From Gammaproteobacteria bacterium (GTDB lineage Bacteria > Pseudomonadota > Gammaproteobacteria > Eutrophobiales > Eutrophobiaceae): a stretch of 64,000 bases of DNA. The DNA lies in assembly GCA_026710545.1 (NCBI GenBank), contig JAPOQU010000102.1, positions 62,001 through 126,000 on the forward strand. Direction: 5' to 3'. Shown here one piece after another: positions 1 to 64,000 of the stretch. The translations under genes were made by a program, and so were the position numbers. Numbering within the stretch: position 1 is the first letter of the stretch; each line of letters starts with the position of its first letter. The notes beneath the pieces were generated by a model. It saw only the letters and a list, made by a program, of their open reading frames with translations, ran no database searches and had not been told where the DNA came from.

Positions 1-110
1 ATTACCAGGTGGTGACCCCCGGCCTGGCGGACCGGATAAAGGCCGTTTCCATTTACAAGGATGAGCGCTTCTCGGATCATGCCCCGCTGACCGTCGAATA
101 CGAAATATAG
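1..110 (+). CDS. Exodeoxyribonuclease III, C-terminal fragment (cut by window edge)
   Basis: An open frame entering from the left edge encodes 35 residues and stops at TAG 108-110. Its end contains SDHAPLTVEYE. The SDHAP block is the C-terminal signature of the exonuclease III/AP endonuclease family, holding the catalytic Asp-His pair. The enzyme would cut DNA 5' of abasic sites and degrade duplex DNA 3' to 5'. A second complete member of the family lies at 38081-38851, so this genome has at least two. The N-terminal part is outside the window. Confidence 0.85.
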   Translation, partial: YQVVTPGLADRIKAVSIYKDERFSDHAPLTVEYEI

Positions 111-147
111 CGCACGCAGTGCGCTGACGCCGGCTGTACCCGGCAGG

Positions 148-591
148 CTAGTCGGTAAAAAACTGCTGCTGAAACGAGAAGCTTAATGCCACGGACTCGC
201 CTTCCGGGGTGATGCTCAGGTTAAAGTCCAGGGTTTCCTCGTTGTTGACGGCTGTCTCGGCGATGTAATAAATCGCCCCGTTTCCCTGCAACTCCCGGGT
301 GGTCAGGTTTTTCAACTGCCGGCTCAGGTTGGTCGCGGTGGCCTCAACCTGTGCCTTGACCGGCTGACCCGTCGTTTCCATGACTTTCTTGAGTACGGAA
401 ATATTGAGGATGGCCCGGTTTTTACTGCGGCGGATCTTGTATTGACGGGCAACTTCCGTAGACAGCATGTCGGTAGTGAATGCTGCGTAATGGATAGTGT
501 AGTCACCAAAGGTTTTTGACTGCTCGGCGTTGACGGTCAGTCCGGCAGTCATTAACAACAGTGCAAACAGGGCGGTGATTATGCGGGGCAT
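148..591 (-). CDS. DUF4426 family exported protein
   Basis: This 147-residue protein has an N-terminal signal peptide (hydrophobic residues 4-20, AxA-like site near NAE at 21-23), so it is probably periplasmic. The body (GDYTIHYAAFTTDML, then a basic segment and a beta-rich C-terminus) fits the DUF4426 family, which is commonly encoded beside yggT and proC in gammaproteobacteria. No enzymatic motif is visible and the function is unknown. It is the last gene of a minus-strand run with yggT and proC, 73 bp after yggT. Confidence 0.75.
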   Translation of the reverse strand: MPRIITALFALLLMTAGLTVNAEQSKTFGDYTIHYAAFTTDMLSTEVARQYKIRRSKNRAILNISVLKKVMETTGQPVKAQVEATATNLSRQLKNLTTRELQGNGAIYYIAETAVNNEETLDFNLSITPEGESVALSFSFQQQFFTD

Positions 592-664
592 CAGTTACTC
601 CTTTTTGCTGGAGCAGTTAGAATACTATACCCGTTGCGAGACTGGCAACCGGGAAGTTCAGGGC

Positions 665-1246
665 TCAGACTGCCAGTGCCCGTCCCAGGTCGGCCAGGGG
701 CCGGACCAGCAGCATCAGGGACAATTGCAGAACGACAAATACCAGGATGGGCGAGAAATCAATACCGTGGGTCGCAGGCAATATGCTGCGCGCCGGTCTC
801 AGCAAGGGTTCGGACAGTTGATAGAGGATAACGGTGATCGGGTTGTACGTACCCGGGTTGATCCAGCTGAGTATGATCTGCACAAAGATGACGAACATGA
901 AGATATAGATGATCAGCTTCAGCAATGCGGCGCTGCTTAGCAGCAGCAGGCCGGCAAAGGCGAAAGAAGCGCCATAGCTGAGCAGGCTGCTGAGGGACAG
1001 TTCGATGGCCTGCAGGGCCAGCATCAGGACGATGCACGACCAATCGACCCCGGCAAAGCCCGGGATGAAGCGGCGCAACAGGCGCAGCGGCGGGCCGGTG
1101 GCCGATAACAGGAACTGTGAAACTGGGTTGCGGGAATCGGCCCGGACCAGTTGCAGCAGGAAACGCAGGACCACCAGCAGGATGTAGATGGAAAAAATCG
1201 TGTTGACCAGGAACAGCAGTGCATCGGTCAGGTAGGAGCCGCCCAT
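665..1246 (-). CDS. YggT family membrane protein
   Basis: This 193-residue, very hydrophobic protein has two copies of the YggT module, each with paired membrane helices. The first is around residues 5-35 and 60-100, and the second around 100-135 and 155-185. The short motif LSWINPGTYNPIT before the last helix pair is typical of the family. It lies 3 bp downstream of proC on the same strand, the usual position. The family has been linked to osmotic tolerance and cell-envelope functions, but its biochemical role is not established. Confidence 0.85.
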   Translation of the reverse strand: MGGSYLTDALLFLVNTIFSIYILLVVLRFLLQLVRADSRNPVSQFLLSATGPPLRLLRRFIPGFAGVDWSCIVLMLALQAIELSLSSLLSYGASFAFAGLLLLSSAALLKLIIYIFMFVIFVQIILSWINPGTYNPITVILYQLSEPLLRPARSILPATHGIDFSPILVFVVLQLSLMLLVRPLADLGRALAV

Positions 1247-1249
1247 TGC

Positions 1250-2074
1250 TCAATCCGCCTGCTTTGCCAGTTCCACCGAACGGGACCGGCAGGCCGTCAG
1301 CGCCGTGCGCAGCAACTGCTCCAGACCCCCCTCCTCGAATGCCTGCAACGCTTTCTCGGTAGTGCCGCCCGGCGAGGTAACCCGCTGCCTCAGAGTGGCC
1401 GCGTCCTCGCCGGATTCCTTCAGCATCCTTGCCGCGCCCAGCGCGGTATCAACGCTGAGCAGGTGTGCCTGTGCCCGGGACAAGCCCATGTCGACCGCGA
1501 TCTTTTCCAGCAGCTCAACAATCAGGAAAAAATAGGCAGGGCCGCTGCCGGAGACGGCGGTTACCGTGTCCAGCAGTGATTCATCATCGAGCCAGACCAC
1601 GACACCGACTGCCTGCATGATATTTGTCGCCGCTGCGCGCCGGGATGCATCGACGTCCCCGGCGGCATAGAGGCCGGTCGCGCCGCTACGCAGCAATGCC
1701 GGCGTGTTGGGCATGGCGCGCACCACCGGGCAGGCGCCGCCGAGTGCGTTGCTGATCGCATCGGTGCGAACACCGGCCGCGATGGACAGGACCAGGGGGT
1801 TGTTGTTTTGCAGGGCATCCCTGGTTAGCGCCAGGGCGGCCATGACCGTTTGCGGTTTGACCGCGAGAACCACGACGTCCGCCGTTGGGACTGCTGCGGC
1901 AGCCTCAGCCGAGGTACGGATGCCATAGCGGGTTTCCACCCTGGTGCGTTGCTTCTCGTCAGGGTCAATAGCGTGCAGGTTGGTTGCGGGGTGGCCATTG
2001 GCGATAAGCCCGTTGATGAGGCTGGTTCCCATGTTGCCGCAACCGAGAAAAGTGATTTTCTGATCCTGGATCAT
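1250..2074 (-). CDS. proC: Pyrroline-5-carboxylate reductase
   Basis: This 274-residue enzyme catalyses the last step of proline synthesis, NAD(P)H-dependent reduction of pyrroline-5-carboxylate to proline. The N-terminus has the Rossmann motif GCGNMG (residues 11-16). The C-terminal half carries the family signature around SGSGPAYFF, and TSPGGTTEKAL lies near the end. Length matches the family (about 270). The next upstream gene is yggS, 20 bp away, so yggS-proC-yggT is probably one transcript. Confidence 0.97.
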   Translation of the reverse strand: MIQDQKITFLGCGNMGTSLINGLIANGHPATNLHAIDPDEKQRTRVETRYGIRTSAEAAAAVPTADVVVLAVKPQTVMAALALTRDALQNNNPLVLSIAAGVRTDAISNALGGACPVVRAMPNTPALLRSGATGLYAAGDVDASRRAAATNIMQAVGVVVWLDDESLLDTVTAVSGSGPAYFFLIVELLEKIAVDMGLSRAQAHLLSVDTALGAARMLKESGEDAATLRQRVTSPGGTTEKALQAFEEGGLEQLLRTALTACRSRSVELAKQAD

Positions 2075-2094
2075 GGCTGAATGATATCAGGAAT

Positions 2095-2787
2095 TTACCG
2101 CATGCGCGGTCCGAACAGCGCCGTCCCGATCCTCACGATAGTTGCTCCTTCCGCGATGGCTGCCTGCATATCGTTGGTCATGCCCATGGACAAGGTGTCG
2201 ACCTGGCAGCCCGAATCGGAGAGCTGCTCCTGCAGCAGGCGCAGTTTCATGAACGCGCGTCGTTGCGCGTTGAAATCATCCGTAGGTGCGGGCAAGGCCA
2301 TGAGCCCTCTCAGCTTCAGCCGCGTCAGCGGCAGCAGGCGCTCCGCCAGTTGTGGCAGCTCCCCGGGATCAATTCCGGACTTGGAGGGTTCTGCATCGAT
2401 ATTGACCTGGATGCAGATATTGAGAGGAGGCAGATCAGGCGGCCGCGCCGCATGTAGCCGACCGGCGATTTTGCTGCGCTCAACGGAATGTACCCAGTCA
2501 AAATTTTCGGCGATCTGGCGGGTCTTGTTTGACTGGATCGGGCCGATGAAGTGCCAGGTCAGGGGATGCCCGCGTAATTGCTCGATTTTAGCCTGCGCCT
2601 CCTGGACCTGGTTCTCGCCGAAATCCGCAACGCCCAGTTGCGCCAGCGCCAGGATGTCGGCGGCAGTGCGGGTTTTGCTCACGGCGAGCAACCTCACGCT
2701 GCCGGGCTGCCGGCCGAAGCGTTGCTCCGCCTCTTTAATCTCCTTTTGTACGCATTGCAGGCGCTCATGCAGGTTAACACTGGACAT
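2095..2787 (-). CDS. yggS: YggS/PLPBP family pyridoxal-phosphate homeostasis protein
   Basis: This 230-residue single-domain PLP-binding protein has the fold of the alanine racemase N-terminal barrel. LLAVSKTR supplies the PLP lysine (K38), GENQVQEAQ and HFIGPIQSNK are family motifs, and SMGMTNDMQAAI with a phosphate-binding RIGTALFG lie near the C-terminus. Members buffer free PLP and influence amino-acid and keto-acid balance. It heads the yggS-proC-yggT run. A terminator hairpin just upstream separates it from pqqA. Confidence 0.95.
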   Translation of the reverse strand: MSSVNLHERLQCVQKEIKEAEQRFGRQPGSVRLLAVSKTRTAADILALAQLGVADFGENQVQEAQAKIEQLRGHPLTWHFIGPIQSNKTRQIAENFDWVHSVERSKIAGRLHAARPPDLPPLNICIQVNIDAEPSKSGIDPGELPQLAERLLPLTRLKLRGLMALPAPTDDFNAQRRAFMKLRLLQEQLSDSGCQVDTLSMGMTNDMQAAIAEGATIVRIGTALFGPRMR

Positions 2788-2817
2788 GGCGTAAGGTTAG
2801 CCGGAACGCAGGCAATA

Positions 2818-2842
2818 AAAAAGGGTCCAGAGGACCCTTTTT
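2818..2842 (-). terminator. Intrinsic terminator downstream of pqqA
   Basis: A perfect 11-bp stem (AAAAAGGGTCC / GGACCCTTTTT) with a 3-nt AGA loop ends in a U-rich tail in either direction. It lies between the pqqA stop (2864) and the yggS start (2787), so it should end the pqqA transcript and insulate yggS. Confidence 0.8.
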
Positions 2843-2863
2843 CATGCAACTTGTAATTATTAA

Positions 2864-2938
2864 TTACTTGTTGTTGATGTACATCGTAACTTCGAAACCG
2901 AAGCGGATGTCGCTGTATTCAGGAGTTTGCCAGTTCAT
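2864..2938 (-). CDS. pqqA: Coenzyme PQQ precursor peptide PqqA
   Basis: A 24-codon gene encodes MNWQTPEYSDIRFGFEVTMY followed by INNK. It has the PqqA hallmarks: an N-terminal W-x-x-P, a G-F-E-V-T-M-Y core with Glu and Tyr separated by three residues (the pair that PqqE cross-links), and a short polar tail. In the known pathway PqqD binds this peptide and PqqE, F, B and C convert it to pyrroloquinoline quinone, a cofactor of periplasmic dehydrogenases. A GGAGA ribosome binding site sits 7 nt before the ATG. It is monocistronic here, with a terminator after it and no pqqB, C, D or E anywhere in the window. Confidence 0.9.
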   Translation of the reverse strand: MNWQTPEYSDIRFGFEVTMYINNK

Positions 2939-2993
2939 TTTACTTTCTCCAATTGGTTGATATTAAGGGTTAAAACTTTGTTGCTTTAAATAA

Positions 2994-3010
2994 TGCAGGT
3001 TCCGTGCCAG
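2994..3010 (-). promoter_or_regulatory. Possible sigma-54 promoter of pqqA
   Basis: On the minus strand, CTGGCACGGAACCTGCA has the -24/-12 layout of sigma-54 promoters, with GG and GC separated by exactly 10 nt and a TGGCACG -24 box. It lies about 56 bp upstream of the pqqA start codon. The -12 element is CTGC rather than TTGC. Upstream DNA (3011-3150) is AT-rich, with room for an activator site that I cannot identify. Confidence 0.45.
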
Positions 3011-3160
3011 AATCGGTGCAATTTTTATAATTCCTTATTTATCGCTATTTATCAATGAGTTATACCGTCATGCAGGTAAAGGACAAATGTATGTGGTTCC
3101 GGCATGGTTCATAAAACTGGTTGTAATTATTCAAAATTCTGGTTGTTGCCAACCATTAAA

Positions 3161-3177
3161 CCGCCATTTCCTGGCGG
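3161..3177 (-). terminator. Possible terminator of the pyr operon
   Basis: A hairpin with arms CCGCCA and TGGCGG and a 5-nt loop lies 35-50 bp after the pyrK stop. On the minus strand it is followed by TTTAATGG, a weak U-tract. A second small hairpin (GGTTG/CAACC, 3141-3154) follows. Confidence 0.4.
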
Positions 3178-3211
3178 GTAACACGGCCTTGGCTGGTCTT
3201 TTTTCCCAGGG

Positions 3212-4090
3212 TTAAGGAAACACTTCATCGGCCTGGAACACCGGGCCGTCCACGCAGACCCGTTGCATGGATGCCGCCCCGTTTTTATAAACGGGCACCG
3301 TGCAGCCTGCGCAACCCCCTACCGCGCAGGCCATGTATTCTTCCAGTGAAACCTGGCAGGGCAGGGAAAATTCCGCGGCCAGGGCGGCAACGGCCCGTAG
3401 CATGGGCGTGGGACCGCAACTGAATATCTCTACCTGCTGCCGTTGTTCCTGATCAAGCCCTGACAGCCAATGGCGGGCGAGGTCGGTTACGAAGCCGTCA
3501 TAACAACCGGCATAGCCCTGCCTGCTGGTGAGACGGCTGGCAATGCCCCAGTCCTCCAGCAGGGGCATGCAGGCGATGGCAGCGTCCGGGATTCCGTCGA
3601 CCATGATCCCTGAGGGCCTCGGGTTGAATGGAAATGGGATCTCGGAACCCAGGACGGCAAAAGGCGTTACGGTACCGGCCTGTTTCAACATGTGTTCGGC
3701 AAGGAACACCATGGGCGGTATGCCTACACCGCCCCCTATGAGCAAAGGGATATTCCGGTAACCCCGCAGTTTGAACGGGTTACCGATGGGGCCCAGCAGG
3801 TTAACGGTGTCACCGTTTCCCGCCCGGGCAAGTTTATCCGTACCCTGCCCGTGGACCTTGTACAGGATATCAATCCAGCCGGCGCCGGGGTCTGCCCGCA
3901 TGATCGACATCGGCCGGCGCATGGGCAGGTCTTCGTGGCAGCGCAGGTGAATAAAACTGCCGGGCAAGGCGCGCTCGGCAGTAGCGGGGGCTGCCAGGCG
4001 CAGGAGATACTGGCCGGCGGCCAGCGCCTGGTGTTGCAGGACCGCGGCGTCTTCGACAAAGATCGTGTCGCGGGTGTGCGGGTGGGGCAC
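3212..4090 (-). CDS. pyrK: Dihydroorotate dehydrogenase electron-transfer subunit (PyrK-like)
   Basis: This 292-residue protein has the ferredoxin-reductase layout of PyrK. RRPMSIM is the FAD-binding RxxS motif (about residues 58-64), IGGGVGIPPMVFLAE binds NAD, and a C-terminal [2Fe-2S] site uses CAVGGCAGC plus a later Cys in RVCVDGP. PyrK normally passes electrons from a class 1B dihydroorotate dehydrogenase to NAD. It is the last gene of the pyrR-pyrB-pyrC' operon, 3 bp after pyrC'. No pyrD lies in the window, so the partner must be elsewhere or the protein reduces another acceptor. Confidence 0.85.
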   Translation of the reverse strand: MPHPHTRDTIFVEDAAVLQHQALAAGQYLLRLAAPATAERALPGSFIHLRCHEDLPMRRPMSIMRADPGAGWIDILYKVHGQGTDKLARAGNGDTVNLLGPIGNPFKLRGYRNIPLLIGGGVGIPPMVFLAEHMLKQAGTVTPFAVLGSEIPFPFNPRPSGIMVDGIPDAAIACMPLLEDWGIASRLTSRQGYAGCYDGFVTDLARHWLSGLDQEQRQQVEIFSCGPTPMLRAVAALAAEFSLPCQVSLEEYMACAVGGCAGCTVPVYKNGAASMQRVCVDGPVFQADEVFP

Positions 4091-4093
4091 GGG

Positions 4094-5371
4094 TTAGTTA
4101 TCCTGGTACGCCGGCTTGCCGCCGACGATCGTATGGGTGACCTTGCCGTTCATCTCCCAGTCGTCGAAAGGCGTGTTTTTCCCGGCGCTGGCCAGTTGTT
4201 CCGCCGCGACCGTCCACTGGCGGTTGTCGTCGAATATGAACAGGTCGGCAGGCGCGCCCTCAGCCAGGGTCCCCGCAGCTATGCCGATAATGGAGGCAGG
4301 CCTTGTGCACAGGGAACGCACCACCTGTTCCAGCTTGAAGCCGCGGGTGGCAACCAGGTTAAAGGCCAGCGGCGCCAGGACTTCCAGCGTTGATGCGCCG
4401 GGCTCGGCCCTGCTGAAAGGCACGGCCTTGGCATCTTCATCATGGGGCTGATGGTCCGAGCAGACCGCGTCGATGACGCCCGACATCAACCCCTCCAGCA
4501 GCGCCAGCCTGTCCCGGTCGGCGCGCAGCGGCGGCCACAGGCGGCATTGGGAATTGAACCCGTCTACGTTGAGTTCCGTGAGGTACAGGTAACAGATGCC
4601 GACATCCGCGGTGACCGGCAGGCCCTGTTGTTTGGCCATGGCGATGAGTTCCACGCTGCGCGCGCAGGATAAACGGCAGAAATGTGCCGTTACCCCGGTC
4701 TGTTCGATCAATAACAGGGAGCGGCTGATGGCGATGGTCTCCGCGGTCTCCGGAATCCCGGGCAAGCCCAGACGGGTACTGATTTTGCCCTCGTGCATGA
4801 CACCCTGGTTCTTCAGGTAATGGTCTTCCGGGTGGATGAAAACGGGCAGGTCAAAACCGGCCGCGTATTCAAACGCGCGGCGCAGCACTTCCGTATCGAC
4901 GATCGGCTTGTCGACGTTCGACAGACCGACGCAACCGGCGCGCTTGAGGGCGGCCGCTTCCGTCAATTGTTGTCCATCCAGACCTTTGGTCAGCGCGCCG
5001 AGCGGGTAGATGCGCGTCTTGTCAAGCCGCTGCCGGCGCTGGTGGATAAGCTCGACGACTGCAGGCGTGTCCGTTACGGGACGGGTATCCGGCGGGCACA
5101 CCATGCTGGTTACCCCGGAGCGGACCGCGGCAGCGGTCTCTGATGCAATGGTGGCCTTGTGTTCGAATCCCGGCTCGCGGGTGTGTACGCTCAGGTCGAC
5201 TATCCCCGGGCAGACGTACTGGCCGTCCAGCGCTATTTCAAGGTCAGCGGTGAAGCCGTCCGGGCGCGCGCCGGCAGAGACGATCCGGCCGTCTGCGATG
5301 TACAGGTTGCCCGGTCCGTCAAGCCGTTGCCCGGGGCAGACCAGGTGACCGTTGCTGACGGCAATGCGCAT
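4094..5371 (-). CDS. Dihydroorotase-like protein PyrC', probably catalytically inactive
   Basis: This 425-residue protein is full length for a type I dihydroorotase. The N-terminal metal motif, normally D-x-H-x-H-x-R-E-P-G, reads DLSVHTREPG, so Ser61 replaces the first zinc ligand. The block usually reading H-x-x-H-V-S is HFCRLS, with Arg at the second His. SDHQPH near residue 315 is retained. This pattern matches the pseudo-dihydroorotase PyrC' of Pseudomonas, which scaffolds aspartate transcarbamoylase instead of hydrolysing. The start overlaps the pyrB stop by 1 bp (TGATG), implying translational coupling and fixed stoichiometry. Confidence 0.85.
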   Translation of the reverse strand: MRIAVSNGHLVCPGQRLDGPGNLYIADGRIVSAGARPDGFTADLEIALDGQYVCPGIVDLSVHTREPGFEHKATIASETAAAVRSGVTSMVCPPDTRPVTDTPAVVELIHQRRQRLDKTRIYPLGALTKGLDGQQLTEAAALKRAGCVGLSNVDKPIVDTEVLRRAFEYAAGFDLPVFIHPEDHYLKNQGVMHEGKISTRLGLPGIPETAETIAISRSLLLIEQTGVTAHFCRLSCARSVELIAMAKQQGLPVTADVGICYLYLTELNVDGFNSQCRLWPPLRADRDRLALLEGLMSGVIDAVCSDHQPHDEDAKAVPFSRAEPGASTLEVLAPLAFNLVATRGFKLEQVVRSLCTRPASIIGIAAGTLAEGAPADLFIFDDNRQWTVAAEQLASAGKNTPFDDWEMNGKVTHTIVGGKPAYQDN

Positions 5372-6351
5372 CAGTTGTCGCCCCCTGAGCTATCGGGCGC
5401 GGCGCCCATGACCATGGCCATGACAGCCATGCGTATGGCTATGCCGTGGCTGACCTGTTGCAGGATAACCGACCTGTCGCCGTCGGCCACCTGCGAGTCT
5501 ATCTCAATTCCCCGGTTAATCGGACCGGGGTGCATAACGATCACGTCCGGTTTAGCCACGCGCAGGCGCGTCCCGGTAAGGCCGAAACAGCGGAAATATT
5601 CCTCTTCGCTGGGCAGAACGGCATTTTTGATGCGTTCCCGTTGCAGCCGCAGCATGGCGATGACGTCGACATCCTGCAAGCCCTCGGTCAAATCATGGAA
5701 TACCCGTACCCCCAGGCTTTCAATATTGTCAGGGATCAGGGTCTTGGGTGCGATGACGCGAATGTCGCTGACCCCGAGAATGTTCAGCGCGTGAATTTCC
5801 GAACGGGCCACCCGGGAGTGGGCAATGTCCCCGACGATGGCTACCCGCAGGGATTCAAAATCCGGCTTGTGCCTGCGGATGGTGAACATGTCGAGCATGG
5901 CCTGGGTAGGGTGGGCGTGGCGGCCATCCCCCGCGTTGATGACATGGACGTTCTCGGCGACCTGGCCGGCAATGAAATGCGCGGCCCCGCTGTTGCCGTG
6001 ACGCACCACGAACATGTCGCAATGCATGGCTTCCAGGGTATGCAGGGTGTCCTGCAGCGTCTCGCCCTTATTGGTGGCCGACGTGGCGATATTGATATTC
6101 AACACGTCGGCGGACAAGCGCTTGGCTGCCAGTTCGAATGTCGTTCGGGTGCGGGTGCTCGATTCAAAGAACAGGTTGGCAACGGTCTTGCCGCGCAACA
6201 ACGGCACCTTTTTTACCGCGCGACCGCTTACCCCGGCGAACGATTCGGCATAATCCAGGATACTGGTCAGGGTTTGACGGTTGAGTCCTTCCGTTGTCAG
6301 GAAATGTTTGAGGCGCCCGTGCTGGTCCAGTTGAATAGTATGGGGCGTCAT
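5371..6351 (-). CDS. pyrB: Aspartate carbamoyltransferase catalytic subunit
   Basis: This 326-residue enzyme makes carbamoyl aspartate in the second step of pyrimidine synthesis. [15 protein letters not shown] holds the carbamoyl-phosphate site and HPTQAMLD lies at the domain junction. The frame stays open upstream to 6495, but the ATG at 6351 gives the standard N-terminus and overlaps the pyrR stop by 4 bp (ATGA), so I chose it. It probably forms a dodecamer with the downstream PyrC' protein. Confidence 0.97.
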
Positions 6352-6857
6352 GCTGTCGTGCTGACTACCAGTTTCAGGGGATCGGGGCCCGAGAGCTTGA
6401 TATGCTGGTCCGCGTTGAGGGCGAGGGATGTTCCCGTAACGTCGGCCCGTATGGGCAGTTCCCTGCCGCTGCGGTCCACGAGAACCGCCAGGCAAATGCT
6501 CGCCGCCCTGCCGTAGTCGAATAGTTCGTTCATCGCGGCGCGCACCGTACGGCCCGTGTAAAGCACGTCATCGACCAGGATTACATGACGGCCGGTGATA
6601 TCGAAGGGCAGGCTGGACGGCGTCACCCGCGGATGCAGGCCGATGCGGCTGAAATCGTCCCGGTAAAATGCGATATTGAGTGCGCCCAGGGGGTGGGTGG
6701 AGCTGAACAGTGTGTGCAAGCGTTGCGCTATCCATACGCCACCGGTATGGATGCCGACGAACAAGGGGTCGTTTCTGTCGTGTTCCTGTAAATATTGGTC
6801 CAGGCCGGATTTCAAAGTCCGGATAAGCTGCTGGACATCAATATTATTTTCCGGCAT
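6348..6857 (-). CDS. pyrR: PyrR bifunctional regulator / uracil phosphoribosyltransferase
   Basis: This 169-residue protein is a PRTase-fold protein. The PRPP loop is [18 protein letters not shown] (about residues 98-115), and [15 protein letters not shown] forms the N-terminal core. In Bacillus, PyrR binds pyr mRNA in response to UMP. In Pseudomonas-type operons the same gene precedes pyrB. It lies 30 bp after ruvX and is translationally coupled to pyrB. I see no clear PyrR-binding hairpin in the short leader. Confidence 0.95.
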
Positions 6858-6886
6858 TTCTCAGCGATCACCTCGTGCGCCGGGCA

Positions 6887-7303
6887 TTATAGCATTTTCT
6901 GCGGGTTCCGGACATGTTGCAGCCAGCCTTCCAGGATTACCTGCGCCGCAACATGGTCGATGGGTTCCTTGCCTGTTTGCCTGGACCTGGCCTCTACAGT
7001 CGACAGCCGTTCATCGGCGCGCAACACGGGGAGGCGGAAACGCCCCTGCAGTTTTCCGGCGAATTTATCGGCTCGTTCAGTGAGTTGCTGGCGGCTGCCG
7101 TCAATATTCAACGGATTGCCCACGAGCAGCGCCTGGGGCTGCCATTGCCGGATAAGTGCGCCGATCCGGTCCCAGTCAGGACGGTCGTTGCGGACCGGGA
7201 TGATTTCAACAGGTGTTGCCGTATCAGTCAGCGTCTGACCCACCGCCACGCCGATTCGCTTTGTTCCGAAGTCGAAGCACAGCAGGGTGGCTGGTTGCGG
7301 CAC
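6887..7303 (-). CDS. ruvX: YqgF/RuvX family Holliday junction resolvase-like protein
   Basis: This 138-residue RNase H-fold protein begins with the active-site strand LLCFDFGTKRIGVAVG (D11). LLVGNPLN, DERLSTVEA and a C-terminal DHVAAQVIL supply the other conserved acids. The family is implicated in pre-16S rRNA end processing and annotated as a putative resolvase. It follows yqgE by 15 bp, the usual arrangement. Confidence 0.95.
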   Translation of the reverse strand: MPQPATLLCFDFGTKRIGVAVGQTLTDTATPVEIIPVRNDRPDWDRIGALIRQWQPQALLVGNPLNIDGSRQQLTERADKFAGKLQGRFRLPVLRADERLSTVEARSRQTGKEPIDHVAAQVILEGWLQHVRNPQKML

Positions 7304-7318
7304 TGATGTTAACCAGGA

Positions 7319-7879
7319 TCAGGCATGCCCGATACCGGTCGATATCTGGTAGTGATCGATGCCCAGCAAGGCTGTCGCCGAGGACCAGCGCAGTTCGCAG
7401 GGCGTGTTGAAGATGATGTCCGGGTCTGCGGACACATTGAGCCAGGCGTTTTCTTTTATTTCCTCTTCCAGTTGTCCTGCGGACCAGCCGGCATAACCCA
7501 ACGCGATCAGGTAGTTCTGTGGTCCTGCGCGTTCCGCGATGGCGTGCAGGATATCCCGGGAAGTCGTCACATTCAGGAATTCGCTGACGTTGATCGATGA
7601 ATCCCATTCGTTGTTCGGTTCGTGCAGGACGAAGCCCCGGTCTGTATGCACCGGCCCGCCCTGGTAAACGGGTATCTTGGAAATGGATTGATCATCCGGT
7701 TTCATCTCCATTTGCGTCAGGATCTCTCCCAGGTCGCAGTTGGCCGGGCGGTTGATTACCAGTCCCATGGCGCCGTCTTCATTGTGCGCACAGATGTATG
7801 TCACGGTTTGAGAGAAGTTGGGATCTCTCAGGCTGGGCATGGCAATGAGAAACTGGTTGGAAAAGTTACTGGCCTGCAT
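7319..7879 (-). CDS. YqgE/AlgH family protein
   Basis: This 186-residue protein has all family blocks: SNQFLIAMPSLRDPNFSQTV at the start, VTYICAHNEDGAMGLVINRP, a middle VYQGGPVHTDRGFVLH, and GYAGWSAGQLEEEIKENAWL near the C-terminus. The biochemical function is unresolved. In Pseudomonas, AlgH was linked to alginate regulation. It sits between tonB and ruvX in the classical gene order. Confidence 0.95.
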   Translation of the reverse strand: MQASNFSNQFLIAMPSLRDPNFSQTVTYICAHNEDGAMGLVINRPANCDLGEILTQMEMKPDDQSISKIPVYQGGPVHTDRGFVLHEPNNEWDSSINVSEFLNVTTSRDILHAIAERAGPQNYLIALGYAGWSAGQLEEEIKENAWLNVSADPDIIFNTPCELRWSSATALLGIDHYQISTGIGHA

Positions 7880-8074
7880 AAATCACCTCGGAGCGCGATA
7901 ACGGCGCAAAAAAGAGTGTTCTTGTTTGGTCAGGTAACTGCCATGCCAGGTTGGAGCCTGGTGACTTGGTAGAACCGGACACCGTGACTGTAATAGTATC
8001 GGTATCAGCGGCAGATTGCCACCCTGAAATTAGACAAGCGGTTATTTCAGGGTTTTAACAGGGATTGCCCCGGG

Positions 8075-9025
8075 CTAGCGGAAGCCCCGTTGATCGAGAA
8101 ACTGCCAGGTCCTGGTGATGTGCAGGACATCGGTCTCTGCGCGGATGGCCTCCGGGAAAGGCGCATACGGCGCAGCCAGTTCGACGATCTTGATGGCGGC
8201 GTCGTCCAGCACCTTGTGGCCCGAGGACCGGCGGATGGTGATCTGGTTTATCTTGCCGTCCGGGTTTAACGCCACGTCCAGCACCAGTTGCCCGGAAATA
8301 TTGCGCCTCCTGGCTTCCTCCGGGTAATTCAGGTTGCCTACCCGCTCCACTTTCGCGCGCCATGCTTCCATGTAAGCCGCGTACTTGTATTCGCGTGTGC
8401 TGGCCGAAATGAACCTCCTTTTCGGGCGCTTGGCCCTGGTTTCCAGTTTGCGCTGGACTTCCGAACTCAAGGCGGCCATCTTCAGGCTGTTGCTCCTGAG
8501 TTCGCTGGCGCTTGGCTGCCGCGCCTCCGGTTTATCCGGGTTTTCCTCGGCTGCTGCTGCGGCCTGTTGCGACTCGGCGGCCACATGCTCGACGGCATCC
8601 TGCTCGGTCGCGCGCTCGGGCAGATCGGGTTCCGTCAGCGCTTCATGCGCCGGTGCTTCTGCCGGCGGGGCAATGTCAGGTTGATCCTGGTCGGGCAGGG
8701 CCGGCAGCGGCGATGCCTGGATGGACTCGTCCGCTATCTCCCCGCCGCCGCGCAGGTTCGCCTGGGCCAGGACATCCGCATCTTCTTCCGGCTCGCTGGT
8801 TTGTTGCACCAGCACTATCTCCATGTACTCGTAGCGCGGGTTGGCTTTGTCTTCCGGCGCAAAAACAATGCCCAGTATGATCAAGGCGTGGAAAATCAGG
8901 GCAAGGCAAAACGTCAGGCTCAGGCGGTCATCCGGTTTCAGCACCGGGCGCGTGGCGCCGCCGCCCGGCATTAAAGCCAGTTCAAGCTGGTTGAACTTCC
9001 GGCGCATTGCCGCAGTGTTGTTCAA
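8075..9025 (-). CDS. TonB family energy transducer
   Basis: This 316-residue protein has a short cytoplasmic head, one membrane helix (LTFCLALIFHALIILGIVF, about residues 33-51), a long acidic/Ala-Pro periplasmic linker to about residue 215, and a C-terminal TonB fold with NYPEEARRRNISGQLVLDVAL. It should span the periplasm and energise outer-membrane receptors, such as the one at 46140-48422. Its first 4 bp overlap gshB. In Pseudomonas the corresponding gene sits in the same gshB-yqgE context. Confidence 0.9.
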   Translation of the reverse strand: MNNTAAMRRKFNQLELALMPGGGATRPVLKPDDRLSLTFCLALIFHALIILGIVFAPEDKANPRYEYMEIVLVQQTSEPEEDADVLAQANLRGGGEIADESIQASPLPALPDQDQPDIAPPAEAPAHEALTEPDLPERATEQDAVEHVAAESQQAAAAAEENPDKPEARQPSASELRSNSLKMAALSSEVQRKLETRAKRPKRRFISASTREYKYAAYMEAWRAKVERVGNLNYPEEARRRNISGQLVLDVALNPDGKINQITIRRSSGHKVLDDAAIKIVELAAPYAPFPEAIRAETDVLHITRTWQFLDQRGFR

Positions 9026-9978
9026 GCCGGCAGCCTCGATTTCCCGGCAATGCAGTCGATTACCTGCCCGGCAATGTCCATGTCGTAGATCCGTTCCAGT
9101 TCCCTGACGCAGGTCGGACTGGTCACATTGATTTCCGTCAGGTAGTCTCCTATTACGTCCAGGCCGACAAACACCAGTCCCATGGCGCTCAATTCGGGAC
9201 CCACCTGCTCGCAGATCCAGTAGTCCCTGTCTGACAGGTCAACGCCCTTGCCGATGCCGCCGGCGGCCAGGTTGCCGCGTATCTCCCCGGACCTCGGTAT
9301 GCGCGCCAGTGCGTGTTTTACCGGCTTTCCGTCAATCAGCAGAATGCGTTTGTCACCCCGTTCTATTGCGGGCAGGTAAAGTTGCGCCATGATGAAGCGC
9401 TGCGAATTGTGCGTCAAGGTTTCCACGATGACGTTTTTGTTGGCGTCTTCCCCGTCAACGCGGAAAACCGAGGCGCCCCCCATGCCGTCCAGGGGCTTGA
9501 GCACGACCTGCCCGTGTTGTTCCATGAACGCGTGTATCCGTTCCGGGTCGCGGCTGATCAACGTGGGCGCGATACACTGTGGGAAGCGGGTGATAAAGGC
9601 TTTTTCATTCACGTCGCGCAAGGCGGCCGGGTCGTTTACGACCAGCGTACCGCCTGCCGCGGCGTGCTCCAGGATATAGGTCACATAAATGTATTCCATA
9701 TCGAAGGGAGGATCCTTGCGCATCAGGATCACGTCCAGTTCGGACAGCGCCAGGTCGGACCGTTGCTGGAACTGATACCAGCAGGTTTTATCATCCGCGA
9801 CCGTCAGGACGCGCGTGTCGGCCCGCGCCGTGTTGCCGGTGAGATAAACGTCCTTCATCTCCATGTAATATATCTCCCAGCCCCGGCGCTGGGACGCGAG
9901 CAGCAATGCCAGGGTCGTGTCTTTTTCGACCTTTATCCCGGCAACAGGATCCATGATTACGCCCAGTTTCATCTGCAA
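9022..9978 (-). CDS. gshB: Glutathione synthetase
   Basis: This 318-residue ATP-grasp ligase joins gamma-glutamylcysteine and glycine. Visible motifs are LGVIMDPVAGIKVEKDTTLA at the N-terminus, VVLKPLDGMGGASVFRV (ATP loop), and the metal and glycine site near GLDVIGDYLTEINVTSPT. The length matches E. coli GshB (316). It is the first gene of the minus-strand gshB-tonB-yqgE-ruvX-pyr series and is divergent from hemC. Confidence 0.97.
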   Translation of the reverse strand: MQMKLGVIMDPVAGIKVEKDTTLALLLASQRRGWEIYYMEMKDVYLTGNTARADTRVLTVADDKTCWYQFQQRSDLALSELDVILMRKDPPFDMEYIYVTYILEHAAAGGTLVVNDPAALRDVNEKAFITRFPQCIAPTLISRDPERIHAFMEQHGQVVLKPLDGMGGASVFRVDGEDANKNVIVETLTHNSQRFIMAQLYLPAIERGDKRILLIDGKPVKHALARIPRSGEIRGNLAAGGIGKGVDLSDRDYWICEQVGPELSAMGLVFVGLDVIGDYLTEINVTSPTCVRELERIYDMDIAGQVIDCIAGKSRLPA

Positions 9979-10093
9979 AACCCCGGCAATGTTGAATAAG
10001 TGTAGTCTACCCTGTTAGTGTATCCAGATTGTATTTGAGGTCAAAGCCCTAATACGCGGCCTGCAGGTCTCTTGAATTCGGCAACCGGCGCTA

Positions 10094-11032
10094 ATGATTG
10101 GATCAATGTTACGTATCGTGACCAGAGAAAGTCCCCTGGCCTTATGGCAGGCGCGGTTTGTGCGCGGCCGTTTACAGGACACGCACCCGGGTCTTGACGT
10201 TGACATAACAACGCTAAAGACCGTCGCCGATCGTTTCCAGCAAAAATCCCTGGCGCAGATGGGCGGTAAAGGAATGTTCGTCAAGGAACTGGAGCAGGCG
10301 CTGCTGAACGGTACTGCCGACCTGGCCGTACATTCGATGAAGGATGTGACCGTCGACCTGCCCGCCGGCCTGTCCATCACCGCTGTCATGCAACGGGAAG
10401 ACCCGCGGGACGTGTTGGTATCAAGCCGCTATTCGTCCCTGGCCGGGTTGCCTGCGGGCGCGGTGGTCGGTACGTCCAGCCTGCGCCGGCAATGCCAGCT
10501 CAACGCGGCCTGGCCCGGGCTGGTCCTGAAGGACATACGCGGTAACGTGGGGAGCAGGCTGAAAAAACTGGACGGCGGGGCTTATGATGCACTGGTCCTG
10601 GCTGCCGCAGGGATAAAGCGTCTGGGCCGGGAGGACCGGATCAGCTTGTATCTCGGCGTGGACGAGATGCTGCCTGCGATTGGGCAGGGTGCGCTGGGCA
10701 TAGAAACCAGGACGGACGATGCGCGGGTGTGGCCACTTGTCCTGCCGCTGAACCACGAACCGACCCGCACATGCGTGGATGCGGAACGGGCCTTGTCCCG
10801 CAGACTCTACGGTGGTTGTCTGCTGCCGGTCGCAGCCTACGCAGAGACGTCCGGCGCAGACCTCTCCATGAGCGCGCTGGTGGGCTACCCCGACGGCTCC
10901 CGGGTAGTGAAAGACAGCATCAGCGGCGCCGCGGACCAGGGCGAGAGGCTGGGCGCCGAACTGGGTGAGCGCTTGCTGCAGCAGGGGGCGCAGGAAATTC
11001 TGGCGGAGGTGATGGGTAATGCGGAACAGTGA
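10094..11032 (+). CDS. hemC: Porphobilinogen deaminase (hydroxymethylbilane synthase)
   Basis: This 312-residue enzyme polymerises four porphobilinogens. RIVTRESPLALWQA and VHSMKDVTVDLP are conserved, and C242 in LYGGCLLPVAAYA carries the dipyrromethane cofactor. The start could instead be the ATG at 10106 (MLRIVTRES), which is closer to family N-termini. Neither has a strong ribosome binding site. It begins a hemC-hemD-hemX-hemY operon and overlaps hemD by 14 bp. Confidence 0.97.
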   Translation: MIGSMLRIVTRESPLALWQARFVRGRLQDTHPGLDVDITTLKTVADRFQQKSLAQMGGKGMFVKELEQALLNGTADLAVHSMKDVTVDLPAGLSITAVMQREDPRDVLVSSRYSSLAGLPAGAVVGTSSLRRQCQLNAAWPGLVLKDIRGNVGSRLKKLDGGAYDALVLAAAGIKRLGREDRISLYLGVDEMLPAIGQGALGIETRTDDARVWPLVLPLNHEPTRTCVDAERALSRRLYGGCLLPVAAYAETSGADLSMSALVGYPDGSRVVKDSISGAADQGERLGAELGERLLQQGAQEILAEVMGNAEQ

Positions 11033-11804
11033 TACGGCCCTGTCGGGGAAAAAAATCTGGGTTACCCGGCCGGCGCAACAGGCGGCGGAACTGTGCAGGA
11101 TGATCGAGGCAAGGCAAGGCCGGCCGCTGAGTTTGCCCGCCCTGGTGATACGGCCTGTCCCGGAGGAGATCGGCAGCGCGGAAAACATGCGCCGGCTGGC
11201 GCTGGCGGATATCGTGATCTTCATCAGCAAAAATGCCGTTGTCTATGCCCGCGACCGGTTTCCGCATATTATCGATATGCTGCAGGGAAAGACCGTCCTG
11301 GCCACCGGGCGCGCAACGGCCCGCAGCCTGCAGGAACTGGGGCTCGAGCGGGTTGATTGCGTCGACTCGGGCGGAACCGAGGCCTTGCTTGGGTTGCCGT
11401 CATTATCCGGGACGGAAATAACGGATAAACGCGTTCTCATCATACGCGGCCAGGGCGGCCGCGAGGCATTGCGCGACGGGTTGCTCGCACGCGGCGCCGG
11501 CGTGCATTACCTGGAAGTGTACCGGCGCGGGAAACCCGACATAAGTCAGGCAGACATGGCGAAATTCTGGCATGATGAGACGCCGGATGCGCTGGTTATT
11601 ACCAGCCTGGCCGCGCTGGATAACCTGGTCGAGATGACCCCGGCTCCCGAGGGCGTGCGCCTGCATGGAACCGCCACCGTGGTGATGAGTGAACGCATCA
11701 GGCAACACGCGCTGGCAGCGGGGTTTACCCGTGTGGCAGTGGCGCAGGATAACAGCGATGCGGGGCTGCTCGATGCCTTGCTGAAGATGAACGAGAGTAG
11801 CTGA
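11019..11804 (+). CDS. hemD: Uroporphyrinogen-III synthase
   Basis: This 261-residue protein has the low-conservation HemD fold. IWVTRPAQQAAELCRMIEA opens domain 1, VFISKNAVVYA-like text follows, and ITDKRVLIIRGQGGREALRDGLLARGAGVHYLEVYRR is the family's best signature. It closes hydroxymethylbilane with ring D inversion. Position directly after hemC, with overlapping frames, supports the call. Confidence 0.95.
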   Translation: MRNSDTALSGKKIWVTRPAQQAAELCRMIEARQGRPLSLPALVIRPVPEEIGSAENMRRLALADIVIFISKNAVVYARDRFPHIIDMLQGKTVLATGRATARSLQELGLERVDCVDSGGTEALLGLPSLSGTEITDKRVLIIRGQGGREALRDGLLARGAGVHYLEVYRRGKPDISQADMAKFWHDETPDALVITSLAALDNLVEMTPAPEGVRLHGTATVVMSERIRQHALAAGFTRVAVAQDNSDAGLLDALLKMNESS

Positions 11805-11806
11805 CA

Positions 11807-12976
11807 GTGAATAAAAAGGTTGATGAAACGGCCGGGACGAAGGCCGCCGAAGAGGTCAACGGTGGAACTGAGGGGCAGGCAGGCCCCGGCGCTACTGAAG
11901 AATCCGTGACACCGGCGCAGGAACCGGCGGATAACGGTGAAACGGCAGCTGCGCCGGACGTCCGCGAGCGCCGCCCGCCCGCCCGCCGCTGGCGCCTGGT
12001 TCTGTTCCTGGTTGCACTGCTTGCCATAGCTGCCGGTGCAGCCGGCTACCTGTATTTCGACATCAGCGAAGGCCGCAAAGCCGACGAGGCAAAGCTTCGC
12101 TCCCTGGCGGCCGGGGTGGATGCGCTGCAACAGAGTCATGCATCCCTGGCGGAAGACACCCGCCTGCTCGACCAGCGGCTGACCGCTATCGACGAGCGCT
12201 TCACCGGCATGTTACGCGAGCTGAACAGCCTGTACCGGCACAGGAACAGCGATATCGGCTGGCAACTGGCAGAGGTGAAATACCTGTTCCTGATCGCTTC
12301 CCAGCGTCTGGCGCTTGCCCGGGATGTGGCTACGGCACAGGCCATCCTGCAGTCTGCCGATGCAAGACTGGTGGAGATCGCAGACCCGGCGCTGATTCCC
12401 GTGCGCGAACGGTTGATTGCGGATATTAACCGCTTGCAGGCAGCCCGGAACACGGACTACGCGGGCCTGGCCCTGATGCTGGCCGACCTGTCCGTGCGCG
12501 CCGATGAACTGCCCCTGAACCTTGGCGGGAGCGCAGACCCGGCGGCATTGACGGCTGACACCGAGCCGCTTGCAACGGATAACAGGTGGCAGCGACTGGC
12601 CCGGGACCTGTGGCAGGAGTTGAAATCCCTGGTGGTCATCTCCCGCACCGATAACAACACGGCTGCACTGCTGGCGCCGCAGGAGCGTTACTTTTTATAC
12701 CGGAATTTACGCCTGCAACTGGAGATGAGCCGTATGGCGCTGTTGCTCAGGGATGAGGACCAGTACCGGATCTCCGTAGCAGCCTGTACGGAGTGGCTGA
12801 ATGAATACTTCGATACCGGCGACGCACGGGTGCGCAGTGCGCTGGACTCACTGGAAAATGCAGGTTCGATCGATTTTGCTGAATCCGTACCGTCTATCGA
12901 CGCGACACTGGACGCCTTTGACGAGTACCTGGCAGGAATCGGTAACACCGTGACCGGTGGCGGACTACTGCAGTGA
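11807..12976 (+). CDS. hemX: HemX family protein
   Basis: This 389-residue protein starts at GTG 2 bp after hemD. An acidic, disordered first 60 residues precede one membrane helix (LVLFLVALLAIAAGAAGYLYF, about 63-83), then a long helical, coiled-coil-like periplasmic domain. This is the HemX architecture. The family is often annotated as uroporphyrinogen-III C-methyltransferase, but no SAM-binding methylase motif is visible, so I treat it as a membrane-anchored helper of the haem cluster with unknown activity. Confidence 0.9.
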   Translation: MNKKVDETAGTKAAEEVNGGTEGQAGPGATEESVTPAQEPADNGETAAAPDVRERRPPARRWRLVLFLVALLAIAAGAAGYLYFDISEGRKADEAKLRSLAAGVDALQQSHASLAEDTRLLDQRLTAIDERFTGMLRELNSLYRHRNSDIGWQLAEVKYLFLIASQRLALARDVATAQAILQSADARLVEIADPALIPVRERLIADINRLQAARNTDYAGLALMLADLSVRADELPLNLGGSADPAALTADTEPLATDNRWQRLARDLWQELKSLVVISRTDNNTAALLAPQERYFLYRNLRLQLEMSRMALLLRDEDQYRISVAACTEWLNEYFDTGDARVRSALDSLENAGSIDFAESVPSIDATLDAFDEYLAGIGNTVTGGGLLQ

Positions 12977-14190
12977 GAATATTGTTCACCCTGCTTTCCG
13001 TGCTGCTCCTGGCCGTCGGCCTGGGCTGGTTGCTGCAACAGTCCTCGGGTGGAGTGGTGTTTACCTATGAAGACTGGACAGTCCAGACCAGCCTGGTTGT
13101 ATTCGTGCTGCTGTTCATCGTCCTGTTCATCCTGGTGTATGTTTTAGTCCGCCTGTTGCGGACGTTAACTCATTTGCCGGCGGATTTCCGGCGCTGGTCG
13201 GAATACCGGCGCCGGCGCCGGTCGGAGCAATTTCTGAACCAGGGGTTGCTGGCGATGGTTGAAGGCAACTGGCCTGCTGCTGAACGCGCGTTTCGAAAAG
13301 GCGCCGCCTTCTCCCGGGCGCCGCTGGTCAACTACCTGGGTGCGGCGCAGGCCGCTTACAGACGGGGGGATGCGGATGGATGCGGCCGTTACCTGGACCT
13401 TGCGCAGCAGCACAACGATACGGGCAGTCCGGCCCCGGGCCTCGCCCGCGCCAGGCTGCAGATGGATGAGCACCAGGTTGCAGAGGCTGATGACACGTTG
13501 AACTCGCTCGAACAGGGACATGAACAGGTAAAGCTCATGTTGCTGGAAACCGCGGCAGAAATGCAGGACTGGTCCAGGGCTACCGGACTGTTGCGGGAAT
13601 GCAGGCGGCGCGGACTGATGTCGGCGGACCAGGCCCGGGCAAAACAACTGGACCTCTACGCCGGCTTGCTGCAACAGGTCGGGAGCGAACAGGACCGGGT
13701 GGCGCTGGATAATGTCTGGCGCGATATTCCGTACCGGCTCAAGCGGGACAGCGCCCTGGTTGGCGCCTATGTGAAGCAATGCCTGCGGCTTGGTGACGGT
13801 AGTGGCTGCGAGACTATGTTACGGCGCGCCCTCAAGAGAGAATGGGACCCGGTACTGGCCGAACTGTACGGGCTGGTCGAAGGCAAGTCCTTGAAACGGC
13901 AACTGGAATTTGCCGAGAACTGCCTGTCGCGGTATCCCGGGGACGCGGCGTTGTTGCTGACCCTTGGGCGCCTGTGCAGGAAAAGCCACCTGTGGGGAAA
14001 GGCCAGAAGCTACCTGGAACAGGCCGTACGCGTGCGTCCCGATCCCGGCAGCTACCGGGAACTGGCAAGCCTGCTGGAGCAACAGGGTGAACACGCAGCC
14101 GCGCGGACCTGTTACGAGCAAGGCCTGTCCCTGGCGAGCGCCGCGCCGCAAGCCGCAGCCACAACAGGCGCGCTGGTGGAAATCAGGTAG
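12973..14190 (+). CDS. hemY: HemY family TPR membrane protein
   Basis: This 405-residue protein has two N-terminal membrane helices (about residues 3-20 and 38-62) followed by a HemY N-terminal domain and helical repeats of the TPR type to the end. This is the gammaproteobacterial HemY, unrelated to protoporphyrinogen oxidase. A GTG start overlaps the hemX stop by 4 bp. Its 3' end overlaps the convergent prkB gene by 8 bp. Confidence 0.92.
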   Translation: MRILFTLLSVLLLAVGLGWLLQQSSGGVVFTYEDWTVQTSLVVFVLLFIVLFILVYVLVRLLRTLTHLPADFRRWSEYRRRRRSEQFLNQGLLAMVEGNWPAAERAFRKGAAFSRAPLVNYLGAAQAAYRRGDADGCGRYLDLAQQHNDTGSPAPGLARARLQMDEHQVAEADDTLNSLEQGHEQVKLMLLETAAEMQDWSRATGLLRECRRRGLMSADQARAKQLDLYAGLLQQVGSEQDRVALDNVWRDIPYRLKRDSALVGAYVKQCLRLGDGSGCETMLRRALKREWDPVLAELYGLVEGKSLKRQLEFAENCLSRYPGDAALLLTLGRLCRKSHLWGKARSYLEQAVRVRPDPGSYRELASLLEQQGEHAAARTCYEQGLSLASAAPQAAATTGALVEIR

Positions 14191-15055
14191 TCTTGGCCGC
14201 CATAATCCGCTTGATCAGGGGTTCTATGATCAGCTGGATGGCGAAGTTGGTTTTGCCGGCCGGGATCACGATCGTATACGGTGTGGACATGAAGGAACCG
14301 TGCAGCATTTCCAGCAGGTAAAGGAAGTCAACGGCCAGCTTGTCCCGGTTGCGCACGTGGATCACGGTAAAACTCTCATCGCTGGAGGGAATGTGCACGG
14401 CGCCGAACGGATTGGCGGTGTCGGTAGTCGGCACCCGTTGCAGGTTGATGTCGGTGCGGGAAAATTGCGGGGTGATATAGTGGACGTAATCATGCATGCG
14501 TTCCAGGATCATGCCGGTCGCATCTTCGATGCTGTAGCCCCGCACCTCCCGGTCCCGCTGAATTTTCTGGATCCATTCAAGGTTTATGATGGGCGTGATG
14601 CCGATAAGCACGTCGACGTGCCGGGCGATGTTGACCTCATCGGTGATCAAACCGCCGTGCAGGCCCTCGTACAGCATTAAATCCGTATTTTCAGGCAGGG
14701 GTTTCCAGGGTGTCAGCTTGCCGGGCGATCCGCCGTGGCGCGCCGCGTCCGCATTATTGTGTATGTAATGCCGCTGTTTACCCGTACCGTGCGCGGCATA
14801 CTCCCTGAAGCCGGCTTCAAGCTCCGCGAGCAGGTTTCCCTCCGGGCCGAAGTGGGTTATGCGCCGGCCCTCGCGTATGGCCTGTTTCGCCAGGCGCTCC
14901 ATTTCCTCGCGGTCATAGCGGTGATAGCTGTCACCTTCCACCACGGCGGCCTTGATCCCCTGGCGGTTGAAGATCTTCTCGAATGCCTCCTTGATATTGG
15001 TTGTACCGGCCCCCGATGAGCCGGTCACCGCGATGATGGGGTGTTTATTTGACAT
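14183..15055 (-). CDS. prkB: Phosphoribulokinase (proteobacterial class I)
   Basis: This 290-residue kinase has the P-loop VTGSSGAGTTNIKEAF at residues 10-25, followed by VVEGDSYHRYDREEM and MLYEGLHGG. It phosphorylates ribulose-5-phosphate to RuBP. Length and sequence style fit the octameric bacterial class. E. coli also carries this type without RuBisCO, so on its own it does not prove a Calvin cycle. It is unlinked to cbb genes here and convergent with hemY. Confidence 0.92.
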   Translation of the reverse strand: MSNKHPIIAVTGSSGAGTTNIKEAFEKIFNRQGIKAAVVEGDSYHRYDREEMERLAKQAIREGRRITHFGPEGNLLAELEAGFREYAAHGTGKQRHYIHNNADAARHGGSPGKLTPWKPLPENTDLMLYEGLHGGLITDEVNIARHVDVLIGITPIINLEWIQKIQRDREVRGYSIEDATGMILERMHDYVHYITPQFSRTDINLQRVPTTDTANPFGAVHIPSSDESFTVIHVRNRDKLAVDFLYLLEMLHGSFMSTPYTIVIPAGKTNFAIQLIIEPLIKRIMAAKTT

Positions 15056-15164
15056 GACTCCCCTTGCAAAATGGATCGTGAGGATTGTTTAAAACAGCAA
15101 TACCGGGAGATGATACGGTATACTTTCTCCCGGCAGGGCCGGTTTTGTTAATTATTTTGCCATC

Positions 15165-16937
15165 ATGCAGCAAAAGAAACCCACTGATCTCGTACTTTAC
15201 TTGCGCTTGTTGTCCTATGTAAAGCCCTATCTGAGGATTTTCCTCGTGGCCGTTGTTGCCATGGCTGTCCTGGCGCTGACCAGTCCGGCCATTGCCGCGT
15301 TATTCAAGAACATAACGGAAGGGGTATTCCAGCAGGCCGAGGTCGACCTGATGAGGCGCGTGGTGCTGCCGCTCATCCTGGTGTTTTTTGTCGCCGCAGT
15401 TTCCTCCTATGTCAGCAGGTATGCCCTCGCCTGGGTCGCCGAGAGGCTGGTGATGGACCTGCGCGTGGAGATGTTCAAGCGCCTGTTGCAGCTGTCCTGC
15501 ACCGACCTGGACCGGCACACCGCCGGCAGCATGATCTCGAAATTCACCTTTGACGTGACGCAGTTGAAGGAGGCGTCGACCAATGTCATCACCACCCTGA
15601 GCAGGGACACCCTCGCCATAATCGGACTGGTAGCCTGGATGGCCTATATCGACTGGTTGCTGACACTGGTTGCGTTCCTGGCCGGACCGGTGATTTTGCT
15701 GGTATTGCTGTTCCTGCGCTCGCGCCTGCGCAGGATAAGCCGGCTGGTACAGGATTCCATGGCAGACCTGCACCATACGCTTAACGAGGCCATAGCGGCA
15801 CACCGCATCATCAAGATCTTTTCCGGGCAGGAACAGGAGGGCGAAAAATTCGGAAACAAGGCCAACGCCAACCGCCGCGCCGGCATGAAATTTGTTGCGG
15901 CCTCGGCACTGGGCACGCCGGCGATCAACCTGATCACGGCGATCGTGCTGGGCATTATCGTGTACGCAGCCGCGGACCACGCGGCGGCCGGACAGATAAC
16001 CGTAGCCGAATTCAATTCTTTTTTTGCCGCGCTGCTGATGCTGTTGAGCCCGCTGCGGAGATTGTCACGGATAAACGAAGACTTGCAGAAGGGCCTGACC
16101 GCGAGCGAGAGCGTGTTCGCATTCATAGACCAGGAAGCCGAGCACGACGACGGCAGCATTACCGTCCGCAGGCTGACAGGACAAATTGAACTACACGACC
16201 TGGGTTTTGCCTACGGCGAGGCCGGCGCGCCGGCGCTCGACAAGGTGTCAATACGCGTCATGCCCGGCCAGACAGTAGCCGTTGTAGGGCCCTCCGGAAG
16301 CGGGAAAACGACGCTGGTGGATTTAATTGTCCGGTTTTATGACCCCGCCGCCGGTGAGATACGCCTGGACGGGCACGATATTCGCGCGCTTTCACTGGCC
16401 CAGCTGCGTGAGAATATCGCCCTGGTCGGTCAGGACACGGTCCTGTATAACGACACGGTGTTCAATAACATCGCTTACGGCAGCAACCGTACGGCCGGCA
16501 TGGAACAGGTCAGGGAAGCGGCCCGCCTGGCCGACGCCCTGGCGTTTATCGAGGCGCTTGAACATGGCTTTGACACCGTTATCGGCAATGACGGGTCGCT
16601 GCTGTCCGGCGGCCAGCGGCAACGCATTGCGCTGGCGCGGGCGCTGTTGAAAAATGCCCCCATCCTGATCCTGGATGAGGCAACGTCGGCCCTCGATACG
16701 GAATCGGAGCGCAGCATTAAACAGGCCCTGGAATCAATCAGGCAGGACCGGACCTGTATTATCATAGCCCACCGGTTAACCACCATCGAAAACGCGGATC
16801 ACATATTCGTCCTGGAAAACGGCAGGCTGGTCGAGGCCGGCACACATTCTCAACTGGTTGATATGGATGGAGTGTATTCCCGCCTGTATGCCGGGGAAAG
16901 GGAGACTTCGATTTCATATTCCACTGGAGTCAAGTAA
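15165..16937 (+). CDS. msbA: Lipid A export permease/ATP-binding protein MsbA
   Basis: This 590-residue half-transporter has six membrane helices in residues 20-310, then an ABC domain with Walker A GPSGSGKTT, signature LLSGGQRQRIALARALL and Walker B ILILDEATSALD, and an H-loop in IIAHRLTT. MsbA flips lipid A-core across the inner membrane as a homodimer. Length matches the family (about 580). The usual partner lpxK is not next to it. A restriction-modification pair follows instead. Confidence 0.93.
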   Translation: MQQKKPTDLVLYLRLLSYVKPYLRIFLVAVVAMAVLALTSPAIAALFKNITEGVFQQAEVDLMRRVVLPLILVFFVAAVSSYVSRYALAWVAERLVMDLRVEMFKRLLQLSCTDLDRHTAGSMISKFTFDVTQLKEASTNVITTLSRDTLAIIGLVAWMAYIDWLLTLVAFLAGPVILLVLLFLRSRLRRISRLVQDSMADLHHTLNEAIAAHRIIKIFSGQEQEGEKFGNKANANRRAGMKFVAASALGTPAINLITAIVLGIIVYAAADHAAAGQITVAEFNSFFAALLMLLSPLRRLSRINEDLQKGLTASESVFAFIDQEAEHDDGSITVRRLTGQIELHDLGFAYGEAGAPALDKVSIRVMPGQTVAVVGPSGSGKTTLVDLIVRFYDPAAGEIRLDGHDIRALSLAQLRENIALVGQDTVLYNDTVFNNIAYGSNRTAGMEQVREAARLADALAFIEALEHGFDTVIGNDGSLLSGGQRQRIALARALLKNAPILILDEATSALDTESERSIKQALESIRQDRTCIIIAHRLTTIENADHIFVLENGRLVEAGTHSQLVDMDGVYSRLYAGERETSISYSTGVK

Positions 16938-16986
16938 AATACTCAAGGATTTCCTTACACGGGTATCGAGAGAAAAGGAGAGCGCT

Positions 16987-18288
16987 TTGCAAACAGGTTT
17001 ATTCCCCGAAGATGCAGCCCTGACAGCGTTGCCAAGGAGCAACGGCAATATAAACAGACTGGATTTTGATGACAGACACTTCCACGACTGGTATCGATTC
17101 GTCCTATCGTTTCCCGCGCATCTTGTTCGTGAATATCTCAGCAGGTTTGAGTTGAACGAGGGCGATGTATTACTGGATCCGTTTTGCGGCACCGGGACAA
17201 CACTGGTCGAGGCAAAACGTCACGGCATACCCAGTATAGGCATTGAAGCAAACGCGATCGCGCATTTTGCCTGTTCCGTAAAAACAGATTGGGATGTTGA
17301 TCCTGCCGGATTGAGGGAACATTCCCATTCACTGGCGCGGAAGGCAAAGAAAATTATTGATTCATCGAGCAGTGCATGCCTTCGAACCTTGCCGGAAGAG
17401 TCATTCAACTTGTTATTAAACGGGTCAATCAGTCCGTTACCGCTGCATAAGTCTTTGGTTCTACGGGACCAAATCGACGAGAATGGGGGCGTCGGGTACC
17501 AACGGCATGAGTTGCTTGCGTTGGCAAAATCATTGGTTTTCTCCACCAGCAACCTGTATTTTGGCCCGGAAGTAGGGGTACGGCGAACAAAAAAAGCAGA
17601 TGCGCCGGTTATCGAAAGCTGGTTGACTGAAGTGGATAAAATCGTAGCGGATTTGCGTCTGAAAACATGCCGAAATGCGCCCGCTACGGTATATCATGCA
17701 GATGCACGGCAACTGGCTTCGCTGTTATCCCCTGAAAGTATCAGCGCCGTTTTTACGTCCCCACCTTATCCGAATGAGAAAGACTATACGAGAACCACAC
17801 GGCTGGAAAGCGTGATGTTGGGGTATATCAAAAACAGGGAAGAATTGCGGAGGTTGAAGAAAAGCCTGCTCAGGTCCAATTCACGTAATGTATATAAGGG
17901 AGACGATGATGATGGATGGGTCGCGGGACATGCAGAGATACAGGCAATAGCCGAGGAGATAGAACAACGCAGAATTACGCTGGGCAAAACATCCGGTTTT
18001 GAAAGACAATACAGCAAGGTGACCAGATTGTATTTCGGCGGCATGGCTCGACACCTGGCCGAATTACGACCGTTTCTGAAACCGGGAGCATATCTTGGTT
18101 ATGTTGTGGGAGATCAGGCTTCATACCTGCAAGTCATGATTCGCACCGGCCAAATACTTGCGGACATAGCCAGATCACTGGGATACCGGGTCATCGGTAT
18201 CGACCTGTTTCGCACCCGCCTTGCCACGGCAACACGCAAACAGATGCGGGAAGAAGTGGTTGTACTGCAATGGCCCGGGTGTCAATAA
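16987..18288 (+). CDS. DNA methyltransferase of a probable type II R-M system
   Basis: The protein is 433 residues from TTG 16987, which has AAGGAG 6 nt upstream. The frame is open back to 16858 inside msbA, with ATGs at 16867 and 16888, so the start is uncertain. Motif I is DPFCGTGTT (SAM binding) near the N-terminus and the catalytic motif is TSPPYPNEKDYTR about 190 residues later. The SPPY form indicates an amino methyltransferase (N6-adenine or N4-cytosine). The region between would hold target recognition. It is immediately followed, with an overlap of frames, by the putative endonuclease. Base composition is clearly poorer in G+C than msbA, suggesting transfer. Confidence 0.85.
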   Translation: MQTGLFPEDAALTALPRSNGNINRLDFDDRHFHDWYRFVLSFPAHLVREYLSRFELNEGDVLLDPFCGTGTTLVEAKRHGIPSIGIEANAIAHFACSVKTDWDVDPAGLREHSHSLARKAKKIIDSSSSACLRTLPEESFNLLLNGSISPLPLHKSLVLRDQIDENGGVGYQRHELLALAKSLVFSTSNLYFGPEVGVRRTKKADAPVIESWLTEVDKIVADLRLKTCRNAPATVYHADARQLASLLSPESISAVFTSPPYPNEKDYTRTTRLESVMLGYIKNREELRRLKKSLLRSNSRNVYKGDDDDGWVAGHAEIQAIAEEIEQRRITLGKTSGFERQYSKVTRLYFGGMARHLAELRPFLKPGAYLGYVVGDQASYLQVMIRTGQILADIARSLGYRVIGIDLFRTRLATATRKQMREEVVVLQWPGCQ

Positions 18289-18299
18289 AGAGAGTCAGA

Positions 18300-19184
18300 A
18301 TGGCTAAGGCTGGCAACCGATATTCAAAACTGATCGAATATATCTTTCTCGAGAATTACAGGAGTGAGGCGCAGGAGGTGAACTTCCGGCGCGAAGATCT
18401 GGTCAGCGCTGCAAAGGAACTTGATATAGCTCTGCCCAAGAATCTTGGTGATGTCATTTACAGTTTCCGTTACAGGACTGCATTACCGGAATCAATTCGG
18501 GAACTTGCCCCTGACGGTCTGGAATGGGTTATCCGTTCAGTTGGTCAGGCAAAGTATAAATTTTCGTTGACGGCCATGCCGCATATTGTTCCGAATTCGC
18601 TTCTGGCGGAGATAAAAATCCCGGATGCGACACCTGGAATCATTACCAGATATGCACTTAATGATGAACAGGCGCTGTTGGCAAAAATACGATATAACCG
18701 GCTTATAGATATTTTCACAGGGGTGACGTGTTATTCCCTGCAAAACCACCTGCGCACAACCGTGCCAGACATGGGACAAGTTGAAACAGATGAGGTTTAT
18801 ATAGGCGTGAACAAACATGGCGCTCAGTATGTTTTCCCTGTTCAGGCCAAAGGGAGATCAGATCAACTCGGAATAATCCAGGTAGAGCAGGATTTTGCCT
18901 TGTGCGCCGCAAAATTTCCGCAACTTGTTTGCCGTCCTGTAGCGGCACAGTTTATGGAAGATAATTTGATAGCACTCTTCATCTTTGAAACAGGGGAAAA
19001 GGGGGTGGTTATCAATGAGGAGAAACATTATCGTCTTGTTTCTCCTGAGGAAATGACTGATGAGGACTTGGACAAGTACCGCAAAGAGACTGTAGAGACA
19101 ATTCCACGCAAACGTCTTCGTTCCATTGAAGGTATTGGCGAGGATCAAGAGGTTAGTGGCCAGGAGCATGATAAATATCTGTAG
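18300..19184 (+). CDS. Putative type II restriction endonuclease
   Basis: The protein is 294 residues from the ATG at 18300, whose RBS is AAAGAGAG. A longer frame begins at 18270, overlapping the methylase. I see no family I can name with certainty. A PD-(D/E)xK-like core is suggested by QVETDEVYIGVNK followed by YVFPVQAKG, where Q-x-K replaces the usual E-x-K, a variant known in some nucleases. The N-terminus is helical and basic, and the C-terminus is charged. The assignment rests mainly on its coupling to the methyltransferase, its size and its low G+C. Confidence 0.6.
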   Translation: MAKAGNRYSKLIEYIFLENYRSEAQEVNFRREDLVSAAKELDIALPKNLGDVIYSFRYRTALPESIRELAPDGLEWVIRSVGQAKYKFSLTAMPHIVPNSLLAEIKIPDATPGIITRYALNDEQALLAKIRYNRLIDIFTGVTCYSLQNHLRTTVPDMGQVETDEVYIGVNKHGAQYVFPVQAKGRSDQLGIIQVEQDFALCAAKFPQLVCRPVAAQFMEDNLIALFIFETGEKGVVINEEKHYRLVSPEEMTDEDLDKYRKETVETIPRKRLRSIEGIGEDQEVSGQEHDKYL

Positions 19185-19229
19185 AAGGTGAAGGCAACAA
19201 GCCCCATCCGTTTGTCACAGTCCCCATTA

Positions 19230-19490
19230 TTACGGGATATCCCGCCTGTGCCGAGGTAAGTGGTCTGCAATTTTGAACCATTTCAGTTGGTTTTCCGTAT
19301 AGATATGGTATGCAGGCTCCAATTGTTCGGGGTCGTCCAAGGTGACGAAATTAGGGTCAACTGTTTTTTTGTCTGAGGTATTTCTGAACAACACCTGGGT
19401 ACCGCAGTTCTGACAGAACTCACGCTGGCCCCATTCTGACGACTTGAAAATGCCGGGTGCGCCTTGCGTGTAACGGTGTGCTGGTTGGTT
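19230..19490 (-). pseudogene. GFA-family (Mss4-fold) protein remnant
   Basis: On the minus strand a frame ending at the TAA 19232-19230 reads GAPGIFKSSEWGQREFCQNC, then GTQVLFRN, and ends near WFKIADHLP. This matches the C-terminal half of glutathione-dependent formaldehyde-activating (GFA) proteins, including the second zinc CxxC. The N-terminal CHCG half is missing upstream. The overlapping 128-residue open frame (19283-19669) reads this DNA in a different frame and is not a real protein over this part. An intact GFA gene is at 52753-53241. Confidence 0.7.
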
Positions 19491-19762
19491 ACGACATTGC
19501 CGCGAGATGGAACAGGGCGGAAACCAAAATTATCTTTGCTTGAATTCTTTTTCTTTTCTGGAGATGTGTCTGGCAGGTAGCGCTCTGATTGCTCAGCACC
19601 AGCAACAGCCTGTTCGTCAGTAACGTCAGGAATTTTCCTCAGTATCTGGTAGAGGTTAATAGTGCTCATAAGCTGAGTATACCGAAACTAACATATCATG
19701 TAAGGGCTCCCGCTGCGAATCCGGGTTTAGTATCATCGGACAAGGGCTGTTACATGGGCACT

Positions 19763-19787
19763 GGGGACAGGTTTGAAATCTGTCCCC
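19763..19787. repeat. GGGGACAG palindromic repeat, copy 1
   Basis: A 25-bp inverted repeat, arms GGGGACAGGTTT and AAATCTGTCCCC around one G, with one mismatch. Copies of the same family are at 21220-21244 and 53388-53411. Confidence 0.8.
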
Positions 19788-19839
19788 TCTGGTTATGTAC
19801 AGCGGGAACTGCTGCACACTATGCTCACGCGGGATTTAC

Positions 19840-21165
19840 CTATTCCCCGGCAATGGTCATGTTTTCGATCAGTACCGAACCGGTTTTGATGTTGCCGCGG
19901 TTGTCCACGTCGTTGCCGATGCAGACGATGTTTTTATATATGTCCTTCAGGTTGGCGGCCACGGTGATCTCCTCCACGGGGTACTGGATCTCTCCCCGTT
20001 CGACCCAGAAGCCCGATGCTCCCCGGGAATAATCGCCGGTGACCTGGTTCACGCCGAAACCGATCATATCGGTGATCAGCAGGCCGGTGTCCATCTGCCT
20101 TAACAGCGCATCCAGGTCCTGGCCGGTAGCCGGCACCACCAGGTTATGTACTCCGCCGGCATTCCCGGTTGGCGCCAGTCCCAGTTTGCGGGCGGAGTAG
20201 GCGCTCAATACGTAGCTCTCCAGCACACCATCCCGGACCAGGTGCTTGCGCCGGGTGGTCATGCCGTCGTCGTCAAACGGCGCGCTGCCCAGTTCCCTTG
20301 GCAGGTGAGGCTGTTCCTCGATCAGCACCTGCGGGGCAAAGACCTGTTCACCCAGTTTATCCAGCAGGAACGATGCGCGCCGGTACAGCGCGCCGCCCGA
20401 GATCGCGGTGATGAGAGTGGCGAACAGGCCCCGGGCGACCGGCGCCTCGTAGACCACGGGAGCGCTGCGCGTGCCCAGTTTCCTTGCATTGAGCCGGGAC
20501 AGGGTACGGCGGGCCGCCTCTTTGCCTACGCTCTCGACGCTGTCGAGATCACGCTGGTCCCGCGCCTTGGAATACCAGCCGTCCCGTTGCATCCTGCCGT
20601 TCTCCTCGGCAATGACCGTGCAGTCGATATTGTGGGACGACCAGTCCCAGCCGTTGATAAAGTTGTGGGTGTTGCCGTACAGGTGCGAGCCCGTATAGGT
20701 TGCCACCAGCGCCCCGTCGGAGTTGGTAAGACGTTTATCCGTGCGCCGCGCCGCATCTTCACATGCAACGGCGAGGTCAATGGCTGCCTGGGGGGTGATA
20801 TCCCAGCTATGGCACAGGTCCAGGTCGGGGATATTCTTTGCCAGGTATTCGGGGTCTATCAAGCCGGCGCAATCGTCCCGGCTGGCGTTCCTGGCGATGG
20901 TGCAGGCGGCATTGACGCTGGCTTCCACGGCGCCGGCGGAAAAATCCGTCGTGGAAGCAGAGCCTTTTCTTCCGCCTATATAGACTGTCACCCCAAGACC
21001 TTTGTCGCGTTGGTGTTCTATGGTCTCGACCTGGCCCATACGCACGTTGACCGACAGACCGTGTCCGGTGTTGATATCGGCCTCGGCGGAATCCGCGCCG
21101 AACTTGCGGCACAGGGTCAGGGTCTGGTCGATAAGTGCGCGGGCATCTTCGTTATGTGTTTGCAT
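19840..21165 (-). CDS. pmbA: Metalloprotease PmbA/TldE
   Basis: This 441-residue protein is the TldE/PmbA half of the TldD-TldE heterodimer, which degrades unfolded peptides and matures some RiPPs. Conserved blocks include ALIDQTLTLCRKFGADSAEAD, RMGQVETIEHQRDKGLGVTVY and DMIGFGVNQVTGDYSRGASGFWVERGEI near the end. The frame runs on to 21210, but that extension (MYFFSDPK...) is the end of a repeat element. The ATG at 21165 (MQTHNEDARAL) gives the family N-terminus. TldD is not in the window. Confidence 0.95.
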   Translation of the reverse strand: MQTHNEDARALIDQTLTLCRKFGADSAEADINTGHGLSVNVRMGQVETIEHQRDKGLGVTVYIGGRKGSASTTDFSAGAVEASVNAACTIARNASRDDCAGLIDPEYLAKNIPDLDLCHSWDITPQAAIDLAVACEDAARRTDKRLTNSDGALVATYTGSHLYGNTHNFINGWDWSSHNIDCTVIAEENGRMQRDGWYSKARDQRDLDSVESVGKEAARRTLSRLNARKLGTRSAPVVYEAPVARGLFATLITAISGGALYRRASFLLDKLGEQVFAPQVLIEEQPHLPRELGSAPFDDDGMTTRRKHLVRDGVLESYVLSAYSARKLGLAPTGNAGGVHNLVVPATGQDLDALLRQMDTGLLITDMIGFGVNQVTGDYSRGASGFWVERGEIQYPVEEITVAANLKDIYKNIVCIGNDVDNRGNIKTGSVLIENMTIAGE

Positions 21166-21185
21166 TGTTATTTCCGATATTTCGA

Positions 21186-21282
21186 ATTTGGGGTCAGAGA
21201 AAAAATACACGCAGGCAGTGGGGACGGATTTGAAATCCGTCCCCGGCGCGCCAGGGATTGTATTTTTACTCTGACCCCAAAT
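21186..21282. repeat. GGGGTCAGAGTAAAAATAC inverted-repeat element A
   Basis: A 97-bp element whose 23-bp ends are inverted copies (22 of 23 match): ATTTGGGGTCAGAG... on the left and its complement on the right. Inside lies the GGGGACGG palindrome at 21220-21244. It sits between the divergent pmbA and uvrD-type genes and supplies the false N-terminal extension of pmbA. No transposase is encoded. It resembles a small non-autonomous, MITE-like unit. Confidence 0.85.
21220..21244. repeat. GGGGACGG palindromic repeat, copy 2
   Basis: A perfect 12-bp inverted repeat around a single G (GGGGACGGATTT / AAATCCGTCCCC), nested within element A. Confidence 0.85.
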
Positions 21283-21330
21283 ATTTAACGTTGACTATTC
21301 TAACACTGTTGCACGGAGTACAATTAACCG

Positions 21331-23484
21331 ATGGACGTATCCAGCGTGTTAGAAGGGCTGAATTCGGAGCAGCGCGAGGTTGTCGCCGCCCCTGCCGGCA
21401 ATATCCTGGTGCTTGCCGGCGCAGGCAGCGGAAAAACCCGGGTACTGGTACACCGTATCGCCTGGTACCTGCAGACGGAACAGGCCGCGCCTTTCGGTAT
21501 CCTCGCGGTCACGTTCACCAACAAGGCCGCCGCGGAAATGCGCGCCCGTATCGAGACCCTGCTGAAGCGGCCGATCGGCGGTATGTGGGTGGGGACTTTT
21601 CACGGGCTTGCCCACCGCTTCCTGCGTCTGCACTGGCAGGAAGCCGGGTTGCCGGATAGTTTCCAGATCCTCGACAGCGAGGACCAGTTACGCGCCCTGC
21701 GCCGGATTATCCGGGGCATGAACCTGGATGAAAACCAGTACTCCCCCAGGGAAGCGCAATGGTTTATCAATACAAAAAAAGAAGAGGGTCTAAGGCCGCA
21801 GCACATCGATTTACAGGGCGACCACATCCTGGAGCGCATGGTCGCGATTTACCGCAATTACCAGCAGACCTGCGATCGTTCCGGACTGGTTGATTTTGCC
21901 GAGCTGTTATTGAGAACCCACGAACTGTTTCGTGACCAGGACAACCTGCTGCAGCATTACCGGCAGCGCTTCCGCCACATCCTCGTGGATGAGTTCCAGG
22001 ACACCAATACGTTGCAGTACGCCTGGCTGCGCCTGCTGGCAGGCGCGGACAACCACCTTTTTGCCGTCGGCGATGACGACCAGTCCATTTACAGTTTCCG
22101 CGGCGCCCGGATGGAAAACATGCAGCGTTTCCGGCAGGATTTTCCCGAACCGGCCCTGTTCCGGCTGGAACAGAACTATCGGTCAACCACCAACATTCTG
22201 GATGCCGCCAATGCCCTGATCGCAAACAACAGGACCCGGCTTGGAAAAAACCTGTGGGCGGAAGGCAGGACAGGCGAAAAACTGGAACTGTACGCGGCCT
22301 ACAACGAACATGACGAAGCCCGTTTTGTGGTGGAAAGGATCAGCGCCGCCCGGCAGAACAACGTCAACCACCAGGACAACGCGATCCTGTACCGGGTCAG
22401 CGCCACCTCGCGGGTGCTGGAGGAAGCGCTGATGCAGGCCCAGGTGCCCTATCGCGTGTTCGGCGGGATGCGGTTTTACGAACGCATGGAAATCAAGGAT
22501 GCCTTGGCTTACCTGCGACTTGCCGCCAACCGGGATGATGATGCCTCTTTCGAGCGTATCGTCAACACGCCGCCCCGGGGAATCGGCCAGCGCAGCCTGG
22601 AAGAAATCCGCGGCCGGGCCAGGGGGGAAAACATACCGTTGTGGCAGGCTGCCTGCGCGCTGGTGACGGACAAGCTTCTGCCGTCCCGCTCCCTGGCCGC
22701 ACTGGAGCGGTTTCTCGGGTTGATCGAGCAGACCGCACAATCCATCGCGGGCAAGGAACCTGATGAAGCCATGGACATCGCCATCAGCGCCGGCGGGCTG
22801 GTCGAGCACTACCGCAAGGAAAAGGGAGAGCGGGGACTTTCCCGGGTTGAGAACCTGGAGGAACTGGTCAGCGCCGCCGGGCAATTCGAGGTGGATGAGG
22901 ACGTGCACGGCGAGATGGACCCCCTGGCGGCATTCCTGTCCCAGGCGGCGCTGGATGCCGGCGACACCCAGGCTGATGCCGGGTCCGACGCAGTCAACCT
23001 GATGACCCTGCATACCGCCAAGGGGCTGGAGTTCGACCGGGTTTACCTGGTCGGTATGGAAGAGGGACTGTTCCCCCATCAACGCAGTTCCGGTGACCCG
23101 GCGCAACTGGAAGAGGAGCGGCGGCTTTGCTACGTGGGCGTTACCCGGGCGCGTAAAAAACTGACCCTGAGTTACGCCCGGCACCGGCGTATGCACGGCG
23201 CGGAATTCTATCCGCAACCGTCGCGTTTTCTGGGCGAGATCCCGGCGGAACTCATCGATGACATTCGCCTGGGCGGTGCGGTAACCAGTGATTTTTTCAA
23301 CAAGGCGGAACCCGACTCCGATACGCCTTTCGGTCCCGGCCAGCGGGTGGTGCATAACCGCTTCGGTGAAGGCACGGTGTTAAACCTGGAAGGCCGGGGC
23401 AGCCATGCCCGGATCCAGGTCAATTTCGAGAGGGCCGGCGCAAAATGGCTGGTGCTGGCTTACGCAAACCTGCAGCCGGCCTGA
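21331..23484 (+). CDS. uvrD: UvrD-type DNA helicase II
   Basis: This 717-residue SF1A helicase has Walker A AGAGSGKTRVL, GTFHGLAHRFLR, motif II LVDEFQDTN, motif III GDDDQSIYSFRGA, motif IV LEQNYRST, motif V VNLMTLHTAKGLEFDRV and motif VI YVGVTRARKKL. The C-terminal GQRVVHNRFGEGTVLNLEG is the RNA-polymerase-binding (Tudor-like) tail of UvrD/PcrA. It unwinds 3' to 5' in excision and mismatch repair. It is a single gene with a repeat element just upstream. Confidence 0.95.
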   Translation: MDVSSVLEGLNSEQREVVAAPAGNILVLAGAGSGKTRVLVHRIAWYLQTEQAAPFGILAVTFTNKAAAEMRARIETLLKRPIGGMWVGTFHGLAHRFLRLHWQEAGLPDSFQILDSEDQLRALRRIIRGMNLDENQYSPREAQWFINTKKEEGLRPQHIDLQGDHILERMVAIYRNYQQTCDRSGLVDFAELLLRTHELFRDQDNLLQHYRQRFRHILVDEFQDTNTLQYAWLRLLAGADNHLFAVGDDDQSIYSFRGARMENMQRFRQDFPEPALFRLEQNYRSTTNILDAANALIANNRTRLGKNLWAEGRTGEKLELYAAYNEHDEARFVVERISAARQNNVNHQDNAILYRVSATSRVLEEALMQAQVPYRVFGGMRFYERMEIKDALAYLRLAANRDDDASFERIVNTPPRGIGQRSLEEIRGRARGENIPLWQAACALVTDKLLPSRSLAALERFLGLIEQTAQSIAGKEPDEAMDIAISAGGLVEHYRKEKGERGLSRVENLEELVSAAGQFEVDEDVHGEMDPLAAFLSQAALDAGDTQADAGSDAVNLMTLHTAKGLEFDRVYLVGMEEGLFPHQRSSGDPAQLEEERRLCYVGVTRARKKLTLSYARHRRMHGAEFYPQPSRFLGEIPAELIDDIRLGGAVTSDFFNKAEPDSDTPFGPGQRVVHNRFGEGTVLNLEGRGSHARIQVNFERAGAKWLVLAYANLQPA

Positions 23485-23510
23485 ACCGGGCGGTGCCGGT
23501 GACTGATTTA

Positions 23511-23532
23511 ACCACAGAGTACACAGAGAAAA
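23511..23532. repeat. ACCACAGAG...ACACAGAG dispersed motif
   Basis: The motif AACCACAGAGTACACAGAGA, an imperfect direct repeat of CACAGAG, lies just before the GTG start of the next gene. It is a common dispersed intergenic motif in proteobacteria. I saw only this copy in the window. Confidence 0.4.
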
Positions 23533-23535
23533 ACA

Positions 23536-24651
23536 GTGCTTAAAAATACCAACACTCCCTTGATAATTCCGGCGGCGCGCGGGTCGTTATGTCTGTTGCT
23601 GGCCTTGTTTCTCGGCGCCTGCGGGACCGATGCACCGGTTGAGAGCGGCACCGCAGTGATCGATACCGGGAAGATCCATCGCTGGAAGATGGTGACTACC
23701 TGGCCGGCGAATTTTCCCGTGTTTCAGGAGGCGCCGGAAATGTTTGCCGAAAATGTCAGGATCATGAGCAACGGCAGGCTGGATATCAATGTCTTTGCCG
23801 GCGGCGAACTGGTTCCGGCATTGCAGGTGTTTGACGCCGTATCCCAGGGCGCGGTGGAGATGGGGCACGGCTCTGCGTATTACTGGGCAGGCAAGGTGCC
23901 GGCCGCGCAGTTCTTCTCCACGGTCCCCTTCGGCATGGAACAGAAAGGCGTGGAAGCCTGGCTGTATCACGGCGGCGGCCTGGAATTGTGGAACGAGCTG
24001 TACGAACCGTTCAACGTCATCGCCCTGCCCATAGGCAATTCGGGGGTGCAGATGGGCGGCTGGTTCAACAAGAAGATAGAGACCATCGCCGACCTGAAGG
24101 GTTTGCGCATGCGTATTCCCGGACTCGGCGGCAAGGTGCTGGACCGCGCAGGCGGCAATCCCATATTAATGTCGGCGGGAGAAGTCTACACGGCATTGGA
24201 GCGCGGCACGATAGACGCCACGGAGTGGGTCGGCCCGCTCCACGACCTGCGCCTGGGGCTGAACCGGGCGGCCAGGTATTATTATTACCCCGGCTGGCAT
24301 GAGCCGGGCACGGAGCTGGAACTCCTGGTCAACAAGGCGCGCTGGGAGGGGTTGCCGGCCGACCTTCAGCAGATCGTCAAACAGGCTGCCGCCGCTACCA
24401 GCGCATGGACCTTCAGCGCGCTGGAATACCTTAACAGCCAGGCGCTGAAGGAATTATCCACGAAAAAGAACGTGCAGGTGCTGCCGTTTCCGGCAGAGGT
24501 CATGGAAGAACTGCGCGTCATCACCAGACAGACCCTGGAAGGTGAGGCCGAAAAGGACCCTGAATTCAAGCGCGTCTATGAAGCCTACCTGGCGTTCCAG
24601 GAGACCTACCAGCCATGGCACAGGCTAACTTCCGAGGCGTTGGGCAAGTGA
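23536..24651 (+). CDS. TRAP transporter solute-binding lipoprotein (DctP family), orphan
   Basis: This 371-residue protein has a GTG start and a lipoprotein signal ending in the lipobox LGAC (Cys about residue 29). The body begins WKMVTTWPANFPVFQEAPEMFAENV, typical of the mannitol/chloroaromatic-type TRAP binding proteins. WFNKKIETIADLKGLRMRIPG holds the substrate-contacting arginine. TRAP carriers also need DctQ and DctM membrane subunits, and none is adjacent: the next gene is convergent. The ligand is probably an organic acid, but this is inference. Confidence 0.88.
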   Translation: MLKNTNTPLIIPAARGSLCLLLALFLGACGTDAPVESGTAVIDTGKIHRWKMVTTWPANFPVFQEAPEMFAENVRIMSNGRLDINVFAGGELVPALQVFDAVSQGAVEMGHGSAYYWAGKVPAAQFFSTVPFGMEQKGVEAWLYHGGGLELWNELYEPFNVIALPIGNSGVQMGGWFNKKIETIADLKGLRMRIPGLGGKVLDRAGGNPILMSAGEVYTALERGTIDATEWVGPLHDLRLGLNRAARYYYYPGWHEPGTELELLVNKARWEGLPADLQQIVKQAAAATSAWTFSALEYLNSQALKELSTKKNVQVLPFPAEVMEELRVITRQTLEGEAEKDPEFKRVYEAYLAFQETYQPWHRLTSEALGK

Positions 24652-24664
24652 TTGTGCGGACTGG

Positions 24665-25564
24665 CTACCGGTAGCTGCGATCCGGTCTGCGCCGGCAGTA
24701 AAAATAAAACCCTACGCAGCATAACAGCAGCCACGCGGAGGCCAGATCCCCCATGAAGGGGTCGTACCGGTTTACCAGGTGGGCATGAGGATTGTGCGGA
24801 ACGAAGCCGGCGACCTGCTGGATGACCTTTTCCCCTGTGATCAGCCCTGCATGAATGCCGATACAGAGCACGAGGTTGCCGGTCAGGAGGCGTACCAGTC
24901 CCAGCAACAGACCCAGAAAAAACAGGGTGAGCATGGTGTCGTAGCGCACCGGGTCGGCAAACTGGAACAGCGCCGGCGGCAGCATTGTCACGCCGGTGTA
25001 CCAGCTAACGACGGTGTCCGCCGGCAGGTCGCGGAATTTCAGGTAGTGTACGGCGCTGTAGACCAGGCTGACCGCGACCAGCGCAACGGCCTTGTTGGCG
25101 CGGCGGCTCAAACCGCCCTGCAGCGCGCCGCGAAACATGATCTCTTCGACACTGGCCACAACCAGGCCCAGCACCAGGCCCCTGAATACCAGCCCGGATA
25201 ACGCGCCGAGCGAGAATAATTGTTCGTTGTCGAGGTTATGAATGCCCAGCAACAGGAGGCTGGCCTCGATAACCGCTATGACGGCAAGTCCGGCCGCGAG
25301 TCCCTGGAGCAGCCGGATATGGAATTTATGGAAACGGATGCCGAGTTGTTGCAATGACAGTCCGTGAATACGGTAGAAATAAAGCAGGCTGAACAGCAGG
25401 CCGCTGAGCAGTGTCGTCCGGGAGACTGTTTTTCTGAACGGGACTTGCGTGAATTCGGAAACTATCTCGTATACGGGATACGCAAGGAGGGCGCCAAACA
25501 GGATGGCGCTTATGAAAACAGTGAAAAATACTAGCAGGGCGTGTATTGCAGGCCGAAAGGACAT
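24665..25564 (-). CDS. CPBP family intramembrane metalloprotease
   Basis: This 299-residue polytopic protein has about eight helices. The CPBP (Abi) signature is present: VEEIMFRGALQGGLSRR (EExxxR) in the middle, then YSAVHYLKF with the conserved His and, later, CIGIHAGL with another His. Related to Rce1-type proteases. The substrate is unknown. It lies 32 bp after the cytochrome c5 gene on the same strand. Confidence 0.85.
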   Translation of the reverse strand: MSFRPAIHALLVFFTVFISAILFGALLAYPVYEIVSEFTQVPFRKTVSRTTLLSGLLFSLLYFYRIHGLSLQQLGIRFHKFHIRLLQGLAAGLAVIAVIEASLLLLGIHNLDNEQLFSLGALSGLVFRGLVLGLVVASVEEIMFRGALQGGLSRRANKAVALVAVSLVYSAVHYLKFRDLPADTVVSWYTGVTMLPPALFQFADPVRYDTMLTLFFLGLLLGLVRLLTGNLVLCIGIHAGLITGEKVIQQVAGFVPHNPHAHLVNRYDPFMGDLASAWLLLCCVGFYFYCRRRPDRSYR

Positions 25565-25596
25565 GTCACAAAACTTCTGTTTTCCCCATTCATGAA

Positions 25597-26103
25597 TTAC
25601 TGGCTGTTCGCTACCATGTAGTCCACGGCAGCTTTGACTTCTTCGTCCGTCAGGTTCATGTTCCCCCCCTTGGGCGGCATGGCAATGAGGCCGCCGTCAC
25701 TGATAAATCCCTTGATGGAATGTTCATACAGCAAGGCCATGCCCTGGGCGATACGGCTTTCCCAGGCGGCCTTGTCGCCGAGTTTGGGGATGTTCGGCAA
25801 CCCGTTATGGCAGCTGATGCAGAGTCCCATGTAAACCCGCTTGCCCATGTCTACAGGTTCCTCAGTGGTGGCTACCGCTGCAACGGTAGCCACATCCACA
25901 TCTTCTGCTGTTTCATCAAGCACGTTCACCACGCCTACCGGAACGGTATTCGCGGATACTTTGGTTGATTGTTTAAGCGCAACGGCGTCCTCATCAACGC
26001 CAAGATACAGCGCCAGCACCAGAAATATGATGATCATCACGGCCAGAAGGCCGATCACAATAGAATAGTTATAGAAAAACACCTTATCCTTTTTCGAGTT
26101 CAT
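25597..26103 (-). CDS. Membrane-anchored cytochrome c5 family protein
   Basis: The protein is 168 residues from ATG 26103 (GAGGTG ribosome site 7 nt upstream). A frame start at GTG 26112 is possible but less likely. One N-terminal helix (about 13-37) anchors it, a flexible Val/Glu-rich linker follows, and a monohaem domain has CISCH at the binding site and MPPKGG with the distal Met. It probably carries electrons at the periplasmic face of the inner membrane, matured by the ResB/CcsB system at 32.6-35.8 kb. Confidence 0.9.
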   Translation of the reverse strand: MNSKKDKVFFYNYSIVIGLLAVMIIIFLVLALYLGVDEDAVALKQSTKVSANTVPVGVVNVLDETAEDVDVATVAAVATTEEPVDMGKRVYMGLCISCHNGLPNIPKLGDKAAWESRIAQGMALLYEHSIKGFISDGGLIAMPPKGGNMNLTDEEVKAAVDYMVANSQ

Positions 26104-26205
26104 GGTTAACACCTCACAGTCAGTGAATGAAGGGATCTCTGATTATCAGAGTTACCAGCGGTACAGGGATGTACTTTCACCAGGTCATTCAGCAGGACTT
26201 ACGTT

Positions 26206-27129
26206 TCACCCGGTCCGGCTGCATAAAAAAGCGGACTGTATGTCGACAACCCGCCGGGCGATATCATACCACAGTGAGTCGTTGACGGGGTCCGCAGCGG
26301 ACATTTCCGCGGCGCTGATTTTTGCTTCGCGGTAATCTTCGATGCCCACTTTCTCCAGGACGTCCTGAAACGCGTCGTAGCGCGCGCGATCAAACGGTTT
26401 TTCCGCGCCGTACTTGTCATGCGTCGGGTGGGGCGGATAGACGTGCATGACGGCCGAGTATCCGGGCGGGATGACGGCCTTGTTTTTTCCCAGCAGGTAC
26501 GGCAACAGGTGCGTATGCGGACCGGCTTCCGTGGCGCCGCCCTGTTGCGGGATGGGAGTGCAGACTTCGATACGGCCCAGAGCCGAGACGACGACGCGCT
26601 GCGGAGAAGCGCTTTGCAGAAAACCCGCTATGGTGTGCATCTTGTCCGCCAGCGCCTGTCCGCAGAGTGAATTCAATTCTTTCACGAAACCCGGGTCACC
26701 GGACCGCACACAGAACCGGGCCTGGTCCGATCCCAGGCCCAGGTCGAATAACTGTTTGTGCCTGTCCCGGGGCCGTACTGCTTCCCGGTCGGCGCCCAGG
26801 GCCGTTATCACCTGGTTCACGGATATCCTTGAGTTCGCGTCCGGCAGGGCCAGGGCAATGGTCTGGGTCCATGAACGCGTGCAATGCGAGATTTCCTCAT
26901 AGGCAAAACAAGTAAGTTCCTCAGGCAGTCTGACTGTTATGGCGCCCCGATCCGTCACGGCATGCAAGCTGTTGTCAGTTTCCCCGAAGCGGATGGTTTC
27001 GCCGGGGTCATACATGAACTCGGCGATGGCGCCGGAAATACCGTTGCTCCAGCTGCTCTCGTGGGAGCGCAGGCAGCCTTTGACCAGTTCTATGATCGTT
27101 TCACGGGGGGGTGTTATACCGGGCTGCAT
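26206..27129 (-). CDS. Conserved hypothetical protein beside the nitrile hydratase operon
   Basis: A 307-residue soluble protein I do not recognise. There is no signal peptide or membrane helix. The C-terminal half has a distinctive motif QQGGATEAGPHTHLLPYLL followed by IPPGYSAVMHVYPPHPTHDK, with several His residues that could bind a metal. Coding bias is like its neighbours. It is 110 bp downstream of the nitrile hydratase accessory gene on the same strand, with an inverted-repeat element between them. A role in metal supply or nitrile metabolism is possible but only inferred from position. Confidence 0.7.
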   Translation of the reverse strand: MQPGITPPRETIIELVKGCLRSHESSWSNGISGAIAEFMYDPGETIRFGETDNSLHAVTDRGAITVRLPEELTCFAYEEISHCTRSWTQTIALALPDANSRISVNQVITALGADREAVRPRDRHKQLFDLGLGSDQARFCVRSGDPGFVKELNSLCGQALADKMHTIAGFLQSASPQRVVVSALGRIEVCTPIPQQGGATEAGPHTHLLPYLLGKNKAVIPPGYSAVMHVYPPHPTHDKYGAEKPFDRARYDAFQDVLEKVGIEDYREAKISAAEMSAADPVNDSLWYDIARRVVDIQSAFLCSRTG

Positions 27130-27168
27130 GGCTGGTCTTCAATGAGGAGCGATCTGTTGCCCATAATC

Positions 27169-27233
27169 AGGGTCAGAGTAACATCCGTTATCTGTGGTTA
27201 TGGCATGAAAATCGATTAATTTACTCTGACCCT
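27169..27233. repeat. GGGTCAGAGTAA inverted-repeat element B
   Basis: A perfect 13-bp inverted repeat (AGGGTCAGAGTAA and TTACTCTGACCCT) encloses about 40 bp of unique DNA. This is the same family as the elements at 21186-21282 and 53258-53336, with G to A change at the outer end. It lies right after the stop of the nitrile hydratase accessory gene. Confidence 0.8.
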
Positions 27234-27239
27234 AAAATA

Positions 27240-27578
27240 TTAATGGCTGTGTCCGTGCAGGCGCTGGTGTTCCTCGCGCACCTGATCCTTGCGCCGCGCC
27301 AGCGTTTCGGCCGTAACCAGGTCCTTGTCGGCGGCAATGCTTTCCAGTGCCGCCAGCCAGTGGTGATAGTAGGTATTGCCGAGGTCAGGATCGCCCTGGT
27401 CGCGTGCCGCGGCAATGGCCCGGTTGAGCCGCTCAGCCCACTCCGCCCAGGTAAAAAGTCCTTGTTCATGCAGTTTCAGGACCAGTGCAAAGGCCTGAGC
27501 CTGCCATGGTTCCCTGAACACGGGTCCTTCCTCATCCAGGGGTATCCCCGCCAGGGAATCAAGATCAGGCGCTTGCAT
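27240..27578 (-). CDS. Nitrile hydratase accessory (activator) protein
   Basis: This 112-residue protein resembles the N-terminal half of the nitrile hydratase beta subunit: VFREPWQAQAFALVLKLHEQGLFTWAEWAERL and NTYYHHWLAALE. Such proteins (P14K/NhhG type) deliver the cobalt-loaded alpha subunit during maturation. The tail ends HGHSH, a possible metal handle. It is 11 bp after the beta subunit gene, as in cobalt-type operons. Confidence 0.88.
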   Translation of the reverse strand: MQAPDLDSLAGIPLDEEGPVFREPWQAQAFALVLKLHEQGLFTWAEWAERLNRAIAAARDQGDPDLGNTYYHHWLAALESIAADKDLVTAETLARRKDQVREEHQRLHGHSH

Positions 27579-27589
27579 GGCCGGCCGCT

Positions 27590-28255
27590 TTACCCGGCGG
27601 GATCCATATAATCATCGAACAGGTCGATGTAGAGGGAATCGTTGGCCGGCGCCTCTTCACCCCATAATTCCCGGGCGCTGAACCTGACGTTATAGACGTG
27701 CTGCGGCTTGTCGGGACCGCCATGGGCATTGGTATCGGGCAGGAGAAAGATGCCGTGATGCATTCCCACCACTCCGCGCCTGCCCCTGATATAACGGGGT
27801 ATGCGCGTGTGATGCAGTGGATTTATGTTTCTGGCGATAATCTCGTCACCTGTCTTGAATTTTGGCGGGATGTCGGTATCCACAAACACCGGGATGCGGT
27901 TATTCATGCCGTACTGCATGCGCTCCAGCGAGGCAGCCTCAATGCCCGCCGCCATTTCCGGCGCCGTTACCCTGCCTGAGTCCAGTTCATCCCGGGCAAC
28001 CACGTTTTTTTGCAACATCATCTGCTCAAGGCTGTACAACCATTTTTCGTAGTAGGTGAAGGTCAGGTAGTCCCGGGGTGGAATGGTTTCCGTCATGTAG
28101 CGCACTTCATCGGTGACGAATATACCGGCGCCCATGGTAGCCAGGGTCATGGCATATACCTTCCTCTCCCAGTCATCGTGAAACACCGGTTCATCTTTTT
28201 CGATGTTCACGGGCCCGATATTGTCCATACCGCCAATGTCGTGAATGCTGTTCAT
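27590..28255 (-). CDS. nthB: Nitrile hydratase beta subunit
   Basis: This 221-residue protein starts MNSIHDIGGMDNIGPV, the standard beta-subunit opening, with VFHDDWERKVYAMTLA next. The C-terminal SH3-like domain has FKTGDEIIARNINPLHHTRIPRYIRGRRGVV and YNVRFSARELWGEEA. With alpha it forms the active centre that hydrates nitriles to amides. It lies 20 bp downstream of alpha. Confidence 0.96.
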   Translation of the reverse strand: MNSIHDIGGMDNIGPVNIEKDEPVFHDDWERKVYAMTLATMGAGIFVTDEVRYMTETIPPRDYLTFTYYEKWLYSLEQMMLQKNVVARDELDSGRVTAPEMAAGIEAASLERMQYGMNNRIPVFVDTDIPPKFKTGDEIIARNINPLHHTRIPRYIRGRRGVVGMHHGIFLLPDTNAHGGPDKPQHVYNVRFSARELWGEEAPANDSLYIDLFDDYMDPAG

Positions 28256-28275
28256 AACATGCTGTTCTCCACCTG

Positions 28276-28878
28276 TTATTGCTGCAGGAGGGCGAGCCCG
28301 GTGCCGACCATGGAATCACGGGTGACGATCTCCTGCAACTCCGCTTCGCTCATGTGCTCCGTTCCCTGCGGACGTCTGGGCAGTACCAGGTACCTTATCT
28401 CGGCGTTGCTGTCCCACACCCGCACTTCGGTCTCTTCAGATAATTCCAGCCCGAATTCCTTTAACAGGCCGCGCGGGTCACGCACCGCTTTTGCCCGGTA
28501 AGGCGTACTTTTATACCAGTTGGGGGGCAGGCCCAGCACCGGCCAGGGATAGCAGGAACAAAGCGTGCAGACGACCAGGTTATGAATCCTGTCGGTATTT
28601 TCCACCACCACCATGTGGCTGCCTTCGATCCCGGTATATCCCAGTTCCGCCAGTGTCGCGGAGGCGTCATCCAGCAAGCGGGCCTTGAAATCAGGATCGG
28701 TCCACGCCCTGGCGACAATGCCGGCGCCGATATGCGGACCTACCTTGTTTTCAAAGTGATCGATGATACCGTCCAGCGTCTCCCGGTTGACCACGCCTTT
28801 TTCTATCAACAAGGACTCCAGTGCCCTGACCCGAAGCTGCACGTCCGATAACGGCGCGCGATGAGATGATCCTGCCAT
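28276..28878 (-). CDS. nthA: Nitrile hydratase alpha subunit (cobalt type)
   Basis: This 200-residue protein has the metal claw [20 protein letters not shown], with C104, C107 and C109 as ligands. Thr in CTLCSC indicates non-corrin cobalt, since iron enzymes have CSLCSC. C107 and C109 would be oxidised to sulfinic and sulfenic acids. Thiocyanate hydrolase gamma subunits share the motif, but the separate 200-residue alpha and 221-residue beta subunits fit nitrile hydratase. Gene order alpha-beta-activator is typical. The nearest possible amidase-like gene upstream is a different amidohydrolase type. Confidence 0.95.
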
Positions 28879-29025
28879 ATTGTTTGTCTCCTTCGATTAT
28901 GATGCCTCGCCCATCACCCAACTTGCCGGAAATTGTAATAGGTTTGGGAATGCCTGTCATCCGGATAACGGTGGACACTGGGGCGTCACACTAACCCGGA
29001 TTTCTCATATATGGTTCGCCAAGCC

Positions 29026-30162
29026 TCATTGTACGCTATCACCGTCCTTGAGTTGAAGTTGCTCCCAGGCGCGGATGCGCGGCAGGGCGGTGTCGAAGAT
29101 ACGTTTGTAGTTCAGGCGCTCAACCTGGGCGCGGGTATCGGGGCCAAGACGCTCCCACAGTGGTTGGTATAACGTATGCGTCCTGGCGTATACGTCCCAG
29201 CTCGCCGGGGCTACGGAATCTGTGCCAAACAGGAACCGCGTCGGGTGTTTGCTGATCAACGCTGCCCACGCTGCTACGCTCTCTTTGTCCCCAACGACGT
29301 ATTTGGCGACTTCGTCCCAGGAAATATCGAGTGCGACATGGTCGTAGCGTGGCTCGTTGAGCATACGACCCAGAAGGTCAAGATGTTCTCTGGCCGGAGC
29401 TACGAAACGGCCCAGCCCCGAGTGCGCCCAGATGATGGCAGCGCGCGGATGTGCCGCAAGGACTCGTAACAGGTCTTCGTAATGGTCCGGCTGACCGCCG
29501 GGACGCACGTTGTCGATGTCGCAATGCAGGATCGTCACCAGCCCGATCTCGGCGGCTGTGGCCAGGATGCGGTCCAGCGCGGGGTTGTGAAGACTGGCCG
29601 TATGCCCGGTAATTTTCGATGACACGAACTCCTTGTGAATACTGAACTCGCCGATACCGGAAAATACACCCGGAAAGGTAAGCAGGACGCGCTTGATATG
29701 GTCGGTAGCGTACATGTCCGTGGGATTGAACCCGGTGATCATCGGGTCCACGCGCTGTTTCTCAGCGTCAGTTAATGTCAGGTACTCACTGGCAATCGCC
29801 GCATCGACGAAGGAATAATAGTAAAGCGCAGCATTCGAGCGCAGGTAATAATCCGGCGCTCGCTCGCCGGATACGAAGTAATCCCACTTCTGCTGCAACG
29901 GAATGCCAAACATGGCCACTCGGCCTACCCGGTCGCCGACCAGGTCCAGATATGCGCGCGCCGTAATGCCACGCTGCACGTAGTTCAGCAAGTGGAAGTG
30001 TACATCGTTGAACCGGGGGACCGGCTCGACAGCTTCAGTAGCAGAAGTTGTGGGTGCAGCATAGGCGATGCCCGGCGGCGCGCGCCGTTGTTCTACCGCG
30101 CCGTCGGTCAGGAGCAGGGTGAAAAAGAGAATCCAACCCATACACGTTAATATCCTCAGCAT
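29026..30162 (-). CDS. Secreted amidohydrolase (amidohydrolase_2-type TIM barrel)
   Basis: This 378-residue protein has an N-terminal signal or anchor (residues 3-20) and a metal motif FNDVHFHLLNY (DxHxH) at about 52-62. TILHCDIDNVRPG (metal His), IIWAHSGLGR and LFGTDSVAP, with the catalytic Asp, follow. This order fits the amidohydrolase_2/PHP-unrelated TIM-barrel hydrolases and decarboxylases. The substrate is unknown. It lies 147 bp upstream of nitrile hydratase on the same strand, but the gap argues against tight coupling. Confidence 0.8.
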   Translation of the reverse strand: MLRILTCMGWILFFTLLLTDGAVEQRRAPPGIAYAAPTTSATEAVEPVPRFNDVHFHLLNYVQRGITARAYLDLVGDRVGRVAMFGIPLQQKWDYFVSGERAPDYYLRSNAALYYYSFVDAAIASEYLTLTDAEKQRVDPMITGFNPTDMYATDHIKRVLLTFPGVFSGIGEFSIHKEFVSSKITGHTASLHNPALDRILATAAEIGLVTILHCDIDNVRPGGQPDHYEDLLRVLAAHPRAAIIWAHSGLGRFVAPAREHLDLLGRMLNEPRYDHVALDISWDEVAKYVVGDKESVAAWAALISKHPTRFLFGTDSVAPASWDVYARTHTLYQPLWERLGPDTRAQVERLNYKRIFDTALPRIRAWEQLQLKDGDSVQ

Positions 30163-30788
30163 GTAAAAAGCCTCACTCCGCGCAGGATTTCAATTGTCGT
30201 GGCCAGAATATACTCATACGTTCATATATCGAACCATTTCGGCTTTGCCGGGTTGTTCCCCGGCTGCAGGGCCGATCGATTTACGAGGTAAAGACACGCT
30301 TGACGGCGTTGGCCTGTACTACAGCAAGTATGCCGTTCTCTACCGGCAGATTGTCCAGGGTAGAACTGAATTAAGAGTATGATACCTTTGTCATGATATG
30401 GTTTCCAATACAAGTTCGCCAGGATGCGTTTTCATTCAATGACCGTAGATGACCGTATCAAGTTGCTCCATATAGACGCAGGCATCTTCTCATGAAATGG
30501 CCCTTGTAGCGGTAGCCGGTGCGGACGAGATGGGGACAAAAAGTATAACCAATCCGATTTTGTAATACCTGGTTTCCAGAATATGTAGAGATACTCGGAT
30601 TCATCCGCTGATCGATAAGATATCGTAATTTGATTCGTCATAAGTCAGTGTTTGAACCCGCCATGCTGCCTTGGATTTCAACTTGGATTTCAACTTGCTG
30701 AAACTGACTCTTACTCTGTTATACTGTTTTCAACTTCCAGCCGCTTACCAATTCAGACACACGAGTATAAAGAAAAACAGGCCTGTCT
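30163..30788. other. 626-bp intergenic region
   Basis: I see no convincing gene. Short open frames on both strands lack ribosome sites and family features. A tandem duplication of TTGGATTTCAAC occurs at 30671-30695. A TATACT -10-like hexamer at 30720-30725 may belong to the promoter of the downstream MFS gene. Base composition is richer in A+T than the flanks. Confidence 0.5.
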
Positions 30789-31994
30789 ATGCGCCAGTCT
30801 AAATTTGTTCTATTGATGCTGGTCGGCGGCACAATCGTTGCCGTCAGCATGGGTATCCGCCAATCCTTCGGCGTGTTCCTGCAACCGGTGGTCACCGACC
30901 TGGAGCTTACCCGGACCGCGTTCGGGCTCACCATTGCCATTCAGAACCTTATCTGGGGTATGGCACAGCCGTTTGCCGGGATGCTGGCGGACAAATACGG
31001 CAGCTTCCGGATGTTGATCCTCTCCAGCCTGCTGTACATCGCCGGACTGATCCTGACCGCGCATACCTCATCTGTTACCGGACTGCACCTGAGCCTGGGG
31101 ATGCTGGTCGGTCTGGCAATGAGCGGAACGACGTTTACGGTGGTATTGAGCGCGGTAGGCCGGTTGGTGGCGCCGGAAAAAAGGAGCCTGGCGTTCGGCA
31201 TCGTCTCCGCCGGCGGATCCATCGGCATGTTTACCTTTGTGCCGCTGGGTCAGTTATTCATCGGCCTGTACGGCTGGTCGATCGCTTTTATTATCCTGGC
31301 GGGATGTGTCACGGTCGTGCCATTGCTGGCCCTGGTTTTTCAGCGCCAGTCAAAAGATGAATTTGCCGGACCTGATATGCCCCGGGAAACCCTGGCGCAG
31401 GTTTTGAGGAGCGCCCGGGGCCATTCCGGCTACTGGCTGTTGAACTGTGGTTTCCTCGTTTGCGGGTTCCATGTGTCTTTTATCGCCACACACCTGCCGG
31501 CATTCCTGAGTGACTCTGCCATCTCACCCATGCGCGCGGCGTTCGCACTCGGCCTGATCGGTGTATTCAATATACTTGGTACCTACCTGGCCGGCCTGTA
31601 TGGGGGGCGTTACCGGAAAAAATATCTGCTGAGCGGTCTGTACCTGGGCCGCGCACTGGTGATTGCCGTGTTTATCGCCCTGCCCTTGAGCGACGTGACC
31701 GTGATGTTGTTTGCGGCAGCCATGGGTCTGTTATGGCTGGGTACCATACCGTTAACCAGCGGCCTGGTCGTCGAGATCTTCGGTGTCCGTTACGGCGGCA
31801 CCTTGTTCGGGATCGTCTTTTTCAGCCATCAGATAGGCAGTTTCCTGGGCGCCTGGCTGGGCGGTTATTTCTTTGAGGTGACCGGCTCCTACGCTCTTAT
31901 GTGGCAACTGGCCATTATGCTGGGCATCGTTTCCGCCCTGCTGCACTGGCCCATCAGGGACGAACCGGTGGTTACCCAGGCGGCGCCGGCGTAA
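30789..31994 (+). CDS. MFS transporter
   Basis: This 401-residue protein has twelve hydrophobic segments and the A-motif region GMLADKYGSFRMLILSSLLY after helix 2, which defines the major facilitator superfamily. The opening IRQSFGVFLQPVVTDLELTRTAFGLTIAIQNLIWGMAQP resembles the monocarboxylate/oxalate (OFA-like) branch. The substrate is unknown. The gene is monocistronic, with a short convergent gap to dsbA. Confidence 0.9.
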   Translation: MRQSKFVLLMLVGGTIVAVSMGIRQSFGVFLQPVVTDLELTRTAFGLTIAIQNLIWGMAQPFAGMLADKYGSFRMLILSSLLYIAGLILTAHTSSVTGLHLSLGMLVGLAMSGTTFTVVLSAVGRLVAPEKRSLAFGIVSAGGSIGMFTFVPLGQLFIGLYGWSIAFIILAGCVTVVPLLALVFQRQSKDEFAGPDMPRETLAQVLRSARGHSGYWLLNCGFLVCGFHVSFIATHLPAFLSDSAISPMRAAFALGLIGVFNILGTYLAGLYGGRYRKKYLLSGLYLGRALVIAVFIALPLSDVTVMLFAAAMGLLWLGTIPLTSGLVVEIFGVRYGGTLFGIVFFSHQIGSFLGAWLGGYFFEVTGSYALMWQLAIMLGIVSALLHWPIRDEPVVTQAAPA

Positions 31995-32005
31995 CGGCGA
32001 GGGTG

Positions 32006-32635
32006 TCAGCGCCGGCGTTCTTCCAGGATCAAGTCATCCAGGGTTTCCAGCATCACTTCAAAGGAGCCGGCCGAGGATGCGGAGATCAGGTACCTGCCGT
32101 TTACGATCAGGGACGGTACGCCGGTAATCTTCGAGTCGCGGGCCATCAGGAAAGCCTGCTTCATCTTGACTTCGGTTTCGTTGGAATCGTAGTGCCGGGC
32201 AAATTCCTTTTTGTCCAGACCCAGGTCTGCGGCGAAATCAACTAGGCTGTCACGGGTAAAAATATTACGCCGTTTTACGTGCAGCGCGTTGAACAGCGGG
32301 GTATGAAACTGTTCCAGTGCGTCCATTTTCTCAGCCGCAAAAAAGCCCCGGGCATGAACCGCCCAGCGGCTGTTCAGCACCCCGGGCACCTGGCGGAAAA
32401 CAACGTCCTCCGGCCTGGTTTCAAGCCAGGCCTTGATGTGCGGTTCGAAGCTGAAACAATGGGAGCAGCCGTACCAGAAAATTTCAACGACCTCGATCCT
32501 GTCGCCTGACTGTGTGGGCAGGGCGGGCTTGATCTGGGTGTAGGCTGTATCGGAATGTTGATGTTGCGCCTGTGCCGGGCCCACCATGAGCCCTGCCAGG
32601 AAAACGCAGCTAATGAGTAGTCGAAATAAGCGCAT
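32006..32635 (-). CDS. dsbA: Thiol:disulfide interchange protein DsbA
   Basis: This 209-residue protein has a cleavable signal (residues 1-23) and a thioredoxin fold with VEIFWYGCSHCFSFEP, active site C57-S-H-C60. The cis-proline loop is GVPSLIVNG. It oxidises periplasmic cysteines. The stop of ccsB touches its start at 32635, so dsbA is translated directly after the cytochrome c maturation genes, a fitting grouping because apocytochrome thiols pass through this system. Confidence 0.95.
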   Translation of the reverse strand: MRLFRLLISCVFLAGLMVGPAQAQHQHSDTAYTQIKPALPTQSGDRIEVVEIFWYGCSHCFSFEPHIKAWLETRPEDVVFRQVPGVLNSRWAVHARGFFAAEKMDALEQFHTPLFNALHVKRRNIFTRDSLVDFAADLGLDKKEFARHYDSNETEVKMKQAFLMARDSKITGVPSLIVNGRYLISASSAGSFEVMLETLDDLILEERRR

Positions 32636-33813
32636 TATAACTCACCATAGGAATGTAAACCGGACAGAAACATATTGACGCCGAGGAACGCAAACAGGGT
32701 CACGAACAGGCCGATTATCGCCCAGGCGGCCATGGCCGGACCTTGCCAGTTCCTGCTGATGCGCATGTGCAGCCAGGCTGCGTAATTCAGCCAGACGATC
32801 AAGGCCCAGGTTTCCTTCGGGTCCCATGACCAGTAACCGCCCCAGGCCTCGGCTGCCCATAGGGAACCCAGGATGGTTGCCACGGTAAAGAAGGCGAACC
32901 CCAGGGCGATGGCCTTGTACATGATATCGTCTATCTCCGCCCGAACCGGCAGGCGCGCCAGCAGCGGACGCGGGTTGGCGTCATCACCCCTGGCCAGGTA
33001 AGCCAGCCCCAGCATGGCGGCGATGCTGAAGCAGCCGTAACCTATGAAATTTGCCGGCACATGGATCTTCATCCAGTAACTCTGCAACGCGGGCACCAGC
33101 GGCTGTATTTCGTGGGCGCCGCGGTCGAAGGTGTACCATAACAAAAAGCCCACGGCGGCGCTGATAACCAGCAGGACGAAGCCACCCAGGGCCCGGATCC
33201 GGTAGCGTCTCTCGTAATACAGGTAAATGATTGCAGTGATGACGCAGAACAGGATGAAGACCTCGTACAGGTTGCTGACCGGAATGTGGCCCATCTCCGG
33301 GCTGATCAGGTAGGACTCGTGCCAGCGTACCAGCAGGCCGGTCAAACCCATAGCGGCGCCGGTCCAGGTCAGGCCGGTGCCGACCGCGGCGGAAAATGCC
33401 GAGCCGGTGAACAGCGCGAAGAAATAGCTCAGGGTCGCCAGTACAAAAAGAAAACTCATCCACATGACAGCCGACTGGCTGGCCAGGAAATACTGCAACA
33501 GGAAACGTTCACCGGCCCGGGCAAGCGTGGCGTCATAGAGCTGTATGGAGAGCAATGCCAGCACCGCGACGATGAGCAGCAGGCGCCGGAATTCCGTCCA
33601 GGCGGTGCCGGCATAACCCAGCGCCAGGGTACTACAGGAAAAGATAATCCACTCGTACCCGTTCAGGTTGTGCCGGTAATTGAGGTAGACAAAACCGAAA
33701 CCGCCCAGCAGCAACGCCCACCACAGGTAATCAACCGGCCGCAGTGAGAAGCGCTTGCCTGTCAGCCCGGCAAGGTCTGCCGGGGCCTCGGATGTCATGA
33801 CATCGGTGCGCAT
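32635..33813 (-). CDS. ccsB: Cytochrome c biogenesis protein CcsB/ResC
   Basis: This 392-residue membrane protein has about eight helices and the haem-handling WWD motif AEAWGGYWSWDPKETWALIVWL. Conserved His residues flank it. With ResB it forms the system II haem transporter and ligase that attaches haem to CxxCH sequences. It lies 26 bp after resB. Confidence 0.95.
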   Translation of the reverse strand: MRTDVMTSEAPADLAGLTGKRFSLRPVDYLWWALLLGGFGFVYLNYRHNLNGYEWIIFSCSTLALGYAGTAWTEFRRLLLIVAVLALLSIQLYDATLARAGERFLLQYFLASQSAVMWMSFLFVLATLSYFFALFTGSAFSAAVGTGLTWTGAAMGLTGLLVRWHESYLISPEMGHIPVSNLYEVFILFCVITAIIYLYYERRYRIRALGGFVLLVISAAVGFLLWYTFDRGAHEIQPLVPALQSYWMKIHVPANFIGYGCFSIAAMLGLAYLARGDDANPRPLLARLPVRAEIDDIMYKAIALGFAFFTVATILGSLWAAEAWGGYWSWDPKETWALIVWLNYAAWLHMRISRNWQGPAMAAWAIIGLFVTLFAFLGVNMFLSGLHSYGEL

Positions 33814-33839
33814 GGCTTATATGACGAATATCGCCTGAA

Positions 33840-35816
33840 TTAGTTCGCTGGAAATGATCGCTCTATTGTACGTGAAATCTGTTCAAAGTAACGACTGAAA
33901 TCGCGGGAATGGCGCGTGCGCGCGCCGGCCAGCACCATTTCAGAGCCCGTGCCTGCGGGTTTGATGACCGCCCACAAACGCTCATGGGGCACGTAGAACA
34001 AAAAAAACACGCCCAGTATCAACAGGCCGAAACCCAGGTAAACCCACTTGGCGCCCGGGGCGCGGGCGATTTGCAGACCTGACGATTCCACGTGTTCGAA
34101 GCCGGTCAGTTGCAGGTAGTAAGGGAAACCGTACTGGTGCAGGGCCGACAGGGTGACGATCGCGTCGTTCAGAAACTGGATGTCCCTTTCGCTTATCTCC
34201 GCAACGTCCAGGCCGGCATCGCCCAATGATGCAGTGTATGCCTGCTCCAGGCCGAAGCGCAGGATTTTCATCGACGCGCTGTTCACCGTGCGGGCGGTGT
34301 CCTCATCCATGGCTGGGTCGATCTGCTGCTGCAGCATGGGAAACCCCCCGTCCAGGAACAAGCGGATCAACCTGAGTGTCACGTTGCCCACGTCCTGTTC
34401 CGTGATGTTTCCGTCCACGCTGTTCCCGGGCAGCAGGGCAGACTGCCCGGCCGCATAGATGCGCCTGAGCCGCGCGTCATCGTGCAGCAGGTTGAGCAAA
34501 GAGAAGAAACGCCCGGGTGAACCCTCGTCGTCCGCAGGGATATGCAGGTAGCGAAAGTCCTCCTCCAGCGAGGAGCGTACACCGCTCAACAGGAATTCCC
34601 GGCCCTCCAGGGTGATGGGATACATGTAGTTCAGGTATTCGTTCGCCCGCCCGTCCTTCAGGCGAACCTTGAAATTCACGCTGGGGCCGAAGTCACGGAA
34701 CTTCTTGTCTATTGCCGGATCCTCGTTGGCGAAGATATTGAACTTGCGGAATTCATCCATTTCCAGCCGGTATGCTACGCCGTTGTGATCAAGGACGAGG
34801 TCACCGTTTACCTTGAGTGAATGGTCAAGAACTGCCGCTGATGCCAGGTCATGCAGTTTGAAATCCAGTTCGGATCCCCCGTCACCGAAACTGGCCTGGT
34901 AGATGGTGTAACCCTTGTAACTGAGCGGGTGATTGACGGCGATGGTTTGTTCGATGCGCTGTGAGCCGTCCTGGATAACCAGGTCGCTTTCAAAGGACCT
35001 GGGCTGCCCGCTCGGGTAGTGTTCCACCCGGAATTCCTCAAGCTGGATGGTGAAAGGCAGGGGCTGGACCAGGTAACCGGCTCCCAGGTTGACGAAGGCG
35101 GCCCTCGTGGCGCGGCCTTCGGGTATGGAAACGCTGGCGCGGAACGAGGAATTGTCGACCGGCAGCTTGCTCCTGTCCGGTATCCGGCTGACAGGTATCT
35201 CCCGGGTCTCCGCCTGCAGCGACCCCTGCAGGGTCCTGACTTTCAGCGGGACGTTGCTGTCGAGAAATCCGCCGATACAGATTATCACCACCGCACAGTG
35301 GGTAAACAGGTAACCGTAACGGTTGGCAGCGCCTTTCATGGCCGCAACTGTGGTTGTCTCCCCATGCCGTTTTGTCCGGGTCCTGAAACCCAGGCTCCTG
35401 AAACTATGCGCCAGCGTCGCAACCGCCTCGTCGTGTGCAACAGATGTGCGGTGCCGGCTGTGGTCCGCCATGTTGACAAGCTGCTGTTCCAGCATGTCTT
35501 CACGGTACTGCTTCAGGCTGGCGAGTATCCTGGGTGTGTTGCGGTAAAGACAGATACTCGTGGTTGTCACGAGGAAGGCCAGTATGAGGATGAACCAGCT
35601 GCTCGAGTAGATATCGTACAGGCCCAGTTTTTCGAATATGCCGTGCCAGAACGGACCGAATTTAACTATGTAGTTCTGGTATGGCTCGTTCTGCTTGAGT
35701 ATGGTGCCGATTACGGAAGCCAGCGCCAGCGCCACGAGCAGGGTGACGGCCAGGTTCATCGAGCCGAGAAACCCGAGCATCCTGACGGTTTTATGCCTGC
35801 TGGGAGTGAGTGCCAC
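33840..35816 (-). CDS. resB: Cytochrome c biogenesis protein ResB
   Basis: This 658-residue protein has three N-terminal helices (LGSMNLAVTLLVALALASVIG, then about residues 75-95 and 165-185), a large periplasmic region and a last helix at about 600-620 (WVYLGFGLLILGVFFLFYV). SYKGYTIYQASFGDGGS is a family block. It is the ResB/Ccs1 partner of CcsB. The presence of system II rather than Ccm system I limits which gammaproteobacterial groups this genome can belong to. Confidence 0.95.
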   Translation of the reverse strand: MALTPSRHKTVRMLGFLGSMNLAVTLLVALALASVIGTILKQNEPYQNYIVKFGPFWHGIFEKLGLYDIYSSSWFILILAFLVTTTSICLYRNTPRILASLKQYREDMLEQQLVNMADHSRHRTSVAHDEAVATLAHSFRSLGFRTRTKRHGETTTVAAMKGAANRYGYLFTHCAVVIICIGGFLDSNVPLKVRTLQGSLQAETREIPVSRIPDRSKLPVDNSSFRASVSIPEGRATRAAFVNLGAGYLVQPLPFTIQLEEFRVEHYPSGQPRSFESDLVIQDGSQRIEQTIAVNHPLSYKGYTIYQASFGDGGSELDFKLHDLASAAVLDHSLKVNGDLVLDHNGVAYRLEMDEFRKFNIFANEDPAIDKKFRDFGPSVNFKVRLKDGRANEYLNYMYPITLEGREFLLSGVRSSLEEDFRYLHIPADDEGSPGRFFSLLNLLHDDARLRRIYAAGQSALLPGNSVDGNITEQDVGNVTLRLIRLFLDGGFPMLQQQIDPAMDEDTARTVNSASMKILRFGLEQAYTASLGDAGLDVAEISERDIQFLNDAIVTLSALHQYGFPYYLQLTGFEHVESSGLQIARAPGAKWVYLGFGLLILGVFFLFYVPHERLWAVIKPAGTGSEMVLAGARTRHSRDFSRYFEQISRTIERSFPAN

Positions 35817-35933
35817 TGTACCCCGCAGGGCGGTTACGCCGGCATCCCGCGGGCGGGATTGTACCTGGTAAGGGAACCTGTGTATGTTTCGGGCATGTCA
35901 AGCCATTGTGTCGGGGCACATGCTGCCCGGCCG

Positions 35934-36536
35934 TCAGTGCAGGCCCTGGAGGTAATCTGCAACCGCCTCGATAGCATCGTTGGACATCCTGCCGGAGATA
36001 TCGCGCATGATGCCGTTGAGATCGTTGGCCCGCTCCTCGGCCTTGAAAGCCTTTAGCTGAAGTTCCGTGTAGGCTGCATGCTGTGCATTGATCCTCGGGT
36101 AGTTGGCCGCAGGGTTGCCTATGCCGGTAGGACCGTGGCAGGACATGCACGCGGCCAGTCCTTTGGTTACGTCACCTGCGCGATAAAGATGTGCGCCGGT
36201 TTCCAGGTTTTCCGGTCGGGTCTGTCCTGTGGCGGGTTTCTGGGCAGCGTAATACGCCGCGATGTCGGCGATATCCTGGTCGCTCAAGGCCATTGCCAGG
36301 GGAGCCATCTGGTCGTTTTTCCGGCGCCCGTCCCGGTAATCCTGCAATTGTTTTATGATGTACTCAGCGTGCTGGCCGGCCAGGTTGGGCCACGACGGGT
36401 TGCTGCTGTTACCGTCCGTGCCGTGACAAACGGCACATATTGCCGCTTTCTGCCTGCCGGCCTCAATGTTCCCCGCCGCGAACAGGGCTGCGGGTAACAA
36501 TACCAGGACCAGTCCGCTGATCAGTTTGTTTAACAT
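35934..36536 (-). CDS. Dihaem cytochrome c4
   Basis: This 200-residue protein has a signal peptide (1-21) and two haem sites, CAVCH (34-38) and CMSCH (130-134), with distal Met residues in MAPLA and near GRMSND. Two similar halves are the mark of cytochrome c4, a periplasmic donor to terminal oxidases. It is encoded next to resB-ccsB-dsbA and divergent from engB, a common gammaproteobacterial layout. Confidence 0.95.
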   Translation of the reverse strand: MLNKLISGLVLVLLPAALFAAGNIEAGRQKAAICAVCHGTDGNSSNPSWPNLAGQHAEYIIKQLQDYRDGRRKNDQMAPLAMALSDQDIADIAAYYAAQKPATGQTRPENLETGAHLYRAGDVTKGLAACMSCHGPTGIGNPAANYPRINAQHAAYTELQLKAFKAEERANDLNGIMRDISGRMSNDAIEAVADYLQGLH

Positions 36537-36630
36537 CCGGTTCTGCCTTGATAATACGAATTATTTTTTGCGAATGGCGCTATCTTACAGAATAATTGAA
36601 AAAAGTGGATAGCCTGAAGAACATTATTTT

Positions 36631-37233
36631 ATGCCGGAACCCATGAGCGACAACCGATATCGTAAGTCTGTTTACCTTTTCAGCGCACACACGCTCGCGC
36701 AGCTACCGGCTGACACAGGCAGGGAAGTTGTCTTTGCCGGCCGCTCCAACGCCGGCAAATCCAGCGTGATCAATGCGCTTGCCGGACAAAAGAAACTTGC
36801 CCGGACAAGCAGACAGCCGGGCCGGACCCGGCAGATTAACTTTTTTGCCGTCGACGATGATACGCGTCTCGTGGACCTGCCGGGTTACGGTTACGCCAGG
36901 GCGCCGATCTCGCTGAGGCAGCACTGGGGAGAACTCATCAATGCCTACCTGGAACGGCGCGTGTGTCTTGCCGGCCTGGTCCTGATCGTGGACATCAGGC
37001 GCGGCCTGGCCGACCTCGACCGGCAAATGCTCACCTGGTGTGAAAATAAACCCCTGCCGGTACACGTACTGTTGAACAAGTCCGACAAGCTGTCCCGCGG
37101 CAAAGCCGGGCAGGCCCTGGTTACGGTCGGCGGGAAGCTTGGTGAGAACAGCAGCGTCCAGCTGTTTTCCGCGCTGAAAAAGCAGGGTATCGAGGACCTG
37201 TGCCGCACGCTGGATGAGTGGTTTGAACAGTAG
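36631..37233 (+). CDS. engB: Ribosome biogenesis GTP-binding protein EngB/YsxC
   Basis: This 200-residue small GTPase has G1 AGRSNAGKSSVIN, G3 LVDLPGYGYA and G4 LNKSDKLSRG, the usual TRAFAC order. It assists 50S subunit maturation. A likelier start may be the ATG at 36643 (MSDNRYRK). The two are 12 bp apart. Downstream lies an unusually structured 550-bp gap. Confidence 0.95.
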   Translation: MPEPMSDNRYRKSVYLFSAHTLAQLPADTGREVVFAGRSNAGKSSVINALAGQKKLARTSRQPGRTRQINFFAVDDDTRLVDLPGYGYARAPISLRQHWGELINAYLERRVCLAGLVLIVDIRRGLADLDRQMLTWCENKPLPVHVLLNKSDKLSRGKAGQALVTVGGKLGENSSVQLFSALKKQGIEDLCRTLDEWFEQ

Positions 37234-37245
37234 TGTTTACAATAA

Positions 37246-37490
37246 GTTGGCCCCGGTGTCGTGAGGGGGAGGGAAGTCCACCGGGGCCAGGTAACCCGGT
37301 TGGGGAAAACCGGGATTCGTTTACTATCACGCTTTTCTGATAGCAGGGAATATTCTTCCCGTGATAATTAAGACCCGCAGGTCTTGAAAAAGTTCCGGAT
37401 CAGTGCCGGGACGGGATTTTTATGCACAGATCAGGGAGTTAGCGGTGTTTTCGACCGCATGACCCTGCCGGGAATGCCAGGAAAACGCCG
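37246..37490 (+). ncRNA. Candidate structured small RNA downstream of engB
   Basis: At least five hairpins follow one another: TGGCCCCGGTG/CACCGGGGCCA (37248-37289, 20-nt loop), CCCGGTT/AACCGGG (about 37293-37313), CTATCA/TGATAG (37324-37342), GGGAA/TTCCC (37346-37359) and AAGACC/GGTCTT (37369-37384). A further compound stem, CAGGG..GCGGT/ACCGC..CCCTG, lies at about 37432-37467. AGGGA motifs occur in single-stranded loops. The engB-downstream position is where Spot 42 lies in enterics, but I see no sequence match. Strand and ends are uncertain. Confidence 0.4.
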
Positions 37491-37598
37491 AAATTACGCT
37501 AACCTGTTGAAATATAAGAGAAATATGAAATTGTTTAAATTTTAACAGTTTTGTCACAAATCCAGTGTTTTTCCGTATTTCAGGGCCTGCCCAGCCAC

Positions 37599-37634
37599 TG
37601 TATCCACAAAGTTATCCACAAAAAATGTGGATAA
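37599..37634. promoter_or_regulatory. DnaA-box-like cluster with perfect inverted repeat
   Basis: TGTATCCACA (37599-37608) is followed by TTATCCACA (37612-37620) and its inverse TGTGGATAA (37626-37634). The latter two match the consensus DnaA box exactly and form a perfect 10-bp inverted repeat around five A residues. An A+T-rich tract lies 40-90 bp to the left. This could bind DnaA, but an origin is not shown. Confidence 0.5.
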
Positions 37635-37784
37635 CAAATTATCTTCAAGTATGACAAGTAGTTATGTTTTTAAACCTAGAATTCATATCAAAGAAGCGCG
37701 CTAAACTTACATGTAAAACATTACTGGCGGGGCGCTGAGTACGGTCTCCCATAATGCATTTGCACCCGCCCATAAGCGGTGAAA

Positions 37785-37985
37785 TCACATGCTGTACTTG
37801 CGGTTGAATTTATCCACCCGGCCGGCCGTATCCAGGATCTTCTGTTTGCCCGAATAAAACGGATGGCACAGCGAGCATACTTCTATGTGCAGGTCGCCTT
37901 TGTAGGTTGACTGTGTTGCGAACGTATTGCCGCAACTGCAGGTGACCTTGATTTCATTGTAATTCGGGTGAATGTCGGTTTTCAT
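37785..37985 (-). CDS. rpmE: 50S ribosomal protein L31 (zinc-binding form)
   Basis: This 66-residue protein begins [20 protein letters not shown]. Cysteines at CSC (16, 18) and CSLC (37, 40) make the zinc-binding C+ form. The C-terminus [12 protein letters not shown] is typical. A single gene. Confidence 0.97.
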
Positions 37986-38080
37986 CGGTTACCCCTGTTT
38001 CATTTCCGGGCGCAAATTGTAGAGGAATCAGCCGCGCCGTGCAACCTTGTTTTACCACCCGGGGCACAGCTACCCTGTGA

Positions 38081-38851
38081 CTATAATCTGAATTCGGCAG
38101 CCACCGGAGTATGGTCGGAGGGGCGTTCCTGCCGGCGCGGCACGATATCAATCCAACTGTCGGCGCAACGGCGGCTGAGCTCAGCTGACGCCAGGATGAG
38201 GTCGATGCGCAAGCCGCGGTTGCGGGCAAAATCCCCGGCACGGTAATCCCACCATGAAAACGAATCCTTTTCCTGTCCGAACAACCGGTATGTGTCCGTT
38301 AAACCCCGGTGAACGAGTCCGGACAGGGCGTCCCGCTCGGGCCGGCTGCACAGGACCCTGTCGCGCCATAGCGCCGGGTCGTGAACGTCGGCATCGGCGG
38401 GCGTGATATTGAAATCGCCGAGCAGGACAAGTTTGTCGTGACGTTGCAGCAGGTCTCCCGTGAACGCGTCGAGTGCGGCCAGCCATTCCAGTTTGTAGGC
38501 GTATTTCTCCGAGCCGACCTCGGAACCGTTGGGCACGTAAAGGTTCAACACGCAAACGTCATCCACCAGGGCGCACAGCACGCGTGTTTGCGGATCGTCA
38601 AAGCCGGGCAGACCGGTATGCAATACCTCGACCGCGGACCTGCTCGCGATGGCGACCCCGTTGTAGGTTTTCTGTCCGGAGAAAACCACCTGGTAACCTG
38701 CCTCGTGAAAGGCCTGTGCCGGGAAATTCCCGTCCTGGGTCTTGGTTTCCTGCAAGGCAAGTGCGTGGGGCTTGTGGTCGTCCAGCCAGCGCAGCACCTG
38801 CGGCAGGCGCACCTTCAGGGAATTGACGTTCCAGCTGGCAACGGTCCACAT
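38081..38851 (-). CDS. xth: Exodeoxyribonuclease III
   Basis: The protein is 256 residues from the ATG at 38851 (MWTVASWNVNSLKVRLPQVL). The frame is open to 38944, but that extension overlaps the prlC stop region and is not conserved. LQETKTQDGNFP holds the metal Glu, LVLLGDFNITPADADVHDP the active-site Asp and Asn, and RIDLILAS plus SDHTPVAAEF the C-terminal Asp-His. It removes abasic sites and 3' blocks. It lies 10 bp after prlC. Confidence 0.96.
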   Translation of the reverse strand: MWTVASWNVNSLKVRLPQVLRWLDDHKPHALALQETKTQDGNFPAQAFHEAGYQVVFSGQKTYNGVAIASRSAVEVLHTGLPGFDDPQTRVLCALVDDVCVLNLYVPNGSEVGSEKYAYKLEWLAALDAFTGDLLQRHDKLVLLGDFNITPADADVHDPALWRDRVLCSRPERDALSGLVHRGLTDTYRLFGQEKDSFSWWDYRAGDFARNRGLRIDLILASAELSRRCADSWIDIVPRRQERPSDHTPVAAEFRL

Positions 38852-38861
38852 GGGTGTCGCC

Positions 38862-40919
38862 TCAGGGGTGAACCGGTGTTGCGGGCGTGATGCCCGAGTG
38901 CCGCAGCAGCGCGTCGATAACAGGCTTGCGGCCCCGGAACTCAACGAACAGGTCCATGGGTTCCCGTGAACCGCCCTGTTCCAGGACGGTATGAAGGAAG
39001 TCCCGGCCCGTTACCGGATCGAAAATCCCGTTTTCCTCAAAGCGCGAGAACGCATCCGCGGAGAGCACCTCGGCCCACTTGTAGCTGTAATACCCCGCGG
39101 CGTAACCGCCCGCAAAGATATGGGCAAATCCATGCTGAAACCGGTTGTCGGGCGGCGCCTTGACAACGGCGACGTCCCCCCTGACCTCGTCCAGCAGGGA
39201 TTGTATGTCGTTCGTGTCGCGGCCGCGCCGTTCATAGTGCAGCCTGAAGTCGAACAGGGCCAGTTCCAGTTGCCGGACCATGTGCATGCCCGCATGGAAC
39301 GTCCTGGCCTGTTGCATCTTCCCGAACAGGTCGCCCGGAAGCGGTTCTCCGTTCTCGTAATGCCGCGCGAACAGGTCCAGGGACTCCCGTTCCCAGCACC
39401 AGTTTTCCAGGAACTGGCTGGGCAGTTCGACCGCATCCCAGGGGACGCCGTTGATCCCGGCCACCGCGGCGTAATCAATCAGCGTCAGAATGTGGTGCAG
39501 GCCGTGACCGAATTCGTGGAACAGGGTGAGCACCTCGTCGTGGGTGAGCAGGGAAGGTTTACCGGATACCGGCGGGGTAAAGTTGCAGGTCAGGTAGGCC
39601 ACCGGTGTTTGTAGCGCACCGTTGTTCAGTTTGCGGGTGACGCATTCGTCCATCCAGGCGCCGCCGCGCTTGTGCGGCCGGGCGTACAGGTCAAGATAGA
39701 ACCCGCCGCGCCGCGCGCCGCCCTCGTCCCGGACCTCAAAGTAGTTGACGTCCGTATGCCATGCTTCGACCCCTTCCCGTTGTGTAATGCTGAGGCCGTA
39801 TAAACGGTTGACCACGGCGAACAGCCCTTCGACCACCTGGTCTGCAGGAAAATAGGGGCGCAGTTCCTCCTGGGAAAAATCAAATTTTTTCTGTCTCAGT
39901 TTTTCCGAATAATAAGGTATGTCCCAGGCCTGCAAATCCTGCAGACCGTATTCCTCATCCGCAAATTTCTCCAGACCTGCCAGTTCCTGTTGCGCGACCG
40001 CCTTGCTGCGCGCGGCCAGGTCATGCAGGAAGGCCATGACGTCGTCCGGCGTGTCGGCCATCTTTTTTGCCAGTGAGTATTCCGCGTAGTTTCCGTACCC
40101 CAGCAAGGCGGAAAGCTCCTGCCGTAACGACAGGATCTCCGTCATCAGCGGTCCGTTGTCCCACTTACCGGCATCAGGGCCCTGTTCCGAGGCGCGGGTG
40201 TTATATGCCGTGTACATTTCCTGCCTGAATTCCCGGTCATCGGCGTAGGCCATTACCGGTTGGTAGGAAGGGTACTCCAGCGTGAACAGCCAGCCGGATT
40301 GATCGCGCCGGCGCGCGGTCTCGGCCGCCAGTTCGAGCGCGGTCTCGGGCAAACCGCTGAGCAGCGACTCGTCCGTCACCAGTTTTGTCCAGCCATGAGT
40401 GGCATCAAGAAGGTTCTCTTCGTATTGGGTCTGCAGTTTCGAAAGGCGTTGCTGCAATTCCTTGTACCTGTTTTTGTCCTCCTGTCCGAGGTCGATGCCC
40501 GACAGGCGGAAATCCCGCAAGGCATTGCTGATGATCTTTTGCCGGGGGATATCCAGCCGGGCATATTCGTCTCCCTCCGCCAGGGTCTTGCAGGCGCGGA
40601 ACAGGTCTTCGTTCTGTCCCAGTTCGGTGGCGTGATCGGTCAACTTGGGCAGGCAGGCGTTATAAGCCTGGCGCAGGTCATCGTTATCGGCCACCGAGTG
40701 CAGGTGACTGACGGGCGACCAGGCGCGCTTCAGTTGGTCGTCCTTGTCTTCCAGGGGCTGGAATAACGTTTCCCAGGTGTGTTCACCGGGTTTGTCCAGG
40801 ACGGACCGCACCAGGGCGCGGTGTTCGTCCAGCAGTTGATCGATGGCCGGCTCCACATGTTCCGGGCTGAGCCGGCTGAACGCCGGCAGGGTCAGGTTCT
40901 CAAGTAACGGATTAGTCAT
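38862..40919 (-). CDS. prlC: Oligopeptidase A (M3 metallopeptidase)
   Basis: The protein is 685 residues from ATG 40919 (MTNPLLENLTLPAFSRL). The zinc site is LTLFHEFGHGLHHILT (HExxH), followed by the third ligand Glu in LPSQFLENWCWE. It degrades peptides, including cleaved signal peptides, in the cytoplasm. A Fur-box-like sequence begins 12 bp upstream of the start and may also affect this gene. Confidence 0.96.
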   Translation of the reverse strand: MTNPLLENLTLPAFSRLSPEHVEPAIDQLLDEHRALVRSVLDKPGEHTWETLFQPLEDKDDQLKRAWSPVSHLHSVADNDDLRQAYNACLPKLTDHATELGQNEDLFRACKTLAEGDEYARLDIPRQKIISNALRDFRLSGIDLGQEDKNRYKELQQRLSKLQTQYEENLLDATHGWTKLVTDESLLSGLPETALELAAETARRRDQSGWLFTLEYPSYQPVMAYADDREFRQEMYTAYNTRASEQGPDAGKWDNGPLMTEILSLRQELSALLGYGNYAEYSLAKKMADTPDDVMAFLHDLAARSKAVAQQELAGLEKFADEEYGLQDLQAWDIPYYSEKLRQKKFDFSQEELRPYFPADQVVEGLFAVVNRLYGLSITQREGVEAWHTDVNYFEVRDEGGARRGGFYLDLYARPHKRGGAWMDECVTRKLNNGALQTPVAYLTCNFTPPVSGKPSLLTHDEVLTLFHEFGHGLHHILTLIDYAAVAGINGVPWDAVELPSQFLENWCWERESLDLFARHYENGEPLPGDLFGKMQQARTFHAGMHMVRQLELALFDFRLHYERRGRDTNDIQSLLDEVRGDVAVVKAPPDNRFQHGFAHIFAGGYAAGYYSYKWAEVLSADAFSRFEENGIFDPVTGRDFLHTVLEQGGSREPMDLFVEFRGRKPVIDALLRHSGITPATPVHP

Positions 40920-40930
40920 ATTCTGATACT

Positions 40931-40949
40931 GATAATGAGAATAATTTTC
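40931..40949. promoter_or_regulatory. Fur box 1, between prlC and the Gly-Asp RTX gene
   Basis: GATAATGAGAATAATTTTC matches the 19-bp Fur consensus at 16 positions. It lies upstream of the -35 of the rightward promoter at 40972-41000 and close to the leftward prlC start. The flanking text through TTTGAC is nearly the same as around Fur box 2 (44946-44987). Confidence 0.75.
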
Positions 40950-40971
40950 ATTTAAAATCAAGAAGTTATAT

Positions 40972-41000
40972 TTGACTCAAAGCATTTTATTTGCTATGTA
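40972..41000 (+). promoter_or_regulatory. Sigma-70-like promoter of the Gly-Asp RTX gene
   Basis: TTGACT and TATGTA are separated by 17 bp, 80 bp before the ATG at 41080. The Fur box lies directly upstream. Confidence 0.6.
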
Positions 41001-41079
41001 TAACCTGTAAATCCGTACATCTTTAGTCAAAGCAGTCCAGATATTCTTATCCATGACTGTTTTTTCAGGGGGGTCTATT

Positions 41080-42621
41080 ATGCAAGTTGATGAGGAAATT
41101 AGCGAGCACCTCAGCTTGGTCATACCTGATTCTTCGAGTTACCCATTGAATCTCACGGTCAATTTATCTTGGGAAGGCGTTCAAATGGACTTGCTGGATG
41201 GCGTTACCAATCCTCTTATTGATCAGAATCTTAACTTTGTCAGCCTCGATGACGACGACGACGATGACGACGACGATGACGATGACGACGATGATATGAC
41301 AGGCGGCGATGGCGACGGTGACGGTGATGGAGACGGCGATGGAGATGGCGACGGCGATGGCGACGGTGACGGGGATGGAGATGGCGACGGCGATGGCGAT
41401 GGCGACGGTGACGGTGATGGAGATGGGGACGGCGACGGCGACGGTGACGGCGATGGCGACGGTGATGGGGACGGTGATGGGGACGGTGACGGCGATGGCG
41501 ATGGAGACGGCGATGGAGATGGCGATGGCGATGGAGATGGCGACGAATCCGTCTCTTATCAAACTTCAACAAGAGGAGTTACGGTGCGCCTGCATTCAAC
41601 CCCGGTCAGGAAAGACGATCCCGAGGACGATACTTATACCGAAACGGTGATGTATGCGTATGTCGATGAAGCTGGTGAGATGCAGCAGGAGGAACTTCCT
41701 TATATCAGGCATGTTACCGGGTCTCCCCAGGCTGACGTGCTGGCCGGAGACCGCCGGGATAATATAATCAGGGGCGGCGCCGGCAATGATGTCTTGTACG
41801 GTGGTCCCGCAGGGGGCGATGACCTGCTCGAAGGCGAGGCGGGCAATGACACCCTGTACGGCGGTTTGGGAAATGACGTGCTGAACGGCGGTTCAGGAAA
41901 TGACGGATTGCGGGGTGGCGATGGCGACGATGTCCTGGATGGCGGTCCGGGCGATGACGTGCTGACCGGTGACGCTGGGGTAGACCGGCTGTCGGGTGGA
42001 GGTGGTGAAGATACCGCCTCTTATGCGGGTTCGTCAGAGGGTGTCACGGTGCGTCTCCACACTATGTCCGCGAGTGGGGGTGATGCTGAAGGCGACACGT
42101 TTGCCGGTACGGTGACGGTCGAGTACACAGATGAACTTGGTGTAACACAAGAGGTTGAGCTCCCCGACATCATGCACCTCATCGGTTCTGCCCAGGCTGA
42201 TATACTTGCCGGCGACAGGAGAGATAATACAATCCGGGGCGGCGCTGGCGATGACATCCTGTACGGCGGGCCTGGCGGGGGTGACGACGTGCTGGAAGGC
42301 GGAGCGGGCGATGATACGCTTTACGGCGGCGAGGGCGATGATGTGCTGGACGGCGGTGCAGACAATGACAGGCTGATCGGTGGTCCTGGCAGTGATATAT
42401 TTGTATTCCATGCCGGGGATGGAGAGGATGTCATCGCTGACTTTACTGATGGTGAGGACCGGATAGACCTTACATCTTTCGCGTTGTCCGGCTTCGATGA
42501 CCTGGCCCTGGAGTCCGTTTCAGACGGTGTGAAGATACACCTGCCGGCGCCGCACGGTGGGACGATTATGCTGGAGGGCTTCGCCATTGCCGACCTGGAT
42601 GCAACGGACTTCATGTTTTGA
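41080..42621 (+). CDS. Fur-associated acidic RTX-like protein with poly-Asp and (Gly-Asp)40
   Basis: The protein is 513 residues from ATG 41080, which has AGGGGGG 6-12 nt upstream (an in-frame ATG at 41053 is less likely). Order: a 56-residue leader without a Sec signal, 16 Asp (57-72), 40 Gly-Asp dipeptides (76-155), then two copies of a module of about 155 residues (from 159 and 314). Each module has a GVTVRLH strand and RTX nonapeptides such as GGAGNDVLYGG and GGAGDDTLYGG. The tail IFVFHAGDGEDVIADFTDGEDRIDLT-like block and the last residues DFMF resemble type I secretion signals. RTX repeats bind calcium. The Asp-rich front should bind cations strongly. No type I exporter is in the window. 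A hydroxylase gene follows. Confidence 0.85.
   Translation: MQVDEEISEHLSLVIPDSSSYPLNLTVNLSWEGVQMDLLDGVTNPLIDQNLNFVSLDDDDDDDDDDDDDDDDMTGGDGDGDGDGDGDGDGDGDGDGDGDGDGDGDGDGDGDGDGDGDGDGDGDGDGDGDGDGDGDGDGDGDGDGDGDGDGDGDGDESVSYQTSTRGVTVRLHSTPVRKDDPEDDTYTETVMYAYVDEAGEMQQEELPYIRHVTGSPQADVLAGDRRDNIIRGGAGNDVLYGGPAGGDDLLEGEAGNDTLYGGLGNDVLNGGSGNDGLRGGDGDDVLDGGPGDDVLTGDAGVDRLSGGGGEDTASYAGSSEGVTVRLHTMSASGGDAEGDTFAGTVTVEYTDELGVTQEVELPDIMHLIGSAQADILAGDRRDNTIRGGAGDDILYGGPGGGDDVLEGGAGDDTLYGGEGDDVLDGGADNDRLIGGPGSDIFVFHAGDGEDVIADFTDGEDRIDLTSFALSGFDDLALESVSDGVKIHLPAPHGGTIMLEGFAIADLDATDFMF
41248..41544 (+). repeat. Poly-Asp tract and 40-unit Gly-Asp hexamer array
   Basis: Sixteen GAY codons (41248-41295) are followed, after ATG ACA GGC, by exactly 40 tandem GGN-GAY hexamers (41305-41544). 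Third positions vary (GGC/GGT/GGA/GGG, GAT/GAC), so the DNA is a degenerate repeat while the peptide is perfectly regular. This suggests selection on the protein. No frame-shifting unit is present. Confidence 0.95.
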
Positions 42622-42658
42622 TTTGCATCGTCCATGTGCGTGAGGGGCAGCGGGAAAC

Positions 42659-43237
42659 GTGTCGATAACAGAGTCATCATACTTTACCAGGGTCGCCTGC
42701 GGCATTGACATAGTGCCGCTGGTATCAGAGTTGGTTGCGGAGCCGGAGATGTGGCTGGCCGACACCAGCCGCCAGCGCAAGATCCGCTGCCAGCGGGATA
42801 CACAGAACATATTTTTACGCGTCGCGAAGAAGCCCCTGCCGGAAGGCGCCACTAATGCCAACGATGTCCATGAAAGCCGCACCACCAAAACCGCCAGGCG
42901 TTTCCCCGGGACATTGGCTTTGTGCCGGCAGGTTGCCGACCTTGAGAATGGTGAACTCGGGCGCGCCACCCTGGTCGCCCTGCAACCGGGAGGCTGGGTG
43001 CGTCCGCACACGGACGTGGGGGAATACTACCGGATCCGGGATCGCTATCACCTGGTGCTGCAAAGCCCGGCGGGCAGCCCGTTGACTTGCGCAGGCGAAA
43101 CCATCGTTATGCGCGAAGGTGAATTATGGATATTCGACAACAAGTCCGAACACCAGGCCAGAAATCCTTCCGCTACGCCGCGCGTACATTTGATCTTTGA
43201 CGTTTTACCCGCGCCGGGACGCGGGTATTACGTCTGA
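42659..43237 (+). CDS. Aspartyl/asparaginyl beta-hydroxylase family dioxygenase
   Basis: The protein is 192 residues from a GTG start 37 bp after the RTX gene, same strand. The Fe(II)/2-oxoglutarate site is visible: H117-x-D119 in VRPHTDVGEYY, H165 in ELWIFDNKSEHQARN, and R175 in PRVHLIFDVLP for 2-oxoglutarate. RYHLVLQ and FDNKSEHQARN are the PF05118-type blocks. Family enzymes put an OH on the beta carbon of Asp or Asn in peptides or siderophore precursors. It is probably co-transcribed with the Asp-rich protein, an obvious candidate substrate. That link is inference. Confidence 0.85.
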   Translation: MSITESSYFTRVACGIDIVPLVSELVAEPEMWLADTSRQRKIRCQRDTQNIFLRVAKKPLPEGATNANDVHESRTTKTARRFPGTLALCRQVADLENGELGRATLVALQPGGWVRPHTDVGEYYRIRDRYHLVLQSPAGSPLTCAGETIVMREGELWIFDNKSEHQARNPSATPRVHLIFDVLPAPGRGYYV

Positions 43238-43248
43238 CAGCCTTCAAG

Positions 43249-44820
43249 CTAAAATGTTTCCGGCTGCAATATTTTGATGGCAGCAGCCAGTGCATGGGCG
43301 GCTGAATCCACGCGTACCGAGTTGTCGTAAACTTCAGTACGCAACGCGCCCAGCACACGCTGTTTTTTTGAAATATAAAAGGTGTCGTACCCGTCGCGAA
43401 ACTGTAACTGCCGCAAGGATCGTAACCCCCGGTTAAGCGCGCGCTCATAAGCGGCAACGCGTGCCGTATCCCCCAGCGCCCGGGCTAAAGCCAGGGCATC
43501 AGCCAGTCCCTCCAGGTATGCTCCCGTCGATGCCGCATGCGGCGGGCCATACTCCGGCCGCTGCGGGTTGTAAAACCGCCCGCGCAGATCAGGATCCAGC
43601 CCGTCCCATTGTTGCATCGGCAATAACCAGTCGTTGATTTCAAACACGAAGTCGGCAAATTCACGTCGCCCCGTCTGTTTGAAAAGTGACGTACAGGCCT
43701 GTGTGTGCCATGGTACAAAGGCCGGGTTGCGGGACCGGTAGTGGCGGGTTCGACTACGTGAGAAAGCTTCCGCGCAACGCGCCAGCGTCGGCGCGAAACC
43801 TGTGCCTCGGCGTCTGGCCTCGGCCCAGAACAACAGCGCCTCACCCGAATAAAAGTTCCAGTTATCGCCATCCCGTTCAGGCGGGAAAAAGAACGTATGA
43901 AAGCCCGTGTCCCCGTCCCATAGCGAATCAATGCCGGCCGCCAGCATGGTCAGTTCAGAGCTGAATTCCTTTTGTGCGCTACTTTCAAGGATAGCCAGCG
44001 CGGCAATGGCTGCGGCGCCAAGTTTTGCTCCCCTGCTCTCCACGATAGCGCCACGCCCGCCACCGATATCCTGAAAATACCGCTTCAGGTTGTAACGAAG
44101 GTTGAGGTGTGCCGCCTCGCGTAGCTCCTTGCTCTGGCGCAGCTTCGCCAGACGCGTAAGTGAAAGCGTGGCCAGAAACCGGCGTATGGCGTTGTCGGCC
44201 GGCGATTCCTCGCCCCGGCTCGGCCAGTACTTGTATGGCAACCCGCCTTCGGTGGTCAGGTTGCTCATCAGCCATTGTCCGATGCCGTCAGCGAGGTCGT
44301 CAGCGCGCTTCTCGCCGGCTGCAGGCGTAGCGGCAACAAGGATTGAACCGCGAAACAAGTCTACTTTTTCAACTTCATCACCGACCGGCAACAGAAACTG
44401 GCGGGCGGAAAAAGTGCGCAGCCTCCCTTCAGCGGCAAACTCTTCTACGCTGATCTCCCGTTGCTGCAGGAACCTGTCCAGCGCCCGTTTGAAACGAAGG
44501 TTGGCGGAGAGTATCCAGGTAGGCGCAAACCGGGCAGTCTCACCACGAAAGCTGATCTCCAAGCCCTTAACACCGCGTGCGCGCTGGTAGAAAACCCGTG
44601 AGAACCGATCCGCGGTGACCGGTCGAAAGTCATCGCATACGCACACTTCGATGATATCCCCCCGACGCGCGCCGGCATGCTTGACCAGGTCGGGGATGGA
44701 AATGTTCCCGATCCAACCGCTGTGGCGTGCTATCGCCTTGCTGCGAACGCAATACCAGACCATGGCGCTGGGGGATCGGGTGGTTATCGGGGTTTCCTGT
44801 CTTGTTGTGGAGTCAGGCAA
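43249..44820 (-). CDS. Uncharacterised two-domain protein in the iron island
   Basis: The protein is 523 residues from TTG 44820 (AGGA 6 nt upstream), or 504 from ATG 44763. I do not recognise a named family. Residues about 20-150 form a mixed alpha/beta domain with GLEISFRGETARFAPTWIL, faintly like AMMECR1. From about 180 to the end the sequence is helical with paired aromatic motifs (LPYKYWPSRGEESPADN, NWNFYSGEALLFWAEA, FVPWHTQACTSLF), suggesting an alpha/alpha toroid as in epimerases and some glycosidases. There is no signal peptide. It is convergent with the hydroxylase (11 bp gap) and divergent from bfr across a Fur box, so it may be iron-regulated. Confidence 0.7.
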   Translation of the reverse strand: MPDSTTRQETPITTRSPSAMVWYCVRSKAIARHSGWIGNISIPDLVKHAGARRGDIIEVCVCDDFRPVTADRFSRVFYQRARGVKGLEISFRGETARFAPTWILSANLRFKRALDRFLQQREISVEEFAAEGRLRTFSARQFLLPVGDEVEKVDLFRGSILVAATPAAGEKRADDLADGIGQWLMSNLTTEGGLPYKYWPSRGEESPADNAIRRFLATLSLTRLAKLRQSKELREAAHLNLRYNLKRYFQDIGGGRGAIVESRGAKLGAAAIAALAILESSAQKEFSSELTMLAAGIDSLWDGDTGFHTFFFPPERDGDNWNFYSGEALLFWAEARRRGTGFAPTLARCAEAFSRSRTRHYRSRNPAFVPWHTQACTSLFKQTGRREFADFVFEINDWLLPMQQWDGLDPDLRGRFYNPQRPEYGPPHAASTGAYLEGLADALALARALGDTARVAAYERALNRGLRSLRQLQFRDGYDTFYISKKQRVLGALRTEVYDNSVRVDSAAHALAAAIKILQPETF

Positions 44821-44945
44821 GTCGGGTCCTGCCGGAGTGAGCCGGTTAACGGAAACAAAGCGTGGGGCATGTTCGTCATTATTCTGGCGCTGATTTTCAG
44901 ACTGCGGCAGCCGGGTTACACGGAATCATGTCATGGTAGTGTAAA

Positions 44946-44960
44946 TGATAATAATTTTCA
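44946..44960. promoter_or_regulatory. Fur box 2, upstream of bfr
   Basis: TGATAATAATTTTCA is a 7-1-7 Fur site with one mismatch to TGATAATnATTATCA. It lies between the divergent 523-residue gene and bfr, 21 bp before the bfr -35 element. Confidence 0.75.
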
Positions 44961-44981
44961 TTTATTATCAATAAGTTATGT

Positions 44982-45010
44982 TTGACATGCAAGGTTGTGA
45001 ATGCTATTAT
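44982..45010 (+). promoter_or_regulatory. Near-consensus sigma-70 promoter of bfr
   Basis: TTGACA and TATTAT with a 17-bp spacer, about 95 bp before the bfr ATG. This is the strongest promoter match in the window. Confidence 0.75.
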
Positions 45011-45104
45011 CCATGCATTGTTACCGCTATTCGGATTAAAAAAACAGACTGTCTGTGAGCGATGACCGGTATCGAGTTAACTTTTTTTATTCTAGAGGTG
45101 AATT

Positions 45105-45569
45105 ATGCAAGGTGACAAGAAAATTATCGAGTATCTTAACAAGGTGCTCAAGAATGAACTGACGGTAATCAACCAGTACTTCCTCCATGCCCGTATGTGG
45201 AAGGACTGGGGCCTGAAGGAACTGAATGAGCATGAGTACCATGAATCCGTCGATGAGATGAAACATGCCGACAGGCTTATCGAAAGGATTCTGTTCCTGG
45301 AGGGCCTGCCCAACCTGCAGGACCTTGGCAGGTTATATATTGGTGAAAATACCGTGGAGATGCTGGAATGCGACCTGAAACAGGAACACCTCGCCATACC
45401 GCTGCTGCGGGAGGCCATAGCCTGTTGTGAGTCTGCTCAGGATTATGTCAGCCGCGAACTCCTGGAAGATATCCTCGAAAATGAGGAGGAACACGTGGAC
45501 TGGCTGGAAACCCAGCTTGAACTGATAGAAAAGGTCGGCCTGGAGAATTACCAGCAGTCAAAGATGTAG
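45105..45569 (+). CDS. bfr: Bacterioferritin
   Basis: This 154-residue four-helix subunit of the 24-mer iron store has ferroxidase ligands E18, E51, H54, E94, E127 and H130 all in place, and M52 for the inter-subunit haem. The sequence aligns closely with E. coli Bfr ([39 protein letters not shown]). AGAGGTG precedes the start. bfd follows under its own Fur box. Confidence 0.97.
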
Positions 45570-45605
45570 CCTTCACTACACCTTAGTCCCGCCCGTGCAA
45601 GTGGT

Positions 45606-45632
45606 CGTCATTCCTGCGCAAGCAGGAAGCCA
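45606..45632. repeat. Inverted repeat CGTCATTCCTGCGCAAGCAGGAA, copy 1
   Basis: A hairpin unit TTCCTGC-GCAA-GCAGGAA in the bfr-bfd gap, of the common proteobacterial GTCATTCCCGCG...GCGGGAATCC family. A second copy lies within lolB (60568-60594). Confidence 0.75.
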
Positions 45633-45656
45633 CAAATCCAGAACAAATTTTAGTTG

Positions 45657-45673
45657 CAAATGATTCTCATTTG
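45657..45673 (+). promoter_or_regulatory. Fur box 3, upstream of bfd
   Basis: CAAATGATTCTCATTTG is a perfect 7-bp palindrome around TTC, the usual core of gammaproteobacterial Fur sites. It lies 50 bp before the bfd start. Confidence 0.8.
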
Positions 45674-45722
45674 TTTTACAATTCGTGTTACCAACCAATT
45701 TTCATGTAGAGATTGCTGTCAG

Positions 45723-45923
45723 ATGTACGTATGTGTGTGTAACGCGGTAACGGAAGGACAGGTCAGGCAAGCCATTAACGAAGGCGCCCTGACGGCGTGC
45801 CAGGTCAGGCAAAAACTGGACGCCGAAAGCGTGTGCGGTTCCTGCGACGACTGCCTGGAAGACTATCTTGCCGAAGCATTCATGTTCGCTTCCCCCGGGT
45901 TGAGGGCCGTAGCCGCCGACTAG
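45723..45923 (+). CDS. bfd: Bacterioferritin-associated ferredoxin
   Basis: The protein is 66 residues from ATG 45723 (MYVCVCNAVTEGQV). The frame is open back to 45654, but only this start gives the family N-terminus. The [2Fe-2S] ligands are C4, C6, C38 and C41. Bfd reduces the ferric core of Bfr and releases iron under starvation, matching its Fur box. Confidence 0.96.
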   Translation: MYVCVCNAVTEGQVRQAINEGALTACQVRQKLDAESVCGSCDDCLEDYLAEAFMFASPGLRAVAAD

Positions 45924-46048
45924 ATTGTTTCCGCACCCCCCCTCTCCCCGGTAACACTTCTGCATAAAACGCTCTCCTGTGCACGGCAGGCACGGAGTTT
46001 CAATCCCCGTTCGAGGGAAAACTGGAAAAAACATGCTGGTATTGCAAA

Positions 46049-46075
46049 TGCAAATGAGAATAATTATTATTTGCA
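46049..46075 (+). promoter_or_regulatory. Fur box 4, upstream of the TonB-dependent receptor
   Basis: AATGAGAATAATTATTATT lies within a 27-bp interrupted palindrome bounded by TGCAAAT and ATTTGCA, 65 bp before the receptor ATG. It is the most extended Fur-like site in the window. Confidence 0.8.
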
Positions 46076-46139
46076 TCATGTCCAGCATTAAGATAAAATC
46101 GCTATCAGACCTGACATTATCAGAATAAGGAGAAGTCTC

Positions 46140-48422
46140 ATGCCGGTTGCATCCCGCCTGCCGAAACCGCGACAGAGCAGTAAATTTCGTAGCCCGGGCC
46201 GCGTACGGGCCGTTGCTATCCTGGCTTTAGCCGCTTTTGTGGTCCCGGTTTATGCCGACGACCATAAGATCGACGAGGAAATCACCGTTGTCGGCAGCCA
46301 GACCGGGGCACAGGGGGTTGCCGGTTCGGCCCATTTCATCGGCCAGGAGGAACTGGAGAAATTTACCTATTCCGATATCCAGCGTATCGGGCGCGAGGTG
46401 CCGGGTGTCTCGATACAGGTGGAAGACGGTTACGGCCTGCGTCCCAACATCAGTATCCGCGGCGTTGCCACCGAGCGCAGCGGGCGTATCACCCTGCTGG
46501 AAGACAACGTGCTGATTGCACCGGCGCCCTATTCGGCGCCGTCGGCCTACTACTTCCCCACCGCGGGCCGCATGTATGCATTCGAGGTATTGAAAGGCCC
46601 TGCCGCCATCACCCAGGGACCTTATACCATCGGCGGCGCCCTGAACATGATCTCGACACCGGTGCCGGATGAACTGCAGGGCATGGTCATGGCAGAGGGC
46701 GGCGAGGATGCGACTTACCGGGTCCATGCCCACTACGGCGGCAGTTTCGGCAACGGCCTCGGCTTCCTGGTCGAAACCCACCAGTGGGGGTCGGACGGTT
46801 TCCAGGACCTGGATAACGGCGGTGGTGATACCGGCCTCAGGCTGGAGGACTATACGCTCAAGCTGCGCTATGCTTCGCCGGATTCCCGCCACCAGCTTGA
46901 CTTCAAGTTCCAGTACGCGGACCAGGATTCCGAACAGAGCTACCTGGGGCTGACCGATGCAGATTTCGAGAAGGACGCTTATCGCCGTTACGGCGTGTCG
47001 GAACTGGACAATATCGTCACGCAGCACCACCAATACATCCTGCGCTACAAGCTGGAACTCACGGACAGCCTGACCCTGGTCGCGACCGGTTACAACAACG
47101 AGCACGAGCGCAACTGGTTCAAGACCGAGGGACTGGACCCGGACGGCAGTGCGAATGCCGGGGAATTAAGACGGATCAGTTGGTTCAACGTCATCCGGGC
47201 GGTAAACCAGGGCAACTCACTGGGCCCGCTGACCCCGCTGGAACTGCAGGGGATCCTGGACGGAACGGCAGATACCGCACCCGGCAGTATTCAACTGCGC
47301 TCCAACGCACGGGAATATTTCTCCCGCGGCGTACAGTTAAACCTCAACTGGAACGGCGATATCGGCGCGACCCGCCATAACCTGGAAATCGGCTTTCGTT
47401 TCCATGAGGACGAGGAGGACCGGTTGCAGCGTAACAGCAGTTACCACCAGGCAAACCGCAAGCTGGTCCTGGACGACGTGGGGTTGCTCGGCAATGCCGG
47501 CAACCGCCTGCAGGAAGCCGAGGCAATCGCCGTGCATATTTATGATCAAATTGAATGGGGCAACTGGGTATTCAGTCCCGGGATACGTTACGAGGACATC
47601 GACCAGGAACGTACCCGCTGGCGCGACCGGGGCGAACAGGCCGGGGCGCGCACTGTCTTCCGGGACAGCCGCAGGAACAAAACCGGGGTGTGGCTTCCCG
47701 GCGCAGGCATACTCTACCGCATGAGCGACAACCTGACGCTGCTGGCAGGTGTTCACAAAGGGTTTACCGCACCCAGCAACTCGCCGGACGTGAAAGAGGA
47801 GAAGGCGGTCAATTATGAACTGGGCCTGCGTTATGTCAGCAACGGCTTGCACGCCGAGGTAATAGGGTTCCTCAGTGATTACGACAATATCCTCGGCGAA
47901 TGCACGTCCTCATCCGGCACCGACTGTACGGCAGGCGACGCATTCAACGGCGATGCGGCGACGGTCGCCGGCGTGGAAGCGCTGTTGACGACCGACCTCA
48001 CCCCTTACCGGTCCTTCAGCATACCGCTGTCGTTTGTTTATACTTATATAGACTCTGAATTCGACACGGACATCGCGGACACGGACTTTTTCGGCGACGT
48101 CAGTAAAGGCGACCCCATTCCCTACATTCCGGAACACCAGTTGCGCATCTCCGCAGGTATCGAACAAACACGCTGGAGAGCGTACATCAGCGCGAATTAC
48201 GTGGACGGAGTATGCGTGCGCGCCTCCTGCGCCGACTTTGAGCGCACCGACGACACGCTGACGGTCGATATCGCCGGTCACTACTTGTTCAATGACAGGC
48301 TCGCGTTGTTCGGGCGGGTTGAGAACGTGACCGGAGATGAGGATATCCTTGGGCGCCACCCTTACGGCGCCCGGCCCAACAAGGGCCGGAGTTTCACGGG
48401 AGGCGTACGCATCACGTTTTAG
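46140..48422 (+). CDS. TonB-dependent ferric-chelate receptor (FecA-like)
   Basis: This 760-residue protein has a signal peptide ending near residue 39 and a plug with the TonB-box-like ITVVGSQ, PNISIRGVATERSGRITLLEDNVLI and VLKGPAAITQGPYTIGGALN. A 22-strand barrel ends GRSFTGGVRITF with terminal Phe. GFTAPSNSPDVKEEKAVNYELGLRY is a family block. It takes up a ferric chelate, possibly citrate or a siderophore. Fur box 4 precedes it. A TonB protein is at 8075-9025 and FbpABC-type genes follow. Confidence 0.93.
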   Translation: MPVASRLPKPRQSSKFRSPGRVRAVAILALAAFVVPVYADDHKIDEEITVVGSQTGAQGVAGSAHFIGQEELEKFTYSDIQRIGREVPGVSIQVEDGYGLRPNISIRGVATERSGRITLLEDNVLIAPAPYSAPSAYYFPTAGRMYAFEVLKGPAAITQGPYTIGGALNMISTPVPDELQGMVMAEGGEDATYRVHAHYGGSFGNGLGFLVETHQWGSDGFQDLDNGGGDTGLRLEDYTLKLRYASPDSRHQLDFKFQYADQDSEQSYLGLTDADFEKDAYRRYGVSELDNIVTQHHQYILRYKLELTDSLTLVATGYNNEHERNWFKTEGLDPDGSANAGELRRISWFNVIRAVNQGNSLGPLTPLELQGILDGTADTAPGSIQLRSNAREYFSRGVQLNLNWNGDIGATRHNLEIGFRFHEDEEDRLQRNSSYHQANRKLVLDDVGLLGNAGNRLQEAEAIAVHIYDQIEWGNWVFSPGIRYEDIDQERTRWRDRGEQAGARTVFRDSRRNKTGVWLPGAGILYRMSDNLTLLAGVHKGFTAPSNSPDVKEEKAVNYELGLRYVSNGLHAEVIGFLSDYDNILGECTSSSGTDCTAGDAFNGDAATVAGVEALLTTDLTPYRSFSIPLSFVYTYIDSEFDTDIADTDFFGDVSKGDPIPYIPEHQLRISAGIEQTRWRAYISANYVDGVCVRASCADFERTDDTLTVDIAGHYLFNDRLALFGRVENVTGDEDILGRHPYGARPNKGRSFTGGVRITF

Positions 48423-48530
48423 TTTCTTGGGCGGCAAGAGTGGATGACCCGCGTATTTCCTGGCCGGAAACGTGGGTCGGGAAAAGTACTTTCAAACTCT
48501 CAGCAACGTGACTCTTGTCGTATCAGGAAC

Positions 48531-48563
48531 GGGGGCGTATATTCCAGTACGCCCCCTTTTTTT
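48531..48563 (+). terminator. Intrinsic terminator ending 2 nt before the fbpA-type start codon
   Basis: Stem GGGGGCGTA/TACGCCCCC (9 bp, perfect) with an 8-nt loop is followed by seven T residues (48557-48563). It could end the receptor transcript, or act as an attenuator of the ABC operon since the next ATG is at 48565. Confidence 0.85.
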
Positions 48564-48564
48564 A

Positions 48565-49584
48565 ATGATAAACAATATGAGATACATAACTCTTGCAGTT
48601 CTACTTGGCCTGTTTCCACTTGCGAGTTCGGCAGAAGAAGTCAATGTCTACTCCGGCCGCAAGGAAGCGCTGATTAAACCGCTGTTCGACGAGTACACGA
48701 AGGAGACGGGGATCAGGGTCAACCTGGTCACGGGCAAGGCGGATGCGTTGATCAAGCGCCTGGAGCTTGAGGGCGAGAAATCCCCGGCGGACCTGTTGCT
48801 GACCGTGGACGCCGGACGCCTGTACCGGGCACAGGAGTTGGGACTGTTGCAGGTAACCTCGTCCGCCGTACTCGATGAAGTGGTGCCGGAAAACTATCGC
48901 GACCCCCAGGGATACTGGTACGGCCTGTCAATCAGGGCACGGGTCATAGTGCACTCCAGGACAAGAATCGAGCCTGCGCAGTTATCCGATTATGAAGCCC
49001 TGGCCGGCCCCGTCTGGCACAACCAGCTTTGCGTGCGCTCTTCCTCCAACATCTATAACCAGTCACTGGTTGCCTCCATGCTTGCCCACCACGGCCGGGA
49101 GGAAACGGAAAGCTGGATCGGGGGGCTGGTGGGTAATTTCGCCCGGGACCCCAAAGGCGGCGACCGGGACCAGATCAAGGCAGTGGCGGCAGGACAATGC
49201 AACCTGGCGCTGGTCAACACCTACTACCTGGCGGGCATGCTGAGTTCGGGCATCGATGCGGAGGTTGACGCGGCGAACCAGGTCGCACTGTTCTGGCCGA
49301 ACCAGGAAGGCAGGGGCGCGCACGTCAATATCAGCGGCGCCGGTGTCACGAGATCGGCACGGCACAAGACCGCCGCCATAAGCCTGCTTGAATACCTGGT
49401 CAGCATCCCGGCCCAGGAGTGGTATGGAAAAACCAACCGCGAATTTCCGGTCCGGGAAGGGGTTGCCGGGGACGACATCCTGCAATCCTGGGGCGCGTTC
49501 AAGGCCGACGATCTGAATTTGGCAATACTGGGCGAACAAAATCAGGCAGCCGTACGCGCCATGGATCGTGCCGGCTGGAAATAG
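48565..49584 (+). CDS. fbpA: Ferric iron ABC transporter substrate-binding protein (FbpA/FutA type)
   Basis: The protein is 339 residues from ATG 48565. ATG 48577 gives MRYITLAVLLGLFPLASSAE, an equally good signal peptide. Neither has a Shine-Dalgarno. EEVNVYSGRKEALIKPLFDEYTKETGI opens the mature protein and VNTYYLAGML contributes the paired Tyr iron ligands. NISGAGVTRSARHK is also typical. It binds periplasmic Fe(III) for the following permease. A terminator hairpin directly precedes the start. Confidence 0.93.
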   Translation: MINNMRYITLAVLLGLFPLASSAEEVNVYSGRKEALIKPLFDEYTKETGIRVNLVTGKADALIKRLELEGEKSPADLLLTVDAGRLYRAQELGLLQVTSSAVLDEVVPENYRDPQGYWYGLSIRARVIVHSRTRIEPAQLSDYEALAGPVWHNQLCVRSSSNIYNQSLVASMLAHHGREETESWIGGLVGNFARDPKGGDRDQIKAVAAGQCNLALVNTYYLAGMLSSGIDAEVDAANQVALFWPNQEGRGAHVNISGAGVTRSARHKTAAISLLEYLVSIPAQEWYGKTNREFPVREGVAGDDILQSWGAFKADDLNLAILGEQNQAAVRAMDRAGWK

Positions 49585-49607
49585 CCCGCAAGCTGGTCCG
49601 GTGAGAT

Positions 49608-51263
49608 ATGCAGGCTGACATGCTTCGGCTCAGGCTTCCCCCCCCATGGGTAGCCCTGACCATTCTCGCCGCTGCAGTATTGTTGCTACCTGTCATCGTT
49701 GTAACAGCATCGGTCTTCCTCTCCAGCGGCGACATCTGGCAGCACCTGTATGACACGGTGCTCGCGGAATACGTTATCAATTCGCTGCTGCTGGCGGGAG
49801 GCGGAGGCTGCCTGGCCTTGCCTCTTGGCGTAGTCCCCGCATGGCTGGTGACAATGTACCGGTTCCCCGGCAGCCGTCAACTGGAATGGGCCCTGTTGCT
49901 GCCCCTGGCCATGCCCGCGTACATCATCGCCTATACTTACACGGGCATGCTGGACGTGGCCGGGCCGCTGCAGTCCTGGTTGCGCGCCGCGTTTGACTGG
50001 CAGTACGGCGATTACTGGTTTCCCGATATCCGCTCCCTGCCCGGCGCGGTCCTGATGCTGTCCCTGGTGTTATACCCCTATATCTACCTGCTGGCCCGCG
50101 CCGCGTTTCTGGAACAATCAGCCAGCATGGTCGAGGTTGCCCGGACCCTGGGCGCCAGGCCGGCCGGGGTGTTTTTCCAGGTGGTGTTGCCGCTGGCCCG
50201 GCCGGCGATCATCGTCGGCCTGTCCCTGGTGCTGATGGAGACCCTGGCGGATTACGGCACCGTGCAGTATTTCGGCGTGGCGACGTTCACTACCGGTATC
50301 TTCAAGACCTGGTTCGGCCTGGGCAGCAGTATCGCCGCCGCGCAATTGTCCGCGCTGCTGCTGTTGTTCGTGCTGTTCCTGGTCGTCCTGGAGCAATACT
50401 CGCGCAGGCAGTCCCGCTACCATGACACCGGCACCCGGCATGACCGGCTGGAGCAGAAACACCTGCGCGGCCGGCGCGGGGTGCCTGCCCTGGCGCTGTG
50501 CACGTTGCCGGTCCTGTTCGGGTTCGTGATCCCGTCCGGCCAGTTGCTGTCATGGGCAATGCAAACCTGGCGCGCATCCCTGGACGCCGGTTTTTTCACC
50601 CTGGTCGTGAACAGCATCGAACTGGCGCTCGTCACCGCCCTACTTGCTGCGCTCCTGGCGCTGGCGGTTTCCTACGCCCGGCGCCGGCAACCGGGCATAT
50701 TGACGAACTCGTTCAACCGCCTGCTGGGTATGGGTTACGCCGTTCCGGGTACCGTGATTGCAGTAGGGGTATTGATCCCCTTCACCTGGCTGGACCGCCA
50801 CCTGGGCGACTGGCTCGCGTTACTGTCGGATACCGACCCCGGACTGCTCCTGAGCGGCACCATCACCATACTGGTGTTTGCCTACCTGGTGCGTTTCCTG
50901 GCCCTGTCCCTGAATACGGTGGACGCCGGCCTGGCAAAGATAAAGCCGTCCATGGACGAAGCGGGGAGGAGCCTGGGCCTCGGCAGTTTCAGCCTGTTGC
51001 GCCGGGTCCATATTCCCATCCTGCGCGGCAGCCTGCTCAGCGCCGTGCTGCTGGTATTTGTCGACGTACTGAAGGAACTGCCGGCTACGCTGATACTGCG
51101 GCCGTTCAATTTCAATACACTGGCGGTGCGCACATTTGAGCTGGCCAACGAGGAGAGGCTGGCCGACGCCGCGTTCCCGGCCCTGGCAATCGTGCTTGCA
51201 GGCATTATTCCGGTTATCATACTCAGCCGGGCCATTTCGCAATCCCGCTCCGCCAATGCTTGA
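49608..51263 (+). CDS. fbpB: Ferric iron ABC transporter permease (FbpB type)
   Basis: This 551-residue protein has about twelve helices and two copies of the binding-protein-dependent permease loop, EVARTLGARPAGVFFQVVLPLARP and DEAGRSLGLGSFSLLRRVHIPILRG (EAA motifs). The fused two-domain form is typical of FbpB/FutB. It starts 24 bp after fbpA and its end overlaps the ATPase start by 8 bp. Confidence 0.95.
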   Translation: MQADMLRLRLPPPWVALTILAAAVLLLPVIVVTASVFLSSGDIWQHLYDTVLAEYVINSLLLAGGGGCLALPLGVVPAWLVTMYRFPGSRQLEWALLLPLAMPAYIIAYTYTGMLDVAGPLQSWLRAAFDWQYGDYWFPDIRSLPGAVLMLSLVLYPYIYLLARAAFLEQSASMVEVARTLGARPAGVFFQVVLPLARPAIIVGLSLVLMETLADYGTVQYFGVATFTTGIFKTWFGLGSSIAAAQLSALLLLFVLFLVVLEQYSRRQSRYHDTGTRHDRLEQKHLRGRRGVPALALCTLPVLFGFVIPSGQLLSWAMQTWRASLDAGFFTLVVNSIELALVTALLAALLALAVSYARRRQPGILTNSFNRLLGMGYAVPGTVIAVGVLIPFTWLDRHLGDWLALLSDTDPGLLLSGTITILVFAYLVRFLALSLNTVDAGLAKIKPSMDEAGRSLGLGSFSLLRRVHIPILRGSLLSAVLLVFVDVLKELPATLILRPFNFNTLAVRTFELANEERLADAAFPALAIVLAGIIPVIILSRAISQSRSANA

Positions 51264-52287
51264 AGTCAGAAACCTGACAGTGATGCTCGACGGCAAGTCC
51301 GTCGTTTCGGATATCTCCCTGCGTCTTGAACGGGGCGACATCGGTTGCCTGCTGGGTCCCAGCGGTTGCGGGAAGACCACCTTGTTGCGCACCATAGCCG
51401 GATTCGTGCAACCCCGAAGCGGTGAAGTACGCATCAACGAACGCTGCGTAACCGGGCCTGCCGCGCCCGTCCCGGCAGAACGGAGGGGCGTGGGGATGGT
51501 GTTCCAGGACTTCGCCCTGTTTCCGCACCTGACGGCGCGCGACAATATCGACTTCGGCCTGCATGAACTGGCAGGACGGGCACGGCAGGACCGGATTGAC
51601 GAAATAGCCCGGACGCTGGAGGTTGCCGATTTCCAGCACAGGCATCCCCACCAGTTATCGGGCGGGCAGCAACAACGGGTCGCGGTTGCGCGGGCGCTGG
51701 CGCCCCGACCCGACATACTATTGCTGGACGAACCCTTCTCCAACATGGACGTCGAGTTACGGGAGCAGATTGCCCGGGAACTGCGCATGATCCTCAAACA
51801 GGCCGGGATGACGACGATACTGGTGACCCATAACCAGCTTGAAGCGTTTGCCATGGCGGACGAGATCGGTGTTATCCGGGACGGCGCGTTACTGCAATGG
51901 GACAATGCGTTCAACCTCTATCACCGGCCTGCAGGACCGCAGATTGCCGAATTTATCGGGGAAGGCGTGTTCCTGGACGGCACCGCGGTAAACGCTACGG
52001 AGGTGGCAACCGAACTGGGCGTGCTGATAAGCGACATCCCCCACGGCCGCGCGCCGAACACAGAGGTGTCCGTACTGGTGCGCCCGGATGACATCATACA
52101 CGACGATGTCAGCCTGAAGACCGCAACGGTACGCGACAAGGTGTTCCGCGGCGCCGAGTTCCTCTACACCCTTGCCCTCCCCAGCGGCACCCGCATACTG
52201 AGCCTGGTCCCCAGCCACCACGACCACGCCATAGGAGAAAAAATAGGCATCCGACCGGAAATCGACCACCTGGTGGTGTTTGAATGA
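51256..52287 (+). CDS. fbpC: Ferric iron ABC transporter ATP-binding protein (FbpC type)
   Basis: The protein is 343 residues from ATG 51256 (MLEVRNLTVML). The frame extends to 51136 inside the permease but is not conserved there. Walker A LLGPSGCGKTTLL, signature LSGGQQQRVAVARAL and Walker B ILLLDEPFSNMD are present, then the TOBE-like C-terminal domain of the FbpC/PotA group, which often senses Fe or substrate. It drives Fe(III) import. Confidence 0.95.
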   Translation: MLEVRNLTVMLDGKSVVSDISLRLERGDIGCLLGPSGCGKTTLLRTIAGFVQPRSGEVRINERCVTGPAAPVPAERRGVGMVFQDFALFPHLTARDNIDFGLHELAGRARQDRIDEIARTLEVADFQHRHPHQLSGGQQQRVAVARALAPRPDILLLDEPFSNMDVELREQIARELRMILKQAGMTTILVTHNQLEAFAMADEIGVIRDGALLQWDNAFNLYHRPAGPQIAEFIGEGVFLDGTAVNATEVATELGVLISDIPHGRAPNTEVSVLVRPDDIIHDDVSLKTATVRDKVFRGAEFLYTLALPSGTRILSLVPSHHDHAIGEKIGIRPEIDHLVVFE

Positions 52288-52288
52288 T

Positions 52289-52364
52289 GGGGTCAGGTCA
52301 TTGATTTATGATAGACTTTTTGTCATCTTCAATGATTAACATGAATATCAATTTTCTGACCTTA
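52289..52364. repeat. GGGGTCAGGTCA...CTGACC degenerate inverted-repeat element
   Basis: GGGGTCAGGTCATTGAT near 52290 and ATCAATTTTCTGACC near 52346 form imperfect terminal inverted repeats enclosing AT-rich DNA between fbpC and dgkA. It looks like a divergent relative of elements A-C. Confidence 0.45.
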
Positions 52365-52371
52365 ACCATCC

Positions 52372-52734
52372 ATGACAACAAAAAGCAAGAGTGGGTTTAA
52401 ACGTCTCATCAATGCTTCTGTCTATTCCTACCGAGGGCTGATCGCCTGTTTCAGGTCCGAGGCCGCGTTCCGGCAGGAACTGGCGCTGGCGCTGGTTCTG
52501 GTGCCCCTGGGTCTGTGGCTGGGCAATACCGGCGTGGAGCGGGCCTTGCTGGTAGGCAGTGTCCTGCTGCTTCTGATGGTCGAGTTGTTGAATACCGGCG
52601 TCGAATACGTCGTCGACCGGTTCGGCGGTGAAATCCATGAACTGTCCGGCAAGGCAAAGGATATTGCATCCGCGGCCGTATTCCTGGCCTTGTGCAACGT
52701 TGCCGTGGTCTGGGCACTGGTCCTGTTGTTTTAA
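52372..52734 (+). CDS. dgkA: Diacylglycerol kinase
   Basis: This 120-residue, three-helix membrane enzyme recycles diacylglycerol to phosphatidate. The catalytic motifs VELLNTGVEYVVDR and AKDIASAAVFL correspond to the E. coli motifs ELLNSAIEAVVDR and AKDMGSAAV. RSEAAFRQEL provides the N-terminal amphipathic helix. Confidence 0.95.
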   Translation: MTTKSKSGFKRLINASVYSYRGLIACFRSEAAFRQELALALVLVPLGLWLGNTGVERALLVGSVLLLLMVELLNTGVEYVVDRFGGEIHELSGKAKDIASAAVFLALCNVAVVWALVLLF

Positions 52735-52752
52735 CCTGATTGAGGCATCCCC

Positions 52753-53241
52753 ATGAAACTGGCCGGTTCCTGCCATTGCGGCAGCGTGAATTTCAGCGTT
52801 AATTCTCCCCATCCCTACCCGTTCAATTTCTGTTATTGCTCTGTTTGCCGGAAAACGGCAGGCGGCGGCGGGTACGCCATCAATCTCGGCGCAGAGTTTG
52901 CAACGCTTGAGGTCGGCGGGCAGGAACATGTCTCGGTCTACCGGGCCAGGATTAAAGACGGGGAGACGGGAGAGATACGGGAGAGCCCTGCCGAGCGCTC
53001 ATTCTGCCGGGTATGCGCCAGCGCCCTGTGGGTCTGGGACCCGCGCTGGGCGGACCTGGTGCATCCTTTTGCCTCGGTCATCGACACTGAACTGCCCGCC
53101 CCGCCCGAGCGCACCCACCTCATGCTGGGCAGCAAGGCCGGCTGGGTGCAGGAAGATGTCAGGGGCAATGACAAGACCTTCCCGTACTACCCGGAAGAGG
53201 CTCTGTCTGAATGGCATGAACGCCTGGGGCTGGTAAGCTGA
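52753..53241 (+). CDS. GFA family (glutathione-dependent formaldehyde-activating-like) protein
   Basis: This 162-residue Mss4-fold zinc protein has CHCGSVNF and FCYCSVCRKTAGG in the N-terminal half and FCRVCASALWVWDP in the second, giving the family's Cys zinc ligands. The original enzyme name is disputed, and glutathione-formaldehyde chemistry is not proven for most members. It lies 18 bp after dgkA. A decayed relative is at 19230-19490. Confidence 0.9.
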   Translation: MKLAGSCHCGSVNFSVNSPHPYPFNFCYCSVCRKTAGGGGYAINLGAEFATLEVGGQEHVSVYRARIKDGETGEIRESPAERSFCRVCASALWVWDPRWADLVHPFASVIDTELPAPPERTHLMLGSKAGWVQEDVRGNDKTFPYYPEEALSEWHERLGLVS

Positions 53242-53257
53242 ACGCCAGTCCAGAATA

Positions 53258-53336
53258 TTTGGGGTCAGAGTAAAAATACTCAGATATTATCTGGTACCTG
53301 TTACCAACTTAAACGTATTTTTACTCTGACCCCAAA
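53258..53336. repeat. GGGGTCAGAGTAAAAATAC inverted-repeat element C
   Basis: Perfect 22-bp terminal inverted repeats (TTTGGGGTCAGAGTAAAAAT.. at 53258-53279 and complement at 53315-53336) around 35 bp of unrelated DNA. Same ends as element A, different interior. Confidence 0.88.
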
Positions 53337-53387
53337 CTCTCATGATCAGGTCTCTGCACACCCCGACGGCATGTAACTCAGCTTGCT

Positions 53388-53411
53388 GGGGACAGAATTA
53401 ATTCTGTCCCC
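53388..53411. repeat. GGGGACAG palindromic repeat, copy 3
   Basis: A perfect 24-bp palindrome, GGGGACAGAATT followed by AATTCTGTCCCC, 50 bp after element C, as in element A where both repeat types also occur together. Confidence 0.85.
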
Positions 53412-53445
53412 GAATTTACACAGCAAATACTCCAAATATTGCGGG

Positions 53446-54576
53446 CTACAGCTTCAATTCCCCGAAATAAACCTCGATATTATCCTGGACGAATACCAGG
53501 CGCACGCGGGTTTTTTCCTGGTCCACACGCTCTCCCTCCACTACCTTCGGTTTGAAGCGCCACTGCGGGGTGACGTCCAGCGTGACCTGGTCGAATACCC
53601 TGCCCGGTTTTGACTCGATGATCCTGGGATTCAACACGCGCCCGTCCGTCGTGACCGTGAACTCCACCAGGGCCCATCCCGCGGGTCTTTCACCATCCGG
53701 GAATACCGGATACTTGGGTTGCATCACGAACAGCGGCACTGCCGGGCCGTCCTGGTCGGGGCTATGGGCGATCACCTTGTCGGCATGGCCGGCAAACTTG
53801 TCGTCGCGCAAAGCCACGTACAGTTTCGCCAGGCGGGAATGGTTTGCCACGACTATCGGGTCGTCCTCAAGCAGGTTATCCTCGTATATGCGCAGTGCAT
53901 CCATGTATTTCTGCTCGGCGTTCTCGAACTCCCGGCGGGACAGGTCCACATCCCCCAGCAGGGAAATGACGTCTGCCGAGCGTATGTTGTCCGTGCCGTA
54001 ATTCTCGTCGTAGATTGTCAGGGCCTCGCGGTAGGCCGCCTCGCCTTCATCCACGTTTTCCTCGGCGATGAATATGGCCGCTTTCTGGACCAGGACGTTG
54101 GCGATGCCCGGCGTCCTGTCGCCGGAATGCGTGGTGATGATGGAGATGATCGTATCCAGTTCGCCGCGCGCCTGTTCCAGTTCCTTTCTGCTGACGTAGA
54201 TCTTGGCCTGGTCCTCATGTACGGTAATCAGGTCTGTGTGCTCGGGGCCGTGTTGTTTGATGATCCTGTCTTTTGCCTCCAGCAGGAGCGGTTCGGCCTG
54301 TTCCAGTTCCCCGTTAAGGATCAGGGTATGGGCCAGGTTGACCTGCAGAACGGGAATCTTTTCATGCTCGGGCCCCAGGTCCGCCAGCGCCAGGTCCAGC
54401 ACCTTGCGCGCCAGTTCGGCGGCGCGCGGGTAGTTCCGTTGCGCATACGCATTGTTGTAGGCGCGGTAGGTCTTGGTAAATTCCTTGGAGACCTGTGTCC
54501 CCTCCTGTTCCTGTGCTGACGCAGACAGGAAACAGAGCAACAGGACAGCGCTGATGGTTGTCAGGACAAATCGCAT
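53446..54576 (-). CDS. TPR protein with C-terminal TonB domain
   Basis: This 376-residue protein has a signal peptide (1-21), then TPR-like repeats in residues 30-260 with motifs such as NYPRAAELARKVLDLALADLGPEH and EGEAAYREALTIYDENYGTD. It ends in a TonB C-terminal fold (GWALVEFTVTTDGRVLNPRII, VTPQWRFKP). There is no membrane anchor beyond the signal, so it is probably a periplasmic protein rather than a true energy transducer. Function unknown. Confidence 0.85.
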   Translation of the reverse strand: MRFVLTTISAVLLLCFLSASAQEQEGTQVSKEFTKTYRAYNNAYAQRNYPRAAELARKVLDLALADLGPEHEKIPVLQVNLAHTLILNGELEQAEPLLLEAKDRIIKQHGPEHTDLITVHEDQAKIYVSRKELEQARGELDTIISIITTHSGDRTPGIANVLVQKAAIFIAEENVDEGEAAYREALTIYDENYGTDNIRSADVISLLGDVDLSRREFENAEQKYMDALRIYEDNLLEDDPIVVANHSRLAKLYVALRDDKFAGHADKVIAHSPDQDGPAVPLFVMQPKYPVFPDGERPAGWALVEFTVTTDGRVLNPRIIESKPGRVFDQVTLDVTPQWRFKPKVVEGERVDQEKTRVRLVFVQDNIEVYFGELKL

Positions 54577-54694
54577 TTTATTTCGTATTACTCAATAACC
54601 CTGTGGCCGATTACAATTCCGGCCATTATATGGGTTTTTGCTTGTCAGTTTTCAGTTATTGGTATCGCTGCCCGCTAAAACTGCCAACCGGTAG

Positions 54695-55435
54695 CTAACC
54701 ACACACCGGGCACGCAGGGTCCTTCGGCAGGATCGCGCTGTGCCATTCCATTGCCATGACGTCCAGGAGCAGCAGGCGTCCCTGCAGGCTGTTGCCCAGG
54801 CCCATGATCAGTTTCATCGCTTCCGTCGCCTGGATACTTCCGGCAATTCCCAGCAACGGTGCAAGCACGCCGTTGGCGGTGCAGGTCGCGTCCACCTCCG
54901 AACCTTCCTTATACAGACAGTTGTAGCAGGGAGAGGTTTCATCTGTCGGGTTAAATACGCTGATTTGCGCCTCGAAGCGGATGGCCGCCGCGGACACCAG
55001 CGGTGTTCTCGTGGCGACAGACGCCCGGTTGACGGCAAACCGGGTTGTGAAGTTATCACTGCCGTCGATAATGATATCCGCCTGTTGCGCATACTCCAGC
55101 AATTCATCCTGCTCCAGCGCGCGGTCGAGCAAGGTGAGTTTGATATCGGGATTGAGCGCGCGCAGGCGGTCTGCGCCGGACTCCACCTTGAGCCGCCCGA
55201 TATCGGCGGTGTTGAACAGTATCTGGCGCTGCAGGTTGGACAGGTCGACCCGGTCGAAGTCGACCAGGATAATGTGTCCGACCCCGCCGGCAGCCAGGTA
55301 AATGGAACAGGCGGAGCCCAATCCCCCGGCGCCGATCAATAATACGGTCGCCTCGGCGAGGCGCAACTGCCCTTCAGCATCGATTTCGGGCAACATGATC
55401 TGCCGGCTGTAGCGTAACAGTTGTTCGTCGTTCAT
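54695..55435 (-). CDS. moeB: Molybdopterin-synthase adenylyltransferase (MoeB/ThiF/HesA family)
   Basis: This 246-residue protein has the ATP site LLIGAGGLGSACSIYLAAGGVGHIILVDFDRVDLSNLQRQILF. Zinc cysteines are in CYNCLYKEG and the final CPVCG. E1-like enzymes adenylate the C-terminus of MoaD or ThiS. MoeB and ThiF cannot be told apart with certainty here, and context beside prmC fits the E. coli-like annotation MoeB. It overlaps prmC by 4 bp. Confidence 0.92.
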   Translation of the reverse strand: MNDEQLLRYSRQIMLPEIDAEGQLRLAEATVLLIGAGGLGSACSIYLAAGGVGHIILVDFDRVDLSNLQRQILFNTADIGRLKVESGADRLRALNPDIKLTLLDRALEQDELLEYAQQADIIIDGSDNFTTRFAVNRASVATRTPLVSAAAIRFEAQISVFNPTDETSPCYNCLYKEGSEVDATCTANGVLAPLLGIAGSIQATEAMKLIMGLGNSLQGRLLLLDVMAMEWHSAILPKDPACPVCG

Positions 55436-56271
55436 GGTCGCAAGGCGCAGGTATAGCGCTCCAGCCCGGCGTAGTCCCGCCGGGTACTGATGTCGCGGTA
55501 ATGGTTTATCCTGAATTGTTGCCTGACATAATCACCCTGGTCATGGGCGTGTTCGATGATCATGAAGCCTCCCTGGTTGATGTGTCTCAAGGCGCCGAAG
55601 ATGATGATGCGAATACAGTCGGTGCCGTTGTGCCCGCCATCCAGGGCGAGGCGCGGCTCAAAGCGTATTTCCCCGGGCGGCAAGGCGGAGCGGGGAAATT
55701 CCACGTAGGGAGGATTGCATAAAATGGCGTCGAAACGCCTGTTGTGCAGGTTGCCGAACCAGTCAGACTGCCGGAATGAAATATTGGCGACGCCGTTTGC
55801 CGCGGCATTTTCCCGGGCGACGGCCAGCGCATCCGTACTCAGGTCAACGGCCGTGACGGTGCAATACGGGCGGGCCGCAGCCACGGCGACGCCGATCGCG
55901 CCGCTGCCGGTCCCCAGGTCGAGGATCCCGGCCCGGCCGTGTCCGGGAATACGTTCAAGCGCCGCTTCAACCAGCAGTTCCGTCTCCGGCCTGGGGATCA
56001 GGGTATGGCGGGTTACCCGCAATACCATGGAGCGGAATTCCCTGGACCCGGTCAGGTAGGCTACCGGGCAGCCAGCCCGCCTGCTGTTCAGCAGGCGCTT
56101 GAAATCCGCCGCCGAGGTCCGCGATGGCGTCATTTCCGGGTGGGCATACAAGCGGCTCCTGTCCGTCCCGAGCACGTTCGCCAGCAACACTTCGGCATCG
56201 AGCTGCGGGCTGTCCGAGGAATTCAATTGTCCTGCTGCTGTCCGTAATAATTGCCTGACGGTCTGCATCAT
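55432..56271 (-). CDS. prmC: Release factor glutamine methyltransferase PrmC
   Basis: This 279-residue protein methylates the GGQ glutamine of release factors. SAM motif ILDLGTGSGAIGVAVA and catalytic CNPPYVEF are present, and the N-terminal helical domain recognises the factor. It is encoded directly after its substrate, prfA (9 bp gap), in the usual hemA-prfA-prmC order. Confidence 0.96.
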   Translation of the reverse strand: MMQTVRQLLRTAAGQLNSSDSPQLDAEVLLANVLGTDRSRLYAHPEMTPSRTSAADFKRLLNSRRAGCPVAYLTGSREFRSMVLRVTRHTLIPRPETELLVEAALERIPGHGRAGILDLGTGSGAIGVAVAAARPYCTVTAVDLSTDALAVARENAAANGVANISFRQSDWFGNLHNRRFDAILCNPPYVEFPRSALPPGEIRFEPRLALDGGHNGTDCIRIIIFGALRHINQGGFMIIEHAHDQGDYVRQQFRINHYRDISTRRDYAGLERYTCALRP

Positions 56272-56280
56272 AAGCCCCGG

Positions 56281-57366
56281 TTACCCGGCCAGTGCGGCCA
56301 ACTGGTCGGCCTGGTATTCGTTGACCAGCGGGTCGATTACCATATCCAGTTCGCCCTGCATGATCTCTTCCAGCCGGTACAAGGTCAGGCCGATCCGGTG
56401 GTCCGTGACCCTGCCTTGTGGAAAGTTGTAGGTCCTGATGCGTTCCGAACGGTCTCCCGAACCGATCAGGTTGCGCCTGTTTTCGGCTATTTCCGAAGCC
56501 TGCTTCGCCTTTTCCGCGGCCAGCAGCTTGGCCTGCAGCAGGGACATGGCCCGGGCGCGGGTTTTGTGCTGGGAGCGTTCGTCCTGGCATTCCACCACGA
56601 TCCCGCTGGGCAGGTGGGTGATGCGGATGGCCGAATCCGTCTTGTTGACGTGCTGGCCGCCGGCGCCGGAAGCGCGGAAGGTATCCGTCCTCAGGTCGTT
56701 CGGATTGATTTCAATTTCGCCAATCTCGTCCGCTTCGGGCAGCACGGCCACGGTACAGGCCGAAGTGTGGATGCGGCCCTGGGACTCGGTTTCCGGCACA
56801 CGCTGCACCCGGTGCGCGCCGGACTCGAATTTCAGCCTGGAATAGGCGCCCTTGCCGAGAATGCGCATGATAATGGCCTTATAGCCGTCAAGGCCGGTCT
56901 CCGTGGTGTTCAGCAGTTCGATTTCCCAGTTTGATTTCTCTGCATAGCGGGAATACATGCGCATCAAGTCGGCCGAAAACAAGGCCGCCTCTTCCCCGCC
57001 GGTGCCTGCGCGGATTTCCAGGAAGATGTTGCTCTTGTCTGCCGGGTCCGTGGGCAGCAGCAGTTTCTGCAATTCCAGTTCCAGTTCCCCGATACGTTGC
57101 CGGGAAACCTCCATTTCTTCGGCGGCCAGTTCGCGGATGTCCTGGTCGCCGTCCTTCAGCATGGTCCTGGCATTTTCCAGGGCAAGCAGGGTTGACCGGT
57201 AGTTTTTGAAACAGTCGACGATGGGACTGATTTCCGCCGCTTCCTTGTTCAGGTCGCGGAACCGGTTCTGATCATTGATAACTTCCGGGTTCGCCAGCAG
57301 CACATAGATCTGTTCCTGGCGCTCACCCAGTTTTTCCAGTTTCAGTTGCAGACTTTCCTTCATCAA
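56281..57366 (-). CDS. prfA: Peptide chain release factor 1
   Basis: This 361-residue protein has the peptidyl-hydrolase GGQ motif in [19 protein letters not shown]. The codon-recognition loop region is in domain 2 ([19 protein letters not shown] lies between the domains). It terminates translation at UAA and UAG. It lies 19 bp after hemA, a conserved pair. Confidence 0.97.
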
Positions 57367-57385
57367 TCAAATTATCCCCGGGCTG

Positions 57386-58666
57386 TCATTCCTCTTCACC
57401 GGATTGCAAATCATCCGGCGCAAGGTTGTACAAATCCCGCACGGCTCTCAGCAGGTCATCCTGTTGCGAACCTTCATATTTATTCAGCCTGGCGCTGGGG
57501 GGGTGGATCAGTTTATTGGTCAGGTTGTGGGTCACCTCGTGCAGCAGGTCTTCCGGCGCCGCACCCAGGCGCAGTTTTTGCAGCGCCGCTTCCAGTACGT
57601 CTGCCCGTACCCGTTGTGCCTGGTTGCGCAGTGCCCGGATGGTCGCAACGGCATCCTGCGAATTAACCCAGTCCATGAACTGCGCGACCTCGGTGTCGAT
57701 GATCTGCTCCGCCTGTTTGACCGCCTCGCGCCGGCTTTTGATATTATCATCGATGATGCTTTTCAGGTCGTCCACCGAATACAGGTAGACATCTTCCAGT
57801 TCGCCCACCTCGGGTTCCACGTCCCGCGGCACGGCGATGTCCAGGATAAACACGGGTTTGTGCCTGCGCTCCAGGACCGCGGCCTCGATCATGTCTTTGC
57901 GCAGCAATGGCCGGCGGCTGGCGGTGGAAGAGATGACGATATCCGCTTCGTCCAGGTGCCGGGGTATTTCATTCAACGTGACGGCGTAAGCGGAATATTG
58001 CTGTCCCAGTTTCTGCGCTCTTTCCGGGGAACGGTTGGCGATGATCATCTTGTGCAGGCCGCTGTCGTGCAAGTGCTTTGCGGCGAGTTCTATGGTTTCA
58101 CCGGCGCCGATCAGCAATGCCGTGTGCCTGGACAGGTCGCCGAAGATCTGCCTCGCCAGACGGACCGCTGCGTAGGCGACAGAGACCGGGTGGTTCCCTA
58201 TCATGGTGTTGCTGCGTACGTCCTTGGCCACCTTGAACGAGTGCTGGAACAGCCGGTTCAGCATTTTACCGATACTGCCTGCTTCCCTGGCCGTCCGGTA
58301 TGCCCGTTTCAGTTGTCCCAGGACCTGGGGTTCGCCAACGACCATCGAATCCAGGCCGCTGGCTACGCGCAACACGTGTTGGACGGCGCCGGCATCGGGG
58401 TGGGTATACAGATAGCCGTGGAGTTCGTTTTTCCTGCACCCGTGATAGCCCGAAAACCAGTCGATGGGCCATTCCTGGTCCACGGCGTCCAGGGTACAGT
58501 AAATCTCGGTGCGGTTGCAGGTGGACAGGATGGCAGCTTCGTCAATGCCTGTTTCCCCGGTTAACTCGTTCAGGGCGTCACACAGCATGCCCTCGTCGAA
58601 GGTCACTTTTTCGCGTACCTCCAGGGGTGCAGTTGTGTGGTTGAGACCGAAAGCCAGAAGTGCCAT
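57386..58666 (-). CDS. hemA: Glutamyl-tRNA reductase
   Basis: This 426-residue enzyme makes glutamate-1-semialdehyde, the first committed step of the C5 haem route. Catalytic C50 lies in LSTCNRTEIY. GAGETIELAAKHL is the NADPH site and a C-terminal dimerisation helix follows. It starts a hemA-prfA-prmC-moeB operon and is divergent from the TPR lipoprotein gene. Confidence 0.97.
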   Translation of the reverse strand: MALLAFGLNHTTAPLEVREKVTFDEGMLCDALNELTGETGIDEAAILSTCNRTEIYCTLDAVDQEWPIDWFSGYHGCRKNELHGYLYTHPDAGAVQHVLRVASGLDSMVVGEPQVLGQLKRAYRTAREAGSIGKMLNRLFQHSFKVAKDVRSNTMIGNHPVSVAYAAVRLARQIFGDLSRHTALLIGAGETIELAAKHLHDSGLHKMIIANRSPERAQKLGQQYSAYAVTLNEIPRHLDEADIVISSTASRRPLLRKDMIEAAVLERRHKPVFILDIAVPRDVEPEVGELEDVYLYSVDDLKSIIDDNIKSRREAVKQAEQIIDTEVAQFMDWVNSQDAVATIRALRNQAQRVRADVLEAALQKLRLGAAPEDLLHEVTHNLTNKLIHPPSARLNKYEGSQQDDLLRAVRDLYNLAPDDLQSGEEE

Positions 58667-58760
58667 ATTGTTAACCCGGATATTACACCTGTTCGCTTGC
58701 CATTCCGGGTTTATAGTCTAGCACGTTGTCGTATTTTCATTTCAGGATATAATCGCGGGG

Positions 58761-60539
58761 ATGCGCAACGAACAGCATATAAAGCTACTCTGCCGTCTTG
58801 CCGGATTCGTGCTGCCGGGTATTGTTGCACTCATGGTTGCGGCCTGTGCCCGGACCAACGTGAGTTCGGTAACAGCGGATGAGCCCGGGATTGTCGTGGA
58901 GGATACCGACGAGCGGGTGAAGATTACCCGCGTGGAGCCGGTGCGTCCGAAAATCCCGCTCACCGAAGACCTGCTGTTCAAACTGCTGATGGCGGAAATT
59001 GCAGGGCACAGGGGCTTGCTGGATGTCGCGGTTGACAATTACCTGGACCTGGCGCGCACTACCAGGGACCACCGCATCGTTGAGCGCGCGGCGCGCATCG
59101 CGGTATACGCCCGTAACGATGCCGCCGCACTGGCTGCAGCCGGGTTATGGGTGGAACTCGACCCGCGCAATCCCGACCCGCACCAGGTGCTGGCGGTCAT
59201 GAAATTACGCAGCGGCGACCTGGAACAGGCCGCGTCACATTTACAGGATATCTTCGCCTATTCGGAAGGAGAAGTGGACCAGAAGTTATGGATGATCGCC
59301 AACCTGCTGGGTAGTGAAAAGGACAAGGACGCGGTGCTGGATGTCATGGAACAACTGGTCGCATCCCAGAACAATTCCGCTGACGCGATGTACGCTTTCG
59401 CCCATGTTGCCGCCAAGCTGGAGGACCTGCAGCGGTCGCGGGAACTGCTGGAAGACACGCTGGCCCTGGCGCCGGACAATATCAATGTCGCACTCAGTTA
59501 TATATCCATCCTGCAGCGCATGGGCCGGGAGCAGGAAGCGCTGGCATGGCTGGAAGCGGAGTTGCCGCGACACGAGGGGAATGACTTCAACCTGCGCATG
59601 GCGTACGCGCGGCTGTTGATGGAATTCAGGCTGTATGACAAGGCCCTCGACCAGTTCGAGTTGCTGGCCGCCCGGGAACCCGAAAACACGGACGTCCTGT
59701 ATGCCCTGGGGTTGTTGTACCTGCAGAACAACCGCCTGGATGATTCCGAAGCGCTGTTCAGGAAGCTGTCGGTACAGGAATACCTGACGGATACCGCCAA
59801 TTATTACCTGGGACGTATTGCGGAAGAAAAACGGCTTTATGATGAAGCCGGCGACTGGTACCAGGGCGTATACAAGGGTGAGCACTATTTTGACGCGCAG
59901 ATCAGGCTTGCCATGCTGCTGGCGAGAAAGGGAGAGGTGAATGAGGCGCGCGCTCACCTCGGCACCATCCGGGCGCAGAGCGAACAACAGCAGCGGTTAA
60001 TCATCCAGGCGGAAGGTGAGTTGCTGCTCGAGGCGGAACGTTATGAAGAGGCTGTCGCGGTTTACAGTGCGGCCCTTGAAGATCAATACGACGCCGACCT
60101 GCTGTACGCACGCGCCATGGCGGCAGAAAAAGCCGGAAACCTGGAGTTGCTGGAAGCGGATCTCAGGACCATACTCCGGCACGAACCGGACCATGCACAG
60201 GCTTTGAACGCATTGGGATACACCCTGGCCGATGCCACGGACCGTCACGCCGAAGCCTATGAGTTGATAAAGAAAGCCCTGGAACTCCGGCCCACGGATT
60301 TCTATATCCTGGACAGCATGGGCTGGGTCCTGTACCGGCTTGGACGCCTGGACGAGGCCATAGATTACCTGAGGAAGGCCCTCAACATCAGGCAGGACCC
60401 GGAAATCGCTGCCCACCTGGGGGAAGTACTGTGGGTCAGGGGCGAACGGGAACAGGCGAAAGAAGTCTGGGAAGCGGCTTTACGGCAAACGCCCGAAGAC
60501 ACCCGCCTGCTGGACGTGATTGAACGCTTTGCTCCTTAA
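58761..60539 (+). CDS. TPR-repeat lipoprotein
   Basis: This 592-residue protein has a signal peptide ending in lipobox VAAC (Cys about 30). The rest is nearly all TPR helices, clearest at YDKALDQFELLAAREPENTDVLYALGLLYL and in the C-terminal ALNALGYTLAD, LDSMGWVLYRLGRLDEAIDYLRKAL, AAHLGEVLWVRGEREQAKEVW. This conserved gammaproteobacterial gene precedes lolB and is probably an outer-membrane assembly scaffold. Exact role unknown. Confidence 0.9.
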   Translation: MRNEQHIKLLCRLAGFVLPGIVALMVAACARTNVSSVTADEPGIVVEDTDERVKITRVEPVRPKIPLTEDLLFKLLMAEIAGHRGLLDVAVDNYLDLARTTRDHRIVERAARIAVYARNDAAALAAAGLWVELDPRNPDPHQVLAVMKLRSGDLEQAASHLQDIFAYSEGEVDQKLWMIANLLGSEKDKDAVLDVMEQLVASQNNSADAMYAFAHVAAKLEDLQRSRELLEDTLALAPDNINVALSYISILQRMGREQEALAWLEAELPRHEGNDFNLRMAYARLLMEFRLYDKALDQFELLAAREPENTDVLYALGLLYLQNNRLDDSEALFRKLSVQEYLTDTANYYLGRIAEEKRLYDEAGDWYQGVYKGEHYFDAQIRLAMLLARKGEVNEARAHLGTIRAQSEQQQRLIIQAEGELLLEAERYEEAVAVYSAALEDQYDADLLYARAMAAEKAGNLELLEADLRTILRHEPDHAQALNALGYTLADATDRHAEAYELIKKALELRPTDFYILDSMGWVLYRLGRLDEAIDYLRKALNIRQDPEIAAHLGEVLWVRGEREQAKEVWEAALRQTPEDTRLLDVIERFAP

Positions 60540-61182
60540 CCGGCATTTCTGCAAATGCCTGTTGTTCGTCATTCCCGCGCAAGCGGGAACCCAGCCCATA
60601 ATACCGTCATTAATACTGCTGGCATTCGTACTCTCCGGGTGCGCCCAGGCGCCGGTTGAACAGAGAATTACACCCTCATGGGATACCCGCAGGGATGAAT
60701 TAATGCGGCTGGAAAACTGGGATCTCAAAGGCAGGATAGGCGTGCGAACGCAAAACGAATCCGGGTCGGGCTCCCTGTTATGGACGCAACGCCGGGATAT
60801 GTTCGATATTCGGGTCATTGCGCCGCTATCCGGCCGGGTCTATGAATTATCCGGCGGAGCCGGCAATGTCACGTTACGCACCCCGGACAGGAATACGCTG
60901 CAGGCTGAAGACGCGGAAACCCTGCTCCGGCAGACCGAGGGGTGGTATTTCCCGGTCTCCGAACTGGTCTACTGGATCAGGGGATTGCCGGCGCCTGCCC
61001 TGCAGGTCGACAGCCTGCTGCTCGACAAGGAAAACCGGGTGAGCGCCCTGAACCAGGGCGGCTGGTCGATCCATTACAAACGCTATATGGGCGTTGAAGG
61101 AACAAGTATGCCGGGAAGGCTTGACCTGGAAAACGAACACGTGCGTGTGCGCCTGTCCGTCCGTGAATGGAACCTGGACTGA
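60520..61182 (+). CDS. lolB: Outer-membrane lipoprotein receptor LolB with repeat-invaded signal peptide
   Basis: The protein is 220 residues from TTG 60520, overlapping the TPR gene by 20 bp. No ATG in frame precedes the lipobox LSGC. The mature part has LENWDLKGRIGVRTQNESGSGSLLW and the Trp/Leu hook typical of LolB, which receives lipoproteins from LolA. Before the lipobox the leader reads LLFVIPAQAGTQPIIPS. VIPAQAGTQ is the translation of the dispersed GTCATTCCCGCG repeat, so a repeat interrupts the original signal sequence and possibly displaced its start codon. Confidence 0.88.
   Translation: MNALLLNRHFCKCLLFVIPAQAGTQPIIPSLILLAFVLSGCAQAPVEQRITPSWDTRRDELMRLENWDLKGRIGVRTQNESGSGSLLWTQRRDMFDIRVIAPLSGRVYELSGGAGNVTLRTPDRNTLQAEDAETLLRQTEGWYFPVSELVYWIRGLPAPALQVDSLLLDKENRVSALNQGGWSIHYKRYMGVEGTSMPGRLDLENEHVRVRLSVREWNLD
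60568..60594. repeat. Inverted repeat CGTCATTCCCGCGCAAGCGGGAA, copy 2, inside lolB
   Basis: TTCCCGC-GCAA-GCGGGAA hairpin with flanks CGTCA and CCCAG, the typical form of this repeat family. It is read in frame as part of the LolB leader. The other copy is at 45606-45632. Confidence 0.85.
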
Positions 61183-61218
61183 CGGTTGTATATCAGCGTA
61201 ACAATGGATAACACCTGA

Positions 61219-62070
61219 ATGGCCTCCCAGCCCTGGCCGGCCCCGGCAAAGATAAACCATTTCCTGCACGTCACCGGGCGCCGCGACGACGGCTACCACC
61301 TGTTGCAGACCGTGTTCCAGTTCCTGGACCTGGCCGACGAACTGCATCTTGCCGTAACCGGTGACGGCCGCATCAGGTGCCGGCGTAATTACCGGCAAGT
61401 GGCGGAGCAGGACGACCTGGTGGTCAAGGCGGCAAAACTGCTGCAGGAACTCAGCGGTACTTCCCAGGGCGCAGACATACACGTTGATAAAAAGATCCCC
61501 ATCGGCGGAGGACTGGGGGGCGGCAGTTCCGATGCGGCTACGACCCTGGCGGCCCTGAACTGCCTGTGGGAAACCGGCCTGACAACAGAACAGCTGGCCG
61601 AGGCAGGGTTGAGCCTCGGCGCTGACGTGCCGGTATTCGTGCGCGGTTTCGCTGCCTGGGGAGAGGGTGTGGGAGAGATACTGGAACCCGTGGAACTGCC
61701 GGAACACTGGTTTTTAATTGTCTATCCCAACACACCGGTCGTCACCGCGGACATATTCAGGGCGTCCGACCTGCCGCGTGCAACACCCGGGGTCACACTG
61801 AGCGACTTCTTCCAGGGCAGGTGCCGCAACGACTGCGAACCGGTAGTGCGCCGGATGTGTCCGGAGGTGGCAGCGGCGCTGGACTGGCTGAATGCCCGCG
61901 CGGATGGCCGGTTGTCCGGCACGGGGGCGAGTGTTTTCGCCGCGTTTCCGGAACGGGACCAGGCCGAAGGGGTTCTTCATGAGTTGCCGTCAAAATGGCA
62001 GGGGTTTGTGACCAGGGGGTGTAACCGGTCGCCACTGGTGGAGAGGCTTGTTTTGGAAAAAGAAGCTTGA
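61219..62070 (+). CDS. ispE: 4-diphosphocytidyl-2-C-methyl-D-erythritol kinase
   Basis: This 283-residue GHMP kinase is in the MEP isoprenoid pathway. PAPAKINHFLHVTGRRDDGYHLLQTVFQF opens it, the ATP loop is PIGGGLGGGSSDAATTL, and LSGTGASVFAAF is the third motif. It lies 36 bp after lolB, the usual pairing. The tRNA-Gln and prs genes that follow it in Pseudomonas are absent. Confidence 0.97.
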   Translation: MASQPWPAPAKINHFLHVTGRRDDGYHLLQTVFQFLDLADELHLAVTGDGRIRCRRNYRQVAEQDDLVVKAAKLLQELSGTSQGADIHVDKKIPIGGGLGGGSSDAATTLAALNCLWETGLTTEQLAEAGLSLGADVPVFVRGFAAWGEGVGEILEPVELPEHWFLIVYPNTPVVTADIFRASDLPRATPGVTLSDFFQGRCRNDCEPVVRRMCPEVAAALDWLNARADGRLSGTGASVFAAFPERDQAEGVLHELPSKWQGFVTRGCNRSPLVERLVLEKEA

Positions 62071-62151
62071 ACCTGCCGCTGGTCAACTCAGAATCATATG
62101 GCCCGCGAGAGGGGTCAGAGCCCTTGCAACCCTGCAATCACTTGGAAGATG

Positions 62152-64000
62152 TCAGGCCTCAGGTTGGCGCAGCAGGTTCAGTAATTCTTCAGCGTTCAGC
62201 CGGGCCGGCGCGTCCGCGCCTTCCAGCAGGCGGTCGGCCAGGTCGCGCTTGTGGTGGTGCAGTTCGACGATCTGTTCTTCAATAGTGCCTTTTGTGACCA
62301 GCCGGTAGATCGTCACCGGCCGGGTCTGGCCGATGCGGTGCGCGCGGTCGGACGCCTGGTCTTCCGCCGCGGGATTCCACCACGGGTCCATGTGGATCAC
62401 GTAATCGGCCGCGGTCAGGTTCAGGCCAATGCCGCCCGCCTTCAGCGAGATCAGGAACACGTCTCCCTGTCCCGCCTGGAACGCGGCGATACGTTTTGCC
62501 CGTGTCCCGGCAGGGGTGCTGCCGTCCAGGTACTGGTAGGCGACCCCGGTTTCGACCAGGCGCTCCTCGACCAGTTTCAGGTGTTTGACGAATTGTGAGA
62601 AAACCAGCACTTTGTGCTGGTTGGCGAGTAATTCATCGAGGGTTTCTGCGAACGTCTCCAGTTTTGAGCTTCCCGGCGCGCTGGTTTCCTGAACCAGCCT
62701 GGGGTTGCAACAGGCGAGACGCAACCGCGTCAGGTGAGCCAGGACCTGTAACCTGTGTTCGCCGTCACCGGCCTGCCCACCGGCCAGGGCCTCCAGGTCT
62801 TCTACGGCCCGTTGTCGCAGCGCCTCGTAAAAAGCCGCCTCGTCCGCCGACATTTCAACGTGCAGGATAATCTCGGTACGCGCCGGCAGGTCGTCCAGGA
62901 CCTCGGTCTTCAGCCGGCGCAATACAAACGGCGCAACCAGGCGGCGCAAGCGCGCCCGGGCATCCGCATCGGCGTCTTTTTCGATAGGCAGCGCAAAGTT
63001 GCGCCGGTATTGTTCCAGCGGACCCAGCATGCCCGGATTGATGAAGCTGAACAACGAGTACAAGTCAACCAGGTTGTTCTGGATCGGCGTTCCGGTGGTG
63101 ACCAGCCGGAAGCCTGCCTTGAGCGTTCGGGTCGCCCGGGCGCGTTTGGTCGCCGGGTTCTTGATTGCCTGGGCCTCATCCAGCACGGCGCTGTGCCATT
63201 CCACTTCAGCCAGCTTGCCGGCGTCGACCTGCAAGACGCCGTAAGTGGCAACCACCACGTCAAAGGGGCCGAGGGTATCCAACAATTGCACGCGCGTGGC
63301 GCCGGCACCGGAGTAGCGGATGACGTTCAGGGTCGGGGCAAAGCGGCGCGCTTCGTCAATCCAGTTGGCGCAGACCGAAGTGGGCGCGACGACCAGCGCG
63401 GGGCCGTCCGGGGCGCGCTGCAGCAGCAAAGCCAGGGTTTGCACGGTCTTGCCCAGCCCCATATCATCGGCAAGACAGGCGCCGGCGCCCCAGTGGCTGA
63501 GGCGGGCAAGCCAGCGAAAACCTTCCAGCTGATAGGGACGCAGCTCGGCCTGCAAGGTGCTGGGCGCCTGGGGTTCAAAGGCTTGCGCCTCCCGCAGTCT
63601 GGCGCACTGGTCATGCCAGGATGCAGCGGCGTCAAGCCGGGTTTGTTCGATAAAGTCCTGCATGGCCAACGCCGCCATGGGATGAAGCCGGATTGAGCCT
63701 TCCGCGGCGGGAACCGACAGGCTGCGCAGGTCGTCCAGCTGGCGGCGGAAAGCGGCCGTCAACGCAACAAACTCGCCGTCGTCGAGTTCCAGGAAACGCT
63801 CCCCGGGGGCCTTGTCCAGCAAAGCAAAAAGCTGGCGCAGGTCGAGCGCCCGCTGTTCGTCGATATTGAGTTGGCCGGAGGCCCGGAACCAGTCGTCCGC
63901 GGACTTGACGGACAACTTGAGCGCCGCCGTCTCAGCGCGGGCCACGACCCTGAACGGTTCGCCGCCGGGCCACAGGCAACGGGCGCCGGCAGCGTGGACC
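62152..64000 (-). CDS. SNF2-family DEAD/DEAH-box helicase, N-terminus beyond the window
   Basis: An open frame of 616 residues continues past the right edge. The GTG at 63945 is not the true start because in-frame coding extends to 64000. Motif I DDMGLGKTVQTLALL, II LDEAQAIKN, III TGTPIQNNL, V ISLKAGGIGLNLT and VI RAHRIGQTRPVTIYRL are all present, in the order of bacterial SNF2/RapA-like ATPases. It probably translocates on duplex DNA. The partner process is unknown. Confidence 0.93.
   Translation of the reverse strand, partial: VHAAGARCLWPGGEPFRVVARAETAALKLSVKSADDWFRASGQLNIDEQRALDLRQLFALLDKAPGERFLELDDGEFVALTAAFRRQLDDLRSLSVPAAEGSIRLHPMAALAMQDFIEQTRLDAAASWHDQCARLREAQAFEPQAPSTLQAELRPYQLEGFRWLARLSHWGAGACLADDMGLGKTVQTLALLLQRAPDGPALVVAPTSVCANWIDEARRFAPTLNVIRYSGAGATRVQLLDTLGPFDVVVATYGVLQVDAGKLAEVEWHSAVLDEAQAIKNPATKRARATRTLKAGFRLVTTGTPIQNNLVDLYSLFSFINPGMLGPLEQYRRNFALPIEKDADADARARLRRLVAPFVLRRLKTEVLDDLPARTEIILHVEMSADEAAFYEALRQRAVEDLEALAGGQAGDGEHRLQVLAHLTRLRLACCNPRLVQETSAPGSSKLETFAETLDELLANQHKVLVFSQFVKHLKLVEERLVETGVAYQYLDGSTPAGTRAKRIAAFQAGQGDVFLISLKAGGIGLNLTAADYVIHMDPWWNPAAEDQASDRAHRIGQTRPVTIYRLVTKGTIEEQIVELHHHKRDLADRLLEGADAPARLNAEELLNLLRQPEA

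Follow-up and report, generated by a model that had tools for sequence, protein, structure and literature searches.

The sole PQQ precursor gene found in this gammaproteobacterial genome, pqqA, lies next to the end of a pyr gene run and probably works in trans with remote PQQ genes, under a promoter design that joins a sigma-54 core element to an upstream palindrome and for which an NtrC-type two-component pair is the likeliest activator. Maturation of the PqqA peptide would occur in trans, through PqqD/PqqE, PqqB and PqqC, which are encoded by a remote set: pqqB plus a pqqC-D-E operon from which the original pqqA has been lost. pqqA and pqqCDE would be kept in step by a common design, a sigma-54 core promoter with TGGTT-N6-AACCA upstream, and the activator is most likely an NtrC-type response regulator (receiver, AAA+ and Fis HTH domains) encoded on contig C59 together with a HAMP histidine kinase.

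The pqqA gene and the remote PQQ genes

The window (the whole 64,000-nt stretch of DNA analysed) is C102:62001-126000 of genome G000, an assembly of 4.43 Mb in 129 contigs. ORF calling and PqqA profiles place pqqA (24 codons plus stop, MNWQTPEYSDIRFGFEVTMYINNK) on the minus strand at 2864–2938, with the start at 2938 and the stop ending at 2864. Its peptide scores 45.1 bits against TIGR02107 (NCBIfam; cut-off 20) and 39.7 bits against PF08042 (Pfam; cut-off 21.1), and its translation contains E16 and Y20 (GF-E-VTM-Y), the Glu-x3-Tyr pair that in PqqA becomes PQQ. A GGAG ribosome-binding site (2947–2950, minus strand), read directly, is found upstream of the ATG. The downstream neighbour is yggS (2095–2787, minus strand; TIGR00044, 230 bits) and the upstream neighbour encodes a PyrK-like FAD/[2Fe-2S] protein (3212–4090, minus strand) at the end of a pyrB-pyrC-pyrK run; both lie outside the proposed mechanism, the latter as a conserved synteny marker. 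3′ of pqqA is an intrinsic terminator hairpin (AAAAAGGGTCC-TCT-GGACCCTTTTT, then a T run; 2817–2843, minus strand, usable on the plus strand too) with a fold z-score of -4.3 and no equally stable structure in 200 shuffles, and comparable hairpins lie 3′ of pqqA in those genus members whose downstream sequence was covered. An Rfam search for regulatory RNA around pqqA gave sub-threshold matches only. The gene is not adjoined by pqqBCDE, a departure from the canonical pqqABCDE operon with pqqA directly upstream of pqqB-E. The original prediction, a 24-residue PqqA with E-x3-Y at 2864–2938 between yggS and the pyr run, followed by its own terminator and not by pqqBCDE, agrees with all of this: the coordinates are right (strand minus, both profiles over cut-off), pyrK-like, pyrC and pyrB genes lie upstream and yggS downstream, and the hairpin (2843–2817) ends in a T run.

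The peptide is identical in 6/7 genus genomes, codon differences among those six are all synonymous and the spacers flanking pqqA have diverged, which together exclude a chance ORF; pqqA is thus confirmed as a real, ordinary member of the PqqA family. The pyrK-pqqA order is kept in 7/7 genomes of the genus, whose members are probably sponge-derived bins, and in about ten further genomes from other genera of the family; among 80 named pyrK loci, pqqA follows pyrK in family members only, not in other gammaproteobacteria. pqqA copies in the family occur in four recurring neighbourhoods (gene names read by eye except where scanned): the pyr place (pyrK-pqqA), a position divergent from a histidine kinase/response regulator pair, a pqqABCDE operon, and a site near purK/phrB/dsbA-like genes. 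In five relatives a second, lower-scoring pqqE is adjoined by its own divergent pqqA (G015:C10, G018:C62, G024:C2, G028:C16 and G035:C88; MHWEDPAYCDLRLGFEVTAYVYVR in G028:C16), suggestive of an additional PQQ-like pathway gained by these genomes.

The remaining PQQ genes of G000 lie elsewhere. pqqB, pqqC and pqqD are found at the end of contig C52, with no pqqA nearby and beside genes that, read by eye, resemble those for tetrahydromethanopterin biosynthesis; pqqE is cut off where C52 ends and is found whole at the beginning of C37. PqqB, PqqC and PqqD each exceed their curated cut-offs, as does one PqqE protein (562.8 bits), giving a full cognate set. The ends of C52 and C37 (L007:14325-14831 and L006:1-507) share a 507-bp overlap (96.8% identical), with the break inside pqqD/pqqE; mixed strains in the bin are the apparent cause. 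In addition, a 175-bp repeat is present between pqqC and pqqD, with a second, inverted copy (91%) downstream of pqqE. Two PQQ_enz_alc_DH dehydrogenases exceed the family cut-off, and further quinoproteins match more weakly. The two best carry, as read by eye, the DxD residues of the lanthanide type, as known from lanthanide-dependent enzymes. With these genes the organism presumably makes PQQ. A search of the genome for pqqB-E, other pqqA copies and PQQ dehydrogenases had been proposed with the original prediction, which would have been refuted by a lack of pqqE; the search yielded pqqB-E, with PqqE present, two dehydrogenases and a single pqqA, so that this refuting outcome did not occur.

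pqqA was found once in the assembly, which is fragmented and might have a further copy in a gap, and once in each of the six other genus genomes. In 7/7 it is not linked to pqqE, and a single contig of G004 has 1.9 Mb between them. Since a single pqqA is accompanied by pqqB and pqqC-D-E elsewhere with no pqqA of their own, it is the required precursor gene and not an extra copy. The suggestion that this gene supplies extra precursor to a remote pqq operon therefore holds for the remote feeding and fails for the extra copy.

Promoter element and upstream palindromes

A sigma-54 -24/-12 element (TGGCACGGAACCTGC; 2995–3009, minus strand) is located 71 nt upstream of the pqqA ATG. This box (TGGCACG-N4-CTGC) has the -24 GG / -12 GC spacing of a sigma-54 promoter, is the best in the 64-kb window with a score of 10/11 (next best 9), and would be used by RNA polymerase-sigma54. 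It is conserved in the genus and precedes the majority of pqqA copies in the family: in the zone 40–160 nt from the start codon, boxes scoring at least 8 (of 11) are found at 80% of 64 pqqA copies of relatives vs 7% of 678 control ORFs.

Genus alignment revealed an enhancer-like palindrome (TGGTTGGCAACAACCA, TGGTT-N6-AACCA; 3140–3155, minus strand); 22 bp from it is a second, degenerate one (TGAATAATTACAACCA; 3118–3133, minus strand). The sites lie at the distance from the core (about 100–150 bp) of an upstream palindrome in a sigma-54 promoter. Paired palindromes in the family are mostly 22 bp apart; this is two helical turns, as expected for enhancer sites of a sigma-54 activator. Palindromes with at least 9/10 matches are present at 56/65 pqqA copies, whereas shuffled sequences average 0.8; in the genus both palindrome and box keep their position while the rest of the spacer has diverged. 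When the joint pattern GGTTN6AACC-N88..118-TGGCAYN6TGC was scanned over 58 genomes, all 13 matches were upstream of pqqA (one of these genes being partly masked by N), vs one match for the pattern read backwards. A pattern tied to the TTTTAACC stretch 3′ of the box, with fixed spacing required, gave no match. Sharing of an operon with pyrK, also considered for pqqA, is weakened by the presence of enhancer and promoter between the two genes and of the same promoter at pqqA copies elsewhere.

Perfect TGGTT-N6-AACCA sites are rare, with only eight in the 4.43-Mb genome. Three of them lie upstream of pqqA, pqqCDE and the C59 histidine kinase gene, and of these three only the pqqA and pqqCDE sites are accompanied by a correctly placed sigma-54 box, the pqqCDE element (TGGCACACTTTTCGC) being 51 bp before pqqC. 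The other five, several of them inside genes, have no convincing, correctly placed sigma-54 promoter. One of these five is located between two genes, for a PQQ dehydrogenase of the DxD type and for a cupredoxin-like protein (C60:39650; L256:5021-7752); with no -24/-12 box at the right distance, it was not counted as an additional promoter.

The candidate regulator and its distribution

C59 of G000 encodes a HAMP histidine kinase and an NtrC-type response regulator in which the receiver (PF00072), Sigma54_activat (PF00158) and Fis-type HTH (PF02954) domains are all over cut-off. These are the domains of NtrC/AtoC/PrsR-type activators, and the best NCBIfam matches of the candidate are AtoC and the PEP-CTERM response regulator. 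It differs from those activators in falling below every NCBIfam equivalog cut-off shown (AtoC, NtrC, LuxO, ZraR and others; the best, AtoC, at 375 vs a cut-off of 714 for the orthologue from G012), in its sigma-54-contact loop, where the canonical GAFTGA is replaced by GAFTSA in 19/41 and GAFTNA in 18/41 orthologue loci read (e.g. L079:6266-7669 for an altered loop), and in its association with pqqA. Orthologues have an almost invariant recognition helix, TRMALRYR, and the regulator is predicted to bind TGGTT-N6-AACCA.

About 20 family loci have the kinase/regulator genes divergently arranged with a pqqA copy, and in further families, too, the regulator gene is found near pqqA. In the genus, where this pqqA has been lost, the palindrome still adjoins the kinase gene (G000, G001 and G004); from its retention there, the pair may well control its own promoter too. 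In G000 the spacer between the kinase and L,D-transpeptidase genes (L251:8985-9243) contains two tandem palindrome-bearing repeats (GGGGACAGAATTAATTCTGTCCCC), as if substituted for the pqqA that relatives have at this position.

Motif and regulator, as defined within the family, were then looked for in 369 gammaproteobacterial genomes, with orthologues of the regulator in this class sample called at E below 1e-130. pqqA was found in 52 genomes, the regulator in 30 and both in 29, so that 29/30 regulator-bearing genomes also have pqqA (Fisher p about 1e-27, a value that overstates independence, the genomes being related). Among genomes whose pqqA upstream regions were read, palindrome plus box are present at a pqqA in 22/24 with the regulator vs 0/20 without it. 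Regulator-positive genomes of the family and class samples carry a mean of 2.1 pqqA copies, with 79/114 copies unlinked to pqqE, vs a mean of 1.2, mostly linked to pqqE, in regulator-negative genomes (contig breaks limit the linkage counts). The proposed system would thereby span some fifteen of the gammaproteobacterial families sampled. In G014 and G346 the regulator is present and pqqA was not detected. G195 has one of the weakest regulator matches (53%) and nine pqqA copies in a 2.6-Mb genome (loci L269, L306-L309, L311 and L314); those whose promoters were read have no palindrome.

Sigma-54/enhancer control could be real and yet depend on another enhancer-binding protein, with the kinase/regulator pair merely neighbouring pqqA in many genomes. 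In three family genomes (G013, G027 and G030) pqqA bears the signature but the search turned up no orthologue of the regulator; completeness is 87% and 79% for two of them, and G013 is listed as 100% complete. Relatives also encode other sigma-54 activators, with many first-look candidates per genome. Such an arrangement is nevertheless unlikely given the near-complete co-occurrence of regulator and pqqA, the way in which the promoter signature tracks the regulator across genomes, the palindrome that precedes the kinase gene even where the adjacent pqqA has been lost, and the near-invariant recognition helix. It is more doubtful still that the dispersed pqqA depends on transcription running in from the pyr operon or on a sigma-70 promoter, the sigma-54 box and palindromes being incidental: pqqA and pyrK point the same way and sigma-70-like hexamers occur in the 270-bp spacer upstream of pqqA, but the motifs hold their position although the spacer around them has diverged, recur beside pqqA in three or more other neighbourhoods unrelated to this one and are absent from genomes without the regulator. 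The further suggestion made with the original prediction, that the peptide feeds a different maturase, here taken as another radical-SAM enzyme whose product would not be PQQ, found no support and is highly improbable, since although pqqA is not beside pqqE and the genome has other radical SAM proteins (weaker matches to the PqqE profile, at least one of them MoaA-like), one PqqE together with PqqB, PqqC and PqqD exceeds the curated cut-offs, the E-x3-Y core is canonical in the sole PqqA available to PqqE, and pqqCDE has the same promoter design as pqqA.

Control by the NtrC-type pair remains the preferred reading, with the three signature-bearing genomes that lack a detected orthologue, G014, G346, G195 and the altered GAFTGA loop counting against it. 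This two-component sigma-54 system would probably switch precursor supply, one regulator firing all pqqA copies plus pqqCDE via TGGTT-N6-AACCA.

Relation to known PQQ systems

Methanol, alcohol and glucose dehydrogenases, lanthanide-dependent ones included, use PQQ as their cofactor, and to our knowledge the regulation of PQQ is poorly understood beyond a few models. The PqqA described here is like that of a canonical pqqABCDE operon in peptide length, in its E-x3-Y core and in scoring over both curated cut-offs; unlike it, this pqqA lies outside the operon, is the sole copy found in the genome and has its own sigma-54-type promoter. In Methylophilaceae a single pqqBCDE set is accompanied by 3 to 12 copies of pqqA (PMC4109929), and the family studied here is similar in having more pqqA than maturation genes and in pqqA not being tied to a single maturation set; in contrast, the present genus is reduced to one pqqA, and pqqA promoters of the family have a common signature. 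For the Pseudomonas pqq operon, a recent review ascribes control, as likely, to AgmR (PMC12997753). A dedicated regulator tuning PQQ production is a shared feature, but the review names AgmR and no sigma-54 activator, whereas the candidate here is an NtrC-type activator. No report of pqqA control by sigma54, RpoN, NtrC or a two-component system was found in the open-access literature; dispersed pqqA copies are known already, while NtrC-type sigma-54 control applied to PQQ supply, as proposed here, is previously undescribed in that literature.

A candidate regulator, a candidate DNA site and targets for PQQ control are thus obtained in one step, and TGGTT-N6-AACCA plus the -24/-12 box offers a simple sequence test for unannotated pqqA genes. 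A common promoter design would explain how a lone pqqA anywhere in the genome could still be co-expressed with the enzymes that act on its product. If this is true, a lineage may scale the amount of precursor through gain and loss of pqqA copies, leaving the enzymes untouched.

What the first reader, a model, noticed from the sequence alone, without database searches (positions are those of the whole stretch)
40931..43237. Iron-regulated Asp-rich RTX protein paired with an Asp beta-hydroxylase
A Fur-box-like operator and promoter precede a protein with 16 Asp and 40 Gly-Asp dipeptides. The next gene on the same strand, 37 bp on, encodes a complete Fe(II)/2OG aspartyl/asparaginyl beta-hydroxylase (H117, D119, H165, R175). 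Beta-hydroxyaspartate is a known Fe(III) ligand in siderophores. The inference is that the hydroxylase modifies Asp in the repeat protein, turning it into a genetically encoded, exported iron scavenger or store. The surrounding bfr, bfd, receptor and ferric ABC genes fit. I know of no described system of this form.
Basis: partly seen in the sequence, partly recalled or inferred. Interest (0 to 1): 0.85.

Follow-up and report, generated by a model that had tools for sequence, protein, structure and literature searches.

The report
Three-gene cassette for Gly-Asp repeat proteins
Bacteria of at least three phyla share a compact set of three genes, a protein made largely of Gly-Asp repeats, an enzyme of the aspartate-hydroxylating family and a third enzyme-like protein of unknown function, which together look like a way to make a chemically modified, metal-binding polymer on the cell surface.

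Summary
A search by hydroxylase sequence alone gave 24 relatives (62-83% identical) in MAGs titled as Proteobacteria, Acidobacteriota and Gemmatimonadetes. All 24 have a Gly-Asp (GD) codon tract within 3.1 kb, 22 of them upstream on the same strand. In four genomes GD protein and hydroxylase read as one ORF. Long tracts vary at silent sites. So 'the hydroxylase acts on this Asp-rich protein' is well supported, though chemically untested. RTX repeats are this genus's carrier only. The iron setting is local: three congeners without the cassette have a Fur-box promoter before bfr; here the cassette sits between prlC and bfr and that promoter is present twice. Iron is a plausible ligand here, not a proven general one. 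Distant toroid relatives sit beside RiPP radical-SAM enzymes and other repeat proteins.

The parts
40931..40949 (.). Fur-box-like operator, 16/19, between prlC and the GD gene
   Evidence: same place in G003; present at the same place, before bfr, in cassette-less G001 and G005
40972..41000 (+). promoter-like TTGACT-17-TATGTA, by eye, similar in layout to the bfr promoter
   Evidence: sequence and flank comparison; not listed by the consensus scan
41080..42621 (+). Gly-Asp repeat protein with C-terminal RTX repeats, 513 aa (longer ORF from 41053)
41248..41295 (+). run of 16 Asp codons
41305..41544 (+). 40 contiguous Gly-Asp units written with 8 different hexamers
41738..42411 (+). RTX nonapeptide repeats (approximate limits, by eye)
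   Evidence: PF00353; 10 GGxGxD motifs
42592..42618 (+). C-terminal DLDATDFMF, resembles a type I secretion signal (inference); DLDATDFLL and NLDAADFLF in G003 and G002
42659..43237 (+). Fe(II)/2OG Asp/Asn beta-hydroxylase family protein
43249..44763 (-). third cassette gene: N-terminal part weakly like the end of AMMECR1, plus alpha/alpha toroid; convergent, stop codons 11 bp apart
44941..44959 (.). second Fur-box-like site (15/19) between the third gene and bfr
45105..45569 (+). bacterioferritin, context only
   Evidence: PF00210; sits directly next to prlC in cassette-less congeners G001, G004, G005

Best explanation
The three genes form a horizontally spread cassette that makes a post-translationally modified acidic polymer. 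A carrier protein with a (Gly-Asp)n and/or poly-Asp tract is translated. The 2OG oxygenase beta-hydroxylates Asp residues of the tract in the cytoplasm, where Fe(II) and 2-oxoglutarate are at hand. The toroid protein assists in or adds a further modification. The product is then exported: in this genus by a PrtD-type type I system through the RTX end, elsewhere often as a lipoprotein. On the surface it is a dense array of carboxylate plus hydroxyl ligands for hard metal ions: Fe(III) is likely in this genus, where the gene is under a Fur-box promoter; Ca(II) or other metals may be the ligand elsewhere. Shown by sequence: the linkage, the one-ORF fusions, the conserved active-site residues, silent-site variety of the tract, the export features and the Fur-box promoter. 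Inferred: the hydroxylation, its site, the metal, the horizontal spread and the role of the toroid protein.
For: All 24 loci fetched by hydroxylase sequence alone have a GD tract nearby and the third gene. Of 40 relatives the same 3 genomes have hydroxylase, tract and third gene. In 23 hydroxylase genomes 25 tract starts were found, 22 on the contig of a hydroxylase and close to it, 3 near the start of another contig (G041:C74, G046:C90, G002:C219). Tracts in genomes without the hydroxylase are rare and short (2 of 296 Acidobacteriota, 6 of 273 in the class sample; 10 tracts of 6-10 units, 6 of them one repeated hexamer). Beside the hydroxylase the longest runs not cut by a contig end have 33-81 units (L032 dropped) with 3-8 distinct hexamers. 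One-ORF fusions in L027, L030, L034, L035, L036. HxD, H and R invariant in 21 of 21; predicted fold closest to Pro hydroxylases and AspH. Hydroxylase and third-gene distances correlate over 16 loci, r = 0.80, 0 of 5000 permutations. PrtD above its cut-off in G000, with HlyD- and TolC-like ORFs (by eye) beside it. Lipobox-like sites by pattern in 8 of 14 GD ORFs, a ninth by eye in L043. Distant toroid relatives sit beside TIGR03975 RiPP enzymes and repeat proteins.
Against: No chemistry is shown. PF05118 also holds LpxO-type lipid and free-amino-acid hydroxylases (weak LpxO hit; Pro hydroxylase is the top fold match). The tract is upstream on the same strand in 22 of 24 loci, not all: L025 is divergent and L044 has it 2.1 kb downstream. 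The one-ORF fusions carry an export signal in front of the oxygenase in some loci, which is hard to square with a cytoplasmic enzyme unless an internal start is used. The cassette is rare (1 of 297 Acidobacteriota and 1 of 274 class genomes, each the centre of the draw), and the 22 named genomes that hold it are all MAGs, with at least one probable misassembly at the tract.
Confidence: 0.65

Rival explanations
1. Iron scavenger or store: hydroxylated Asp in the exported protein binds Fe(III) under iron limitation, and this is the cassette's general function.
For: Fur-box promoter (16/19) before the GD gene in G000 and G003, and 14/19 in G002; bfr, bfd and a TonB receptor downstream; a ferritin gene just upstream in L039 and L040 (45% to bfr); a sub-threshold TbpB-like domain in L043 (20.3 bits, cut-off 26). 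Beta-hydroxyaspartate takes part in iron binding in siderophores (cupriachelins, start of the abstract of PMC10484230 in the listing).
Against: Three cassette-less congeners have a Fur-box promoter before bfr; of 15 loci outside the genus that hold sequence upstream of the GD ORF, one has a box-like site there. Most of the 20 flanking ORFs scanned in seven other loci are unrelated to iron or have no family (PQQ proteins, kinases, ABC transporters, helicase and others; a TonB receptor in L044 and the ferritin in L039 are the exceptions).
Confidence: 0.3
2. Structural or calcium-binding polymer: the tract is a charged stalk, gel or mineral-directing surface, as Ser-Asp repeats are in staphylococcal adhesins, and hydroxylation tunes Ca binding or stability.
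For: Variable carriers typical of surface proteins: RTX (Ca-binding), lipoproteins, B-lectin-like end in L041 (23.6 bits, cut-off 32.4); weak low-complexity matches to Sdr/Clf adhesins; hydroxy-Asp occurs in Ca-binding EGF domains (recalled).
Against: Does not explain the Fur-box promoter in this genus or why Asp would need an oxygenase.
Confidence: 0.25
3. RiPP-like precursor: the GD tract is modified and then cut out, and a small hydroxylated peptide is the product.
For: Toroid relatives (28-32% identity; profile probability 98.3) are parts of PRTase-AMMECR1-toroid proteins beside TIGR03975 RiPP radical SAM enzymes (537 and 550 bits, cut-off 282) and near proteins with P-E-V-A-P type repeats in two genomes.
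Against: No leader, RRE or dedicated protease was recognised (no dedicated search was run); uninterrupted tracts of 33-81 units are long for a peptide product; in L041, L043 and the gamma genus sequence follows the tract; in five loci the tract is in one ORF with the enzyme.
Confidence: 0.2
4. The hydroxylase acts on something else (lipid, free amino acid, another protein), and the GD protein is a neighbour for other reasons.
For: The PF05118 family is broad; L044 and L025 break the usual order.
Against: 24 of 24 linkage across three phyla, fusions, and absence of both from the other 37 of 40 relatives.
Confidence: 0.12

Closest known systems
Aspartyl/asparaginyl beta-hydroxylases (PF05118; AspH, LpxO)
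   Same: Same Pfam family above its cut-off, fold match to AspH, Fe/2OG residues kept
   Different: Has an HxD...H triad; AspH lacks the Asp (recalled). The best-scoring other homologs in the relatives are 31-36% identical. Linked to repeat proteins instead of EGF domains or lipid A
RTX proteins exported by type I secretion
   Same: GGxGxD repeats, acidic C-terminal end, PrtD system in the genome
   Different: Two or more GGxGxD only in the three genomes of this genus; no PF00353 in 10 GD proteins of other lineages; main body is a GD tract with its own hydroxylase
RiPP systems with TIGR03975 radical SAM enzymes
   Same: Toroid homologs and repeat proteins occur there; genetically encoded polypeptide plus modifying enzyme
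   Different: 2OG oxygenase instead of radical SAM; no leader or protease recognised; carriers of about 250-870 aa where complete
Beta-hydroxyaspartate siderophores (for example cupriachelin)
   Same: Same proposed Fe(III) ligand
   Different: Those are lipopeptides made by non-ribosomal synthetases; their hydroxylases are of another (TauD-like) family (recalled), not matched here
Ser-Asp repeat surface proteins (SdrC/D, ClfA)
   Same: Dipeptide repeat stalk, dedicated modification (glycosylation, recalled)
   Different: Gly-Asp instead of Ser-Asp, hydroxylase instead of glycosyltransferases

Membership tests
PF05118 Asp/Asn beta-hydroxylase | Profile match above curated cut-off | tested here: met
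   79.7 bits against 22.6
PF05118 Asp/Asn beta-hydroxylase | Fe-binding HxD...H and 2OG-binding Arg | tested here: met
   H117, D119, H165, R175 invariant in 21 of 21
PF05118 Asp/Asn beta-hydroxylase | Hydroxylates Asp or Asn in a polypeptide | not testable with these tools
   needs mass spectrometry
LpxO lipid A hydroxylase | NCBIfam equivalog cut-off | tested here: not met
   NF033391 23.2 bits, cut-off 500
RTX protein | GGxGxDxxx repeats (PF00353) | tested here: met
   E 5.6e-39, 6 stretches
RTX protein | Type I secretion system in the genome | tested here: met
   TIGR01842 683 bits, cut-off 510, with HlyD- and TolC-like ORFs (by eye) next to it in G000; that it exports this protein is inferred
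RiPP | Precursor next to a modifying enzyme | tested here: met
   24 of 24 loci, if the GD protein is taken as precursor
RiPP | Recognised leader or RRE domain | tested here: inconclusive
   no such match in the Pfam or NCBIfam scans; no dedicated RRE search was run
RiPP | Proteolytic release of a small product | not testable with these tools
   none
TauD-like siderophore Asp hydroxylase | TauD/TfdA (PF02668) match | tested here: not met
   not among Pfam matches up to E 0.01
Fur regulon | Fur box in the promoter | tested here: met
   16/19 at 40931, 130 bp upstream of the start codon
Fur regulon | Response to iron | not testable with these tools
   needs expression data
Glycoside hydrolase GH76, AGE epimerase or terpene cyclase (third gene) | Fold | tested here: inconclusive
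   Z 24.7 to GH76, 23.8 to cellobiose 2-epimerase, 23.3 to drimenyl diphosphate synthase: shared alpha/alpha toroid, no one family stands out; no Pfam match for the window protein

The most novel reading that the evidence does not exclude
A new class of ribosomally made, enzymatically beta-hydroxylated poly(Gly-Asp)/poly-Asp surface polymer, made by a three-gene cassette that moves between phyla, probably among sponge symbionts, and attaches the polymer to interchangeable carriers. In the genus of this window it has taken up the promoter (and possibly the first codons) of bacterioferritin and so works as an iron-regulated, genetically encoded ferric ligand.
Probability: 0.4. Interest if true: 0.92.

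Novelty: categorically new. Interest (0 to 1): 0.85.

Why it matters
It would be a ribosomal route to a hydroxy-aspartate polymer, a chemistry otherwise known to me from non-ribosomal siderophores and from single residues in EGF-like domains. It gives bacterial PF05118 hydroxylases a concrete, testable protein substrate, points to a protein family (AMMECR1-like/toroid) that recurs beside repeat proteins and modifying enzymes, and suggests a shared surface trait of bacteria from several phyla that may share animal hosts. Genetically encoded metal-binding polymers also have uses in metal recovery and biomineral work.

Tried and rejected
RTX as the conserved partner: rejected; two or more GGxGxD motifs were found only in the gamma genus, other GD proteins have none or one, and 10 GD proteins of other lineages have no PF00353 match.

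Iron context as proof of function: downgraded after the empty-site comparison.

Simple microsatellite as the cause of the tract: rejected by codon variety. The runs counted there are uninterrupted Gly-Asp by definition; the evidence is that runs so long exist while their third codon positions vary. PF22807 (TrAA12) hits on the tracts are low-complexity matches and were ignored, though three of them pass its cut-off.

Inverted arrangement in L097 and fusion in L032 (both genome G049): dropped from the fusion and orientation claims as likely assembly joins through the tract, because L032 is 97% like L031 on one side of the tract and 97% like L030 on the other. L032 is still one of the 24 in the linkage counts.

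Box-like hits inside poly-Asp codons (L021 6868 and 6871, L019 8868 and 8871, L033 7743) were not counted as Fur boxes; weak hits (13/19) in L023 and L024 (beyond the third gene) and L043 (3.7 kb upstream of the GD ORF) were not counted as upstream sites.

Sequence match of the third protein to solved structures: none or only E above 1. No structural match was reported for its N-terminal part: the VIA rows cover residues 147-503.

Literature: eight searches of open PMC papers showed no description of a GD-repeat protein with a hydroxylase (listings only, and for 18 and 79 only the first 20 of 39 and 8 of 173). Two more searches were for host names. Passages were seen in PMC8163846 and PMC13224822; no per-MAG host was found for these records.
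Full report
WHAT IS THERE. The GD protein gene (41080-42621, +), the hydroxylase gene (42659-43237, +) and the Fur-box-like site (40931) are as described. The protein has 16 Asp in a row, then 40 Gly-Asp units, then RTX repeats (PF00353, E = 5.6e-39) and ends in DLDATDFMF. The hydroxylase matches PF05118 (79.7 bits, cut-off 22.6).

THE CASSETTE. Using an alignment of three hydroxylases, one search scanned the genome-contig collection (84,980 species by its description) with two peptide patterns taken from the hydroxylase only and returned 24 loci in 22 genomes. Their titles are Gammaproteobacteria (2), Pseudomonadales (1), Rhodobacter (1), Gemmatimonadetes (2) and, for the rest, Acidobacteria or groups within them (Vicinamibacteria, Thermoanaerobaculia, Bryobacterales). 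Identity to the window protein is 62-83%. In 24 of 24 there is an in-frame Gly-Asp codon tract of 6 or more units within 3.1 kb; in 22 it is upstream on the same strand, in L025 upstream on the other strand, in L044 about 2.1 kb downstream. In 24 of 24 the third gene follows, convergent to the hydroxylase (61-77% identical to the window protein). The ORF groups that recur in 10 or more loci are the hydroxylase, the third gene and ORFs overlapping these two in other frames or on the other strand (GD tracts were masked there). Several contigs (L022, L024, L025, L028, L029, L038, L042) start inside the tract, where assemblies break.

CONTROLS. In 40 genomes related to the source (G000 included), 11 have some PF05118-like match at E <= 0.001, but only G000, G002 and G003 have the ortholog. 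The (GD)6 pattern occurs in exactly those 3, and so does the third gene. In 23 genomes with the hydroxylase, 25 tract starts were found with a stricter pattern: 22 lie on the contig of a hydroxylase, within 3.1 kb of it, and 3 near the start of another contig (G041:C74, G046:C90, G002:C219), as expected of broken tracts; 3 of the 23 genomes gave no start (G045, G054, G057: their hydroxylase contigs end in the tract). In an even draw of 297 Acidobacteriota, hydroxylase 1 (the centre), tract 3. In 274 genomes of the source's class, hydroxylase 1 (the source), tract 7; the pattern read backwards, as control, matched in 1 of these 274 and in none of the 297. The 8 genomes with a tract but no hydroxylase hold 10 tracts of 6-10 units; 6 of the 10 are one repeated hexamer, 3 have two hexamers and one (L100) has three. 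Next to the hydroxylase, the longest runs not cut by a contig end have 33-81 units (L032 dropped) and 3-8 hexamers. The runs are uninterrupted by definition of the search; that such long runs keep Gly-Asp while silent sites vary points to selection on the protein. Hydroxylase and third-gene distances agree over 16 shared loci (r = 0.80; 0 of 5000 permutations reach it), as expected if they travel together.

FUSIONS AND CARRIERS. In L027, L030, L034, L035 and L036 (4 genomes, one of them a chromosome-level record, OX638294) the tract, the Asp run, a similar linker and the hydroxylase are one open frame. L032 shows the same but looks like a misassembly and is not counted. An internal start cannot be excluded. 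Carriers differ: RTX in the gamma genus; lipobox-like sites by pattern in 8 of 14 GD ORFs examined (L026, L030, L031, L033, L034, L036, L039, L041; those of L030 and L033 look weak) and by eye in L043; a B-lectin-like end in L041 and a TbpB-like end in L043, both below Pfam's cut-off. This fits a surface or secreted product. The source genome has a PrtD-type ATPase above its cut-off (683 bits, cut-off 510) with ORFs that look HlyD- and TolC-like by eye beside it; G003, G004 and G005 have one above the cut-off too, G001, G002 and G006 do not (G002 is 88% and G006 77% complete).

THE ENZYMES. AlphaFold2 with the 21-row alignment gave mean pLDDT 87 for the hydroxylase; the best PDB matches are L-proline cis-4-hydroxylase, a nucleoside-antibiotic hydroxylase and human AspH. 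The third protein (mean pLDDT 79) has an alpha/beta N-terminal part and an alpha/alpha toroid; GH76 mannanases, cellobiose 2-epimerases, unsaturated glucuronyl hydrolases and squalene-hopene-type cyclases all match with Z 22-25, so the fold is clear and the activity is not. In the 297 Acidobacteriota it has two distant relatives besides the centre. Both are C-terminal parts of ~980-aa proteins with a PRTase-like part and an AMMECR1 domain; the profile comparison (probability 98.3, E 1.5e-14) spans the toroid and, with low similarity, the part before it. Both stand next to a TIGR03975 RiPP radical SAM C-methyltransferase (537 and 550 bits, cut-off 282), and both are near a protein built of P-E-V-A-P type repeats (L123 514-1824; L124 243-692). 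A repeat polypeptide, an oxidising or alkylating enzyme and a toroid protein thus occur together in two unrelated settings. This is my main reason to think that the toroid protein takes part in modification.

IRON. The window has five separate Fur-box-like sites with 14 or more matches where about 0.4 are expected. In three congeners without the cassette (G001, G004, G005) prlC stands directly divergent from bfr, with one Fur-box-like site between them (13-14 matches of 19); G006 could not be read there. In G000 and G003 the cassette lies between prlC and bfr, and the Fur-box promoter is present twice, before the GD gene and before bfr. In G002 the left part is seen on a separate contig (G002:C219), with box (14/19), start and tract, and a weaker site (13/19) lies between the third gene and bfr (L022 3473). 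The start of the GD gene (TATTATGCAA; MQARTKIIECL in G002) resembles that of bfr ([11 protein letters not shown]), and BLASTN aligns the bfr 5' end of G001 with the GD 5' end of G002 at 84% over 43 bases; no such match was reported for the GD start of G000. The simplest reading, an inference, is that the 5' end of bfr was duplicated when the cassette settled there. So iron control is a lineage-specific addition. It may have been kept because an iron-binding polymer is useful under Fur control, but it does not show that the cassette is for iron elsewhere. Of the 15 loci outside the genus that hold sequence upstream of the GD ORF, a box-like site lies there only in L037. A ferritin gene lies just upstream of the cassette in L039 and L040 (45% identical to the window's bfr). 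The 20 neighbour ORFs scanned in L034, L041, L044, L039, L037, L043 and L026 (a choice by a crude coding score) are otherwise of mixed kinds.

HOST. Titles such as RHO3_bin_19 and APA_bin_41 fit the sponge MAGs of Rhopaloeides odorabile and Aplysina aerophoba in PMC8163846 (passages seen: three R. odorabile individuals; A. aerophoba re-assembled from published data). That the other MAGs are sponge symbionts is my guess; no call shows it.

MECHANISM. Most likely the hydroxylase converts Asp of the tract to beta-hydroxy-Asp before export, giving vicinal carboxylate-hydroxyl pairs at high density; the toroid protein helps or adds a second change; the product is shown on the surface and binds hard metal ions. 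Likelihoods, my estimates: hydroxylase acts on the GD/Asp tract 0.75; product surface-exposed or secreted 0.8; Fe(III) the main ligand in this genus 0.4; Fe(III) the main ligand everywhere 0.2.

NOVELTY. Eight searches of the open literature showed no description of such a pair or of GD-repeat proteins with hydroxylases (listings only; one search looked for the printed string GDGDGDGDGD and found 0 papers). Most subscription papers are not in that library. As a combination the cassette fits no family tested; in principle of action it resembles RiPP modification and hydroxylated EGF domains.

Noticed in passing
43249-44763 (-): Conserved AMMECR1-like/toroid protein without Pfam match, in 24 of 24 cassette loci
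   Followed up: yes
L122 3386-8692, L123 514-6605, L124 243-692: Two Acidobacteriota clusters: P-E-V-A-P repeat protein, TIGR03975 RiPP radical SAM enzyme and PRTase-AMMECR1-toroid protein; looks like a further repeat-protein modification system
   Followed up: partly
40920-41090 and 44900-45105: bfr-type Fur-box promoter present on both sides of the cassette; in G002 the start of the GD gene resembles the start of bfr
   Followed up: yes
L032 and L097 (genome G049): Probable assembly join through the GD tract: halves of L032 match L031 and L030
   Followed up: partly
L039 6148-6906, L040 1389-1850: Ferritin gene just upstream of the cassette in another phylum
   Followed up: partly
L043 7989-9128; L019 3241-4428: IS481-type transposase-like ORF next to the Rhodobacter cassette; an integrase-like ORF (by eye) near the G003 cassette: possible means of spread
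   Followed up: no
L043 4163-5377: GD protein with a weak TbpB-like barrel domain (20.3 bits, cut-off 26)
   Followed up: no
L044 10445-11176: GD ORF placed downstream of hydroxylase and third gene in the Pseudomonadales genome, with a TonB receptor gene in the same stretch
   Followed up: no
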